64,000 nt of DNA from Temnopleurus reevesii (Eukaryota > Echinodermata > Echinoidea > Temnopleuroida > Temnopleuridae). The first letter of the stretch is position 1; each line of letters starts with the position of its first letter. Both the position numbers and the translations under genes were made by a program. The notes under the pieces are model-generated. The model made no database searches, was not told where the DNA came from, and saw only the letters and a list, made by a program, of their open reading frames with translations. The stretch is taken from the NCBI GenBank assembly GCA_036244855.1, contig BQKZ01001490.1, forward strand, positions 8,090 to 72,089, written 5' to 3'. Below, piece after piece: positions 1 through 64,000 of the stretch.

Positions 1-542
1 GGGGGGGGGTCAGATACTCCTCTAGAGTAGCTAGAGTAGAAAACTCAAATCGAGACAAATTGTAATGGTTGCACAATGTTTGCAATATACATGCACCTAT
101 TCAGCATATACAGGAAGTCAATGTGGTGACATTGCATTTCTAATGACAACTGTTTTCATTGAATTCACTAGTGTTCTCAGGGAAAATATACAAACCAAGG
201 TCAATATAGTCAGTGCTTTTTCTATTACGACCCAAACATTACAGGCTAAAACCCCAAATGTTATGACAATATTTCCAAAGGAGAAGTGACATCCTTTACA
301 AATGCTGAATCTACACTTTGTAAATGTTAGATCCGACACTTCATCTGTTGAAGCCAGCATTTCTGAAAATGTCTACCATATTGAAATCTTTTTTTCAATG
401 TTAATCCAACATTTGTAGAGTGTATCACGTACTGATTATGACTATTTTGATGACATTATCCCTTGACTTTTCAGCTATTTTACTTCAAACGTCTTCCCTC
501 TTGTCTCATCTTTAATCATATTTCATCGATGTTATTCTTCAA

Positions 543-695
543 ATGTCCTCCGAGGTCACATCTCAAAGTCGCATCGTGCCCCAGCTAATGGCATCGCTGT
601 GCAAAGGCGAGGTGGATGCGTCCCTGATTGGACAGCCCTACAGGGGTTCCCCAACAGTGTCCTGTGCCCGCCCCGCTCTCGGAATGCCCCGGTGA
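543..695 (+). other. Short open frame in GC-rich patch
   Basis: A 50-codon frame starting MSSEVTSQSRIVPQLMASLC and ending ALGMPR lies in a GC-rich patch (about 540-870) that contrasts with AT-rich surroundings. I recognise no family, and no convincing splice signals bound it. It could be a stray exon, a conserved non-coding element or chance. Confidence 0.2.
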
Positions 696-1047
696 CGCAG
701 AACAATCGGATGGATAGCACTGCCCCCTCGCTGCGACCAGGCGTGAAACAACATGGTGGAGAACCGTGCCTCTTTCCCCATTCTCGCATTTCTCGGATTC
801 TCCAGATTCACATGTCCCTTGGAAGTGTTGACTGGAGATGTTGAACATCATCCTGCCTCCCTCTTTCAACCCCTCAATATCCTCCTGTCATCTGAGTGGG
901 TCTCTATCATCGTGCGTTCTAGATCACAGAGGTGTAAGATTCCCCAAAGAGATAATGCGAGGACCTTATTGAAAGACGCATTTATTTGGCGTCCGCTTTG
1001 ACGTCTGTGTGGGTCCCTTCCATTGACTTCGGCACTTTGCACGGGCC

Positions 1048-1432
1048 ATATTGACGGTATTGGTTAGAATCCCACCGCTGCCACCATTTAAGTCGCACTT
1101 TCATAGAAAAACGTTTTGTACCCATATTCGGAACTGTAGAGACAAAGGATTTTCTAGATATTGTTCTTTACATGCTGTAGGACCTCAAATAACTCCAAGT
1201 AAAAGCTTACTAGATACCAAGGTAACTGTTCCCAGATCACATCGTAAGAGGAAACCCTTATATATTGACAGTATTGGTCAGAATCCCACCGCTGCCACCA
1301 TTTAAGTTGCACTGATAGAAAAAAACGTGTAAATGGTAACGTACGTTTTCTACCCATATTCAGAACTGTAGAGACAAAGGGCTTTCAAGTAGAGGTCCTT
1401 TAGGTGCTGCATGATCTTAAATAATTTCTTGG
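1048..1432 (+). repeat. Tandem duplication, period about 213 bp
   Basis: tattgacggtattggttaga at 1049 recurs as tattgacagtattggtcaga at 1263. Both are followed by cccaccgctgccaccattta and later by acccatattc-gaactgtagagacaaagg. The copies have diverged by substitutions and small indels. No coding meaning is seen. Confidence 0.85.
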
Positions 1433-2624
1433 AAAAAAAACTTATATAACCTACATTGTGATTAATTAGGATAATGTAAAGCCCTATAGGAAACCATAAT
1501 AGATAAAAAGATACGGAACAGGTTTTTATAGAACCGTTCATGGGCCATTTCATTCCGAGCGGTTTTTTTTTTCAGGATAGCTTTAAGTTCATGGTGGTTA
1601 TGAATACAATTAAACACAGCATGCACCAAGGTGAGCGTGTAGGGAGTGCACCCAAAGTGCTGATTTTCTTGTAATTATGAGGCTGTTTGAAAAGTGTTAC
1701 CTAAACTTAAGTGAAATTAGATTTATGAGTGCTGTCACAAAACAACCTCCTGGAGCAAAAGAAACTTTTGGCTTTTCACTCTGCATTTTCTTTCCATTTC
1801 AAACACACCTCAATAAATTCCATTGAACGGGTCATGTTATCAGACAAATCGCATTTCCGTCACCATTTCTATGAACTGAATATTGTCAAGGACAAAATAG
1901 TTGCGAAACTTGAGCAAAACTTCTTGAAAAAAAAAGTTTTCAAACTTAAGATCGTTGTTGCGGATTTAGATAACACCACTGTGATATTTTATGTTTTAAA
2001 ATAGACAGCATCAGTGGAAAGAGTTCATGAGGAATGTTAGCTACGCTGGGTAATGTTTAGACGTGATCGCTTCTATAATCATGACGTTTACGTATACTGT
2101 CTCGAAACTAGATATATTCCTACATTTCATTTAGAGCTATGTCTCCGCTGGTGCTAATCCTAGCAAGCACTGTGGTTGGAAATTGAGTGAAACGTTATGT
2201 TTTATACATGTATCTTCACCACCAGGAATATTTTGAACGTATGAATTCATGTTATTGAGATAAACCAAAAAGGAATATTTTACGTTAGAAATACTGAGAG
2301 TGCGGGATGTTTATAGACAACGTCGCTTTTCAAAAGGCATGTTACATTATAGTGTATAGGTGAGACTGACACATATCTTCAAGATCTTGCTCAAAAGGAA
2401 ATGGGTTTCGTACTTTTAATTGTAAATTTAATGAATAGTTATAATGTTGAATTTCTATCGACGGACTGAGGCGATTACGGATTCGAAGTATATCATGCAA
2501 GATATGTGAAAATATCACAACGATAGAAATGCAAACTACTCTATTGATGGCTATAAATGCATTAGTGTTATGCTGCATAGATAAGCAACCATACGTGAAT
2601 AGTTAGGACTACAAGTGCGTTCCA
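1433..2624. other. No recognised feature
   Basis: AT-rich. A 91-codon frame at 1729-2004 has no recognisable domain and no splice context. Likewise 1-542 and 870-1047 show nothing beyond short chance frames. Confidence 0.6.
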
Positions 2625-2809
2625 CTGGTAATCCCGTATCAAAACATTTCAGAACACATTCTGAGTCATTCAGTTTGTCTCATGTGACATATCAAAACAT
2701 TTTAGAATAAACACAACAAACCGAACTAAATCTCCTGGACTAGCCGACCTTATTCATGTAATCCCTTATATTGCACTATTAGGACAGTAATGACATGGTG
2801 ATATGACAT

Positions 2810-3455
2810 GGGAGCGTCGTGGTGTAGTGGTTCGGACTCTCGCCTCTTAAAGCCCATGTACAGTTTTGGTAAAAGCGAATATTTTTATTGCCAAATTTTG
2901 TCTTCAAATCTATCTAAAATGAAACATGATATCATGTACATGCTGTACAAAAGATTGTGCGAAAAATGAACAAGTTTTGGAAAAGTTATAACCTAAAATG
3001 TGCAAAATATTTCAGCGTCGTGTCCCCCGACGCTAATTGAATATTTTCTTTCTTGATAAAGGACAACTTCTCATGCCCAGAATTGGATGAAAATTTCAGA
3101 ATGCATTCTTTGTGTATTCCTTTTTAGCATGCTTTAATCAAATCTTTGAAATAACTTTATATATGCCCGATAAGAAGCAAAATATTGTTATAACCAAGAG
3201 AGGGCGCTAAATACGATTTAACGGTCAAATTCAAATTTTCAAAAGTATTAGCTCGTAGAAAAATATGCTATGGTCTTAAAATGTGTATAAAAATTACATG
3301 TCATGGTAAATATCCCAAAAATTCACATTTCTTCATCTTTACCAAAACTATACTTGGGCTTTAACTAGAGGGTCGGTGGTTCGATTCTCTCCCAGGGCGT
3401 TAATTTCCTTCAGCAAGAAATTTACCTATAGTGTGCTGCACTCAACCCAGGTGAG
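2810..3455 (+). mobile_element. tRNA-derived SINE, interrupted by MITE (copy 1, cut at 3455)
   Basis: The head gggagcgtcgtggtgtagtgg with tggtgtagtgg resembles a polymerase III A box, and ggtggttcgattctctc (3373-3389) a B box. The two halves are separated by the 510-bp MITE. The right part resembles the reverse complement of the SINEs at 17138 and 35053 (ttccttcagcaagaaattta, cactcaacccaggtgag). Confidence 0.8.
2851..3360 (+). mobile_element. MITE with TTAA duplication inside a SINE (copy 1)
   Basis: A 510-bp non-coding element with terminal inverted repeats AGCCCATGTACAGTTTTGG on the left and CCAAAACTATACTTGGGCT on the right, flanked by TTAA on both sides (2847-2850, 3361-3364). Removing it restores the SINE sequence cgcctc-TTAA-ctagagggtcg. 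TTAA duplication is typical of piggyBac-related MITEs; because the ends are palindromic with the target, a TA duplication cannot be excluded. Confidence 0.8.
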
Positions 3456-3456
3456 N

Positions 3457-4287
3457 CTGGTAATCCCGTATCAAAACATTTCAGAACACATTCTGAGTCA
3501 TTCAGTTTGTCTCATGTGACATATCAAAACATTTTAGAATAAACACAACAAACCGAACTAAATCTCCTGGACTAGCCGACCTTATTCATGTAATCCCTTA
3601 TATTGCACTATTAGGACAGTAATGACATGGTGATATGACATGGGAGCGTCGTGGTGTAGTGGTTCGGACTCTCGCCTCTTAAAGCCCATGTACAGTTTTG
3701 GTAAAAGCGAATATTTTTATTGCCAAATTTTGTCTTCAAATCTATCTAAAATGAAACATGATATCATGTACATGCTGTACAAAAGATTGTGCGAAAAATG
3801 AACAAGTTTTGGAAAAGTTATAACCTAAAATGTGCAAAATATTTCAGCGTCGTGTCCCCCGACGCTAATTGAATATTTTCTTTCTTGATAAAGGACAACT
3901 TCTCATGCCCAGAATTGGATGAAAATTTCAGAATGCATTCTTTGTGTATTCCTTTTTAGCATGCTTTAATCAAATCTTTGAAATAACTTTATATATGCCC
4001 GATAAGAAGCAAAATATTGTTATAACCAAGAGAGGGCGCTAAATACGATTTAACGGTCAAATTCAAATTTTCAAAAGTATTAGCTCGTAGAAAAATATGC
4101 TATGGTCTTAAAATGTGTATAAAAATTACATGTCATGGTAAATATCCCAAAAATTCACATTTCTTCATCTTTACCAAAACTATACTTGGGCTTTAACTAG
4201 AGGGTCGGTGGTTCGATTCTCTCCCAGGGCGTTAATTTCCTTCAGCAAGAAATTTACCTATAGTGTGCTGCACTCAACCCAGGTGAG
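3457..4287 (+). repeat. 831-bp direct repeat, copy 2
   Basis: Second copy of the segment described at 2625. After 4287 the interrupted SINE continues (gtgaatgggtaccggcagg), so this is the copy connected to the natural right flank. Confidence 0.95.
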
Positions 4288-4390
4288 GTGAATGGGTACC
4301 GGCAGGAATTTATTCTTCTAAATGCAGAAGCGCCTATTTGGCAGCTATGCTATGGCCGGTTAATAATATTAGATAATTTGTCTCGCGCCT
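3642..4390 (+). mobile_element. tRNA-derived SINE, interrupted by MITE (copy 2)
   Basis: Same element in the second 831-bp copy. It continues past 4287 through gtgaatgggtaccggcagg and decays before the expected GCGC tail; the end near 4390 is approximate. Confidence 0.7.
3683..4192 (+). mobile_element. MITE with TTAA duplication inside a SINE (copy 2)
   Basis: Identical to the element at 2851-3360 because it lies in the second copy of the 831-bp repeat. It is flanked by the same TTAA sites. Confidence 0.8.
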
Positions 4391-4533
4391 CTGAATAGGT
4401 GACTAGAGAGATGGCGTGTTTAAATGCTATATATTATTATATGTTCGTTCAAATGAAACGAAACATTGGGATAAATATTCCGAGAGGTGAATTAGAGTCT
4501 ACACTGTTAAAATAAATGGCCAAATATTTCACC

Positions 4534-4692
4534 TAAAGGCCAACTCACACCTACGCTCCCTGCATGGAAGCACGAAATCTTAGGTTATAAGGTAGACTGA
4601 CGCTTAGCGTACGCACGTTGAGTGCAAGCCGAACGTCAACCCAATGTCTAATTACCGTTTAGTGTGCGCTGGGGGGGGGGGGCGTTTAAAAA
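4534..4692 (+). mobile_element. Partial GCGTTTTTAGC-family MITE
   Basis: Begins taaaggccaactcacacc, the family terminus, and shares gcaagccgaacgtcaaccca internally. The right end is degraded into a poly-G run (4672-4682). Confidence 0.65.
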
Positions 4693-5012
4693 AAAATAGT
4701 TTAACAAATGAGGAAAAATAGTATTCGCAACAGTTTCTGGATTGACTTTTTGCCCAACAGTTTTTGCAGTGCAGGCAGTAAAATGCTTATTTTACGTGTG
4801 AAACTCCGTACCTCACCATCTCCTTTCTCTTATCAAAGTTATATTCTGCAGGTTAGTATATATACATCGACTGAGATAGCATATAACTGTATAATAATAC
4901 TGCGCATAACCTAATCTAGCAGAAGCGCACATCATGTGGATTATGTGCAAGCATACGTGAAGGCGCGGCATGCCTGTTAACATTGCCATTTCTTACTGGA
5001 CCATCCTCTCCC

Positions 5013-5187
5013 GGGGGTTGTTTCATGAAGCTGTACGTAGATCTACGCACGACTCTACGAACGACTGGTGATCCTTTCTTCGGTGCGATTCAGCGCCAAG
5101 AGTTATCATTGAGTGCGAAAAAACATCACCAGTCGAACTTACTGTCATGCGTAGATATACGCACACAGCTTTATGAAACACAATCCT
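5013..5187 (+). mobile_element. Inverted-repeat MITE, AGAACGACTGG family
   Basis: The ends ggttgtttcatgaagctg and agctttatgaaacacaatcc are inverted repeats, followed inward by cgtagatctacgcacgac and gtcatgcgtagatatacgca. It is non-coding; a short frame across it is incidental. Confidence 0.75.
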
Positions 5188-5188
5188 G

Positions 5189-5335
5189 TGAGGTGTTTTA
5201 CCAAGATAAAGAAGACTTTAAGAACGACTTGTGCGTAATGTTTCACACTATTACGCGAATTCCGCGCAAGAACTGATACCAGTCGAACGTAAAGTCGTGC
5301 GTAAAGTCTTTCTTATATTGGTGAAACACCGCCCT
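5189..5335 (+). mobile_element. Inverted-repeat MITE, AGAACGACTGG family
   Basis: aggtgttttaccaagataaa at the left and ttggtgaaacaccgccc at the right are inverted repeats, with aagactttaagaacgac inside. It abuts the previous element. Confidence 0.7.
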
Positions 5336-6389
5336 GGTGCGCCAACTTGGGCGCCTGTACCAACAGAATAGCAGTCAGTGGGAACGTAACCGTGTGATAA
5401 CTGACCTTCATATGTCACTTTCGTTAGATGGAATCTTCAAAACGGCTGGATATGGCGTTTTATAATAACATGAGCAAAGTCCATTCTCGATTATGCAGTC
5501 CTGAAAGAGCCTTGTAAAGGAATCTTGGCCTTATATGATTACAAAGTTAATGATAAAAGTTGTATAAAGACCAATATAACATGTATATCAACGTTATAGA
5601 AAATTACAGGACAAAGGTTCTCCAATATAAATGAATAAAACGTTTTAAGATCAGTACATACGTGAGACTCTAAAATGGAAGCGCTTTGATACCTTGTTTG
5701 CGAAAGAGAAGATCCTACCAATTATTGTCAGAATTATTAGCTTGACTTTAAATAAATATTCATTTCCCTTACGTATTAAACGGGAATAATAATATTAAAG
5801 TTAATGCTGTTAGCCTTACATCAATCATCATTATGATGTTTTCCGTTTATGTTAAATATAAACAATTACGTCACGTAGAATTACATTTTGATTGGGGTTA
5901 TTATTGGCTCAGGGAATTTTATCAAAGATCTCTATTTCTCTAGATGTGTTTCAGAACTTCGAATTAAACCCCCGATTGCGTGAAATCTATTCCTTTTAAG
6001 TCGAGATTCTTTTGATAAGTTTAAGAAATATATGCGGTACAGCGAGCAAGTAAATTTCAAACTTAATCATTTCAAGGCTCAAACGGTTTTAGGCATATTT
6101 TTCAATCTTACGCAAAATGTGTAAATACGACTTTCCCAATAGGCTAAACGATTTAAGCAATGTTTGATTACGCCAATTGATATTAGTTGACTGTAAATGC
6201 TATTATTTTTTTTATCTACAGTAGAAATACAATGAATGGTTTATCTCATCAGAATTAGCCTATTGATATGAGTAGATGGTTGTTTCGCATGGTATCATAA
6301 GAGTGAAATGATAACAGCTTAACACATCAAGCAGATAATGTAAAACATTCGTCAACAGGACTTAACCTTATCTTTCTAAACGACTAACC

Positions 6390-6609
6390 CACACCTTTGT
6401 GTTAACAAACCAACGTCTGCCCAGAGTTTACGACGCCCCATGAACGCAGAGTTTTGTAGGAAAGCGCAAAACTGACTCTAACGCATGCATAAGTCGAATA
6501 CCATCCAATCACATTCACCGTTGGTAAATGTTCTTCTACTTCTGCGTTCACGAAGATTTTTTTACTTCCTGAGCGCTGGGCAGACGTCGGCAATAAACGC
6601 AAAGATGTG
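6390..6609 (+). mobile_element. MITE, GCGTTTTTAGC-related subfamily
   Basis: acacctttgtgttaacaaac and caacgtctgcccag on the left pair with ctgggcagacgtcgg and aaacgcaaagatgtg on the right. Confidence 0.7.
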
Positions 6610-7360
6610 ATCGAAATTATACAGTATATGTGCGCAAACGTTTGCAGGGGACATTGGCGCTGTGTTTTACCACCGTCGAATGCAAGCTTAACGAATATTG
6701 AACTCCAAATTTTCTTTAACCTTTAAGCGTCACTACAAAAATAATTTCAACAACGATTGGACGATTATCATACTGCCCATCATGGTCAATGTTGGAAATT
6801 GTAACATTTAGGAAAAAATGGGGTAGGGAGAGGAGAGGGTCCGGACACATCCTCACTTTGCCTGGAGAGCTCCGTTTCTGAAATGATTGTTCCTTCAATC
6901 CACTAAAAGGTCTACATATTATTTTGTGTCTTGTCAAAGGATCAATTGCCAAATGGGTTCACGTAGTTTCAAATATAGACCAACACACCAACGATTCAAG
7001 AAGGGTCCAAAAAGGGTTACAATCTTGAATAGGCAACAAAAAGCGCCATTTGTTGTTTCGGCATCACACTGTGCCGCCATAAACACGAGTGACATGGCAC
7101 GGGATAGTGATAAAAACGAGACGGCAGGAGCCGAAGCTTTTTGTCACATGTTCGGATGTGATACAGGCATGTCTTGCCCAAGAATGTCGGTACAATAATT
7201 ATGGCAGCCCTAGAGTACGCCCAACATCAAAGGCTTGTAACATAAAGAGATTAATAGTAAACATATTTTCCCAGACTTACTTTTAAGATTCATCGTAAGT
7301 TTTAATTGCATCTTTTACGTTATGATAATTAAGTGAAGTGTAGTTTGCATTCACCTCTCT

Positions 7361-7510
7361 CGGCTGTTTCACAAAGATTGGAAAGGCTCAGAACAACTTT
7401 AAGAACGACTGGTCTTGTGCTGGATACGGATAATATCGTCGACAATTAAGCACAAGGCCTGATATCAGTAGTTCTTAAGTTCGCCCAAGATTGTGTTTCT
7501 GAAGCTGTCG
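7361..7510 (+). mobile_element. Inverted-repeat MITE, AGAACGACTGG family
   Basis: cggctgtttcacaaagattg on the left pairs with gattgtgtttctgaagctg on the right; contains aactttaagaacgactgg. Ends are approximate. Confidence 0.6.
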
Positions 7511-7764
7511 GGAGCGGTACTTGCAACTCTGCGCACGACTGGGTGAATCTTTCCTTCTGCACTCAATGACCTATATGCCGCTGGATCGATACCTGAGAAA
7601 GGGTCAGCAGTCTTGACTGGTGTAGAGTGGTTCGTACCGTTATGATCAGCTTTATGAAACAGGTCACGATATTTGTCACTTGGGACGTGAGGTTCGTAAT
7701 CTGGGACTCAATTTTGTTTGCCCATAATGCAACGTTTGTAGCCCTGTACTCAAAGTGCACTACC

Positions 7765-7928
7765 AAGGCGGCGTTTCACATAGACTTTAAGAACGACTTT
7801 ACTCATGACTGGTATCAATTCTTGTGGTGAGTGGTCAAGAATTTTATTGGTATTACACTTGTTAACTAACCCCAGTCTTTCTTAAAGTCGTATGTAACTT
7901 TAAGAACGATTTGATGAAACACCGCCCG
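7765..7928 (+). mobile_element. Inverted-repeat MITE, AGAACGACTGG family
   Basis: ggcggcgtttcacatagact and the right end gatgaaacaccgccc form inverted repeats; actttaagaacgactt and its complement aagtcg-actttaag lie inside. Confidence 0.7.
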
Positions 7929-9867
7929 GGGACGTCCTCATTCACAAACTTCACGTCCCTGGTCGGGGGACACAAATCGTAAATTTCATGGCCAAATGGC
8001 CTGTTGTTTAGTGGACTCTAGGGTTTCCATATACCAACCTCTTTCACCTTAGACCATATATGGTTTTCATGTGTGGCTGTCGGCATTGTTTTTAGCAATT
8101 CCTGTTGAATATGCGTACTTGTAGCAAGTTTATCTCGTCACGCAAGTGTGGATGTTTCTGGAAACTCAATTGCATGTGTATAGTATTGTAGTAAGCGCGA
8201 GTTATTTGTTTTTAGCTTATGGGCAAGTCTACACTCTAAAAACTAAAATGTTACAGTAAGAAATAATCAATATTTTACCCATGTAGGATGTTGTTGGATA
8301 GAGCATGTTTGAAGAGTAAATCTACCATTTCTGTTTCCTCTCCACCAACATTTTAATATGTTGATTTAAAAAGAAACTATTATATTTGGAAACTGCCTCT
8401 TCTCTATTTAAGTGATGAAATGTTTGAAGAGTGTCTCTCAAAGTTATTAAGTATGATGTTTCTGAAAATGTTTAAAAAAACATGATATCTTTAACATACA
8501 TGTATATTTGAAATATACTTGAACCGTCAACAAAGCTAAATGACCAAATTATGATAATAATTATGATAATAATTAAAATAATTAACAATAATTATTAAAT
8601 AATGAATGTCATTTAAAATTTACACTTGTGACGAAGTGTGATGAGTTAAGCTTAAGTTCTAATGCCATAATTGTGACAATGTTTTTTTTTCGAATGAGGT
8701 ACCATTGTTGGAGGTGCCAATAAATACCTAGTTGATTTTCTAGGTTGATTTCCTTTTACTTTATCCTTGTGTATACTTCTCTTTTTCGGTGCATATGAAT
8801 GAAATGAGTTCTGGGAGGGTGCTTTGAATTGCTCTTGCTTCTTAAAGTAGTTCCATGAAGTGACATGTATAAACTTCTCGTTCACCTCCAGAGGTCATGA
8901 CGGCGCACATGACCCAGTGCGGGTATTATGTAGTAATGTTAAAACAAACATTGAGATTGCAAGAGATTTATGGATATATATATGATGTTTAAGGACTCCA
9001 TACGAGCATACCAGCTCTCGAGTTATTTATTTTTCAAACTTTACGGTAACGAGGGGAGTGGGAATTCCTTTCTAAAACCGGATAATGTGATGATGACGTC
9101 ATTTGTCACGTGATCTCCATCTTCTTTTACTTCTATTCGCACAATGCACATACTCGTTATGGCGGAAAGTGGCATAATCGCGGTATACATGATCCAATGC
9201 CCTCGTAGGATTATAAATCTTTTTAAGGTATTCCTACAGTTAGCGGTTGACAATTGTACAGGCGGGCCGGGGATTACTAACAGCACTTAACAGTCTAATA
9301 CCGGGCATATTTTCACTAGTCCCATAGATTCATTTTCACCGGGTGGAAACTATCATGGTCCTCAGGTTTTTATTTGAAGGCTTGCTTTACGATTTAGCTC
9401 CTTCCTTACGGCATTCAATATAGGTCTAAGGTTAGAATCCTCGCTTTGTCTCTCTCGTTCCATTTCTCTCTATCTCTTTATCGCCCTGTCGTTTGTGTAT
9501 TTAGTGTTACTTTCCTTTTTCCGAAACCAAAATCGACTAAAATGCACTTTGCCCGTAGGCTCACTACTAATAATGAAAATACATTTCTGTGTCATATCAC
9601 TTAGATTTTTTGACGAGAATCATTCTAAATTATTTCCTTTGCAACAATGTCTGTTAGAGGTCAGATACATTGCAATGTGAGAAAGGCAGAAATACATCCT
9701 CAGGAAAACCATATCCAAAAATGTTTTCTTGTGGGATATTCCATTAGGAAACGGACCCAGTAATGGATATTTGCCTCGCATCTATGATTGTTTATTATAT
9801 ATACAAATATACCTTTCAAGATGCATCTTAATATTCATTTTCATTGAAAATTAGTGGGTTTGTCTAA
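7929..9867. other. No recognised feature
   Basis: AT-rich non-coding sequence including an ATAATAATT tract (8549-8600). The frames here are short and unstructured. The intervals 5336-6389 and 6610-7360 are similar. Confidence 0.6.
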
Positions 9868-10026
9868 GGGGGTGTTGCTCAAAGGTTGCAATTGATGGGT
9901 ACGCGCCAATCAAAATCATTGTTTCATGCGCCTCCTGTTACATGCGCACACCACGCGCGAATGGAAATGCGCGTTACAATTTGCAAAGTTGCAGTTGGTT
10001 TGCAATTGATTTTGAGTAACACCCCA
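9868..10026 (+). mobile_element. MITE, GGGTGTTGCTCAAA family
   Basis: gggggtgttgctcaaaggtt and the right end gattttgagtaacacccc are inverted repeats, flanked by TAA on both sides. The interior gcgccaatcaaaatcattg is shared with copies at 23385, 28840 and 63849. Confidence 0.8.
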
Positions 10027-10164
10027 TAAGATGCTGTTTGATCAAATTACCTATCTTTTTGTTTGCATTATTAAACGTTTGTTTGTCCTCGTTTAAAAGA
10101 AAAGCTCGCACAAGAGTAATCGTTTCACTGTCCATAGACTTTTGGGTTATTATGTCCAACTTTA

Positions 10165-10350
10165 TCATGAACACGATATAAAGTATTTTCGAAAAGTTAA
10201 GTCGAACGCAATTTCAATGCCCCTTTGTAACGCTATTGAAATCGGTACCGGCTTGTCATTGTTGTGTCCGCACAGTTGAATACACGGTGTACGGATCAAT
10301 TATCTGCGTTCGAGTTGACTTTTCGAAAATAGTTTATATCGTGTTCATGA
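10165..10350 (+). mobile_element. MITE, AACACGATATAAA family
   Basis: 186 bp with about 37-bp inverted ends: tcatgaacacgatataaag on the left and its near complement ending tttatatcgtgttcatga on the right. The interior has gctattgaaatcggtaccgg. Copies are at 25747, 44789 and 52769. Confidence 0.88.
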
Positions 10351-10592
10351 CAAATTTCACCAGAAGCTGTACATATCTGACACAAAAACGAGTAACAATA
10401 CAGTCTTAAATCACGATTTATGCAAACTTATCTATCTGTACTTTGGATACTCTTTCTCTCTCGTATATCCTTCTATCACACTTATCCATCTGTCCCATTT
10501 GTAAGCTAATTCGAATGTTTTTTTTATATGAAGTACGATAGGGTGCATGCCTAAACGTTTACATACCGATGATTTCATATCTTCTTTAGATG

Positions 10593-10847
10593 TAAAGGCC
10601 GATTCACACCTTTGCTTTTTTTAGTCTGTGTCGGTCCAGCATTTTTTTCATTAAAAACGCCCCCCCCCCTTGCGCACAGTAAACGCTGATCAGACGGTGG
10701 ATTTACGTTTGGCAAGCGCTCAGGGAGCGTACACCAAACGTCGATTCACCGTATTATATGTGTCTTTATGCGCAAGGGAGCATTTTAAATGTTATAAAAC
10801 GCTGGGCCGAAGCAGGCTAAAAACGCAAAGGTATAAGTCGGCCTTTA
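10593..10847 (+). mobile_element. MITE, GCGTTTTTAGC family
   Basis: taaaggccgattcacacctt on the left and ggtataagtcggccttta on the right are inverted repeats. The interior carries cgctgatcagacggtgga and agggagcg motifs found in copies at 29481 and 31437. Confidence 0.85.
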
Positions 10848-11332
10848 GGTACACCCTACAAGTTCGGAAATGACGGCGTTGCGTTTTTGAGCCATTAATA
10901 CCGTCTTTGACTGAACAGGCAATTTAGAAGGAGTCCCAGTGCTGATTATCTTACTCTGTCGGGAGTCGATGGCAGCTATAATCTTAAAGATACGCAATCA
11001 TTCATAGTTATCGGTTGAGACTCGAGGCGAAAACTGATAGCATCTTCAAGATTATGAATATGTAATAGCCGCTGCTTACTGACCGTCATGGAAAGGGACG
11101 AAGTCTCTGAAGAAAGATTATTTTCCTCTACTTTCTATTAGATTTCTGGTCAAATTGATCTCCAAACGAGTCTGTTGCTGCCAAATTCCGTTCCGGGTGA
11201 AAGTGACCTGGAATAATGTATGATATGAAATCAATTATAGACAATAATTGAGACTCGAGACGAAAAATGATCCCAGCTTCAAAGTTAGGAATACCTACAT
11301 TATGCGCGCACTCAGGAGTTAAAGACCTGGGC

Positions 11333-11352
11333 GGGGGGGGGGGGGGGGGGCN
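11333..11352 (+). repeat. Poly-G run ending at an N
   Basis: A run of about 18 G is followed by c and the undetermined base 11352, a likely base-calling or gap problem. Confidence 0.85.
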
Positions 11353-12289
11353 GGCACCTCAACCTTCAGGAGCTGGTAAAAGATAGGGGTAATACTTTCC
11401 CCAATTGCAGATTTTGCACCCTCTTACCTTAACATTTACATCCCTTATCTCTCAGCCGGGGATGGGTGTATATAAAAATTGCTCATTGACCGTGATGATA
11501 GTATAAAACTTTAATGAGAATCTCCTTGTTTCTTCAATACCAAAAACAATCCAGTTTAGATTGGACTGGAAAGCAATTCCTTACGGCCAATTCTATTCCG
11601 AATAAAAATGACCTAAAATAAATTTCTTAACCAATAGCTTATTGCACGAAATGGTCTTAACTATCCCCTTCTTGTTAAGACTTCTTAACTTCTTGTGCCA
11701 ACTTCACAACACCGAAACAAACGAAGATACGTCTATGTTAAGATTGTAGCACAAGATAATAAAACGCTGTAGGAAGAAGATGAAAGCTAAGAACTGTCCG
11801 TGTAATTGACTGATGTATTCAAGCTCTTAGTCACTTTGATTATGTCTGCATATTTTATGTAAGTGCTTTAACCTGAGAACAAAGTTATCTTAATCGTACT
11901 CATTGTCAGCTCACTCTGACTAGGATGTTTTTAATACTTTATTACATTTTTGAGAACAAATGGGAATCTAATGGGAAATTTTTCCTAATAATGATCTCAG
12001 TTAAGAAACAAATTCAAAATGAGGTTCACTCCGATCCAAAAATTGACAAATCCATGACGATTTTAGAATCTTTTTCAAGAAAACGCGAGACGAGATTTTT
12101 GCAGCCTGCACGACAGGTTACATATTGAATTGATTTAGAAGACCGATGGGCAGATGTTAGAAAGCAAGTCGTTCTTTATTGCTTCAATCACTCTTTCTGA
12201 TCTGTCAGAGACGGATTTGGGTTGGTTTACTTGGGTAAAGGGTATATCCATCAATGGTGTGGGTTTCAAGTACAGTATAGGAGTATCCC

Positions 12290-12530
12290 CTTCGCGGGAG
12301 GGGGGATTAGACCGGGATCGAGGGGGAGTTGGTACCAATAAAACTAAAGGGGTGGAGGGGTAGAGGGGGTGAGCCTATAAAATTGAAGGTGGTGGATGGA
12401 TGGAAGGGGGGGGGGGATTGGGACCAATAAAGCCAAAGGGGTGGATGGGTGGAGAGGGGGGGGGGGGAGAGTTGGGATTAATAAAATTGAAGGGGTTGAT
12501 AGGGGAGGGGGGAGTCGGGACCGAGGAAGT
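12290..12530 (+). repeat. G-rich degenerate minisatellite
   Basis: Imperfect units of about 55-65 bp combine runs of 5-12 G with accaataaaactaaagggg or attaataaaattgaagggg-type links. Multiple G runs could form G-quadruplexes. Proline-rich minus-strand frames here are artefacts of the repeat. Confidence 0.8.
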
Positions 12531-14602
12531 TGAATGGATACAGACAATCTTGTAAGGTAGGGCCTGCCCTTCACACGTCGACAAATAATGAAGACGACTA
12601 AAGTAAAATAAAATAAAAAGGACACAAAAAATTACTAGTCGAGTCGGTCCAGGAATGTAACGTATAACGTTTTTTTTTAAATCAAAATTTATTTGTGTAA
12701 ATTCTTCAGACTCTTCAACACCTCAGGTAATCTTATTTTCTTTTTCAAGTGTGCATATTTGCACATTTTTCTTAAGTATGCCTCCCAGAACGCGATTACA
12801 GCTTAGGAAAAACCGGCCGAAACCCCTCCTTACCTTCCCCCTGAAACCACCCCCAATCTTAAGAGACTGGGCGGGTGTGGGCGTGTGGGTTAAAGGGAGG
12901 TAGTACTCGTAGATCAGGGTGATAAGTGAATGGATGCTAGGATACTGATTGGGTGGGATTGGAAAAGGGAAGGGTGAATAAATATTGTGAGCTTGTATTG
13001 AAACGTTGAAATGGATATCGTAGCAAAATGTGTTTTTGTTGGTTCGTGCATTTTTAGATCGCTGGTAAACCTACAGTATAAGGAAAGCTTCATGGTTGAA
13101 ACTTATGAAAATCACAGTGTATGATCATGAATAATAGCCTCCAAATAACTTCATGATCTAAATATAGAATTACGTTGTAGGCATGCACGTGAGAGTTTTT
13201 TTCCCTTAAAGATGCGTAAAACTCAGAAATGTTTGAAATGGTTCGCTTGAATGGATTCAGTTGAATTGATTCAGTTGAATGGATGCAAATTTACGATCTT
13301 AAAAATTACGCGTTAGTATGACCCGGAAACGATATACTTTAGGTCAAAATGCATTCTGCGTATTAAAAGATATTCAGGAATATGGTTTGAATCGACACAC
13401 AAAGATTTAGATGTGACCCGGAAATGGTCATATATTCTTGGTTTGACCCCAACTGACTTTTTTTAAGGACATTCCGACTCTACACTTTAATGAACTTTAG
13501 TCTTTTTATTTGTGATGAAACAATTTTACACGGAAATAGAATAAAGCAATCACACTTTCGGGAGATTAGAAGATTTGCATGTATGCCAATACTAATTCAT
13601 GCCAGCGAAGAGGATTGAAAAGAAAATCATCAAATTTCAAGGGCTCGAGGGTCATATGGAATGCTTTTAGTTATACAAACAGAGAGATATATTGCAAGGT
13701 AAAATATATCGAAATATTGCACTTGACATGTATTCCAGTTTTTGTCAAGGCCATTGGTTATTGTTGCAATGACTTGAAAAAGAAAGTAAGCTTTTTGATC
13801 TCCTTGAACAAACCTATATATTATGACCCCATTACGACAAGGAAAAGACGGTCAACAGTTCTGGTGCATAAGATATTGGCTTGTTGACTCGAGTCCGCCC
13901 CGCGGGCGCACCCTCCCAAAAAGGCAACATTACTTTCGGCAAGTGCCCGTTTTTCTAACATAGTCGCAGCAGAACATGCGTTCTACAGCAAACGCTGTGG
14001 CTGTTTGCTATCACATTAAAAGCGCAACGGGGAGGCCGCTCTCTGCAAACAATAGCTCTTTGGCATCCACTAGGAACGAGGGCCACCCCACATTAAAAGG
14101 GGTAAAAGTAGAAGAAGAAAAAGCCAAGAAACATTTCCCGAAGCAAAAGCTGTTCCTGGCTGACGTATTTCATATCAAACTTTTTGCTTGGGACTATCAA
14201 GGCACACATACATCTTCGTAGATACTTTTGTCAAAAGTTGATGACGTATAGTTTATCCAAAGGCGGTGTGTATCTCTACTATCTCATAGTAGAGATCAGG
14301 GAATCAGGGAATCGTACAATTAGCCAAGTTCTTATGCTCGAACCATAGAGATCTCTATGCCTAAACCTCGTGATGGCATTTTAATACATTTGGTCGCCTT
14401 CCGATCTTTGGTAAACTGGACAATAACTACAACGCGAGATCCTGTGACCCTTATTAGCACTCACAGATAATCACCCCCACTTCACAAGAAACATTTATCG
14501 TGTGGACGATGCAGAATAATTCATAATAGGGGTAGCGTATGTTGCAACACAGCTAAAGGATGTGAAGGTTATAGCATTTCACCTGTCCACAAAACGATTT
14601 TA

Positions 14603-14815
14603 GTGTTGGGTACACCCATAGAAATTATGGTACCGTTTTGCGTTCTTAGGGGAGGATATGCATATTTCGGACGCTGATATGCATTTTTAGGGTGGAAATA
14701 TGCACCCTTAATGTACGGATCTGCACCCTTAAGGTACGAATATGCACCTTATTGGGTGTCGGTACTGTACCGATGACTGCACGCCTAAGGGTGCAAAATG
14801 CACCATAAATATTGC
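14603..14815 (+). mobile_element. Inverted-repeat element with GGTGCA subrepeats
   Basis: Repeated (a/t)atgcacc-cttaa units; gggtacacccatagaaatta on the left and gggtgcaaaatgcaccataa on the right. Similar organisation to 15682-15896. Confidence 0.6.
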
Positions 14816-15681
14816 ACAAGAATTATTCATTTTTTTTTACTACATATGTAACAGTACGGTATCCTTTATTTGAAGTATTTATAGTTTATGAATGAAAGGA
14901 ATATAGATGGCTTTATACAACCGCATTTGATTGATCAAACAACTCTTAGAAACAGATTCATGTACAGAATATATACATTCTTCAAATGCAACCAGAAACA
15001 AGTGGCTACAATTATTCATCAATTATATTGATATTGTTATATTGTTGTTTCGCAGATAGAACATGCGCTTATTCCTCACTGACTGTGGTGAATGAAAACT
15101 GAAAATAACTGGAAAACAACTCCATGACGAATCAGACTACTTGATTGAACCAATAATATTACCACCACAGAATATTCACCACAAAAAACATAGACAGCCG
15201 GTCTGTGACTTCTCGATGGCGGTTCATGTACTATATAACCATTTCATGTCATATACAAGCAGAAAATACGATACCGGTCTCGGGCACATACACATACGGT
15301 ACATGATATTGCTTGGCGGGACTGCTATTATTGGAAGATTTTTGACCTTTTCGATGAAAGCAGCGATAGGTTGGCAATAAGAGGGTAGCCACGCAGGCGT
15401 AACGCTCAGGCATAGTAAGTTCCATGTTTTTCACACCAAGCGTTGTCAAGTCATTTTCGACACCAATTCGGACACTGAGCTGGCGTTATTATTGCTCCGC
15501 GAAAACGTCTTCCAAGAGGCGGAGTGTATGGTAAGCCGTTTGACTCACAAATGCTAAATATCAGTATTTCGACGGAAAACTCAGTTTAGAGTTTGTAGTT
15601 TGTTGTCGAAAAACTAGATTATATGTTGATAAACTAATATTATAGTTTGAAAAACTCATTTTATCAGAAATCTATGCTTTT

Positions 15682-15896
15682 ATACACACTAAAATTATGG
15701 TGCAATAACCTTTAGGGTGTAGATATGCACCGCGATGGTGGAAATATCCACACTAATGGTGTATACCTCCACCCTTTTGGTGCATACATCTCCACCCTAT
15801 GGCGCATACATCTCCATCTTAGAGGGTTCTAATATTGTACCAATGGCTGCAACTCTTTTGGGTGCAAAAAATTTCACCCTTATTTTTAAGTGTGTA
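15682..15896 (+). mobile_element. Inverted-repeat element with GGTGCA subrepeats
   Basis: acacactaaaattatggtgc on the left pairs with caccctta-ttttaagtgtgt on the right. Inside are four ccaccct-ggtgcatacat-type units. Confidence 0.7.
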
Positions 15897-16469
15897 GAGA
15901 AATCTGGGTTTATCGCTCAAAAACTATATTTCACCAGATAAACTAGGATTTTTTGTTGGTGATAAACCTAATTCTTTCCTCTGGTACATATTTGAAGGGA
16001 TAAAATAAGGGTTTATATATATTGATAAACTGAGCTCAGCGGCGAAACTGCTGCGATCGCCGGTTGGGAAACTGAGTTGTTCTCCACTATTTCGGTACAA
16101 ATAGCTTGCCATACACATGATCTTATAAAGACGTAATCTAGGTCGGCGGTGGGCTCATCATTATCACACAAATTGACTTTGTCATATCCAGACGGCGCTG
16201 AGAGACCACCATACTCTTGTTATTATGGTCTTCCATATGTTGGTCTTAAACCATTGACTACTGAAACCGGGTAGTCCATGTGTAATGTCTATATGAGAAT
16301 TAGAGAATTTGGTAAGCAAAGGGTTAAGCGGTGTATTTTTAGTGAGTGGATGTTACGTCAAGTGGAACGGATGCCCTTGGGAGTGAAACTGTTAATTGCG
16401 AAGGATCAGGTGTGAATTGAAGGGAAGGGTCTGTAAAGTGATGTATGTTTGTCATGATAATGGTATGAG

Positions 16470-16597
16470 TACCGCTACTACTACTACTACTCCTACTACC
16501 TTTTCCACTGCAAGATTTATTACTATTGCCCCTGCTAATCCTACTAATACTGCTACTAATAATAATACAAAGGAGATTCTTGCTAATACTGCTACTT

Positions 16598-16642
<45 letters not shown>

Positions 16643-16673
16643 TTACTACTATTACTACATGTACTACTAGTAA

Positions 16674-16711
<38 letters not shown>

Positions 16712-16775
16712 TTACTACAACTACTAATACTTCTACTGCTGCTACTACTACCACTACTCGTAATACTACTTATTC
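16470..16775 (+). repeat. (ACT)n microsatellite, imperfect
   Basis: About 300 bp of ACT/CTA triplets with interruptions. It creates a Thr-rich frame, a Leu-rich frame and a Val-rich antisense frame, none of which is a gene. Confidence 0.95.
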
Positions 16776-16837
16776 TTCGTCTATGATCAAAATTACTATC
16801 GTCATCGTCTTCATGCTGCTTCCCATCCTCCTCCTCC

Positions 16838-17137
16838 CTCTCATCATCATCATCATCATCATCACCACCATATCACCACTAGTACCACCATCATCATCGT
16901 TACCATCATCATCATCATAGTCATCATCACCATGACCATCATCGTCGTCATTATCATCATCATCATCACCACCATCATCCTCTTCCTCCTCTCCCTCCTC
17001 CTTCACCACCTCCTCCTCATCGCCTGCATCCTTTTTATCACCCTCATCATCATTATCATCATCATCACCATCACAACCATCGTATTCGTCGTTTTTCTCA
17101 TAGTTGACACCATCATCATCATCATAATAATAATAAT
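16838..17137 (+). repeat. (ATC)n / (TCC)n microsatellite leading into SINE tail
   Basis: ATC, ACC and TCC triplets continue to the AAT repeat at the tail of the SINE at 17138. The Asp-rich minus-strand frame is a repeat product. Confidence 0.92.
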
Positions 17138-17416
17138 AGATGCAATTTATATAGCGCACGTATCCACTCTGCTGAGTGCTCAAGGCGCTTTACATTATTA
17201 CTACCCTGGCTTTAGCCCGGCAGCCAGTCAAGGCGCACTTGGCATTTCAAAGAATAAATATTCCTGCCAGGAACCCATTCACCTCACCTGGAATGAGTGC
17301 AGCAGAATGTGGATGAATTTCTTGCTGAAGGAAATTGACGCCCTGGGTGGGATTCGAACCAACGACCCTCTAGTTGACAGGCGAGAGTCACGACCACTAC
17401 ACCACGGTCCCTCCAC
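17138..17416 (-). mobile_element. tRNA-derived SINE, full length
   Basis: In minus orientation: head at the high-coordinate end (ccactacaccacgg is the reverse complement of the A-box region, gggattcgaacca of the B box) and tail at the low end (tatagcgcacg, aaggcgctttacattatt). The tail runs directly into the (ATT/ATC)n tract that extends the 16.4 kb microsatellite. It belongs to the same family as 35053-35333. Confidence 0.88.
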
Positions 17417-19116
17417 ATCATCATGGTCCTTAGTAGATCACATGCACTTCAATGAAGGAATATCCATATATTGTAACAGTGTTACATAATGTACAGCTGG
17501 TAAATTGTGAATTTAGCCCAGTGTTTTTAATCATGTTAAATCTCTTACCCGATTAACCGGGCCCAGATTCCAAGGCCAAAAATGCAAATTACCTCGTTTA
17601 TGTTTTAAAGTACATCGCCAACAATGACATCCGTATCACTCTCAAATATTTGCCAATCAGATAGGATATGTATACAATTCATTGCAAATGTTCACAAGAT
17701 TTGGTCACTTATCGAAATGAAACATACCTGTCCTATTGTAGACATTCTCGGCGGTCTTCCAATCACCCCCATCTCTTTCAACGTTCGCATTTGTTTTCTG
17801 AAGCCTACGCAACCAGGCTCATTGTATTTGCTTGGCTTCCCCTTGCAAATATACTCTGCCGAATCGGAGACAGATGAATTCCATTAATCATATTATAGCG
17901 TCTATTATTGAAATGACACTGTATGTATTGATGGGATTTGTTAAAGAAATACGTGAGCTTCGATGTTTACCGAGTGTATGTACATTTGCGACAACTGGAA
18001 ATGGAATTAATTGCTTACTCTAACAATGTTTGCAAGTAATCAATCGTTGTTATTATATTTTTGTTTCATTCAGGGAGCAATGAATGGCGATATTGGAATG
18101 CGAATGGATTGCGTTTGTACAATATTCTCTTTTACAACTTCATAACTGCTGTAGATCTGAAATGATATCTGAATAGTTGTTTGGGTGCATTTATCAACCT
18201 ACGAAAATATTTGACTCATAAGCTCTCCTTGATTGGATAACCAGTTTCAGCAGCTATCTTTTAAATGTGAAATATTGAGGTGCTATCTTCATCGTATAGT
18301 GCTTCAAAAAGCTACAGTTTAAACGTGTAAAATATCGCTTTACAATAGATACGTACCGAATAGGAATATATATCTTTACTAAAATGAATAAAAAGAGAAT
18401 AGCTCATATGAATACCAACGGCCCTCTAGCACAATTTTCTTCAGTTATGTATGCAAATACAACAACAAATGCAAGCTGGCATTAACAGAAGATGATTATC
18501 TGTAGAGTCAAAAAGGTGCAATGCTTTTAAACTCATAAAAATGTTCTACAATTCAAATTTGAGCATCAAATTTTATTTTTTTCATCATTTCCTAATTTTC
18601 AATCCTTATCAATTTCATTTATTCCAAGTTAAATCCACACTACATTTTAACAATTATGCTGTAACACTCCCGAATAGATATAATAGAGCGCAGATGGGAT
18701 AAAAATGGAAAATAAAAATAACTTTCAGCTATTGATTTTGTTTTCGTGTGTAAAGAGACAAGATTCTTTTTTTTCTTATACGACCGTTTGTAACATTGAG
18801 ACAAATCATTAAACTTTATATATTTTCTCGGTCAGTCATGCCTGACATTTTAGTTGTGTACTTCATGGATAAAGTTTCATAGAGAGAGACCAATACGCTC
18901 TTTAAATCTTTGATGAGTTTGCGATGCTGTTGAGATGTACCATCCGTTGACCTGGAGTCCCGGGGAGGAGCGGCAGGGAGGAGAAGAAGACACACCCCAG
19001 CTGTGACCTCTGTGCTGCTACATGCGTCATCTAAGATCGTGTGAAAGAAAGTTTTGCCACGGAATAATGAGATCTTTTTACATAACAGCTTCCTATAGAG
19101 GTACACGCTGTTAAAA

Positions 19117-19170
19117 TAACAACAACAACAACAACAACAACAAAAACAACCACCACAACAACAAAAACAA
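19117..19170 (+). repeat. (AAC)n microsatellite
   Basis: About eleven AAC units with AAA and CAC interruptions. It gives the Cys/Val-rich minus-strand frames. Confidence 0.9.
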
Positions 19171-19242
19171 TAACAACAGTGAAAACAGCAAGAAACAATG
19201 CACAGGAACAACAGAACAAAATCAACAAAATGTCGGCAGACC

Positions 19243-19320
19243 GTACTTAATAATAATGATAATAACGAAAATTACATTTATAAGGCGCTTTATACGGGTG
19301 TTTCAAAGCGCACCATACTT
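19243..19320 (-). mobile_element. SINE 3' tail fragment
   Basis: aataataatgataat followed by tacatttataaggcgcttt resembles the low-coordinate tail of the SINEs at 17138 and 35053. Only about 75 bp is recognisable. Confidence 0.5.
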
Positions 19321-19584
19321 AGATAGGTAGTTATAATTGTCTTATGCAACCATAAATTATGCAGATATGGTTCAAATGAGCATATTATTGCTATTGTAAA
19401 TCATCTCAAGTACAATACTCACTGGTCGTTGCAGAAATTTTTGACACCTCTGCTGGCAATCAGCAGAGTTACTCGAGTTTAATATTTGAATAGAGTAATT
19501 ATTTTAATGAAAACAATAACATCGTGCTTTGGTGCGGGCATTTTTAGATTGTTAGATTGAGGAGGGTGAATGTGAGTGCTGGTG

Positions 19585-19587
<3 letters not shown>

Positions 19588-19631
<44 letters not shown>
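19588..19631 (+). repeat. (GT)n microsatellite
   Basis: About 20 GT units preceded by tatatatatat. Confidence 0.95.
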
Positions 19632-19633
<2 letters not shown>

Positions 19634-20154
19634 GCGTTTAACCACATTCACAACATTTAATGTCCAATGTCCATTCTTGTGATGAGTGATGTGTGGTGTA
19701 TATTGGTGTATAGCTAACGAACAGGATATGCAAAAGACAGATGTATAAAAGGCGGAAAAAGATACTTCCAATAGAAATAAAGTCACATACAATGAGATAT
19801 AAAAGGAATGAGAATCACGCATAATGCACGATTGGAGACTATACATATCAACTATCTTAAAAAATAAATGGTAAGTGGGAAAATATGTAGAAACATAAAC
19901 TTTCTGAATGCGCTTCACTAGCTTTGATTATAATCTAATAGGAAGAGAAAGATCAGAGCCAAATAAAAATCGAAATAAAAATACCCAAGCGCTTTGAGGT
20001 AATGTTGAAAGGGGAAATATAAGCAAGGGAATGGAATTCAATTACGTGTTTGTAAGGCATAAAGTCATTGCTATCTGGCTATAGCGCATGATCTAATCGA
20101 TAACAAATATCTCAACATAATAATGTAATTCTGAGACAATATGAACGTCATGAG

Positions 20155-20218
20155 CACCGATAAGGTGGAGCTGTGCGCTATAAAAGTAGCCACCATTATT
20201 ATTATCATTATTATACGT
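20155..20218 (+). mobile_element. SINE 3' tail fragment
   Basis: gtgcgctataaaagtagcc followed by (ATT)n is the plus-orientation form of the family's GCGC tail. Confidence 0.5.
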
Positions 20219-21677
20219 TCTGTACAATGTCGCTCCGTTCACTCATGAAATTTGTGTGATGGAATTCAAAAGGCATTTTATGGAGGAATAAAAAGTGTGC
20301 AAATGTTAGAAAGCGAATAGTTGATGGATCAGATATAGTAAAATGAAAAGTGATCGAAACTAAGAAAATAAAAGAAAAGTGGGTCTGGGTCATTTGTTCA
20401 TGAGCTAGTAGACGTTTGAAAAACACACACAAAGAAAGAAAGAAACCAAAAAAGCCCGAACCATATTCTTAATAAGAAAACTGAGCATTCTTTAATAAAT
20501 GGGAACAACAAAGATTAGATAAACACGCGGTATACATATATATCGATTTCTTTGAGTGGATATGGGGAACTCTAACGCTTATGGTATGTAAAAGCACTGT
20601 ACTGTAAAAGAAAAAACCCTGGAATAATTCAAATACACATATTGAACAAAGCAAAAACAAAGTACAGCCAGCAAAAAAAAAAAAATTGGAAGAGCTATGA
20701 AGAGTTACTTGAAATCAAATGGCACCAGTAATATTGGATGCGAATATACATACTTAAATTGTTTAACCTTTTGTACATAATCTCCAGGGATAACGGAGTG
20801 CAAAATATAGATAGTATTTTTAAAGGCATCAACCTTCTCGTCACATATAGCTCCTCAGATGTGACACAAGCTAACTATGGTGTAACCCAAAGGATGTCAT
20901 ATAAACCCATACTCTTCAAAAGTAAAAGGAATTGTCCCGTTTCATGAAACATATCTAAAATATCCTGATAGTTGATAGACTTTGCGGTAAGAGGCGTTTG
21001 TTTCGAGGAAATCGGTGGTAAAAACATGCCCATTTAAGTATAACTTGACCATATCACCCAATCTGAACATGACGAATATAAACACAGGGGCTTGTGACGT
21101 AAAGATGAATTTTGCAATTTTATCAATCGCATCTCCTCGGTATCGTTGGTTTAAGTTTATATTTCATGTTATAGACCCCAGTTCAGGTAATTGCAGGATG
21201 TAGTCGTGTCGGTGATATGGTCTATTTGGAACCTTTCAGTGGAGGAATGAATGATGCAAAAATAACACTTTGTGCAGGGGAATAATATAAAACTCGTCTG
21301 TGACGGAAATGGCGTCATTGTGTAACGTTGTCGTAAGACTATTTTAATGTCACACAAACCCGCTTGACGTATAGATCCGGGAAACTCCCTACTTTCCCTG
21401 TAATATCGGGGGGGGGGGGATTCCCCTAAACTTTGAATATGATTTAAGATATAAAAAAAGACAAAAATCATAAGTAAGAGTTACATACCAACGGCATAGG
21501 TCCATCAAAGACGCTCCTGGCGACTCAAATTATAACCGCACATTTCTTTCATCCAAAACTATATTGTATATCGAGATACAAAAGGTATAATACAAGTTTA
21601 GCTTTGTTCGCTAGGAATCCCGAGAAGATTTTGCAAAACTTATGAAGCGGAATTAAATGATAATCAATGGCCTTATG

Positions 21678-21891
21678 CATATGCATAGCTGCCAACTGTT
21701 ACTAATTTTTTAGTAAGTATTACTAATTTTGGGCGTACGTATGTAATGTTTTATAAAAAAAAATCAGAAGAGATCACTAAGTTTGACAATATAAGTACCA
21801 TACATTTCAATGTTTAATATGTAAAGTTAACTAATATGTGGGAGGATTATTACTGTTTCCACTGTCTCATGTCGGCAACTAAGCATATGCA
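21678..21891 (+). mobile_element. Short inverted-repeat element
   Basis: atgcatatgcatagctgcca on the left and tcggcaactaagcatatgca on the right are imperfect inverted repeats about 214 bp apart. Confidence 0.65.
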
Positions 21892-22399
21892 TGGTTTTAA
21901 ATAAAGTATTGATCCCCTTTTCTTTCGTAATAAGACCATCCTATGAATTAAGGGTTGGGTAATAGAAGTATTAAAGTTTGCGATCAACTATAAAGTAGAT
22001 AAAGTAACATAGAAATAAGGAATTAGTGAATGAACCGATGAATGAATAGATTCATCAATAATTGAATGACGAATTTCAACGAATTTTAATATATATAACA
22101 ACAATTTTAAATGGTGAATGTCATGATATCTATATGTAAACAATTCTTTCGGATCGCCACACTATTCTGAGAAAAGAGTGGATCGAAGTTTGGGAGAAGA
22201 AAAATAAATCACTTAAGTTGACAGTAGTATTTGAGTATGAATGTTGAAGGATGTTTGTGTCAATATGCATTCTTTTACATTGGCAGGTGTTCCCAACGTG
22301 TCAGTCACATATTCAATTTATTACCAAAATATGCCAACATAAGCAGCGTTCTTTCTACTTTTCTACATTATACCTTTTCTCCAACTTTCCTTGACTACT

Positions 22400-22490
22400 G
22401 TCTACTGCGCCTCGAGCATCCAGCAGGATGGATTTGGCGCACTATAAATTGCATCTATTATTATCATTGATATTATTATCAATATATGAA
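22400..22490 (+). mobile_element. SINE 3' tail fragment
   Basis: ctgcgcctcgagcatccagc followed by ggcgcactataaattgcatc and (ATT)n matches the family tail in plus orientation. Confidence 0.55.
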
Positions 22491-22654
22491 CATCGTAATG
22501 AGCCCTTTGTTTAGGAATACTCAGGGAAGACGGGTGACTAATTTATATGTTTTTTATATACGCTCAACGTATGCGTTAGCATCATTTAATATCTTTACAA
22601 AAATATGCATATAATAAACGAAATCAAATATAGCTTAGCCTTTAGTTTAGACTC

Positions 22655-22925
22655 ACGTTGAAGTCGGGCCACATAAAGGATTCGTCACACCTTTTCGTTT
22701 ATGGCCAACGTCTATCCAGCGTTAATGTCATTAGAATGATGCCCCGCGAGCGCAAAATTACGGAGGGGAGACGCTTGGCCGACGTTGAATATGCTCAGCT
22801 GGTGCTCGACGTAGGCATGCATTCACGTCAGCTAAGCGTCTTTCTTCCTCATGTATGCCTTCACGGAACATTTTTCAAATAATTTCAAGAACGCTGGAAA
22901 CGCAAAGGTGCGGCGGAACCTGGAA
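22655..22925 (+). mobile_element. MITE, GCGTTTTTAGC family (diverged)
   Basis: gattcgtcacaccttttcgt near the left and gaaacgcaaaggtgcggcgg near the right, with internal agcgttaatgtca and gcgagcgc. Boundaries are approximate. Confidence 0.6.
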
Positions 22926-23384
22926 GGTGCATTTCACCTCCGCATCTAATGTGTAGACGGTGTTACCATCTGTCTTTATGAATTATACATTTTCAACAGC
23001 ATTTTCAAGGCCGTAGGGTGTATTTTTAGATTTCCTTTTGCGGTGTGCCGTCTTTAATCGTTTCTCATCTAAATTCTCCTTCGAGAATCGAGAAACCCCC
23101 CGAAGCAGATCTCTTGGAGATTGCTATCTACAGATTATTGAATTCGGGCATCAGTTGGAAGGAAAAAAATAATAACTGAATCAGTCCATGTCTTTCCAAG
23201 TAATGTATCAGAGAAAATGCTAAGTGATAAGATTTGTTTGCAGTTAGAATGAGACATGTTGTAGGGCATTCACATCAGTAGACTGATCCCATGCTGCTCC
23301 CAAACTGAATTGTCTTAAATTAGAAATGTGAACTATTATTGAATAATTTTTTTAGTCAGCGACATTTTACAGTTATAAGATTAA

Positions 23385-23560
23385 GGGGGTGTTGCTCAAA
23401 ATCAACTGCAAATCAACTGCAATTTAGCAACTTGCAACACGCACTTTCATTCGCGCACGGTATGCGCATTTAACAAGACGCGCATGAAACAATGATTTTG
23501 ATTGGCGCGTTCCAATCAACTGCAACTTGCGATCAATTGCAACTTTTGAACAACACTCCC
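23385..23560 (+). mobile_element. MITE, GGGTGTTGCTCAAA family
   Basis: The terminal gggggtgttgctcaaaatca and ttttgaacaacactccc are inverted repeats, flanked by TAA. It lies just upstream of the microexon array. Confidence 0.85.
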
Positions 23561-23880
23561 TAAGAAAACTAACCTTCAAACCATGTTCACAGCCTTGCTC
23601 AATAGCGGCTTTTAACAGGCTTTTCACTGTGATTTAACAAATACAATACAAAACAAAACATAAAATTTTAAACGGAAAAATAATGACAACTTTGTTGTTG
23701 CTTTTTGAGAGCTGGGTATGATCCGTCTGTTGATTTGACTGTCCTATTAACATGACCAATTCTTATTCCAAATTAAATTTGAATATTTGAATATCTAATC
23801 ATCTTTCAACGTTTATGTTTTCATGACAGGTCGGCATCGTCTCTCTAACCTTCCGTCGTGTCTTCTCATCTTTCGGTCAG

Positions 23881-23900
23881 GACGACATTGATGACTTTCT
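23881..23900 (+). CDS. Candidate 20-nt microexon, copy 1 of 7
   Basis: GACGACATTGATGACTTTCT is preceded by a pyrimidine-rich acceptor (tcttctcatctttcggtcag) and followed by the consensus donor gtaagtt. It codes DDIDDF plus CT, the first two bases of a Leu codon completed by the first G of the exon at 31260. Its assignment to the guanylate cyclase rests on strand, position and phase, not on homology of so short a peptide. Confidence 0.5.
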
Positions 23901-24016
23901 GTAAGTTAACCAATCAGTATCAATGTTTCATCCATGCATTGCTTTGATTAGTAACCATGAACCAATCAGAGTACTTGTTTAAATATTTAAATCATATTTT
24001 CTTATCTTTCGGTCAG

Positions 24017-24036
24017 GACGACATTGATGACTTTTT
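24017..24036 (+). CDS. Candidate microexon, copy 2 of 7
   Basis: Same acceptor (cttatctttcggtcag) and donor gtaagtt. One base differs from copy 1 (ends TTTTT rather than TTTCT). With the following G the codon is TTG instead of CTG, so the change is silent (Leu). Spacing from copy 1 is 136 bp. Confidence 0.5.
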
Positions 24037-24182
24037 GTAAGTTGATTCACTCAGTATCAATGTTTCATGTACATATTGCTTTGGTTCATGAACATTAACC
24101 AATCAGATATGTTGTTTTAATAATCATGAAATTGCCAATTCCTGTTCTGCTTGAAAGTGATAGTTTCTCATCTTTCGGTCAG

Positions 24183-24202
24183 GACGACGTTGATGACTTT
24201 CT
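24183..24202 (+). CDS. Candidate microexon, copy 3 of 7 (Ile to Val)
   Basis: Same acceptor and donor. One base differs, ATT to GTT, so the peptide is DDVDDF-L, a conservative change. Spacing from copy 2 is 166 bp. Confidence 0.5.
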
Positions 24203-24347
24203 GTAAGTTGATCAACCAATCAGTATCAATGTTTCATGTACATATTGCTTTGGTTCATCAACATTAACCAATCAGATTAGTTGTTTAATGTTGAAGTCAT
24301 CAATTCTCGTTCTGCTTGGAAATGACAGTTTCTCACCTTTCGGTCAG

Positions 24348-24367
24348 GACGACATTGATGACTTTCT
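24348..24367 (+). CDS. Candidate microexon, copy 4 of 7
   Basis: The 20 bases are identical to copy 1. The acceptor tract reads tctcacctttcggtcag and the donor gtaagttg. Spacing from copy 3 is 165 bp. Confidence 0.5.
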
Positions 24368-24516
24368 GTAAGTTGATTAACCAATCAGTATCAATGTTTC
24401 ATGTACATATTGCTTTTATTCGTCAACATTAACCAATCAGATATGTTGTTTTAATAATCATGAAATTGCCAATTCCTGTTCTGCTTGAAAGTGATAGTTT
24501 CTTATCTTTCGGTCAG

Positions 24517-24536
24517 GACGACATTGATGACTTTCT
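24517..24536 (+). CDS. Candidate microexon, copy 5 of 7
   Basis: The 20 bases are identical to copy 1, with acceptor cttatctttcggtcag and donor gtaagttg. Spacing from copy 4 is 169 bp. Confidence 0.5.
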
Positions 24537-24656
24537 GTAAGTTGATTAACCAATCAGTATCAATGTTTCATGCATGTATTGCTTTGATTAGTAACCATGA
24601 ACCAATCAGAGTAATTGTTTAAATATCTAAATGATAGTTTCTCATCTTTCGGTCAG

Positions 24657-24676
24657 GACGACATTGATGACTTTCT
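24657..24676 (+). CDS. Candidate microexon, copy 6 of 7
   Basis: The 20 bases are identical to copy 1, with acceptor ctcatctttcggtcag and donor gtaagtta. Spacing from copy 5 is 140 bp. The two unit lengths in the array (136-140 and 165-169 bp) reflect two versions of the intronic spacer. Confidence 0.5.
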
Positions 24677-24825
24677 GTAAGTTAATTAACCAATCAGTGT
24701 CAATGTTGTATGCATATATTGCTTTGATTATTCACCATGAGCCAATCAGAGCAGTTGTTTTAATAAGAATGAATCTGTCGATTCTCGTTTTGTTTGGAAA
24801 AAATACTTTCTGAGCGTTCTGTCAG

Positions 24826-24848
24826 AACAACATTTCCGATGAATTTCT
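24826..24848 (+). CDS. Diverged 23-nt microexon, copy 7 of 7
   Basis: After tgagcgttctgtcag this copy reads 23 bases coding NNISDEF plus CT. It is one codon longer than the others and keeps the exit phase. The donor is weaker (gtatta). It may be an older copy with its own sequence or a decayed one. Confidence 0.35.
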
Positions 24849-25746
24849 GTATTAAAGTTCGTTGACCAATCAGCAATAATATTTCTTACTCATCAATTTG
24901 TACCAAACCCATCTCGATCCAATAATATTTTAGAATTTATCAAATTTCGTTTGGATTGAAAATTACACCTGCTACTCAGTTGACAATAGCTCTGGTCCTC
25001 ATTTGTGTTCTAGAGCCAATCAAAATACATCTTTTACTTGACATATTCGATGACTTTAAATAAGTTTTGTCTTCTTGTCGTAGTCAACAATGTTTCTGTT
25101 CTACCAAATTTCGTCATCTTACAAAAAGGCAAGTTTGAGAATTATATTACTTATTGCACCGCTATTGATTTTTTTCTTTAAATCTTTCTTTTCAAATCTT
25201 ATTCTGAATCACAATAGTCATTTACCTCACTATGAAAATTTGATGAGCTTGCGTTTATTCATTGCGATTACAGAAAAGAGATCAGGTACATTCTGATTGG
25301 TTAAAACTTTGAAATGGTCGCATATCTGTCGCCATCTTATACATGTCTCAAACACTTGTGTTTTATGCTTTAACGGCCTCGTGATAGCGACCCCCAGGGA
25401 ATAACGGTTGAACTCACTGATAGAGTATTCTGATCTGACCATTATTCAAATAAAATGCAGTGATCATGAAGCTTAAATATAGATGTAATAGAAGCCAAGC
25501 CTTTATCCCGCCATCTTATTGATTTCATCTGGGGCAGAAGAAATTCGCTGGATCATTCCCCTCGCACTTTGCACCGTATCATTCAGTCGCCTTAACCCAT
25601 TCGGTACTCAAATATAATCTTAGAAGACTCTTAAAAGTATCTATAGACTTGACCCGTATAACAACCTAGAAAAGCTCACTTAAAGTTCGTAACTTACCAT
25701 CAACAGTCACGTGGGAACATTTTAGGTTATTTATAGAGGTATTTAA

Positions 25747-25924
25747 AACACGATAGAAACTATTTCCAAAAAATTAAGTCGAACACCAATTCAATGCTCC
25801 TTTATAATGCTATTGAAATCGAAACCGGCTTGTGATTGTTTTGTCCGCTAGTTTAATACATATGGGGTAAGGTTTTGTTATATACGACCAACTTTATTTT
25901 ACAGAAATAGTTTATATCGTGTTG
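25747..25924 (+). mobile_element. MITE, AACACGATATAAA family
   Basis: aacacgatagaaactatttc on the left and aaatagtttatatcgtgtt on the right; interior gctattgaaatcgaaaccgg. Confidence 0.85.
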
Positions 25925-26404
25925 TTTGTAACTTATCATAAACAGTCACATGGGGACATTTTAGGCTCTTAATTTATAAAGATTTTAAGGTCATTTAGCA
26001 TATGAAGTATCGTATTTGGTAGCAATTTTTCTTCAAATTTTCCGAAACTAGACAAAGGGATTTATATTTGCAGATCTTTCTTTATCAGGGTGTATCATTA
26101 TCAACCACCATCCGTCCGGCTCCATGTCTTCACATCACACTGTATGGCAAGTCTCAGACAATGCCTCAAACAAATATATCTCATATCGATATAACCCCTT
26201 CCCTCCCAAACAAGCTCACCCCCTTTACCTCTCCACGCAGTATAAGAGTTCACGGCAGGGAAAGGGTTAAGCGAGGTTGATGATTGGTTGAGCACCAATC
26301 CTGTGGAGGGTTTAAGCATCACCTTTGAGGCGCCAATTCACACCTCGTTCAACACGGCATAACAGGTGTACATGATATTATCGGTCCCGGGACGAACCAT
26401 TCAC

Positions 26405-27165
26405 ACTTGGAATATCAAATCAAGATTAAATTCACTAATCATGAATTGAGCTTCTTTAATTTTTAAGTACCTGCAAACTAAGCTCTCAAATAATCGGAAA
26501 ATGATTAAACATAGGTGTTCTTTCCAGGAAAACCTATTAGTTACAATATCAAATCAAGATTAGATTCACTAATCGCGAATTGAGCTTCTTTCATTTTTAA
26601 ATACTTGCAAACTAAGCTCTGAAATTACCGGTAAAATCATTACACATAGTCAGGTATTATTTCGAGAAAGAAGGTAACAATCACAATACCAATGCGAATT
26701 TGAAAATTTAGTTAAAAGTTTATAACTTCGTCCCAGGATAAAATATTCACACTGAAATATCAAATCAAGATTAAATTCACTAATCATGAATTGAGCTTCT
26801 TCAATTTTTAAGTACCTGCAAACCAAGCTCTTAAATTATTGGGAAAATTGTTAAACATCAGGCATTATTTCGAGAAAGAAGGTAGCAATCAAAATACCAA
26901 TGCGAATTAGAAAATTCAGTTGAAAGTTTACAACTTCGTCCAAAGAGGAAATATTCACACTTGGAATATCAAATCAACATTAAATTCACTAATCGCGATT
27001 TGAGCTTCTTTAATTCTTAAATGCCTGCAAACCAAGCTCTCAAGGAATCGGTAAAATGATTAAACATATGTGTCAGATATTATGTCGAAAGGAACCTAAT
27101 AGTCACGATACAAAATTCAGTGGAAAGTTTATAACTTAACAAAAAGAGGCATCATATTTACGAGT
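26405..27165 (+). repeat. Tandem satellite, about 210-bp unit, four copies
   Basis: aatatcaaatcaagattaaa begins units at 26411, 26545, 26756 and 26965 (spacing 134, 211, 209). Shared parts are ttgagcttcttt-aattttta and acctgcaaac-aagctct. The second unit starts early, so the first is truncated. No coding sense. Confidence 0.88.
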
Positions 27166-27242
27166 TTGTACACCCAAAAATACGTACAATGATGGTTAAT
27201 ATCATGATTAAAATGGTTCCGTCACTAATTTGTGAAATTAGA

Positions 27243-27423
27243 AGGACGATCCTTAAACGCAGAAATACGGCGGAAAACACTCAGCTGACGCCAATTAGTG
27301 TATGAACGTCGAGCGCAAGCCGAACTCCATAAACATCAGCCAAGCGTCTTTCCTCTGTATCTTATGGTCATGGATCATCTCATAGACGTTTGCTATAAGC
27401 GCAGAGATGTAATGGAGCTTTAA
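27243..27423 (+). mobile_element. MITE, GCGTTTTTAGC-related subfamily
   Basis: ccttaaacgcagaaatacgg on the left, ctataagcgcagagatgtaa on the right; internal gagcgcaagccgaactcc. Confidence 0.6.
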
Positions 27424-28839
27424 CATGAAAATGCTTGTTGACGATGATTTTTACATCCTACGTATACGGTAGCTTTCATTTACCTACCATCTTGGTTTTA
27501 AAATGTAGCACAATTCGCCATTTCCGCCACAAATGCTAGCGATTGAATTTCCTGTAAATCATGTTATCGACTAAAATACTACTTTTTATTTTTCTGCAAA
27601 AGTACATCTCCTCTTACGAGACGTTTTCATCTGTATGATCCAATAGACAAAGTAATTTCATTTGGATTACTTCGTTTGCAATCGTCCTTATAAATTTAGC
27701 ATGAAGATATCGAACTAGAGAAAAAGAGCATGCCAATGATATAGTGGCTTTTGTTGTTTTTTCTCTTCATTTTGATAACTAAAATGTATTCCATTCAACA
27801 TATCGGTGTAGTAAATATGCATAATTGATAAAATTGATTATCATGCTTGAATAACAATAATTATCTGGCAGGGGATCCTAAATATATTTTCGATGAGTGA
27901 TTGAAGTCGGTTATTAGCCCTGCTCACATTTAAAGACACGCTTCGTATTTCTTAAATCGTCTGCTATTATAATACTACTCTTGAAGTTTTCTTATATATA
28001 GCAAATTATGATAGTACGTAAGTCATATGACTTCAGATTGATTATAAAGAGGAATACAAATTTCCACAACGTAGATTACCAAATGACAAGTCATCTACTT
28101 TTAAGATTTTGCAAGCCAATAACCAAACCACAGTGATTTTACTTTTAGTAAGAAAACTTCCCACATCTTCGAAATGATAATGCCAGCAAAATCTTAAAGA
28201 TTTTTCAGAAGCGAATTACAGTATACGTTGGTAAATACGCTGAGAGGTAAACTAATCAGCGATTTGACTCAAAACTTAGTTAAAAAAAACAATATAATTT
28301 TACTACATCAATCACCAGGGAGAGGAATGATTTGCATCATTTAATCTCTATTGTTCCACACACCATGCCAGACGATATATGTTACCATGGCAACTAAATC
28401 GAAGACATGAACTCAGCCCACATGTGGCAAATCGAACACAGATTTCATATTGGGGTGAAGCTTTGTACGATTGGCAATGAAAATATGACAATCGATTAAT
28501 GTCCATGAATGTTGATACGATGGAAGCCATCTTGGCATCAATATGATAGTTTAAAAATCCTAATTTCATTTTTGTTTTAGAAGTCATTTTAGGAGAGATG
28601 TATGTGAATTTATAAAGTCAATTTATTTCACCGACCATTTATTTTAGTATTTTAATGGAATGAAAATTTACACCCATCATAACATAAACCAATATTGGAA
28701 TCAGAGTCTATGTAAATTATGATTTATTTTATTAGGTATTTATTTTCTTTACTTATATTTCCCTACCGTTATTTATCACTTTAATGGGGGTGAAAATATA
28801 TACTCATCATGCTAATAAAAGATATTGAAAAAGTCTATA
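27424..28839. other. No recognised feature
   Basis: AT-rich sequence within the candidate intron; frames are short and unrecognised. Confidence 0.6.
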
Positions 28840-29016
28840 GGGAGTGTTGTTCAAAATCAACTGCAAATCAACTGCAACTTTCCAAACTGTAATGCGCATT
28901 TTCATTCGCGCACGGCATGCGCATTTAACAAGACGTGCATGAAACAATGATTCTGATTGGCGCATTGCGATCAACTGCAACTTGCGATCAATTGCAAGTT
29001 TTGAGCAACACCCCCT
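28840..29016 (+). mobile_element. MITE, GGGTGTTGCTCAAA family
   Basis: agggagtgttgttcaaaatc and ttttgagcaacaccccct are inverted repeats with TAT-like flanks. Interior subrepeats are aatcaactgcaactt and ttcattcgcgcacgg. Confidence 0.85.
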
Positions 29017-29480
29017 ATGTCTCTGAATTGAATCCAAACTAATGGCACTATAGTAGGTATTCATTCATTCATTCACTTATTTTACCAATCAGTATTTAAC
29101 ACTTTGATGAGACGAAAATGTACACCTATCAGAATCATGCAATTTGTACCAAATAGAAACTTGGGTTAATTACCTGAATTAAAATCGACATATATACACA
29201 TGTGTCTGAAATGGCTCCCATGAAATTTTTCTCAATGCATATTGACGTATTTGTCCTATCTTTTTTCAGACCTATGTAGATTTCGTCGTAGATATCTATT
29301 TGGGTAGAAAAACACACGGGTCCTGAGGTTTGCTTCTAATGTTATTCAAACAAAGTAAGAAAAACAATCCTAGAGCTTGAAACGTTGAGAAAAATTAGGG
29401 TTTTGATTACTGAAAGAGTAAAAAAAAATCAATTTCTGTGAAGGGAAGAATCAATGCTGGGGTATCCCACGTGCTTTCTG

Positions 29481-29732
29481 TAAAGGCCAACTCACACCGT
29501 TGCGTTTTTAGCCTGCGTCAGCCCAGCGTTGTTGGAAAGTAAGGAAGCTCCCTGGACGGACAGCATACGCGGATCAGACGGAAGACTGGCGTCCGTCTTG
29601 CGCTCAACAAGCCTACGCCGAGCATCAATCTACCGTATGTCCTGTGTCGTTGTGCGTCCAGGGAGCGTTTTTAATTCTCAAATACGCCAGCCCGAAGCAG
29701 GCTAAAGACGCAAAGGTGTGAGCCGGCCTTTA
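29481..29732 (+). mobile_element. MITE, GCGTTTTTAGC family
   Basis: 252 bp; taaaggccaactcacaccgt and aaaggtgtgagccggcctt are inverted ends, and TA at both edges fits a TA target duplication. Interior gcggatcagacgga and gcgtccagggagcg. Confidence 0.88.
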
Positions 29733-30039
29733 CAAAAATAATCGAAAAGTACCTGCTACCAGCGACAATAGCTGTGAGTTGTGATTGAAGTTTGAAATCG
29801 TTGTGTGAATTGTGTCAGTGACTGTTGTTGCAATTTGCAGCGATTCTAGATATAAATAAGCGACCGTTACCAATGTGAGGCAAATAACTTAGCATTTTGG
29901 TTATGATAACAAAGTGCTCATTCGGATGTGCTATTATTGGTGTGTCACATGGCAGAATATTTTATTTGAGGTCTAGTTTAGATATAGGAAACTTAGGGGA
30001 AATTTTTTCAGTTTGCATCATTTTTCTAAAAGAATGTAA

Positions 30040-31259
30040 TGATTTTATATACATGTATATTTCTATTGCAGGGATAAATAGGGAGTTGACGATACGGTTC
30101 TTCTACAATCACTCACAAACCATTCATAAAACAATTTAACCACTCCCTGAGTGATCCAAATACGGGACAAAAATTCCAAATTATGCCATTTATTAAAGGG
30201 CTGAATGAGTATTCATGTATGTTTACCATGTTTACATTCCAGGGATAACGGTGAAATGGACTGCACGTTTTCGATCGAATCAAACTTTTACGATCATTCA
30301 CAAACCATTCATAAAATCATTTAAGATATTTGAGTGTCCCAAATATGGAACAAAAAGATTCAAATTGCATAATTCCAATGATTTTTTAAATATATGTTTA
30401 TCTTTCAGGGATAATGAGGTATTAGACGGCACGTTTTCAATCGAATCCTTATCAAACTTTTATAATGATTTACAAAGCATTCATATAGAACTATTTAAGC
30501 TTCCGACGTGTTCCACACATTGGAAAATGGTTTCAGTTTACATCATTCTTTTTTTCTAAGAGTATAATGATTTTATATATGTCTCTATTGCAGGGAGAAT
30601 TAGGGATTAGACGATACGGTTCTTATACGATCATTCACAAACCATTCATAAACCCATTTAAGCTTCCTGAATGTTCCAGATATGGGACCAAAGATTCATA
30701 TTGCATAATTTCAATGATTTTTTATATTATCTTTCAGGGATGATACTGAGGGATTAGACGGCACTTTTTCGATCGAATCATTTTCAAACTTTTACGATCA
30801 TTCAGAAACCATTCATAGACCCATTCAAAGACCCAAGCTTCCTGAATGTTCCACATATGGGACAAAAGATTCATATTGCATAAATTCGATGATTTTTATA
30901 TTATCTTCCAGGAATAATTTGGAATTACACGGCACTTTTGCGATAGAATCATTATCAAACTTTTACGATCATTCACAAACCATTCACGGAATATTTAAAC
31001 TTCTCGAGCGTTCCATATATTTGACAAAAGATTCTAATTTGCACATTTTTGTTAAGAGCGTGATGATTTTATATATTTTTCTATTGCAGGGATAACGATG
31101 GACCAGACGGCACGTTTTCAGACCGAATCATTATCAAACTTTTACGATTATTCACAAAATATTCAGCTGCTTGAGTGTTCCATAATTATTGGACAAAATT
31201 CTAATTTGCACCTTCTTTTTCCTAAAAGTGTAATGGTTTTATATATGTTTCTATTGCAG
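30040..31259 (+). repeat. Tandem array of seven partial, decaying copies of exon H
   Basis: Seven units of 144-185 bp precede the intact exon. Exon-like parts start at 30072, 30243, 30409, 30594, 30738, 30912 and 31090, each directly after a pyrimidine tract and CAG. Each repeats roughly the first 65 nt of exon H (DTGGLDRTFSIDSLSNFYDDS) and then switches from gattca-ggaccc to gattca-caaacc, so the second half of the exon and its donor are missing. In the exon H phase, copies 1 and 4 have early stops. Copy 2 lacks two codons (LS). Copies 3, 5 and 6 stay open (for example LDGTFSIESLSNFY). Copy 7 has a +1 shift after TTTTCA. The units share intronic tracts such as gattttatatatgtttctattgcag. They are best read as relics of exon duplication that still carry acceptor sites. 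Confidence 0.85.
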
Positions 31260-31387
31260 GGATACCGGGGGATTAGACCGCACGTTTTCGATCGATTCAT
31301 TATCAAACTTTTACGATGATTCAGGACCCAACCCGTGTCTAGAGGATCTCTTAATACACGTCACTACCAAAGGTGCCAAGATTTTAG
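31260..31387 (+). CDS. GUCY1A-like: Soluble guanylate cyclase alpha-like, exon H (start of HNOB)
   Basis: This 128-nt internal exon follows a polypyrimidine tract ending ctattgcag and ends at a consensus donor gtaagt (31388). It enters with one base of a split codon, then reads 42 codons starting DTGGLDRTFSIDSL and ending TTKGAKIL, then one base G. Joined to 35900 the split codon is GGT and the frame continues GLEYTVF. The stretch CLEDLLIHVTTKGAKIL aligns with the beginning of the HNOB (heme-NO-binding) helical region of guanylate cyclase alpha subunits. The acidic, Ser-rich part before it would lie in the N-terminal extension. Of the three possible entry phases only this one is open: phase-0 entry meets TGA and the other meets TAG. 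It is the last and only complete member of a tandem array of eight exon-like copies (30072-31387). The family call is firm through the neighbouring exons; the N-terminal half has no recognised homology by itself. Confidence 0.82.
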
Positions 31388-31436
31388 GTAAGTCACGTGA
31401 TTGCATTCTTAACCCAATCAGGGCAGGAATTATTTC

Positions 31437-31697
31437 TAAAGGCCGACTTACACCTTTGCGTTTTTTAGCTTACGTCAGCCCATCGTTTTTTAACATTAAA
31501 AACGCTCCGCGAGCGCACTGTTTACGCTGATCAGACGGTGGACAGACGTTAAGCTTACGCTCAAGGAGCGTACGTCGAACGTCAGTCTACCGTATGACCT
31601 GTGTACGTCTATGTGCGTCCACGGATAATTGCTTTTAATTTTCAAAATCGATGGGTTGGCGCAAGCTAAAAAACGCAAAGGTGTGAATCGGCATTTA
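31437..31697 (+). mobile_element. MITE, GCGTTTTTAGC family
   Basis: 261 bp; taaaggccgacttacacctt and its complement ending gtgtgaatcggcattta. It begins 50 bp after the donor of exon H. Confidence 0.88.
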
Positions 31698-31814
31698 GCA
31701 GATTCAATTACTTAAATCTTTCTTAAATTTGTAGCACTAGAATGGTTAATCCTTGTTGTAGAATAGTTTAATTAAACGTAAGTTTACCATATCGTTTCTG
31801 GATATGCTGAGAAC

Positions 31815-31895
31815 AGGGGCCTGTAAGATAAAAGATTAAGTTAAACTTAAAATATAGATATTAATCGTAAGTCTATGGTGAAACATATGCTATAC
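31815..31895 (+). mobile_element. Partial GGGCCTGTAACATAAA-family MITE
   Basis: aggggcctgtaagataaaag and attaatcgtaagtctatggt match the left half of the element at 45333. Confidence 0.55.
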
Positions 31896-32317
31896 AGTTG
31901 CGATTCATTTTCAATTAATCGTGTCTCTTTCATGTTTCACCCCCCCTGAACAAAAATATCAAACGAAATTTGAACATATTCGAGCTTTGATATTGAAAGA
32001 ATGGTATAACAGTGTAGATTTGAAAGCACGTGTATTTTATTTTCTTCGGACATAACACGTGATTGGAATGTCAAAATTTTCAACCAACATATTCACTCAT
32101 ATGTATTCCGGTAATAGTAAACTGCGAAGCTTCTTGTGTTTATTATGATTTATAGTGTTTGAATCTCAGTACTCTGATGTCAAATGGACGTTTTAAGTGG
32201 AACTCCTCCATTCATCTTTTTTTACATTTGCTTCAAATAGAAGATGATATTAAATCAATAAATAATTCTAGCACATATTTTCATACGTATATAATATTTT
32301 GCCCTTGTCTTCATGAA

Positions 32318-32482
32318 GTGACGGGGCTCAAGGGTATTGTTGCAAGAAGACAAATAAATCCCGACATAGCAACAATTCAACGGGCATCATATCGAACATT
32401 GTATTAATCTGTTAGAAAGACACGTTTCAGTGAATGTGTAACCCATTTCGAGCAACAATACCCTCTGGCTCCCGTGCAAACA
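32318..32482 (+). mobile_element. Short inverted-repeat element
   Basis: ggggctcaagggtattgttg and caacaataccctctggctcc form inverted repeats about 165 bp apart, in the 4.5 kb guanylate cyclase intron. Confidence 0.65.
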
Positions 32483-32845
32483 CGGGCTATTTTTTTTTAT
32501 TACGTCTACCATTCAATTGTGATTTTATTTGTGTCCATTGTAGTTTAGGTTCTTATATTTCGCTGATCAGGCTACTCTGAATAAAATATTATATTCGTGA
32601 ATGAATAAATAAATGAATAGATGAATTTAATGTAACATTAATTCATTTTTTGTTGAAAATCTGAGTTTTTTTTTTTTAAATAGCTCACGCCATCTCGAAG
32701 GTTGTTATTTCATTCTCCCGCCAATACAGCGACGTGTCACTCATGACCCAGCATCATTGCGTGCCTCAAGTGGGCTCAAATTCATTAACAACCACACTCA
32801 ATCTGATCTCGTTGACAGCTATGCTTTACCCTCTCGAGTCAAGTT

Positions 32846-33029
32846 TAAGGCCCGGGCACACCAAACGCGGCACGGCATGACGGCACGGTACTTACGCGGT
32901 ATCTTGGTTCTCATTGGTCAGCACACTCCTCCGCGCACAGGATCTTCAACAATTGGCCAATCACAGGGGAGTCATCGCGTGAATACCGGGCCGTGACGCC
33001 GCGCCGTGTTTGGTGTGCCCGGACCTTTA
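32846..33029 (+). mobile_element. Palindromic MITE, GGCACACCAAAC family
   Basis: cccgggcacaccaaacgcgg on the left and cgtgtttggtgtgcccgga on the right, about 184 bp, edges TTAA/TTTA. The interior gcacggtacttacgcggtat links it to 53996. Confidence 0.82.
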
Positions 33030-35052
33030 CACGCAGACACTTGTATCAAGCAGGCGACCGTGGGCGCGAATCAAGATATAATAATCATACGGCGAATTAT
33101 AGTGATAGTTTCGAAAGGAAATCTGACTGATTATGATGATTGTCTGGTATGTTATTGGTAGTGTCTTAGAATGTAAACTAGCAATTATGTCGCATTTTCA
33201 TTAGCAAATCTAGCGGCATTACTGTTGAAACAGTTTGCTGATTTTAATTAATTAATAAGACGACAATTCCCGCCATTTTGATATGCGTTTTATTTGACTT
33301 GAATTACGTTTGAAATATGAGCCATCATATTTTCACGGTTGACTTTCCAAAGTTAGGATTTATTGAAACCACATCTCATCAAATTAGTGCTCTAAATTTC
33401 CGACAAAGCAAATGTCTGCGTTTCCTGCCGCGTCGGGCCGCCGAAGAACCTGGAGGCATTTGACAAACAAATGTCATTTGTCCATCATACGACCCATCAA
33501 AAGTGGGATTGTTTAAAAAGCTGCAGCAAGAAATATCACACGGGTGGGCAGAGAAGAAATAATTGCCCAGCTGCTTCTTCCCTGTCATAACCTGGGAGAG
33601 TTTGTGAAGATGGGATCTCTTGCTTGTTTGCATGACACTTCGCTCCAAGATCGTTACAATTTTTTCTATACGCCACAAGATATTACAGTTTGGGTATTTA
33701 TGCATGCATCCAAGATTGGCGCGCCCTCTCCGAAATACTGCTGAAATTGTACATTTAATTCGCAATTTTGAACTTGGGGCCCTATTAACCTAAGATTTGA
33801 GGGGGGGGGGGGAGCTAGATCACACAAAGCCCGCCCCGTTGATGGTGAAGAAATTGGAATTGATTCGTGTCGTCATATTCAAGTGATCTTGTTGTTCCTC
33901 GATTTCCATTACTGTGAGCAGAAAGGACAGACGAATTTGACAAAATAGAGAACTTCATTCAAGCCTTCACATTATCTTTTTGATCGCAAAAATAGCATTC
34001 TTGACTATTCATGGGAAAAGTGCGACAACCTTTCAACCTTTTCTAAAGAATAAGTGGGAATGAAATATTTGTCGTAATCCTTTGTCCCCTCTGCACACAG
34101 AGTCTGGGGCAGAACGTTAACGGTCAAAACAGTTTAATCAAAGTAGTGACGCAAGTCTTTAAGTGTATTTCATAAAACTCAATAAAGAAAGAATCATAGT
34201 TGATCAATATTAGCAGTGAAGAAATATTTCTGACCAGAGTACAAGGCAAATACAAAAAACGTTTTCCTCTATTCCGATCAATATATACGAGCAAGTATAC
34301 CTATATACCAGGCCTATCAAGTGTGATAATGAGCGTGATGAGAGTGGTTTGGAGAGATTTTACGACTGAGAAACACTTCACAATCTGACGCCAAAAGCGT
34401 CAAACCCTCCCCCTCGAAAGACGATCTAGTGGAATTCATTGATGAAAACAAGCAAGTGGAAATTATGATAGGCAGCTGAAGTGTTTCGATAAACACCGCG
34501 GGATTTTCTTCGCCAATAGAAAGAACTTTCTCTACCACAGGTCAACGTCAAGTTGTATTTACTGTGTCGTTCAGCGCAACGCCCAATTGCCAGTCGAAAT
34601 AATGGTTTTTATTACTCAAATTGAAGTAGAGGAATTCCAGCAGTGTGCGAGAAACAAAATCGATTTTAGACCTTAATAGCCAAAGGATAACTCCCAAATT
34701 TGCGGCAATAGCAACCGTGTGTTCAGCGTATATTTACGGTACCCCAGCGTTGAAATAAACATGCTAGACATTTGTCCAACGCTGAATTCGTTGCGTTTGA
34801 CGCCAACGTGTGCGTCAATGAAAAATGACCTTTTTTGATAAATGAAATTTAAGATGGAAACCGATTAGATATGAATCCAACCGTTGGAACTAAGCCTTCA
34901 AGGAGTAATACTTTGTTGTAAGCTTAATGAGATGTTGCAAAACAAGGATACGATGTATCAAATAAACATGTTAAACATATAATGCAGACATTATAATGCA
35001 GACATTATACATATACATGCATATCGTACGACAATAATAATAATAATAACAA
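33030..35052. other. No recognised feature
   Basis: Intronic. A 128-codon minus frame (33765-33379) and a 66-codon plus frame overlap with no recognisable motif. A poly-G run is at 33801-33812. Confidence 0.55.
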
Positions 35053-35333
35053 TATATGCAATTTGTATAGCGCACGTATCCACTCTCATTGCTGAGTGCT
35101 CAAGGCGCTTTACATTATTATTACCCTGGCTTTAGCCCGGCAGCCACCAGCGCACTTGGAATTTCAAGAAATAAACATTACTGCCAGGTACCCATTCACC
35201 TCACCTGGGTTGAGTGTAGCAAAGTGTGGATACATTTCTTTGCTGAAGGAAATTGACGCCATGGGTGGGATTCGAACCTACGACCCTCTCGTTGAGAGGC
35301 AAGAGTCACGACCACGACACCACGGCGCCTCCA
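35053..35333 (-). mobile_element. tRNA-derived SINE, full length
   Basis: Same family and orientation as 17138-17416: aaggcgctttacattattattaccctggctttagcccgg body, gggattcgaacc B-box complement, gacaccacggcgcc head, and an AAT-rich tail at 35032-35052. It lies in the 4.5 kb guanylate cyclase intron, antisense to the gene. Confidence 0.88.
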
Positions 35334-35485
35334 CCATATATAATCACCCAAATTCGTATGGAGTGAGTGAAGTACTGACTGAAAGAGCATAACATAAATA
35401 TACTTAGGGTGGGTAAAAGAGCAGGAGGTGATACAAACCAGTATCCAATATTCCCTCTTGTCTAAAAGTCACTTTGAATACCCTA

Positions 35486-35800
35486 CACACTGAAAAAATA
35501 GTATACAAATGTTTACACTTCTATAGCATCACCGGTTGAACCCTATATTGTTCAAAGTTGTAACCCATAGTTGGGTACAAGTTAGATGGGGTACAATTTT
35601 GGACCCCTTTGGTTGAATGCAGAAGTACCTCTTGGGTAGAATGCTGTTCCTACCGGGTAAAAAGCTGTATCCGAGGGGTACATTATTGTACCCCCTGCAG
35701 CCCATGCTAAGGTACATTGTTGTACCCTAGCATGGGGTCCAACTTTGAACTTTTGGGGTACAACTTGGAACCCTAGGATAGGTTTTAACCGGTGTTACAT
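35486..35800 (+). mobile_element. Inverted-repeat element with GGGTACA subrepeats
   Basis: catcaccggttgaaccctat at 35527 pairs with ataggttttaaccggtgtt at 35779. Between them are repeated ggggtacaa(c/t)-type units. Non-coding. Confidence 0.65.
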
Positions 35801-35899
35801 CAAATGTTCCCCTAGGTGTACAAATTCGTTTCCTAATTTGTCTATTTGCACGCTGTAATCATTCTCCATTTTTCTTTTCTCTTCTTTTTGCATATCCAG

Positions 35900-36072
35900 G
35901 TTTAGAGTACACTGTATTTATGGAGAGGTTTGGTGAGGAGTATTTCTGTCTGTGTTTCGAGCAATATGGCCAGTTCCTGCAAGCGTTAGGAGGCTCTCTC
36001 GTGGAATTCTATAGTAATATCGACGGCCTTCAACAGCACATCTCATCGTTGAAGCTCACCAGTAATCTAAGG
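35900..36072 (+). CDS. GUCY1A-like: Soluble guanylate cyclase alpha-like, HNOB exon
   Basis: A 173-nt exon with a long pyrimidine tract and catatccag acceptor before it, and donor gtaatg after it. It supplies two bases to the split Gly codon and 57 codons, LEYTVFMERFGEEYFCLCFE through KLTSNLR. The GEE-F-C-E core and the following GGSLVEF motif match the alpha-subunit HNOB consensus (GEE-F-IC-E and GG-L-DF) better than the beta pattern. In beta1 the helix NLDALHDHL carries His105, the proximal heme ligand; here the same place reads NIDGLQQHI, so Gln replaces His105. Alpha subunits do not bind heme and dimerise with a heme-carrying beta subunit to form the nitric-oxide-activated enzyme that makes cGMP from GTP in the cytosol. 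The exon ends in phase 0. Confidence 0.93.
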
Positions 36073-36555
36073 GTAATGTTCCATCTTTAATTCATATTTC
36101 AAATGTAACCAGTCGCCAAAAAACCGCATTAATTTATTGCATTATTGCTCCGATTTTTCAAGATGGACAACAATTATATTGCAATCGTTGCATTAAATAA
36201 TGTAAATACTTCAACGTAGAAAACAGTTTTATGAAGCTGCCATGACAAGAAATATGCAGACATGTAATTTGCACAAACATGGCTAACGCTGAAGTAGTTC
36301 AACGTGCATTCGATCGATGCATACGTTAACGTAAACCAAGCTTATATACTTTCAAAATTCTACTCATCAAACCGCTAATTAAATTCAAAGGCTGCATGGG
36401 AGATGTTAGCTATCTTGGATTATTTGCACGAAATGGTCCTAGCTATCCTCTTCTTGCGAAGATGACTTAACTTCTTGTGCCACACTCATAACACAGACAC
36501 AAGCATTGATAGGTCTATGGAATGAGAGTGGCACAAAAAGGTAAGACGTCTTTAA

Positions 36556-36683
36556 GCTCCGGTCACATAGGACCCCGGAAGCAACACGATTCACCCCGAC
36601 TCGTTGTTCTGAGGCAGTTAACCGTGAATTAACAAAGAGTCGGGGTGAATCGTGTTGCTTCAGGGGTCCTATGTGACCGGGGC
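36556..36683 (+). mobile_element. 128-bp near-perfect hairpin MITE with TTAA flanks
   Basis: The roughly 50-bp arms (outer part gctccggtcacataggaccc, inner part acgattcaccccgactc) are complementary with two mismatches around a loop of about 34 bases. TTAA sits at both edges (36552-36555, 36684-36687). Intronic. Confidence 0.88.
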
Positions 36684-37438
36684 TTAAGCAAGAAAATGAT
36701 AGCTAAGATCATTTCTTGCAATTGGCCCTGGGTCTTTAAATCGGAGTGGGTAATAACTCTTTCTTGCATTGTCCGTCTAGTGCAAAGTTCTTGACTTTCT
36801 CAGATTACCACAAAAATCAATTAAAATCCCGTTTAGCTTTGAGCTTTCAATGACAAATTGCTATTTTGTCTCATTTATTTACATTTGAATTTGAAATTTG
36901 ATCTTCAAGTAGAAGGCATGCTAAAATATACCTCTCCCATCAAATTGGAACGCTATTGGGTGGGATATATATATATTGCCAGTGTCGTTATTGAATCATT
37001 CTTAAAGTTGTTGACTTCCGAGTAAAACTCGGCTTTCGGCTTAATCCATTTTCTTCTACAATCAATTAAAAGTTTGAATTAATAAGGAGAAAGAGTGTGG
37101 TAAATAAAAAAATTGATGCAAGGATACATTTCTGAAACATCAATAGAACGATTGACCTGTTCTTTTTGGACAATATTCACCCGAAAAAAAATGTCAAATT
37201 TTCAGCAAAATTCTTCTCGAAATCTATGAATAATGAACATTCAAGGTGCTCAAGCAGCCCTTTTGGAATTAGTCCAGTTCTAGCGACACTTCTTTGGGGT
37301 GCCAAAATTAATTACAGGACATGTTATTGTCACGTACCAATAACTGTGTAAAAGTGACAAATGTAGGCTAATGTCTCGCTGAACGACGATACACGTCTCA
37401 GATGGGATACAATTTCACCTAGTGTTCAATGGTTAGAA

Positions 37439-37720
37439 ATATCACAAATATACTTGATGACGTTAGGACGTATTAATTCATATCGCTTCACTACCCTCTG
37501 CTAGACGCAGTTGTGTATAAAAGCAAGTTGTAGATGTATATGTTCTGTTTAAAGTTTGATCAACCTTCTGTACATGTTATATCACAAATATACTTGATGA
37601 CGTTAGGACGTATTAATTCATATCGCTTCACTACCCTCTGCTAGACGCAGTTGTGAATAAAAGCGAGTTATAGATGTATATGTTCTGTTTAAAGTTTGAT
37701 CAACCTTCTGTACATGTTAT
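37439..37720 (+). repeat. Two-copy tandem repeat, period 140 bp
   Basis: atatcacaaatatacttgat starts at 37439 and 37579. The copies differ at only a few bases (gtgtataaaagcaag versus gtgaataaaagcgag). It lies in the 3.2 kb guanylate cyclase intron. Confidence 0.93.
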
Positions 37721-39272
37721 ACCTTTAAACAATTCCTTGTTTTTTTTGTTTTTTTTTGTTTTTGTTTTTTACCAAAACGGAGCATTTTGAAAATAGTTAC
37801 TGATAGTTTTCTGCTGTGTGGAAAGTATTTTGCCGAGTAATAGGTATATTTTTTTACAGTACTATATCAAAAGAGTGTATGACATTGGATTTTCTTAACA
37901 TTAATCCATAGAGTTTACCTTAGCGTATATTTCAAAATTCAAATTCCGTAACACATTGGCACACTACAAAGAGATGACTAGATTATTTTTTCGTAATATA
38001 TTTTTGGGTAATATTTCAATTATGGCAACAAAGGATTTGTTACGGTATGTTAAAAATAAAGCCCAGGAAATTTGACCATTTGTTTAAAACAAATATTGTC
38101 ACATTCTGCTCAATGATGAGGGTAAATGAATCAATCAATATATTCAATATATCAATATAAGAGGGGTATCATTTTACAGCACACGATGCATCTTCTACAA
38201 CAAAGTTTTTACTATAGTTTACACAAGACAGTATTATATTTTGTCTTCCAGTCCGGTCAAGAATTTAAAAAAAAAATAATAGCTCTCACCTTATTTAGAA
38301 TAATGAAACAAATAAGATGTCAATACACATAAGAATAGGAATAATGAGAGCGTACGCAGCATAGGTACAATAATACACCAAAACACTATGGGTTTGGAAC
38401 ACATGGGTATACAGTAAGCCTATATACTATGTCATAGAAATGGCATATATATATATCACGGGCAGTCAGTCTATAAAGCGCTCAACCTTTATATATCCTC
38501 TCAAAAGGGATCCCTTCCAACCTAATCAATCTCTAATCAAATTTCATGCTTCACCAGGACTCATTCTATCCTCTGCAGCAAAAATATTTTGACAGAAAAA
38601 TCGTTTTCTCGGTGGTCCCCCGTATGAAAACATTGGCGGGAAGTCGGCATCTCTGGCTACTGAGTCTCAAGAATACGGGTTATCAAATCAGTTTATCGAA
38701 AAAGGAGCAAATTGTCTGGACTTGGGAATTATAATCTGATTCTCTTATATTTTCAATCTTCGCGGCATTGTTGCTGCATATGCAAACAGTGTGTAATGGG
38801 TTGCATATGTAATCAATACCTTCATTGCAAAGATTATCTAGCTTGTGTATGTATAATTTGAATGATTATATTCAAATGTCATGATAGGTACTATTGTATG
38901 CAAAATTATGAATATCAAACACATGTCAATCGCCATGAGCTTTCATTCATATTGACCCAAATATAACGTACAGTATAAAACAAAAATCATACAATATTTA
39001 TACTGGAATTTTTTTAAGTATTGTGTTTTATAGGGAGTTCGATAAGACTTAAAAGGATAATCCAAATGCTGCTTCTATATTGTTAACTTATTGCCTGTTT
39101 TGCTATAAGGTATTGAATTAGTTATCTTATAATTTTGTGGCGTTATATTATTCATTAACGCTTTTTAGAATCAACAGTATTATCATTTTCACAGAAAGTA
39201 GAGATATCATAACTGTTCATCAATATTTATCTGAAATTATCTGGTTTCGAATCCATTCCTTTCGTATTTCAG

Positions 39273-39830
39273 CCACCATCATTTCGCTGCTCCACAAGGG
39301 ACAATGAACGACACATTCTACTTCACATGTACACGGAGAGCACATGCATGTCGCAAAGCATGGCGGGACAGATCAAAATGGCGTCCATTCTTTTGTTCAA
39401 TTCTTTCGTCGACGTCCAAATGGGGGAGCGCAATGGGAACCATTCAGTGTACATAATCACACCCCTCTTGGACGAGGCCCACCCGAACTGTGACCACGAT
39501 AGACTCGGACACCCTACCCAGTCAATTTCAACTTTATCCAACAGGAGAAAAGACGCCAAACTTTCTGTGGATACCTTTAGTTCGGCCTTTCCCTTCCATA
39601 TCATGTTCAACAGGCAACTGTTGATCAAACAACTTGGAGATACTATTGTGAGAATGATGGCAACCGCTCTCGCTGCCGATGGACTCAATTTAAACTCTTA
39701 CTTCAAGGTGTTGTCGCCACCGCTGGAAAAGGTTACGTTTGAGAGCATACTGGCGAACATTAATTTGTGCTATGTCATCGCAACCAGCTGTGTTCTGTCT
39801 GGACTATCGAGTTCAGAAAGCAAGTATTCG
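39273..39830 (+). CDS. GUCY1A-like: Soluble guanylate cyclase alpha-like, HNOB end plus HNOBA (PAS-like) exon
   Basis: A 558-nt (186-codon) exon, phase 0 at both ends, between acceptor ttcgtatttcag and donor gtaagtgaca. It opens with PPSFRCSTRDNERHILLHMY, the C-terminal strand region of HNOB; beta-type YxSxR is replaced by MYTES, so the heme propionate contacts are missing. A variable linker follows (about residues 60-95 of the exon). Then comes the HNOBA core: FPFHIMFNRQLLIKQLGDTI, closely resembling alpha-subunit FPFHFMFD, and YFKVLSPPLEKVTFESILAN, resembling EYFEILTPKI-QTFSGI. The HNOBA domain mediates subunit dimerisation and signal relay to the cyclase domain. Reading through the donor would add only 12 residues before a stop at 39864, which would give a protein lacking the coiled coil and cyclase domains. 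Downstream exons were not found in the window. Confidence 0.95.
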
Positions 39831-40024
39831 GTAAGTGACACTTTCTTTGGCCAGATCGTGAAATAAGCCACCCCTCCAGTACCAAACACATATTTTTGTG
39901 TACAAAGTCTATGGAGATCATTGAGGTCTCCGCTCGGTGACTAAATGAAAGAAAGTCTAGGGATTGGTGGACTGTTTCACGAGAATGCCCTTTCTTCTTT
40001 GATATTCTTATGTCATAACTTGCC

Positions 40025-40190
40025 AGGGGTGGGTTGATAAAACTGTGCGTAGATCTAGGCACGACTGTACGAATGACCGATGATCTTTTTTTGCAGTCAA
40101 TGAAAACTCATGGCGCTGAATTGCAAAGAAGAAAGAATCACCAGTCGTTCGTGCAGGCGTGCGTCGATCTACGCATAGCTTTCTGAACGA
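40025..40190 (+). mobile_element. Inverted-repeat MITE, AGAACGACTGG family
   Basis: gggttgataaaactgtgcgt with agatctaggcacgact on the left pairs with gtgcgtcgatctacgcatag on the right. It lies 195 bp after the last guanylate cyclase exon. Confidence 0.65.
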
Positions 40191-42169
40191 TGGTAATAAT
40201 TGAATAATGGTTGGAAGACTTCAAAATGAAATGATGTTTGGGATCGGTTTGGAAGTTTAGAAAGACCATATTTCACAGAAACATCAGTCACTTACACTCA
40301 CTGTGAGCCGAAAGGACAAAGGACTGGGACAAAGTAAGCAACTGCATCCAAACATCCAAAATAGCTTCATGATCACAAAAGAAGTCCCATGTCCGACTGT
40401 TCGTCAATTTTTTTTCGACAGAATAAGATGGATGGAACATTCCTGTAAGTGCTTGAATTGTAAGTGCTTGAATGGAGGTTGTTTACTTTGTCCCAGGCCT
40501 TTTTCCCTATTACTTACAGTGAAGATGCCTCCATCTACAATGATAACTGGTGTGCAACTCCTTACATTTGGTTGTTCTTTCTGCTAAAGTGGTTTTTATT
40601 GCGATTACACTTGCTGAAGTGGATTGGATTATGTGGTCAATCTCGAGACCGAACTTTTACCAGCTGTACTAGTGTAGCAAAATGCTAGTTACAAATATGT
40701 TGATGAATGATTGGTCTGCTTAAACACGTGGTTATGTAAACTATTTGTTGTTTTGCACCTAGATAAAAAAAGAAGATATCTGTGAAATTAAAAGTAGTGG
40801 ATGTCCCACGGAAAAGGGTTGTAAACCAACCTCATGTTTCGTTCGCCTTATAAGCGCTGTATTTCTACTCCTTTTGACACTTCTTTACTCCATTCTTGAA
40901 TATACAGTTTATAAAATCGAAAGTCGAGTGACAATCGAGAGGAAAGAAGTTGAAAACAAATTTGGAGAAAATAATATTTTTATAGTGCGGCGTAAAAATT
41001 CAACGAATAATGTTAAGGCATCATACATTCTGAAAGGTCTTAAAATACAGATGTCATGTCGGGGGTTAAGACGGTCAAACATGGACTCATTCGAGCTTCA
41101 ATAGTAAGGCCCCTAATTTGTTTTGCAAATGTTTTGTCAGACCGCTTCATTTAAGATCAATTTGTTTCGTTTTTTATTCATTTGAATTTAAGAGACATTC
41201 CGTACGGCTCGTGATCCACGCGCAACTCTTTCTTATATCAACAGCTGTTTTTATAGCTTGTCAAATGCCATTCCGCAGTCACATTAATGTGACCGAATGG
41301 GACTGTTGTCTTTTCTTGCCTTGTTTAAATTGAATTCAATGAACGAATTATGTTTATCTTTAGCTCCACACTCAAGCTGGCGTTCAATTATCATCAAAGT
41401 CATTATAATAAGCAGCATTTTGTCCCGGGGTATAATGACATCACAATGAACATCAACTGTGATTGTGTTTTCGTTTCGAGTCGGGACGGATCGGAACGAT
41501 GTTTTGTAGTCGCCATCTATGTTGTTGCTTTCGATCAATTGATTTCGACACACACGGCACAATCATGTCACGATTTAGCTTCCGATGGTGTACTCACCTG
41601 ATGAAAGCTAGTCATGCTTGAAGGTTAGCTGCCACCAGGGGATGCCATCATGTTCATTACATCTAGACCATCTGTGCTCGAAAATGAAATCCCATCACGA
41701 TCAGCTATGCACGGGACTACGTTTACTTCCAACACATGGTACACATGTGAGAGGAAACACCATGATATACACAAAAAGCCATAACGATTCCCCATAGAGC
41801 AGTTCTGAATACCATTTTTAATCACAGCTATCTTTAAAGAGTTATATCTGCATAACTTCACTCAGCTATTTGCACCCATCTCAGTATTCAAATTATTCAC
41901 ATTAATCGTTTTGCAATATGCAGATTTTGTACACTAGTAAAAGTAAATCTGTCGGGGTGTACCTTTCCAAATCAAGTATCTTTAAGCCTCAAAGAGCCTG
42001 GGAAAATTACTGACGTCAGGACAGAATACAATTCGATCTCTAAAATCTGTAAGTGTCAAATTGATTTAGAGATTTCAAATCTTTTAAGAATCAGTTAGAT
42101 ACGTTGCAAAAACTTTCTTTCATAATCTAATTGTCTGTTCTTGGGGATCTTCAGATTGATTTTATATTA
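40191..42169. other. No recognised exon after the HNOBA exon
   Basis: Read in three plus frames for the expected LKGQM/GLYLSDIP linker and cyclase motifs; none seen. Short frames at 40303-40688 and 41118-41601 have no recognised domain. Confidence 0.5.
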
Positions 42170-42625
42170 GACATCTAAGTTAACGTTTATAAGTACATTG
42201 CTATCTAAAGTAGATATAGAAATATGGCATTTTGTTAATTTTATGACAATTTCCCTTTAATGACTAGCACAATATTTATTTTCAATATAAGTATTCTTTT
42301 ATAGATGATTCTTATTTTGACTATAACTTTAAGGTGTTTTCAGATAACGTTTTTAAAATACGTTTGGCATCAAATTACTATCAAAAGTAGATGTGAAACT
42401 ATGATATTTGGTCTATTCCTTTAGGATAGAATACTTTTTGGTTTATGTGCACTTAAAATGAAAAAGAAACTGATAAAACCAACTTTAGATTACTCTTCAG
42501 ATACAAGTTGTTTCATAATATCCTTTAAGATTACACCTTTGACGAAAGGCACTATCTAAAGTAAATATAGAAATACAGACTCTGTAGTTTTTGTCATTTT
42601 CGGTGAAAATAGATTGACTTTTGTT
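42170..42625 (+). repeat. Diverged tandem repeat, period about 175 bp
   Basis: ctatctaaagtagatataga (42200), ctatcaaaagtagatgtgaa (42378) and ctatctaaagtaaatataga (42551) begin weakly similar AT-rich units. Confidence 0.55.
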
Positions 42626-43834
42626 TGTCTTCACTTATCAAGGTTAACGGCCTTCGATTGTACCTTGAAAGTATATAGGTCCCTCTTTGATCGATAAATG
42701 TTTCCTCATTTTCAACGACTGAATGTTCGAAATTTGGTTTGCTAGCCCGACTGTAGGAGGGGACACATTAGAGAAGTCATGTGCAAATTACCAGGGAAGT
42801 CAGTTCGGCTGTTACGGACGAGGAGGAGTAGAAGGAGGGGAAGGAGGGGAGATGGATGAAGAGGAAAGATGGAGGAGGGCAATGATAGAATTCATTCTTG
42901 GGACGATATTAGGCGTTTAAGGGGAACCAGCCCCAAGAACTATGTGGCTGTAAATGGATGGTGAAAAAAATTTATGAACGAACTGTGAAAATATGAGCAA
43001 AGTCTGATAATCCGTTCAAAAAAATTGAATTTCCAAAGTCTGAATGATATCAATAACACTGCTGCTATTGGGGGTCCGTCGTGTGCCTTTAGCAGACAAC
43101 TGACGTAGTAGCAGAAAATTAAAATTTGAAAGATTTTGCGATTTTGAGTTTTCATCTTGATTCCTTACAAAATACAATAATGCACTTTCGCATTTCATTG
43201 ATTTTTTTTTCTTATGTAAAAAGGGATTTTTTAAATACGGGATGTCTAGGTGAGGTTCCCGACATGAAGTCACACATTCTCTGAAAATTTCCCATCAAAC
43301 GGATCCCAATTGGTGGTGGAGCCCAGCGGCAGGGTTTGTGATACCCATTGAGGGTTGCAAAATTCATAACTTTCCAACGGATTATCCGAATTCGCTCAAC
43401 TTTTCTCAGTTTGTGCCTTTAATGTTTCCCTATCCACCAACAGCACAATAATACAAGGGCTGTGTTCCCCTTCAATTCAACTTGATTATGACTCTGCGAG
43501 TTATGTCAGAAGGAATGTAGGAATCCGGCTCTCTCATTGCTATCACAGGTGTTGTGAGGCGAGGGTTAATTCGATCAATAACTTCTGACTGGGAGAAGAT
43601 TTTTAGAAGGGGAACAGACGCATACCAGTCAAACGGTCGCATCAAACATCACATCTTTATAATCTGCTCTCCCCCTGTTCGTTCTCTTTTCCTCCTCTGT
43701 CTCTTTCTCTCTCACGCACACACACACGTTTCATTTTACCTGGTACCTGAATATTTCTCTCTCCCTCTCTCTCTCTCTCTTTGTCTCTCTGTCTCTTCTT
43801 TGGTCCCCCCTTACTCCCCCACTGTCTGCCCAAT

Positions 43835-43835
<1 letters not shown>

Positions 43836-43916
<81 letters not shown>

Positions 43917-43920
43917 ACAT
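43836..43920 (+). repeat. (CA)n microsatellite
   Basis: About 40 CA units with one AAAC interruption, preceded by CT-rich tracts (43683-43800). It gives Thr-His and Cys-Val frames. Confidence 0.96.
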
Positions 43921-44135
43921 TCAATTTAAAGTAATTTCCCATACATTTTTTGTTTGTATTGATAGTAATGGACTTTTCTTTTCTGTTTCAGTCTTCCTAT
44001 ACATAGCTCTGTTTTTTAATTTGTTTTAATGTCTGTCGATTTTCTTACCACAAATAAGCACATAAAGACTCGCACACACAAATATACACGCACATGCACG
44101 CACACATATACATGCGGACACTCAAACTCACACAC

Positions 44136-44175
44136 ATCTCTCTCCTCTCTCCATCTCTTTACCCCCTCTCTCTCC

Positions 44176-44226
<51 letters not shown>

Positions 44227-44310
44227 ATTTTATTTTTTTCTCTACACCTCTCTCCCCCACTCTCTCCCTCTCTCATTCTCTCTCTTTCTCTCTCCCTTCT
44301 ATTCCCCCTC
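44136..44310 (+). repeat. (CT)n-rich microsatellite
   Basis: Long CT/CTCC tracts interrupted by a T-rich stretch. It produces Leu-Ser and Arg-Glu frames on both strands. Confidence 0.95.
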
Positions 44311-44788
44311 TCAATGAAGGCAATTGAGATTACATGCGTCCTTTCCAACATTTCCTCGTATTAAAGGCTCGGATCCTCTCTTATATTAATCCCATCTCTC
44401 TCCCCACGGCTTCCCTTTTTGGCCAGGAACCGTGTCTCCCTGGAAATGGATAAAGCAGCACCATCAATCTAACCTTCTAAATATACTTTTGTCACGTGAC
44501 GTATGTTTGTATATTTAGGGTCCTCATCAACAAAGCACCGTTGGTTTGTGGAGGTCAGCGTTCAATGTTAATTCATCAATTTGTCCATTCCAAATGCATA
44601 CACATATACCCACACTTTAACCGTGTACTGCACACTCTTAGAAAAATGGGCACATTGGAGCTCCTTTTGTCTCTTGTTAGGAACTCTCCTAGTAGATTGT
44701 TTGAGTGCTCACGAATGTTCTACGAGTGTTGTTTAAATGTTCCAAAATAGGTGTATAAGGCAGTGCAAACGTGTCAAGGGAATATTTG

Positions 44789-44955
44789 ATACAATACAAA
44801 CTATTTACACAACATTAATTCGAACGCATTTCACTGGTACTTTATATTGCTATTGAAATCGGTAACAGTACTGTTTGTACATTTCAATAAATGGTGTACG
44901 GATATATTGTCCGTTGACACACTTTATCTTACGAAAATAGATTACATCGTATTAT
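44789..44955 (+). mobile_element. MITE, AACACGATATAAA family (diverged)
   Basis: atacaatacaaactatttac on the left, cgaaaatagattacatcgta on the right; interior gctattgaaatcggtaacag. Confidence 0.75.
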
Positions 44956-46744
44956 TAGAATATTTGACAAATATAGAAACCATCTCAAGTCCCTTTTTTC
45001 TAAGCGTGTAGACGATAACAGTGTGAGTTATTTGTTGTACAAAATGACAAATCAATCCATGGTCGAGAAAATATATTTAATAGCCATACCAGCCGCTGTA
45101 AGTCCGTTAAACGGCAACTCTCTCTCTCCGTCGCTATGCATTATAACACCCATAGGATCACACTCCCCTAATAGGCCCTAATCTGACGCATATTTACGCT
45201 AATGAAAGAGAAGTGATACATTAATTGTCACACGTTCCCGTGTGGATTGCGTTGCTCATGGAGTACAGGGCCCATCTCAACAAAATGACTTTAAACAACA
45301 AACCCACCTTTTTTTTTATATTTCCCAGTTCTGGGGCCTGTAACATAAAAGATGCAATCAAACCTACAATGAATATTAATCGTACGTCTATGTCAAAACA
45401 TGCTCAAAGATGTATCATTAATGACGTTATCAATCGCATATCTTTATGTTACAGGACCCTAAAGTGGTTTCACTTACTCACCTAATATTCCGATATACAG
45501 GTGTAAAACTCTATAACTACCTCATACCGAACCTAATGAGGATACTCGTAGTTATTTGCTTTCAATGACATTGATACAAAATTAATGCGTTCTGTGTCAT
45601 TTGAGCGTGAGAAAATACATTTTTGTTCCGTTCAATAATTGGAATTATACAGTAAATCGCATGTGAGAAGCAGCTGTCATTTGAAATTGCACATTTACCA
45701 TTTTTATGCAAACGTTTTACTATAAAAAATGATCGTGAACACTAATAAAGCATGCAGCTGTTTGAAAAATATCTAGTCCACCAGAAAAGGTTATATTGAA
45801 TGCGATGAATGAAGAAGAAATTCTCTAAAATAAGGATGCCTTTTCATCGATTTTTGCTAAGAATTAATGAAATTGAAGATATTTGTTATATAATCCGCTT
45901 TTAGAATACAGACATTCGTTCATACATTTGCTCAGAGAGAGCCTACTTGGGGACTGTTTTAGTTCTTAGGTATTGATTGAAAAGCGTACTCGTTTGATTG
46001 ATACTGGTGAGTGTTTATTCACGTTTTGTTACTTCTTATTCGTTGATATTAAAGAAATTAAAAGATAAAGAGGCTCAGTGTTTTTAAATTTTTAAAATAC
46101 ACTTATTTACAGTCAAACTTGTATAAGCAGTAGCCTTTCTTTGCCAAAATTCGCTCCTCATCACCTGTCAATTATTAACCCATTACTAATATTAACGCAA
46201 CTTGTATTTCCCATCAGATGCCATTCAGTCATAAAAGGACGTGTGACATTTTCTTCTACAAAATTTATTGCCTCAATTTATGAGACAATTCTGAAAAAGG
46301 TTGTTTACTCCGGTGGTTAAATTTGCCCATGCACTGATGCGGATAATCAAAAATGTTTCCTTACCGATTGTTCCGTGTGCACAAGTTATTCTTTAAAGTG
46401 GAAAATAAATTGTTGACGTTTCCGTTTGTAAAATTTCCTATTTGTCTTTGAAGTATCACAATTTTTTTCACCTCGTTTCAGGCAAATATTATTTCAAGTT
46501 GCCAATCTTTATCGATAGTGTTTTCATAACACCTTTATAAATTTCATAAGGAAGTGAAGATAAAGCGAATTATTTCAGTATTCGAGAGTAGCACGCTAAA
46601 ATAGTAATCAGATTTTTCTTTCTCTCTTCTTTTCAAAACTCACCCCCTCTCTTTCACGAAAAAAAATATACGAACCGAGTCGAAGTATTAACAAATTAGA
46701 AAATACGATGTAATCTATTTCCTAAAAATTAAGGCGATCGGCAA
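44956..46744. other. No recognised feature apart from one MITE
   Basis: AT-rich, with the 45333 MITE. The interval 42626-43682 is similar. Confidence 0.6.
45333..45460 (+). mobile_element. Inverted-repeat MITE, GGGCCTGTAACATAAA family
   Basis: ggggcctgtaacataaaaga on the left and tctttatgttacaggaccct on the right; 128 bp. A partial relative is at 31815. Confidence 0.82.
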
Positions 46745-47265
46745 TTCAGTGGTTCTGAATTCATATATATATTCATATATTCAGTTCATAGTACAACCAT
46801 ATCGTCACTACTTTGGACATTAATATTTTTTATATGTAGTTCATATCCGCATTTGATAATATATTCATATATTTGCAAGATAGTCTATTCATATATTCAG
46901 TAAATAGTACAACCATATCTTCACAATATACTATATTCATAACTTCAGTTGATTAAGTATATTAATATCTTCACAATATACTATATTCATAACTTCAGTT
47001 GATAAAGTATATTCATATCTTCACAATATACTATATTCATAACTTCAGTTGATAAAGTATAGCCATATCTTCACAATATAATATATTCATAACTTCAGTT
47101 GATAAAGTATATTCATATCTTTACGATATAATAACCATATCTTCACTAGATATATCTTCACTAGATAGTGTATTCATATCTTTAGTTGATAATGAATTTA
47201 TATCGTGAGTAGATGGTATATTCATAACTTCAGTAGATATATTTAAGGCAGAAATATTCAATTCA
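46745..47265 (+). repeat. Diverged minisatellite, about 50-bp higher-order unit
   Basis: attcatatcttcacaatata plus ctatattcataacttcagtt plus gataaagtat repeats with a 50-bp period (46905-47130). Each half is a relative of the 24-bp unit further right. Confidence 0.85.
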
Positions 47266-47279
47266 GAACATTATTTTTA

Positions 47280-47358
47280 AGTAACCGAGCGCCATGAGCG
47301 CCCAGCTGTGGCGGAGACCGGCGCTATACAAGAGGCCATCATCATCATCGTCATAATA
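47280..47358 (+). mobile_element. SINE-like 3' tail fragment within minisatellite region
   Basis: gagcgccatgagcgcccagc and ggcgctatacaagaggcc followed by (ATC)n resemble a SINE tail. It separates the diverged and the regular parts of the 24-bp minisatellite. Confidence 0.5.
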
Positions 47359-47369
47359 TATATTCATAT

Positions 47370-47700
47370 CTTTAATATGTAGCGTATTCATATCTTCTAT
47401 AGATAATTTATTCATATATTCATTGGATTGGAAAGTATATATATTTTCACATGATAATATATTCACATCTTCACTAGATAATATATTCACATCTTCACTA
47501 GATAATATATTCATATCTTCACTAGATAATATATTCATATCTTCACTAGATAATATATTCACATCTTCACTAGATAGTTTACTCATATCTTCACTAGATA
47601 ATATGTTCACATCTTCACTAGATAGTTTACTCATATCTTCACTAGATAATATGTTCACATCTTCACTAGATAGTATATTCATATCTTCACTAGATAATAT
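47370..47700 (+). repeat. 24-bp minisatellite, left block
   Basis: Unit tcttcactagataatatatt-ca(t/c)a, about a dozen copies. A period of 24 keeps all frames open, giving SSLDNIF(I/T) on the plus strand and SSEDMNIL on the minus strand. The 203-codon minus frame is therefore a repeat artefact. Confidence 0.95.
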
Positions 47701-48457
47701 GAAGAGCTGACATGCAAAAGGCCCTAAATCCATTTTTGGTCGATGGGCATGTTTTAGCATGTCTAGATAGAGATTGGTCATGCGCATCAAACTGACTATA
47801 CTCTTACTCGAAAGAAGTACATACACACCATGCACAATTGAAATGATCCAGTGAATCATTGAAACAAACGCCATATTTTTGTACTTCTTGTAATTTCATA
47901 ATAAGTGTTTCACGAAAGTTGAATTATGTGTTGACATTAAAAAAAACACGTAAATGATTTCAAAAGCAAAATGAAACACTTCTCTCCATTCAGTTGCGTG
48001 TAATATCAATGCAGCCATCGGAGACAGTTGTGTACTTGCAAGGGACACAATATTTACTCCATTTTAGGTTGGTGGTATATTAGGCAGAAGTAATAACACT
48101 CAATCATGCAAATTTTACGAATAGAAAAACATTAGGAAGGTATGGGATGGCGAAAATAGTTTTTGTACATGATAAACATGATGAACCGCTCTGGACTTTT
48201 CATGCTAAAGGGCCTAAATCCAAGTTTTCATGCAAAAGGCCCTAAATCCTAAAAAAAAAAATTGTAAAATAATCATATAAAATTCAAATCCTATGAAGGA
48301 TTTTTTTAATTGCCATTTTTCTTACCTGCATCAAGGACTCTAAAACATGTTACAACAATCTATTTCAATGGATGATTAGAATTATGTGAAATAGAAAATA
48401 TTGATTTACTAAGAATCAGCCAAAGTGGATTTAGGGCCTTTTGCATGTTAGCTCTTC
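47701..48457 (+). mobile_element. 757-bp TIR element inserted in the 24-bp minisatellite
   Basis: The ends gaagagctgacatgcaaaag-gccctaaatcca and tggatttagggcc-ttttgcatgttagctcttc are inverted repeats of about 32 bp with one mismatch. Removing the element and one AT restores a normal 24-bp unit, so the target duplication is AT. Two extra internal copies of catg-aa(a)gg(g)cctaaatcc lie at 48200-48250. No transposase frame; non-autonomous. Confidence 0.88.
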
Positions 48458-48835
48458 ATATATTCATATCTTCACTTGATAATATATTCACATCTTCAAT
48501 AGATAATATATTCATATCTTCACTAGATAATATATTCACATCTCCAGTAGATAGTTTACCCATATCTTCACTAGGTAATATTTCCATGTCTTTAATAGAT
48601 AATATGTTCATATCTTCAATAGATACAGTACTATATATTACTATCTTCACGAGATAATATATATTTATATTTTCAGTAGATATTATATTCATATCTTCAC
48701 TAGATGATATATTCATTTCTTTACTAGATATCTTAGATAATATATACATTTCTTTACTAGATATCTTAGATAATATATTTCTTTACTATATATTTGTAAT
48801 AATTATGTATATTCATATCTTCGCTAGATATTATT
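48458..48835 (+). repeat. 24-bp minisatellite, right block
   Basis: Same unit and orientation as 47370-47700, resuming exactly after the inserted element, then becoming irregular (tctttactagatatcttaga). Confidence 0.93.
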
Positions 48836-48959
48836 TTTGATTTACTATATCCCCTCGATCTACGTTTTCTTTCCCTCATTTCTTCTTATCTTCCTCTCCT
48901 TCGATATGTCTTTCTACATCTTTCTGTTTAATTCTTCTCCATCCTTTCCCTTTCCGGGT

Positions 48960-49078
48960 TCTTCTTCATCATCTTCTTATTATTATTTGTTTCTCCTTCT
49001 TCTTCTTCTGCTCCTTCTACTTCTTCTTCTTCTTCTTCTTCGGCTCCTTCTCCTTCTTCTTCTTCTGCTCCTTCTCTG
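48960..49078 (+). repeat. (TTC)n microsatellite
   Basis: TTC repeats with TCC and TGC interruptions. Confidence 0.93.
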
Positions 49079-49497
49079 TAAAAACCAATGACAGCACCCA
49101 GTAATCACAAGGAGAATTTGCAATATCGTCCCTTTCATATTTTCTCCATATGCCGAGACGCGACAAAATCAGACTGACTTATCGAATTATACTACAAACT
49201 TTGCCCTTGACTCTTTAAATGGCAACGAATGTTGGCCCAATTTTAGCAGCATGGTTGGATTTTCCCGCCTAATCAAATGACACATTTGCCCGTAAAGGTA
49301 TATTGTAATTACGTGGCTTCCCATAAACATGTTTAATGAGCGTAAAAATGACCTGGATTCCTAAATATACATTTTCGTACTCAATTACGGGTTTTTTACG
49401 ACAATATTTTAAACGTATTTTATTTGAGAAAACAGATTTGATCTTTACGAAATGGTTGATTACAGATGTGAACATAAAACAATATTTTGGAGATGAG

Positions 49498-49530
49498 TTT
49501 TATTTATTTATTTATTTATTTATTTATTAG
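49498..49530 (+). repeat. (TTTA)n microsatellite, possible LINE tail
   Basis: About seven TTTA units followed by gaatatatttatacaggtac. The arrangement resembles the simple-repeat tail of a minus-strand LINE, but no coding part is seen beside it. Confidence 0.7.
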
Positions 49531-51329
49531 AATATATTTATACAGGTACAAAACATCGGCAATCTGCTGTTTTGCCTCAATATTTCCTCCTCTCTTTTTA
49601 CAGTTTGAACATCTCTAAAAATTTGTTCTAAAATGAAAAGTGGTGACAAATTTTACGATTTACAGTTGGCGTATAATTAAAATAGTAGCATGAAATTCAG
49701 AAAAAACGACATACACAACTACAATCTGATCATCCTTTTATTCTACTGCATGACATTGCAGAAGTATTATTGATTTAAAGTAAAAAATGGAAATTTAGAT
49801 ACGATCAAACGTTTAAGAAGATTATAGGAACATAAAAGAAATACAATTATAAGGAAAGAGAAAGCCTTCTTATAATGATAATGAAAAAATGAATAATAAT
49901 CAAAATCAACTGGGATCATCGAGTAATAATTTTGATTAGGTGGAAAATAAAAATGATATTTATTTTTTTTAGGAAAGTGTTGAAAACAATATTACTGGTA
50001 GACAGACAGAAGCAAGCAAGGTGACAATAAACGTTATATTCGATGTCGGCTTTCGGCTTAGCAGAATCAATTAGCTGAAAATCTCAGCTTTCAAGCAAAT
50101 GCGAGAGGGAGAGAGAGAGAGACCATAAGAGGAATCTGCTTCTCCCAGCATTGCGGCATTTTCTTTATAAATATATATTAATCACCCAGGGCATGAGATT
50201 CCACCCCCGAAATAGCACCAGGAATATAAACGAGCGACATTTGGTTCTGGTGAGTGGTAAAACCGGTTTTCAAGTCGGGGGCAAATGTTATTAGGGCCGA
50301 AGGCTCTAGAGCGGTCAGCGGTGCCACCATGCGTAAAATTAGCTTGTGTGGCTGACATATTGACTACTGCCAAGAAGGATTGAAAAGAATTCCCTCAAAC
50401 TCAGGAAGCCTCTTATTTCCTCTTCGCTTGGGTTTTGAATTCATCTCAACCCTTGGATCGGCGTCAACGGCTCTTTCAACCGCCATGAACGCTATTATAT
50501 ACACTGACAACAAATAAAAGGGAATTGGAAACCATTTCATCTAAACAGTCAACCGATATTATGCGTCGCTACCCCCATCTGACTCCGCGTCGGAAAACCA
50601 AGTCATGGTTTTGTATAGGTCTGTGGTTGTAAATATTAGATCTTATGGGTTATTCAAATGTCATTTTTTTTTAATTAGATAGGAATTTGGATGTCAGGTT
50701 ACGCCATAACCTTTCAATAACCTTGCCAGACGGTAAAGTGCGTTTTAGCGGATTCGGCTCCAGGTCAGTGGACGCCCTTTTCACATTAACAGGACAGTTT
50801 AAGAAACACGGACATCGCGAATTCGTGACTAATAAATTAACAATATGATAAGTAGATGTTAAAAACAGAATATGAAATAATATATAGTGTAAGAATATAT
50901 TTCTAATTTTAGCATATGGTCTTGTTTATCTATTTCAGTCATGCATGTATTTAGAAAATATTCGATTAATGTGCCACATTCTCACGAGAAAATATATAAA
51001 AGAATAATAATAGAGAGGCGTTTGAAATATTTGCCTGTTGATTTAAGGAACACGCTTTCATCAATTGAAAATTGGTTAGTTTTATTTAGCTATCTTTGAG
51101 GTGAACAGAGCTTTGTCTTTAGTTCGACGAAAAAATGTTTGGAGATACAGCTTGCAGGCTATACAAAGTTTGTATGATTTCAGAAGTGTTTCAATTTGGT
51201 GCTAAGGCTATTGTGTCTCAAAGAAACACTAGGTGTTTGCTTCGCTTTAAGGTCTTTTGCGCAATTCTTGGTGTCCCATTGATAAACACTTTTCAATTAA
51301 TACACTGTGATTGTCTGGTGTTAACTCCC
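49531..51329. other. No recognised feature
   Basis: AT-rich; a (GA)n tract at 50103-50122. A somewhat GC-richer patch (50185-50370) has a 63-codon minus frame without a recognised domain. Confidence 0.55.
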
Positions 51330-51765
51330 AGTGTCGTGAAGCATTACGCATGAATATTCTGACACCGAAGGTCTGGTGTAAAAGTGACGAAAACCCTGAA
51401 GTTTAAAGCTTTCAGTACCTTGACTTTCTCTCGTAACAGGGTGATAGGGAGCATAAAATGGCACAATGTAAACTTTCAGTGCCTCAAAGCACTATGTACG
51501 AATATTCTGACACCGAAACTCTGGTGTAAAATTGACAAAATCCTGAAGGTTAACGCATTCAGTATACCGTGACTTTCTCCCCCTAACAGAGTGCTAGGGA
51601 GCATAAAATGGTACGATGTAAACTTTCAGTGTCTTGAAGCATTATGTACGAATAGTCTAACACCGAAACTCTGGTGTAAAATTGACAAATTCCTGAAGGT
51701 TAACGCATTCAGTATACCTTGACTTTCCCCTCCTAACAGGGTGATAAGGAGCATAAAATTACTCT
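51330..51765 (+). repeat. Tandem repeat, period about 149 bp, three copies
   Basis: gacaccgaaggtctggtgta at 51361 recurs at 51509 and 51659 (caccgaaactctggtgtaaa). Each is followed by a ccttgactttct-like stretch, aacagggtgata-gagcataaaat and aaactttcagtg. Confidence 0.9.
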
Positions 51766-52768
51766 ACATTACCCACACACATTATTAACGCTTGTCGCCG
51801 GGACTCGTGGGTCTTAGAGAGCACGCTGAGGTGCACGGCGCACTCGCCCGGCGTGTCTAATGCTTTTCCAATATGTTGTTATTTGACGGAATAATTCCTG
51901 GGACGAAAGACGAGCTCGTGCCATGAAAACAAAGCGTCATGGGGGGGATTAAGAATGGGTCTCAGTTAGGAAAATACATTTATTTAGCGACTTACGTGAC
52001 GAGAGACGGTGTGAAGGTGTCAAAACGTTTCAGCGTATCATTTGCTTATCTTTATTACATCAGCAATATACGTGATGCGTTATGAGCATTTTATTTTTGA
52101 TCCGCCGAAAATTCATCGGAATTTGTACCAACCCTACTCTTTAAAGGTTGCTATATTTACAAATCGTATTACGATTCCGTGCATCAACTTAAAATAGGAT
52201 TTGAAACCAACATTGCCTTTAGAAAATTGAACGCTAGATCACATTCCGAACATGATACAGTCTGTTAGATGTCAACGCCAAAAAAAGTGGGTTCCGTGGG
52301 TTACTTGAAATGCTATAATTCCTTTAAAAATATGCATATTGCCTCATTTCTGAAATCAAAGTCTCAGTAGCTTTTGATGAACACAATTTTGACATTGTTG
52401 TAAAGAGTAATTTTATGTTTATCAGCGTGTTTGGTTATTTATCATTATGAACATCCATGGAAGTCTTTTGAAGAGAGTGAAGGCTATGATTGAGGCCTCG
52501 ATTTGAACATATTTGTACGAAAGTGCTCTCATGCATTTGTAGGCCAGCATGCTTGAGTTCGCTGATGCGTACATATCATGAGTAGTTTAGATGCTTGGCT
52601 TCGTGCATTATTACCTTTTCTGATGAGAGCAGCGAACCAGTCGTCCGAACTGCTCCTTAAACTCTAGTCTACATTTTCACAGACATTGCGCGATGAAGGA
52701 TAGTCCGTGTTTTTACAAAGTGGCGGTAGCTAAAGCAAAATTTTGAAGGTGCATGTTTATTCTACAGA

Positions 52769-52946
52769 TAGCACTATATAAAGTAGTTTTGAAAAATTAA
52801 GTTGAACGCAAATTCAATGGTCCTTTGCAATGCTATTCAAACTGGAACCGGCTTGCGATTGTTGTGTCTGCACAGTTGAATACATGGCGTATGGTTCTAT
52901 TGTCTGTGGCCCACTTAACCTTTCAGAAGTAGTTTATCTCGTGTTA
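52769..52946 (+). mobile_element. MITE, AACACGATATAAA family (diverged)
   Basis: gcactatataaagtagtttt on the left, gtagtttatctcgtgttag on the right; interior gctattcaaactggaaccgg. The open frame here is explained by the element. Confidence 0.78.
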
Positions 52947-53656
52947 GATGAACACGGTTCTATTAAAATGGACCAACACGAATGTTTTCGTCGAACATTT
53001 CGCGCTGGCTTCTGTTATTTAGTTAAAACACAAAGGATTCAGTGACGTATAATTTGGAACCTGCTCCCGTTTGGTTTTATTCGTTTTTTAATTCAAAAGA
53101 ACATGCAAACTTGACATGTTTGTTGATTTTCATTCCTGGTCTAATATAATATATAACAATTATGTTACAACGGTACATAATATTTGATGAAACACGAGTA
53201 TCGTACGTCATAGGCATTCTTTACAACTCAGAATATTTGCTTATTTATGCTCAAAGTACGATCGATCAAAGATGACGAAACCAAATCATTGTTGTATTTT
53301 TCTACATGGATGTTCAACACAATTCATTGGAACATAATTTCATTTTTTTCACGTACGTTAATCATTAGATAAACATAGATCACTTGACTTGTAGAAGAAA
53401 CAGTATTTAATATTTGTATTCCAACACGGAATAGCTGTACATTAGATTCCATGAGAGAGGCAAATTCAGTTTTACGGCGCGTGTAAATCATATTTAAATA
53501 TGCCAGGGGGAAGGGGAAAAAGAAAAGCGACATTTTCAATGTAACCTTTCGAAAGACGCGACCGGGTCTCAAACCAGCAACACAGGAACCAACACAAGTC
53601 TATTTGCGACTGTTCAAATCAGCTAGATTACAGGCACATGCCAAGACGCACCAGTC

Positions 53657-53720
53657 ATAATTCAATTCAATTCAATTCATTTATTTTCACTTCATCAGAA
53701 ATAATACAAAGTATAATGAA
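53657..53720 (-). mobile_element. Possible LINE 3' tail, (AATTC)n
   Basis: Reads attcaattcaattcaattc followed by atttattttcacttcatcag. The minus strand (aaataaatgaattgaattga) resembles the simple repeat tail of a non-LTR retrotransposon. It is in the same orientation as the reverse transcriptase at 56.1 kb, but the 2.4 kb between them shows no coding match. Confidence 0.4.
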
Positions 53721-53995
53721 CATTTACAAAAAAAGTTGAATAAAACTCTGTATAACAAAAGTATAATGAACATAACATTGACAATTATTGTACAAAGCAG
53801 TNTAATCCCTCACAATGTGATAGAACTTTAGAGGAATCCATGCGCTAAAGTCTCTGATTATCATTCAAGTCATTTATTTTGATACGCTGACTCGGGTGAA
53901 TGCCTTTCACTCTACGATGGTATTGCCCTTTAAATCACGGTCTCAGAATTTGGCTACTGCGGTCAGAAAATTACTGATAGTGTCTTCAAGGACTG

Positions 53996-54249
53996 AAGGC
54001 CCGTTCACACGGCATCTGGCACCGCATCACGGCACGGAACTTACGTGGTATCTGGGTTTTTATTGTACGGCTTCGCTACCCTGCGCAAGAAATGCTTAAC
54101 ATTGACGTATCCTTGTTGTTGTTTATTTATTTTATTGATCAATATTTTAGGGGCGTTTATCAATCCTACTGGATTATCTACGCCCAGAGCAGACATCCCC
54201 TTTATAAGTGACCCGATGCCGTGCCAGATGCGGTGTGAACGGACCTTAA
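53996..54249 (+). mobile_element. Palindromic MITE, GGCACACCAAAC-related
   Basis: cccgttcacacggcatctgg on the left pairs with ccagatgcggtgtgaacgga on the right; interior gcacggaacttacgtggtat matches 32846. Confidence 0.78.
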
Positions 54250-56049
54250 CGGTAAGCCGTCGTGAATATGCCGTCGTGAACTGACGGTTCATGTCGGTTA
54301 CGAGACCACCTTGACCGTTATGAACCTTCACACTCCATAAGAAGTCTGGAATTCACCGGATTGGCACCGTTCTAAGAACCATATTACAGACTGCACAAAA
54401 AAATTACGTTGATGGACGTAATGAACATTTTCAAAGCTTTATTTCTTGTCTTCCTATCTAAATTCGCTACGCAAACTGTATAATAATCTTACAGAAACTG
54501 TCTTTTGCCAGGACGGTCGTGTTACGAACTTCAAACCGTCGTAGCCGAAGGGAAACCGTATATAGCCATAGCGTGAGAGGTAATGGTAATCGACGATACG
54601 TATAAGCCTGTGACGTTTATATGTTCGTCTTTACCGCCTTTGTGTAGTACCGTAAAATTCTCAAACATGCCTTTCTTGGACTAGTATGGGGTTTTCAGTC
54701 TTTCATGGGGAAGGAGCAAACACAGCAAAAGTGTACCTTAAATGGATTATTTTTAGGTTTCTGTCCACGTGGAATTTGTCATTACGAGATCACGACTATA
54801 TTCAAACCTATATATACAACTGATTTAATGCTGAACAAATATTTCATTTTGAGATGATGCAGATTGTCTTGAGTACTGTCGAAGATGATACTTACTGCCT
54901 ACAAACAACAAATATATAAGTTTGGCGTTTGTTAATTATAAACATTTAACCTTTTTAAACTAACCTTAACCTTAAATTAGCATTGAGATGAAAACAGTTA
55001 TCAGGAAGATTTTCAATGTAAGAACAAGTGACATTATTTTTTGTATTTAGAAGTATTTATTTTCAATAATCGATATTACATAAAGAATACATCATAAACT
55101 GACATAATAAAAATCACATAGCACAAATAGTACAAAAACTTGTTAAAGAAAATGCATCAAGCAAAAACAAAACACGATCAATTTTCTTTTTCCGGACGCA
55201 GCACTTTATATATAAATACTTATTTAATCCCCTAGCCCCAGCTCAGATTCGATCCTGCATTACAACTGTGTTTAGGATAAAGTGGCCAATGACTCAATTT
55301 TCTCCAATTTTCTATAGTGATGGTGTAATGTTCGTTTCGGCTCTGCAATTTTTCTTTCCTCCTTTTCATTTTCTCTCACCCGTTTAATAATTTCCTCTTT
55401 TGTTGGTGGTTTTCCACTCTTTTTACTAAAAGTATGAGACATGATGAGATACTGATATGATAGTCGTAGTCTTTCGGTACAAGTAAATGAATTTCATCCT
55501 AAAATCTGCGTTTGTTTTCTCTTGTGTGAGGTAGGTAATGTGTTTTTACTAAAACATGAAACATTATGATTATTTTGAGCTGTTCTTTAACAACCCAATA
55601 TCATTAACAAGAGTCCCGACGTACTGTAAAGCCAATTCCTACGCGATATTTTTGACAGGTGCTGTTCCAAAGGATATAATGATGTCAGAAAGGAAAACGA
55701 CTCTTATATTGATTGCGTGGGTGAGGCTGTCATTTTGATGGTATTTAGATGATGTTGTGGATGTATATTTGGGTGGGAGTTAGAGGGAATATCCCGACCC
55801 GATTGTAAACAATTCCAAGTCACGGATGTCACTATACTTTGGGGTTATTCGTGGATCTCTAAGAATAGAATAAATAGAAGATCCTTTCTTCAGCCAAATA
55901 TACAGTAGATACATGAATACAGGACAACTATATTTAAGGTACATGCAAATGAGGCAGTCGGATGGCCGCTGTCAGAGCATTGGAAAGAAAACTTATTCTT
56001 CAGAAATTCTTCAGCAAAAGAGATAACGAAATGGAAATCTTAAATTAGT
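54250..56049. other. No recognised feature
   Basis: AT-rich; the stretch 51766-53656 apart from the MITE at 52769 is similar. Confidence 0.55.
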
Positions 56050-56790
56050 TAGAAAGCATGATATCTATTCGGGGGCCAGACAACTCGGTCTTAAGTTACT
56101 CTATTTCTATGCAATCACACGTCTTATGGAAATGCAGGTTCATAAAATTGGATCTCCCTGTTCTTGAAATTTGTCTATCCATATATTTGAATACAACTCT
56201 TTTTGCTCTATCTGCTAGGTTTGTCCTTGTGTCTTTAAAGGAGCCACAGTTATTAAAGATTAATCCCAAATATGGTGCCTGTTTAACAATTTCTATATTT
56301 TTATCATTTATCTTGAAATTTTGGTCTTTTAACATTTTGCCGTTTTTATTACATACTACTATCTTGGTCTTGTCTATATTGACTTCTAACAACCATTTGT
56401 TACAATACACATCGAGTCTATTTAGTAAAGTTTGCATCCCCTCTTTCGATTTTGATACCAGTACAATATCATCTGCATACATTAAACAGTTCACTAATTT
56501 TCCATTCAACTCAACTGGATTTGTGTCATTGGTTCCCAATTCATCTGGTAAATCGTTTAGATACAGGTTGAAAAGAGTGGGGCTGATTGTACAACCTTGT
56601 TTTACACCTATATTGGTTTTAAACGATTGTGTTATCCCTTCGTTTAGTTTTATACTCAGTTTAAGTCGCTCGTACATGTTTGTAATTATTTCATAAAAAT
56701 GTCCTCCGATACCATTTTTAAGTAATTAAAAAAAATTGATAAAGAATCCTTCACTTCTGAATACTGTTAATACCAAGTGGAACAAAGTTT
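56050..56790 (-). pseudogene. Degenerate non-LTR retrotransposon reverse transcriptase fragment
   Basis: On the minus strand 56677-56096 codes 193 open residues of a LINE-type reverse transcriptase. Motifs in order are GVKQGCTISPTLFNLYLNDL (residues 24-43), the catalytic YADD (67-70, DNA 56479-56468), NKWLLEVNIDKTKIVVC (93-109) and YLGL (136-139). The frame extends upstream as IGGHFYEIITN before the first Met, so that Met is not the true start. Further upstream a one-base shift near 56720 and a stop near 56750 interrupt it, and the region that should hold the first catalytic Asp (FVDF-KAFDS type) reads FVPLGINSIQK, so it is dead. Endonuclease and 5' parts are absent. The open reading on the + strand here is its antisense shadow. 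Clade (CR1/L2/Jockey-like) is not resolved by eye. Confidence 0.85.
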
Positions 56791-59700
56791 AGCCAGCACA
56801 ACAAAAGCACGATTATTATTTTTTTTTTTTTTTGGGGGGGGGGGGGAGGGGGGCGCTAGAAGGAATGTACATACTCCCTACCTCGCATTTACCCAGCTAC
56901 AAAGTTCTGTACCACACAAAGGGTGCAAACGCATTCAAATACGCGACTCACGTGGGATATCATATTGGAAGAATAAATATCCTTTTTCCATTGATGATGG
57001 ATCCCCTGCCTACGTTAAGGAAAAGGGATAAATGACAATAAAAGGAATACTCCAGCACGATTCATCAAAATCCAAAATCTAGTTTAAAATATGATCCCCG
57101 TGCTTAGCAACGTTGAAAGGAACTCGCTCTGTAGACTTTGAAAAGTCTCAAAATGACCTCATCCTGCGGTGCCATTGTGAATTTTGGAGAAATAATAGCA
57201 TGGGGATAAGATAGATGTTCTCAGATTTACTCTCGGGAGACGATGTTTACATGCAGTATCCCCCTGATCTGTATTCTACACCACACACCCCAACCCTGTG
57301 ATTTATCTTCCAGCCTGGACGTACGTGTCAATGGGCACATTGCACTTTTCTTCTCACATTTCACGTTTCACGGTTTATTTCATGCATACGTGTACATTTC
57401 TTCCTTTTTTTCTGGCATCATTTTCTTGATACCCGCCGCCCCCTGATTTAGCCGATATTGAAATGCAACGCGCCAGAGCGCATGCCAGATATGAATAAAC
57501 ATCGGATTTTCCATTTAAAGAGAAGAGAAAACATGATTTATGTTTGAACAGACATTGGCTGGATTTTGTTCGTTTTCTAGCATTTGATATGGGATTTGAT
57601 ATCGGAATCGGATCTGAATTCATAAATCATGTTTTTATCTTACTGGTAGCAGATTATTTTATTGATTTGTAAATATATTTTACTTATTTCTGTCTGAATA
57701 GATCGTTCAGCTCATTGATAAATTCATGCTAGTCAGCTACAAAAGTTTGACAGAACTGAATATTTCTTTAGAGGGATTTTTTATCAAATGAAGATATGTT
57801 TCGTCTATTTAATTGGGTTTCTCAGGGTTAAAAATGATTGTCTATCATATGGTTTTTTTTTTTAATTTGATATGTCTTTGAAAGCGTGATAAAAACCGTT
57901 ACGTTTATAGCCAACGTCTGCCCGCATTTATGGAATTTGTATGACTGTTTTAATAAGAAGGAAACGCTAAGCTGACGCTAATTTATTCGTGGTTGCCTCA
58001 AGGTTCGTTCACATTTTTCACCGTGTCGCATTTCTCCATTTCTAATTTTGCTTTCAAGGTGCGCTTTCCACAATTTCATGACGTTGGTCATAGACCCAAA
58101 GAAGTGATTAAGCCTGACACTGCTATTATATGAGTAAAATTCAATCCAGTTTAATATGGCATAAAAGTCATTATTTTTCAGCATTAACATATATCACCAT
58201 TAGATTAAATTGCGGCTCCGAATACCGAAATATATATACCGCACTTTATGTAAAATATTACACCCGTCTAGGCTGACCATCTATCATCACTTTTGCCCCT
58301 GCATTCTACCCTCCCGGTGTATATCCCTCAAACCCATATTTTAATGAAATTAGCTGACGAGGTTTGTAAATGACACGACACGTCCACTAGAAATTGGATA
58401 TTCCGCGACAAGCATATTATCCCGATCTCATCACCTGGTTAATACGTGTATAAGGTGAGAGGATGATAGACCCCAGATCAAGGGATGCAGTCCCTTGGTG
58501 GTAGGATATTAGATGGAAGGTGAACAACCAATGATACCCGGGAGGAAAATCATACTTCCCCACTCTTGCCATTTCATCTATCTAATTTTGATTCGGTTCA
58601 ACACCATCCAAGCTCCCTCGACCAACAGAGGTGCTCTTTTTTTAGCTTCAAGCACTCGTGTAGCGCTTGATTTAAATTGACGCCGCAGATTTCTTTTTTC
58701 GTCTTCTTTTTTTCCCCCTCTCTGATAAGAAAGCTGGGCGAATTAACAACATCTGCAATTACGGTTGACCATCGTGTTAAACCCGATGACATGTCGGCAA
58801 CCGCATTGTCGCTTCTTCACGATCGCTTGACGACACTGCTCTTCAAAATATCGCTCTAATCAGATTACTCGTGGTGTCTTAAAGGGTTAAGTGTCTTCTC
58901 CGCCCTTAAATCTGACACAATTTGCTTAAATATAACCCATTACGGCAGATGTTTGTGGCTAAATGCAAGCTGAAGTCACAAGCACTCGCCACTTTTTCTT
59001 ATCCTTGCCTGTTTAATCATTGACAACGCAAGACATACCAGGCGCTAAATTCTCTTCAAGATTTATGCCCGAGAACTATGCCGTGTAGTAACGTTGTGGC
59101 ATGCCCTGCATGTGTACGTGCCAATTCTTGCTCGTTCTAAAAAACTACTCCGTTTATATTCGTAAACATTTTGATCGTACTCCGTGCTCTTAAATAACCC
59201 CAATGTTTGACATTTACAGACCAGTAATCTAAACTGTTTCGTCTACTTACCAATTCATCCGCATTCGACAGTAATAGGGCAGATGCTTTCGAATTTCAGT
59301 CGTTTCCTTTTGCACGTTTGGTCCATTATTCTGCCCAAGCGAGGATGAAATAAAATGACCACACTCAAGAACAGCTGCATCAGATATTTATGCATACCCC
59401 ATATCATAGAAAAGACATCCAGCGTTTGTGTTTTATATCATACAATAAAAATGAGTATAACGGTGTGTAGAAATCAAAACAGTAGATAACGAAAAGCTGA
59501 TGAAAAGCTAAAAAAAAACATACGAAATATAAAGGGCCTACTTTATGCGTTGTTGCAATATGTGTTATGTATCACAAAGCAATATATAACTTAATCATTT
59601 TGGAAGCAAGCTTAAGTTAAAAAGGGACTTTGTATTTGGTATTGACAGTATCCAGAAATACAGTAATTTAGTTTATATTTGACTGATTACGGTATGTTAG

Positions 59701-60925
59701 GTTAAACTTCTGTAAAGTGTGAGCAACTATTAATGTGTGATTCTAAAATTACATTCACACTTTGTGTCATTTTTGTTGTGTGAAAGTTCAAGCAAAGTAT
59801 TATATCACAGATTGCATGACGTTCCTTTGTGTAACTTTACTGATTTATATAAACAGCAATTCTAGTTTCCGACGAAACCTTGACAGAAATCAATCTAAAA
59901 CTATTTGCCCAGCCATTTCGGATATGTATATACTCTTGAGAGTCGGGTAATACGAATTTTGCAGGTTACCGTGTTGTTTGCATTTCGCCACCGCAATAGC
60001 GCTGAATTTACCAATTATTTTCCGGACACCCCAAGAAAGAGAGGTATAATCAGTTGGCTAACCTTTTCCAAAGTGGAAGCTCTAAAGTATCGAATATGTT
60101 CCGAGGTGTAAATGACCTGAACATTTTTGGCGGGAAAGATTATTGATGTGTCGTCTGCCATTGGACACGTGGTCTAAAATGAATCGTAATCCCGAGCGAC
60201 ATTGATCGGTCGATGGCGTACAATCGAGACCAATTTACATCTAAAGAGGTTTCCAAGTGTCAATTTGCCAATTACTATTTTCGACCCTTTTATATTCGAT
60301 GATGCACAGGGGACGTAACTAAGAAGGGAAGGGATTTCACGACGAGGCTCTGTGGTATTAATCCATCTTTATTCATTTTTGTTTAATGGTTAGATGAAGG
60401 AGAGAAGTCATTTGTGGAATTATGATTGTTGTTTTTATACCTGTCAAATTACCTGACATATGAACACGGATTATCCGAAGCCTCATGTTTTGTATTTAAG
60501 TAGGATTTTGGAAATACTTTTGTTTATTCAACCACTGATAATCACAGATAGTTTTTTTAAGGATTCAGATAAAGCTATAGAAACCCTTTAGTTTGGCTTT
60601 CGTCGGAGGTATTAAAACTTCCAATATAATTCAAAGTTTGATTTGACAAGAGGAAATAGGTATTATTAAAAAAAAACTTTTAAACCAAGATAACCCTCTG
60701 CGGGGGAGATCATGCGTTTCTAAATCTTCAAAATACAAGATGGCGAACAAAAGTTCCAAGAAGGATAAAGCAAGTTGATTCCTTGTCTATCTAAGGACAA
60801 TTTACAATTAACTTCCCTTGGGATCGGTATAGATTTCAAAGCTTCTCTCAATGCCAGATCAATTTATACCTCCCCAAAGTCGTCAATTCATCAGAATTCA
60901 TTAACGCATTCACTTATTCATCACT
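56791..60925. other. Non-coding, one poly-T/poly-G run
   Basis: A T-run followed by G-run at 56817-56853, and a diverged MITE trace near 57900-58000 (ttatagccaacgtctgcccg). No exon recognised. Confidence 0.55.
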
Positions 60926-61330
60926 CCTTCCTATTGTGGAAATGATCGCGATAAGCGGAGTTCGTCTCACACCTTTCCGTTGTTAGCGTGCGTCGGACCA
61001 ACTTTTGTTGGAAATGGAAAACGCTCCTTGAGCGCACAACAAACGCAGATCAGACGGTGGACTAAAATTCTGCTTGAACGTTTTCCTTCCTATTGCGGAA
61101 ATGATCGCGATAATCGGAGCTCGTCTTAAGGTCGACTCATACCTTTCCGTTGTTAGCGTGCGTCGGACCAACTTTTTTTGGAAATTGAAACCGCTCCTTG
61201 AGCGCACAACATACGCAGATCAGACGGTGGACTAAAATTCGGCTTGAACGCAAGCGGAACGTCAGTCAATCGTCTGATTCGCGTATTTGAGCACACAGGG
61301 AGCGGTCTAATTAAAAAAACACAAATGTGT
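60926..61330 (+). mobile_element. MITE, GCGTTTTTAGC family, with internal tandem duplication
   Basis: ccttcctattgtggaaatga at 60926 recurs at 61085 (period 159). Both copies hold acacctttccgttgttagcg-like termini and cgcagatcagacggtggact. The single right part continues to about 61330. Confidence 0.75.
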
Positions 61331-61589
61331 GGTTAAGCCTGTAGCAACGCATTTCAATCTTACACATGCATAAGAATAGATTTATCCGTCAAAATTCTTT
61401 GAAATACTATATTATTGAAGCCGTTTCCTATTCAAAAGTTGGGAAGAATACACGTAAAACGGTGACACGTAAAATGGTATGCAAACAGGCTACGTCGCTG
61501 TTTGATTATAGATTCAATGTCAGTCTAGCCTTCATTAATTAAAAAAAAATCGCATAATTAGTAAAAAATGTCTTAACTAATATTAATGC

Positions 61590-61738
61590 ATGCATTAGTC
61601 GAGATCCAGTAGAACAAATTTAACGTCGATCAAGCGTCTTCTCTTCATACATCTGCGTTCACCGTGCGACTTTCAAAATTCATGAACGCTCGGCAGATGT
61701 TGGCTATAAACGCAGAGATATAATTGAGCCTAGGCGTT
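61590..61738 (+). mobile_element. MITE, GCGTTTTTAGC-related subfamily
   Basis: Contains catctgcgttcaccgtgcga and ggcagatgttggctataaac-gcagagat near its right end. The left end is unclear. Confidence 0.5.
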
Positions 61739-61799
61739 AATGATATTTTGGCAATTAGTTTCAGAACAAAAATGTGTAAAAATTCATGGAAATTGTAAT

Positions 61800-61937
61800 T
61801 TAAATGTATGCATCATTAATTTCTTAAGCGTTTCCCCTCTACATGAATTATCTGCGTTTACGGATCGTCCTTCGAAATTCATGAACGCTATATAGGTAGA
61901 CGTTGGCTAGACACGCAGAGATGTCATTAAGCCTTTA
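61800..61937 (+). mobile_element. MITE, GCGTTTTTAGC-related subfamily
   Basis: ttatctgcgtttacggatcg and gtagacgttggctagacacg-cagagatgtc match the element at 61590. Confidence 0.5.
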
Positions 61938-64000
61938 AACGAGACCATTGTATATAAAATTTAAAATGCATAGAATTCAATGAAATAGTAATGCAACCAT
62001 GTAGTGAAAGTGCCTTTAAGCAAATAGTTCAATAATTTCTTGAAGACAGGAGTTGATTATGAGTTATAATAACTTGCGGTAAATTGATGTAATACGACAT
62101 TGAATAAGTAGTCGCAGCTGCATAGAAGTGTTTGCAAGTATGAAAAAGAAACTGCCTCCGGATAGAACGTTTGATGTTTCCGAAAATATCCATGATTATT
62201 CACACATATCATTCGTAATCATAAAGTCTGTAAATTAATTTATAAAGAAACACAAAAAAAATTACTACCTTATTGAATGTCACACAACTTCTTGATGACG
62301 AGTGTCTACACAAAACAATTTGCATGTAATCTTTATCAACTACCTTGCTAGCCCGATTGGAAATTTATGGAAATTTGGAAATTTATTCATTAAAAATTCA
62401 TCGACATATGCTGTCAAAATTATGTTTATATTACATTCTAATCATATACATTATATTATGTTAAGCAAGTTATACAAAATGTTACACTAACAAAGTTATA
62501 TAAAAAGTAAAAAAAAAAAAAAAAGAAGAATAAACGTGATGAAACAAATGTATGAAGGAATACAGACACAACAGGAAAAAAAATAAATTTTACATGAGTC
62601 CTAAGTTAGGATAGATATGAAGTGAACACTGATGAGCAAATTCTTATTTGTATGTGTGTTACGTTGCTAGTTTCTAATTTGGTATGTTAATGATCAGACC
62701 CTCTCCTAGCAATCTCGGCAGTTTCACGGTTAAATAGTAAAAGTGGTATTTTTGACGAAAACTTCACTTGCCAATATTGCCATAAAATCAAGCTTTGCCT
62801 ATTTTAAGGCGTTAAACAAAATTTTTTTTGTGTGGAAAACTTTGTCCATTCATGCGCAAAAACTGTCATGATTATGTGAAAAGAATTCCAAATATTGGCA
62901 TTTAAGCAAAATTTACATTACACTGTTCATGAGAACCTTCATATTCATAATTATTGGCATATAATGCGCACAGAACTATCCTTGTGACTTTTAGAAAGGA
63001 AAGTTTATGTTATGTATATGTTCACTCGCGCATAAAATACAGGATTATGCTCATTTTTTTTAATAATAATAATTTCATGTCAATGTTATTACCAGATACG
63101 CCCCCTATACAAAGTTATACTAATTTTAATTATGGTAGAGGTAACACATTTCTCTGTGCTTTCTGATCTTTAAAACGATAATAGAAAGTTTTCAATCAAG
63201 TAATACAACGCAACAAATATTGTTAATTCCATACACAGGGCGTCCTCCAAATCGGAGCCAACAATTGCAGCTTAGACAAAAATTCTAGACTATCCATGAT
63301 CAAGAGTCGCCCCATAAATAATTTTCTCTGTTAGAAGTCAGTGAAAACTGTCTGTGATCAGACAGGAGTAAACAGCATACCGAAGTTGTTGTGAAGTATA
63401 TTTCTGAAAGAATATGGAGGTCGAATACTAAATGAAACATCCAAACTTATTGTTATCATCAATAATTTTTTGTAATTTTAGAAATTTTAAGCACCTGTTT
63501 TTGTGACGTCATGCTTTGCACTTTTTTTGAGAATTCATGTATATGTTCCAGAAAAGTCCCTGCCTGTGTTTTAAGTTGGCAATAGTGTTATGCTTCTGAA
63601 ATTCATTGAATCTACATTCATGTGGATAAAAGAAAGAATTTAGCAGGTATTCCTGTTTAGGAACAACGGGAACCCCGGAAAGAGGGGTGGACAGGAGGAA
63701 AGATGGCTACAGGTCATTCACTTCTGCCCGGTCCAACTCGGTACAGCTTTGTGACATTGCATTGCAGCTAAGAAGATGAGACATTGGGGTGTTTCTGCAC
63801 ACTTTACGATCATTTGCTTATCAGTCTCAAATTGATATACTCATATTTTCATTCGCGGACGGTCTGCGATCTTTAAAAAACCGCTCATGAAATAATGATT
63901 TTGATTGGCGCGTGCTGAATAACTGCAACTTTGTGTCATTTTAGTGTACTATCAGGAAATTGATGTAAAACAACGGATTGCTGATCTTTTGTACCTGTAT
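61938..64000. other. No recognised feature to the window end
   Basis: AT-rich with poly-A at 62508-62524. A GC-richer patch at 63660-63740 includes aaagatggctacaggtc but no supported exon. Confidence 0.55.
63849..63935 (+). mobile_element. Partial MITE, GGGTGTTGCTCAAA family
   Basis: ttcattcgcggacggtctgc and aataatgattttgattggcg match the family interior; the termini are lost. Confidence 0.6.

Follow-up and report, generated by a model that had tools for sequence, protein, structure and literature searches.

Facing tandem arrays of partial exon duplicates, probably without dedicated function, in one intron of a soluble guanylate cyclase gene from a sea urchin

Does a row of short, splice-like repeats in a sea urchin gene represent a cluster of microexons, or the residue of duplication? 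The repeats lie in a 64,000-nt stretch of Temnopleurus reevesii DNA (the window, to which all positions refer), where a first-pass annotation had described seven microexon-like cassettes in a guanylate cyclase gene on the same strand. Microexons are exons of approximately 3–27 nt and are often neuronal. Among the titles and opening lines of abstracts listed by searches of an open-access library, none describes a guanylate cyclase gene with microexons arrayed in tandem.

The repeat itself has the composition described. A 20-nt core occurs six times, at 23881, 24017, 24183, 24348, 24517 and 24657, each time with GTAAGT directly after it; a 23-nt relative occupies 24826-24848 and precedes the weaker donor GTATTA (3/9 consensus matches). 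Only two substitutions separate the six cores: four are identical, and two carry one change each, either the last C to T, which is silent (CTG or TTG across the junction with exon H), or ATT to GTT, which replaces Ile with Val. The copies are in direct orientation with a spacing of 136–169 nt, and copies 2–7 sit within the 7.4-kb intron between exons G and H.

23881-23900, + strand: copy 1, the 3' end of exon G
24017..24036, + strand: copy 2, partial duplicate of the exon G end, donor GTAAGT
24183..24202, + strand: copy 3, partial duplicate of the exon G end, ATT to GTT
24348..24367, + strand: copy 4, partial duplicate of the exon G end
24517..24536, + strand: copy 5, partial duplicate of the exon G end
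24657..24676, + strand: copy 6, partial duplicate of the exon G end
24826..24848, + strand: copy 7, diverged 23-nt duplicate reading NNISDEF, then GTATTA

Apart from the six cores, no ungapped 20-mer within four mismatches of the core was found on either strand of the window, and the repeat is therefore not a product of chance. The exact 27-mer formed by the core and GTAAGTT occurs four times in the 558-Mb assembly (10,433 contigs), always on this contig, so that at exact 27-mer stringency the repeat is not the genome-wide satellite that the annotation had named as grounds for abandoning its reading. Two units of 169 and 170 nt, compared with 30 other stretches (146,046 unmasked bases), gave no match at an E value of 0.01.

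The exons around the array were assigned by comparison with related proteins.

23830..23900, + strand: exon G, 71 nt, peptide VGIVSLTFRRVFSSFGQDDIDDFL, aligning uninterrupted to the Lytechinus and Strongylocentrotus proteins
Splice sites of exon G, + strand: acceptor CATGACAG up to 23829; donor GTAAGT
31260..31387, + strand: exon H, 128 nt, intact
35900..36072, + strand: exon I, 173 nt, aligning with the HNOB region of orthologues
39273..39830, + strand: exon J, 558 nt, matching the start of HNOBA and the end of HNOB

A conceptual protein of exons G–L was built from 23830-23900, 31260-31387, 35900-36072 and 39273-39830 together with 64164-64649 and 73702-73845, the last two lying past the window end and the end of the 64164-64649 exon being counted by hand. 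In full-length comparison with soluble guanylate cyclase alpha-2-like proteins, its identity to that of Lytechinus variegatus and to that of Strongylocentrotus purpuratus is 92%, and its identity to that of Diadema antillarum is 75%. Exon J matches HNOBA above the Pfam cut-off (E=6.4e-13), and its HNOB match (E=0.00099, 19.5 bits) falls under the cut-off of 25.5. Cyclase motifs are present in the gene, and the best solved chains related to the protein are alpha-1 subunits. The presence of a same-strand guanylate cyclase gene is thus confirmed by the HNOBA match and the identity to the urchin proteins, and the gene, judged by its predicted protein, encodes an alpha subunit of soluble guanylate cyclase, of the alpha-2-like kind. 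On the 82,995-base contig, the last approximately 105 residues of the Lytechinus protein had no match. No convincing match for the first exon, which would encode the part of the Lytechinus protein before VGIV, was found on this 83-kb contig, and the upstream junction of exon G therefore rests on homology. The assembly contains 20 HNOBA matches, two of them on the contig of the array and the others on contigs C3583, C8830, C87, C1644 and more, which implies further soluble-cyclase-type loci.

The orthologous proteins decide the nature of copy 1. Those of L. variegatus and S. purpuratus read VGIVSLTFRRVFSTFG(Q/H)DDIIDDFL and then DNEGLD with no break, and the matching 71 nt of the window form one open frame that runs up to the GTAAGT after copy 1; copy 1 therefore closes a 71-nt exon as its 3' end. 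This comparison sets the orthologous proteins against the frame of the window. Those proteins run unbroken across the core and the 17 residues that precede it, which in the window share a single open frame, so that copy 1 does not qualify as a separate, very short exon. The seven microexon cassettes accordingly resolve into the end of exon G and six partial duplicates of it. As for the conserved acceptor tract that had been ascribed to the cassettes, in copy 1 the tract is coding sequence. The splice-like borders of the copies are real, and the proposed exit phase also stands, since the core joins exon H as CT/G GAT.

By consensus comparison, usable AG and GT flanks are present. The donors of copies 2–6 have six of nine consensus matches, equal to that of exon G, and their upstream tracts contain 12–13 pyrimidines in 16 positions, as against 11/16 at the acceptor of exon G itself. 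Inclusion would disrupt the frame: any one of copies 2–7 placed between exons G and H shifts it and leads to a stop after 11–12 codons (6/6), and stops likewise followed in those combinations of two and of three copies that were tried. Replacement would have almost no effect. Exchanging the core of exon G for another 20-nt copy would preserve the peptide with four of the five extra cores, because three equal that of exon G and one has the silent change; the fifth has the Ile to Val change, and only copy 7 is distinct. The 20-nt cores thus do not replace one another with a change of peptide, as mutually exclusive exons would.

Each unit of the array is made up of approximately the last 40 nt of exon G (20 nt and the core), the donor, and approximately 100–130 nt of intron. 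In copies 2–6 homology to exon G begins only about 20 nt upstream of the core, and the remainder of the exon is absent. In copy 7 the 3-nt difference leaves the exit phase intact, and its three extra bases coincide with the extra Ile of Lytechinus and Strongylocentrotus (DDIIDDFL), which Diadema lacks; it may have separated before exon G lost the Ile codon, or it may have gained the bases by an independent insertion.

A facing array, absent from the earlier annotation, occupies the opposite end of the same intron.

30072..31259, + strand: exon H-end array; by alignment, seven incomplete duplicates of the exon H 5' end, with acceptors
30072, 30243, 30409, 30594, 30738, 30912 and 31090, + strand: starts of the H copies

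The copies at 30072 and 30594 have a stop as their fourth codon and large gaps in the exon part, that at 31090 is frame-shifted, and that at 30243 has an in-frame deletion of 6 nt; three of the seven are open. The broken copies indicate that partial exon duplicates in this intron are, at least in some cases, not being kept up as coding sequence. The AG is kept in all seven, while 9 of 15 acceptor columns vary, and one H unit has a match to the donor patterns scanned (GTATGT at 30217). The units of both arrays consist of a truncated exon end and adjoining intron in direct orientation, and in each array one unit is continuous with a complete conserved exon: copy 1 with exon G, and the last unit with exon H. 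Local identity is 80–94% between G units and 73–85% between H units, and this greater divergence suggests that the H series is probably the older. A third tandem array, with a 208-base unit, lies in the G–H intron at 26545-27040; inspection of its reading frames by eye revealed no exon sequence.

The cores had also been said to be more conserved than the spacers, and this holds weakly to moderately. Variable columns number 2/20 in the core, 1/13 just upstream, 0/6 in the donor, 26/32 further upstream and 19/62 in the gap-free downstream spacer. Set against the downstream spacer, the core by itself gives a one-sided Fisher p of 0.055 and the 39-nt block (13+20+6) one of 0.005 (3/39 versus 19/62), the latter with borders set post hoc and copies that are not independent. 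Among copies 2–4, block and spacer diverge about equally (2/39 and 3–5/62). Copies 1, 5 and 6 do not differ from one another in the block (0/39) and differ at 2–9/62 spacer positions, and between these and copies 2–4 the differences amount to at most 1–2/39 in the block and approximately 7–14/62 in the spacer. The lower variation of the block may reflect either constraint or conversion from the working exon.

Arrays of this kind are not confined to the cyclase gene and are common in this genome. Tandem Repeats Finder, applied with a period of at least 100 to 113,988 unmasked bases in 10-kb stretches, one from each of 20 other contigs, found seven arrays covering 3,430 bases. The same count in the 64,000 bases of the window gave six arrays, two of them segments of the exon H array, with a coverage of 2,773 bases; the window is somewhat denser in such arrays than the sample. 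One sampled array belongs to a glutathione reductase gene.

Stretch L035 (contig C1550, 20001-30000), 2997-3857: glutathione reductase array, five units of approximately 176 nt

Its unit 1 is the end of a glutathione reductase coding exon, and units 2–5, which lie past the stop, repeat the last 16 codons, the stop and the 3' flank. Of these later units, two still encode TVAIHPTASEELVTLR and TVAIHSTTSKELVMMR, a third lacks 13 nt and the remaining one is interrupted by a stop. Exon-end duplicates therefore arise in this genome where no codons can be added. The window also holds a direct duplication with an 832-base offset at approximately 2802-4288 (repeated pieces of reading frame and paired tblastn matches), a 210-codon open frame on the minus strand at 47263-47895 with many LSSED-type octapeptide repeats, which overlaps a 24-base tandem repeat, and a 209-codon open frame on the minus strand at 56096-56725, which by eye resembles a fragment of a LINE-type reverse transcriptase.

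Pairing between the intron parts of the array and other stretches of the window was scored, and the best partners of copy 4 fall in a dispersed repeat.

23384..23562, + strand: dispersed repeat, 179 bp, MITE-like by eye, upstream of exon G
28839..29017, + strand: dispersed repeat, 179 bp, within the G–H intron, an inner part of it antisense to the conserved intron stretch of the G units
~9867-10028 (minus strand) and 63845-63931 (partial): further copies of the 179-bp repeat in the window

Scored against 6,276 stretches of the window, the post-donor intron stretch of copy 4 has its best antisense partners at 28921 and 23481, both within copies of the 179-bp repeat. This repeat also occurs in stretches L027, L030, L037 and L035, two copies flanking the tandem array of L035. 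Of 110 random segments drawn, 15 were removed for N or low complexity; among the 95 used, 10 equalled or bettered the score of copy 4 (−34.8) within 5 kb, and two did so for the intron part of copy 5 (−40.0), which pairs with a site in this same intron. A 12-nt perfect complement at 25293 was found as well; when the sequence separating the two arrays was simulated, 23 of 200 runs attained a length of 12. Inverted pairing could take place around exon G. We do not count these pairings as evidence for a docking mechanism, although the score of copy 5 leans towards one.

Four functional readings can be set against these data. The copies might act as poison or decoy microexons, with copies 2–6 occasionally included or their donors competing with that of exon G, and the resulting frame shift would lower the amount of the cyclase alpha subunit as a form of dosage control. 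The good splice signals of copies 2–6, the early stop that follows each single inclusion, the reduced variation of the 39-nt block and the AG retained at all seven H-copy acceptors agree with such a role; against it stand the like divergence of block and spacer among copies 2–4, the breakage of three of the seven H copies and the existence of a like array past a stop codon, where copies add no codons. We regard it as unlikely. A wider version, likewise improbable, would make the two facing arrays a splice-decoy device, in which donors repeated where the intron begins and acceptors repeated where it ends, helped by pairing with repeat elements to either side, tune the yield of productive cyclase alpha mRNA by way of poison microexons.

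A choice among mutually exclusive microexons, perhaps made in the manner of Dscam through RNA pairings that compete for a docking site, would draw on the phase that fits exon H, on the partners of copy 4 at 28921 in the same intron and at 23481 a short way upstream of exon G, and on the copy 5 score that only 2/95 random segments equal within 5 kb. Yet with coding parts so nearly identical the choice would alter almost nothing, the orthologous proteins run unbroken through the core and the residues before it, the partners belong to a dispersed repeat with 10/95 random segments equalling the −34.8 of copy 4, and the 12-nt complement at 25293 is matched in 23/200 simulations; of the readings considered, this is the one to which we give least credence. 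Very improbable, too, is occasional use of a second acceptor within exon G, at 23880 (TTTCGGTCAG/GAC), by which copy 1 alone would become a 20-nt exon and 17 residues would be dropped in frame. The 51 nt removed are a multiple of three and the tract has 13 pyrimidines in 16 positions, but the dropped residues are present in all three urchin orthologues retrieved, and one of them, R10 of the exon G stretch, is invariant in all 10 aligned sequences, which include that of the window, chimpanzee and amphioxus.

The array is very probably a series of tandem duplicates of a segment straddling the 3' boundary of exon G, with no dedicated function, and harmless duplication debris is its most likely nature. 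The anatomy, the homology, the phase, the breakage of some H copies and the like arrays elsewhere in the genome are observed. The duplicated segment would have comprised approximately 40 nt of exon G, the GTAAGT donor and approximately 100–130 nt of intron. Because it starts inside the exon, the first unit would remain the working exon end and the later units would land in the intron, where they would be tolerated. A separate series of duplications at the end of exon H would have acted likewise from the other side of the intron. Normal transcripts would then splice the 71-nt exon G straight to the 128-nt exon H, copies 2–7 would leave with the intron, and neither array would have a dedicated function. 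Several observations count against duplication debris: the splice signals of copies 2–6 seem as good as those in use, the 39-nt block is less variable and is identical in copies 1, 5 and 6, copy 7 keeps its exit phase as all seven H copies keep their AG, and the intron pairing of copy 5 is matched by only 2/95 random segments.

The copies resemble microexons in their length and flanking AG and GT, and differ from them in that copy 1 belongs to a 71-nt exon and the others are candidates by sequence only; duplication across exon borders can evidently mimic a microexon cluster in raw sequence. Should copies ever be spliced in, the locus would be a natural experiment on the origin of new exons and decoy splice sites. 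Mutually exclusive exons stem from tandem exon duplication (PMC9741552; PMC6071210), and the urchin units share with them the tandem copying of exon and adjoining intron and a common exit phase. In contrast to such exons, which are homologous, distinct and interchangeable, the urchin units copy only approximately the last 40 nt and scarcely differ in their coding parts. For Drosophila, too, tandem duplication has been put forward as an origin of novel introns (PMC2891723), and the potato RdRp gene is described as having gained a new, spliced intron by a tandem genomic duplication across an intron–exon boundary (PMC4974935). As in the potato case, the duplicate spans the boundary and brings exon sequence together with splice signals into a region that becomes intronic; unlike that single duplication with its new spliced intron, the urchin locus has many copies within an existing intron, recognised at the DNA level. 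The locus fits this known kind of event, tandem duplication crossing an exon–intron boundary (PMC4974935), and supplies an animal example in which one intron has grown in this way at both ends.
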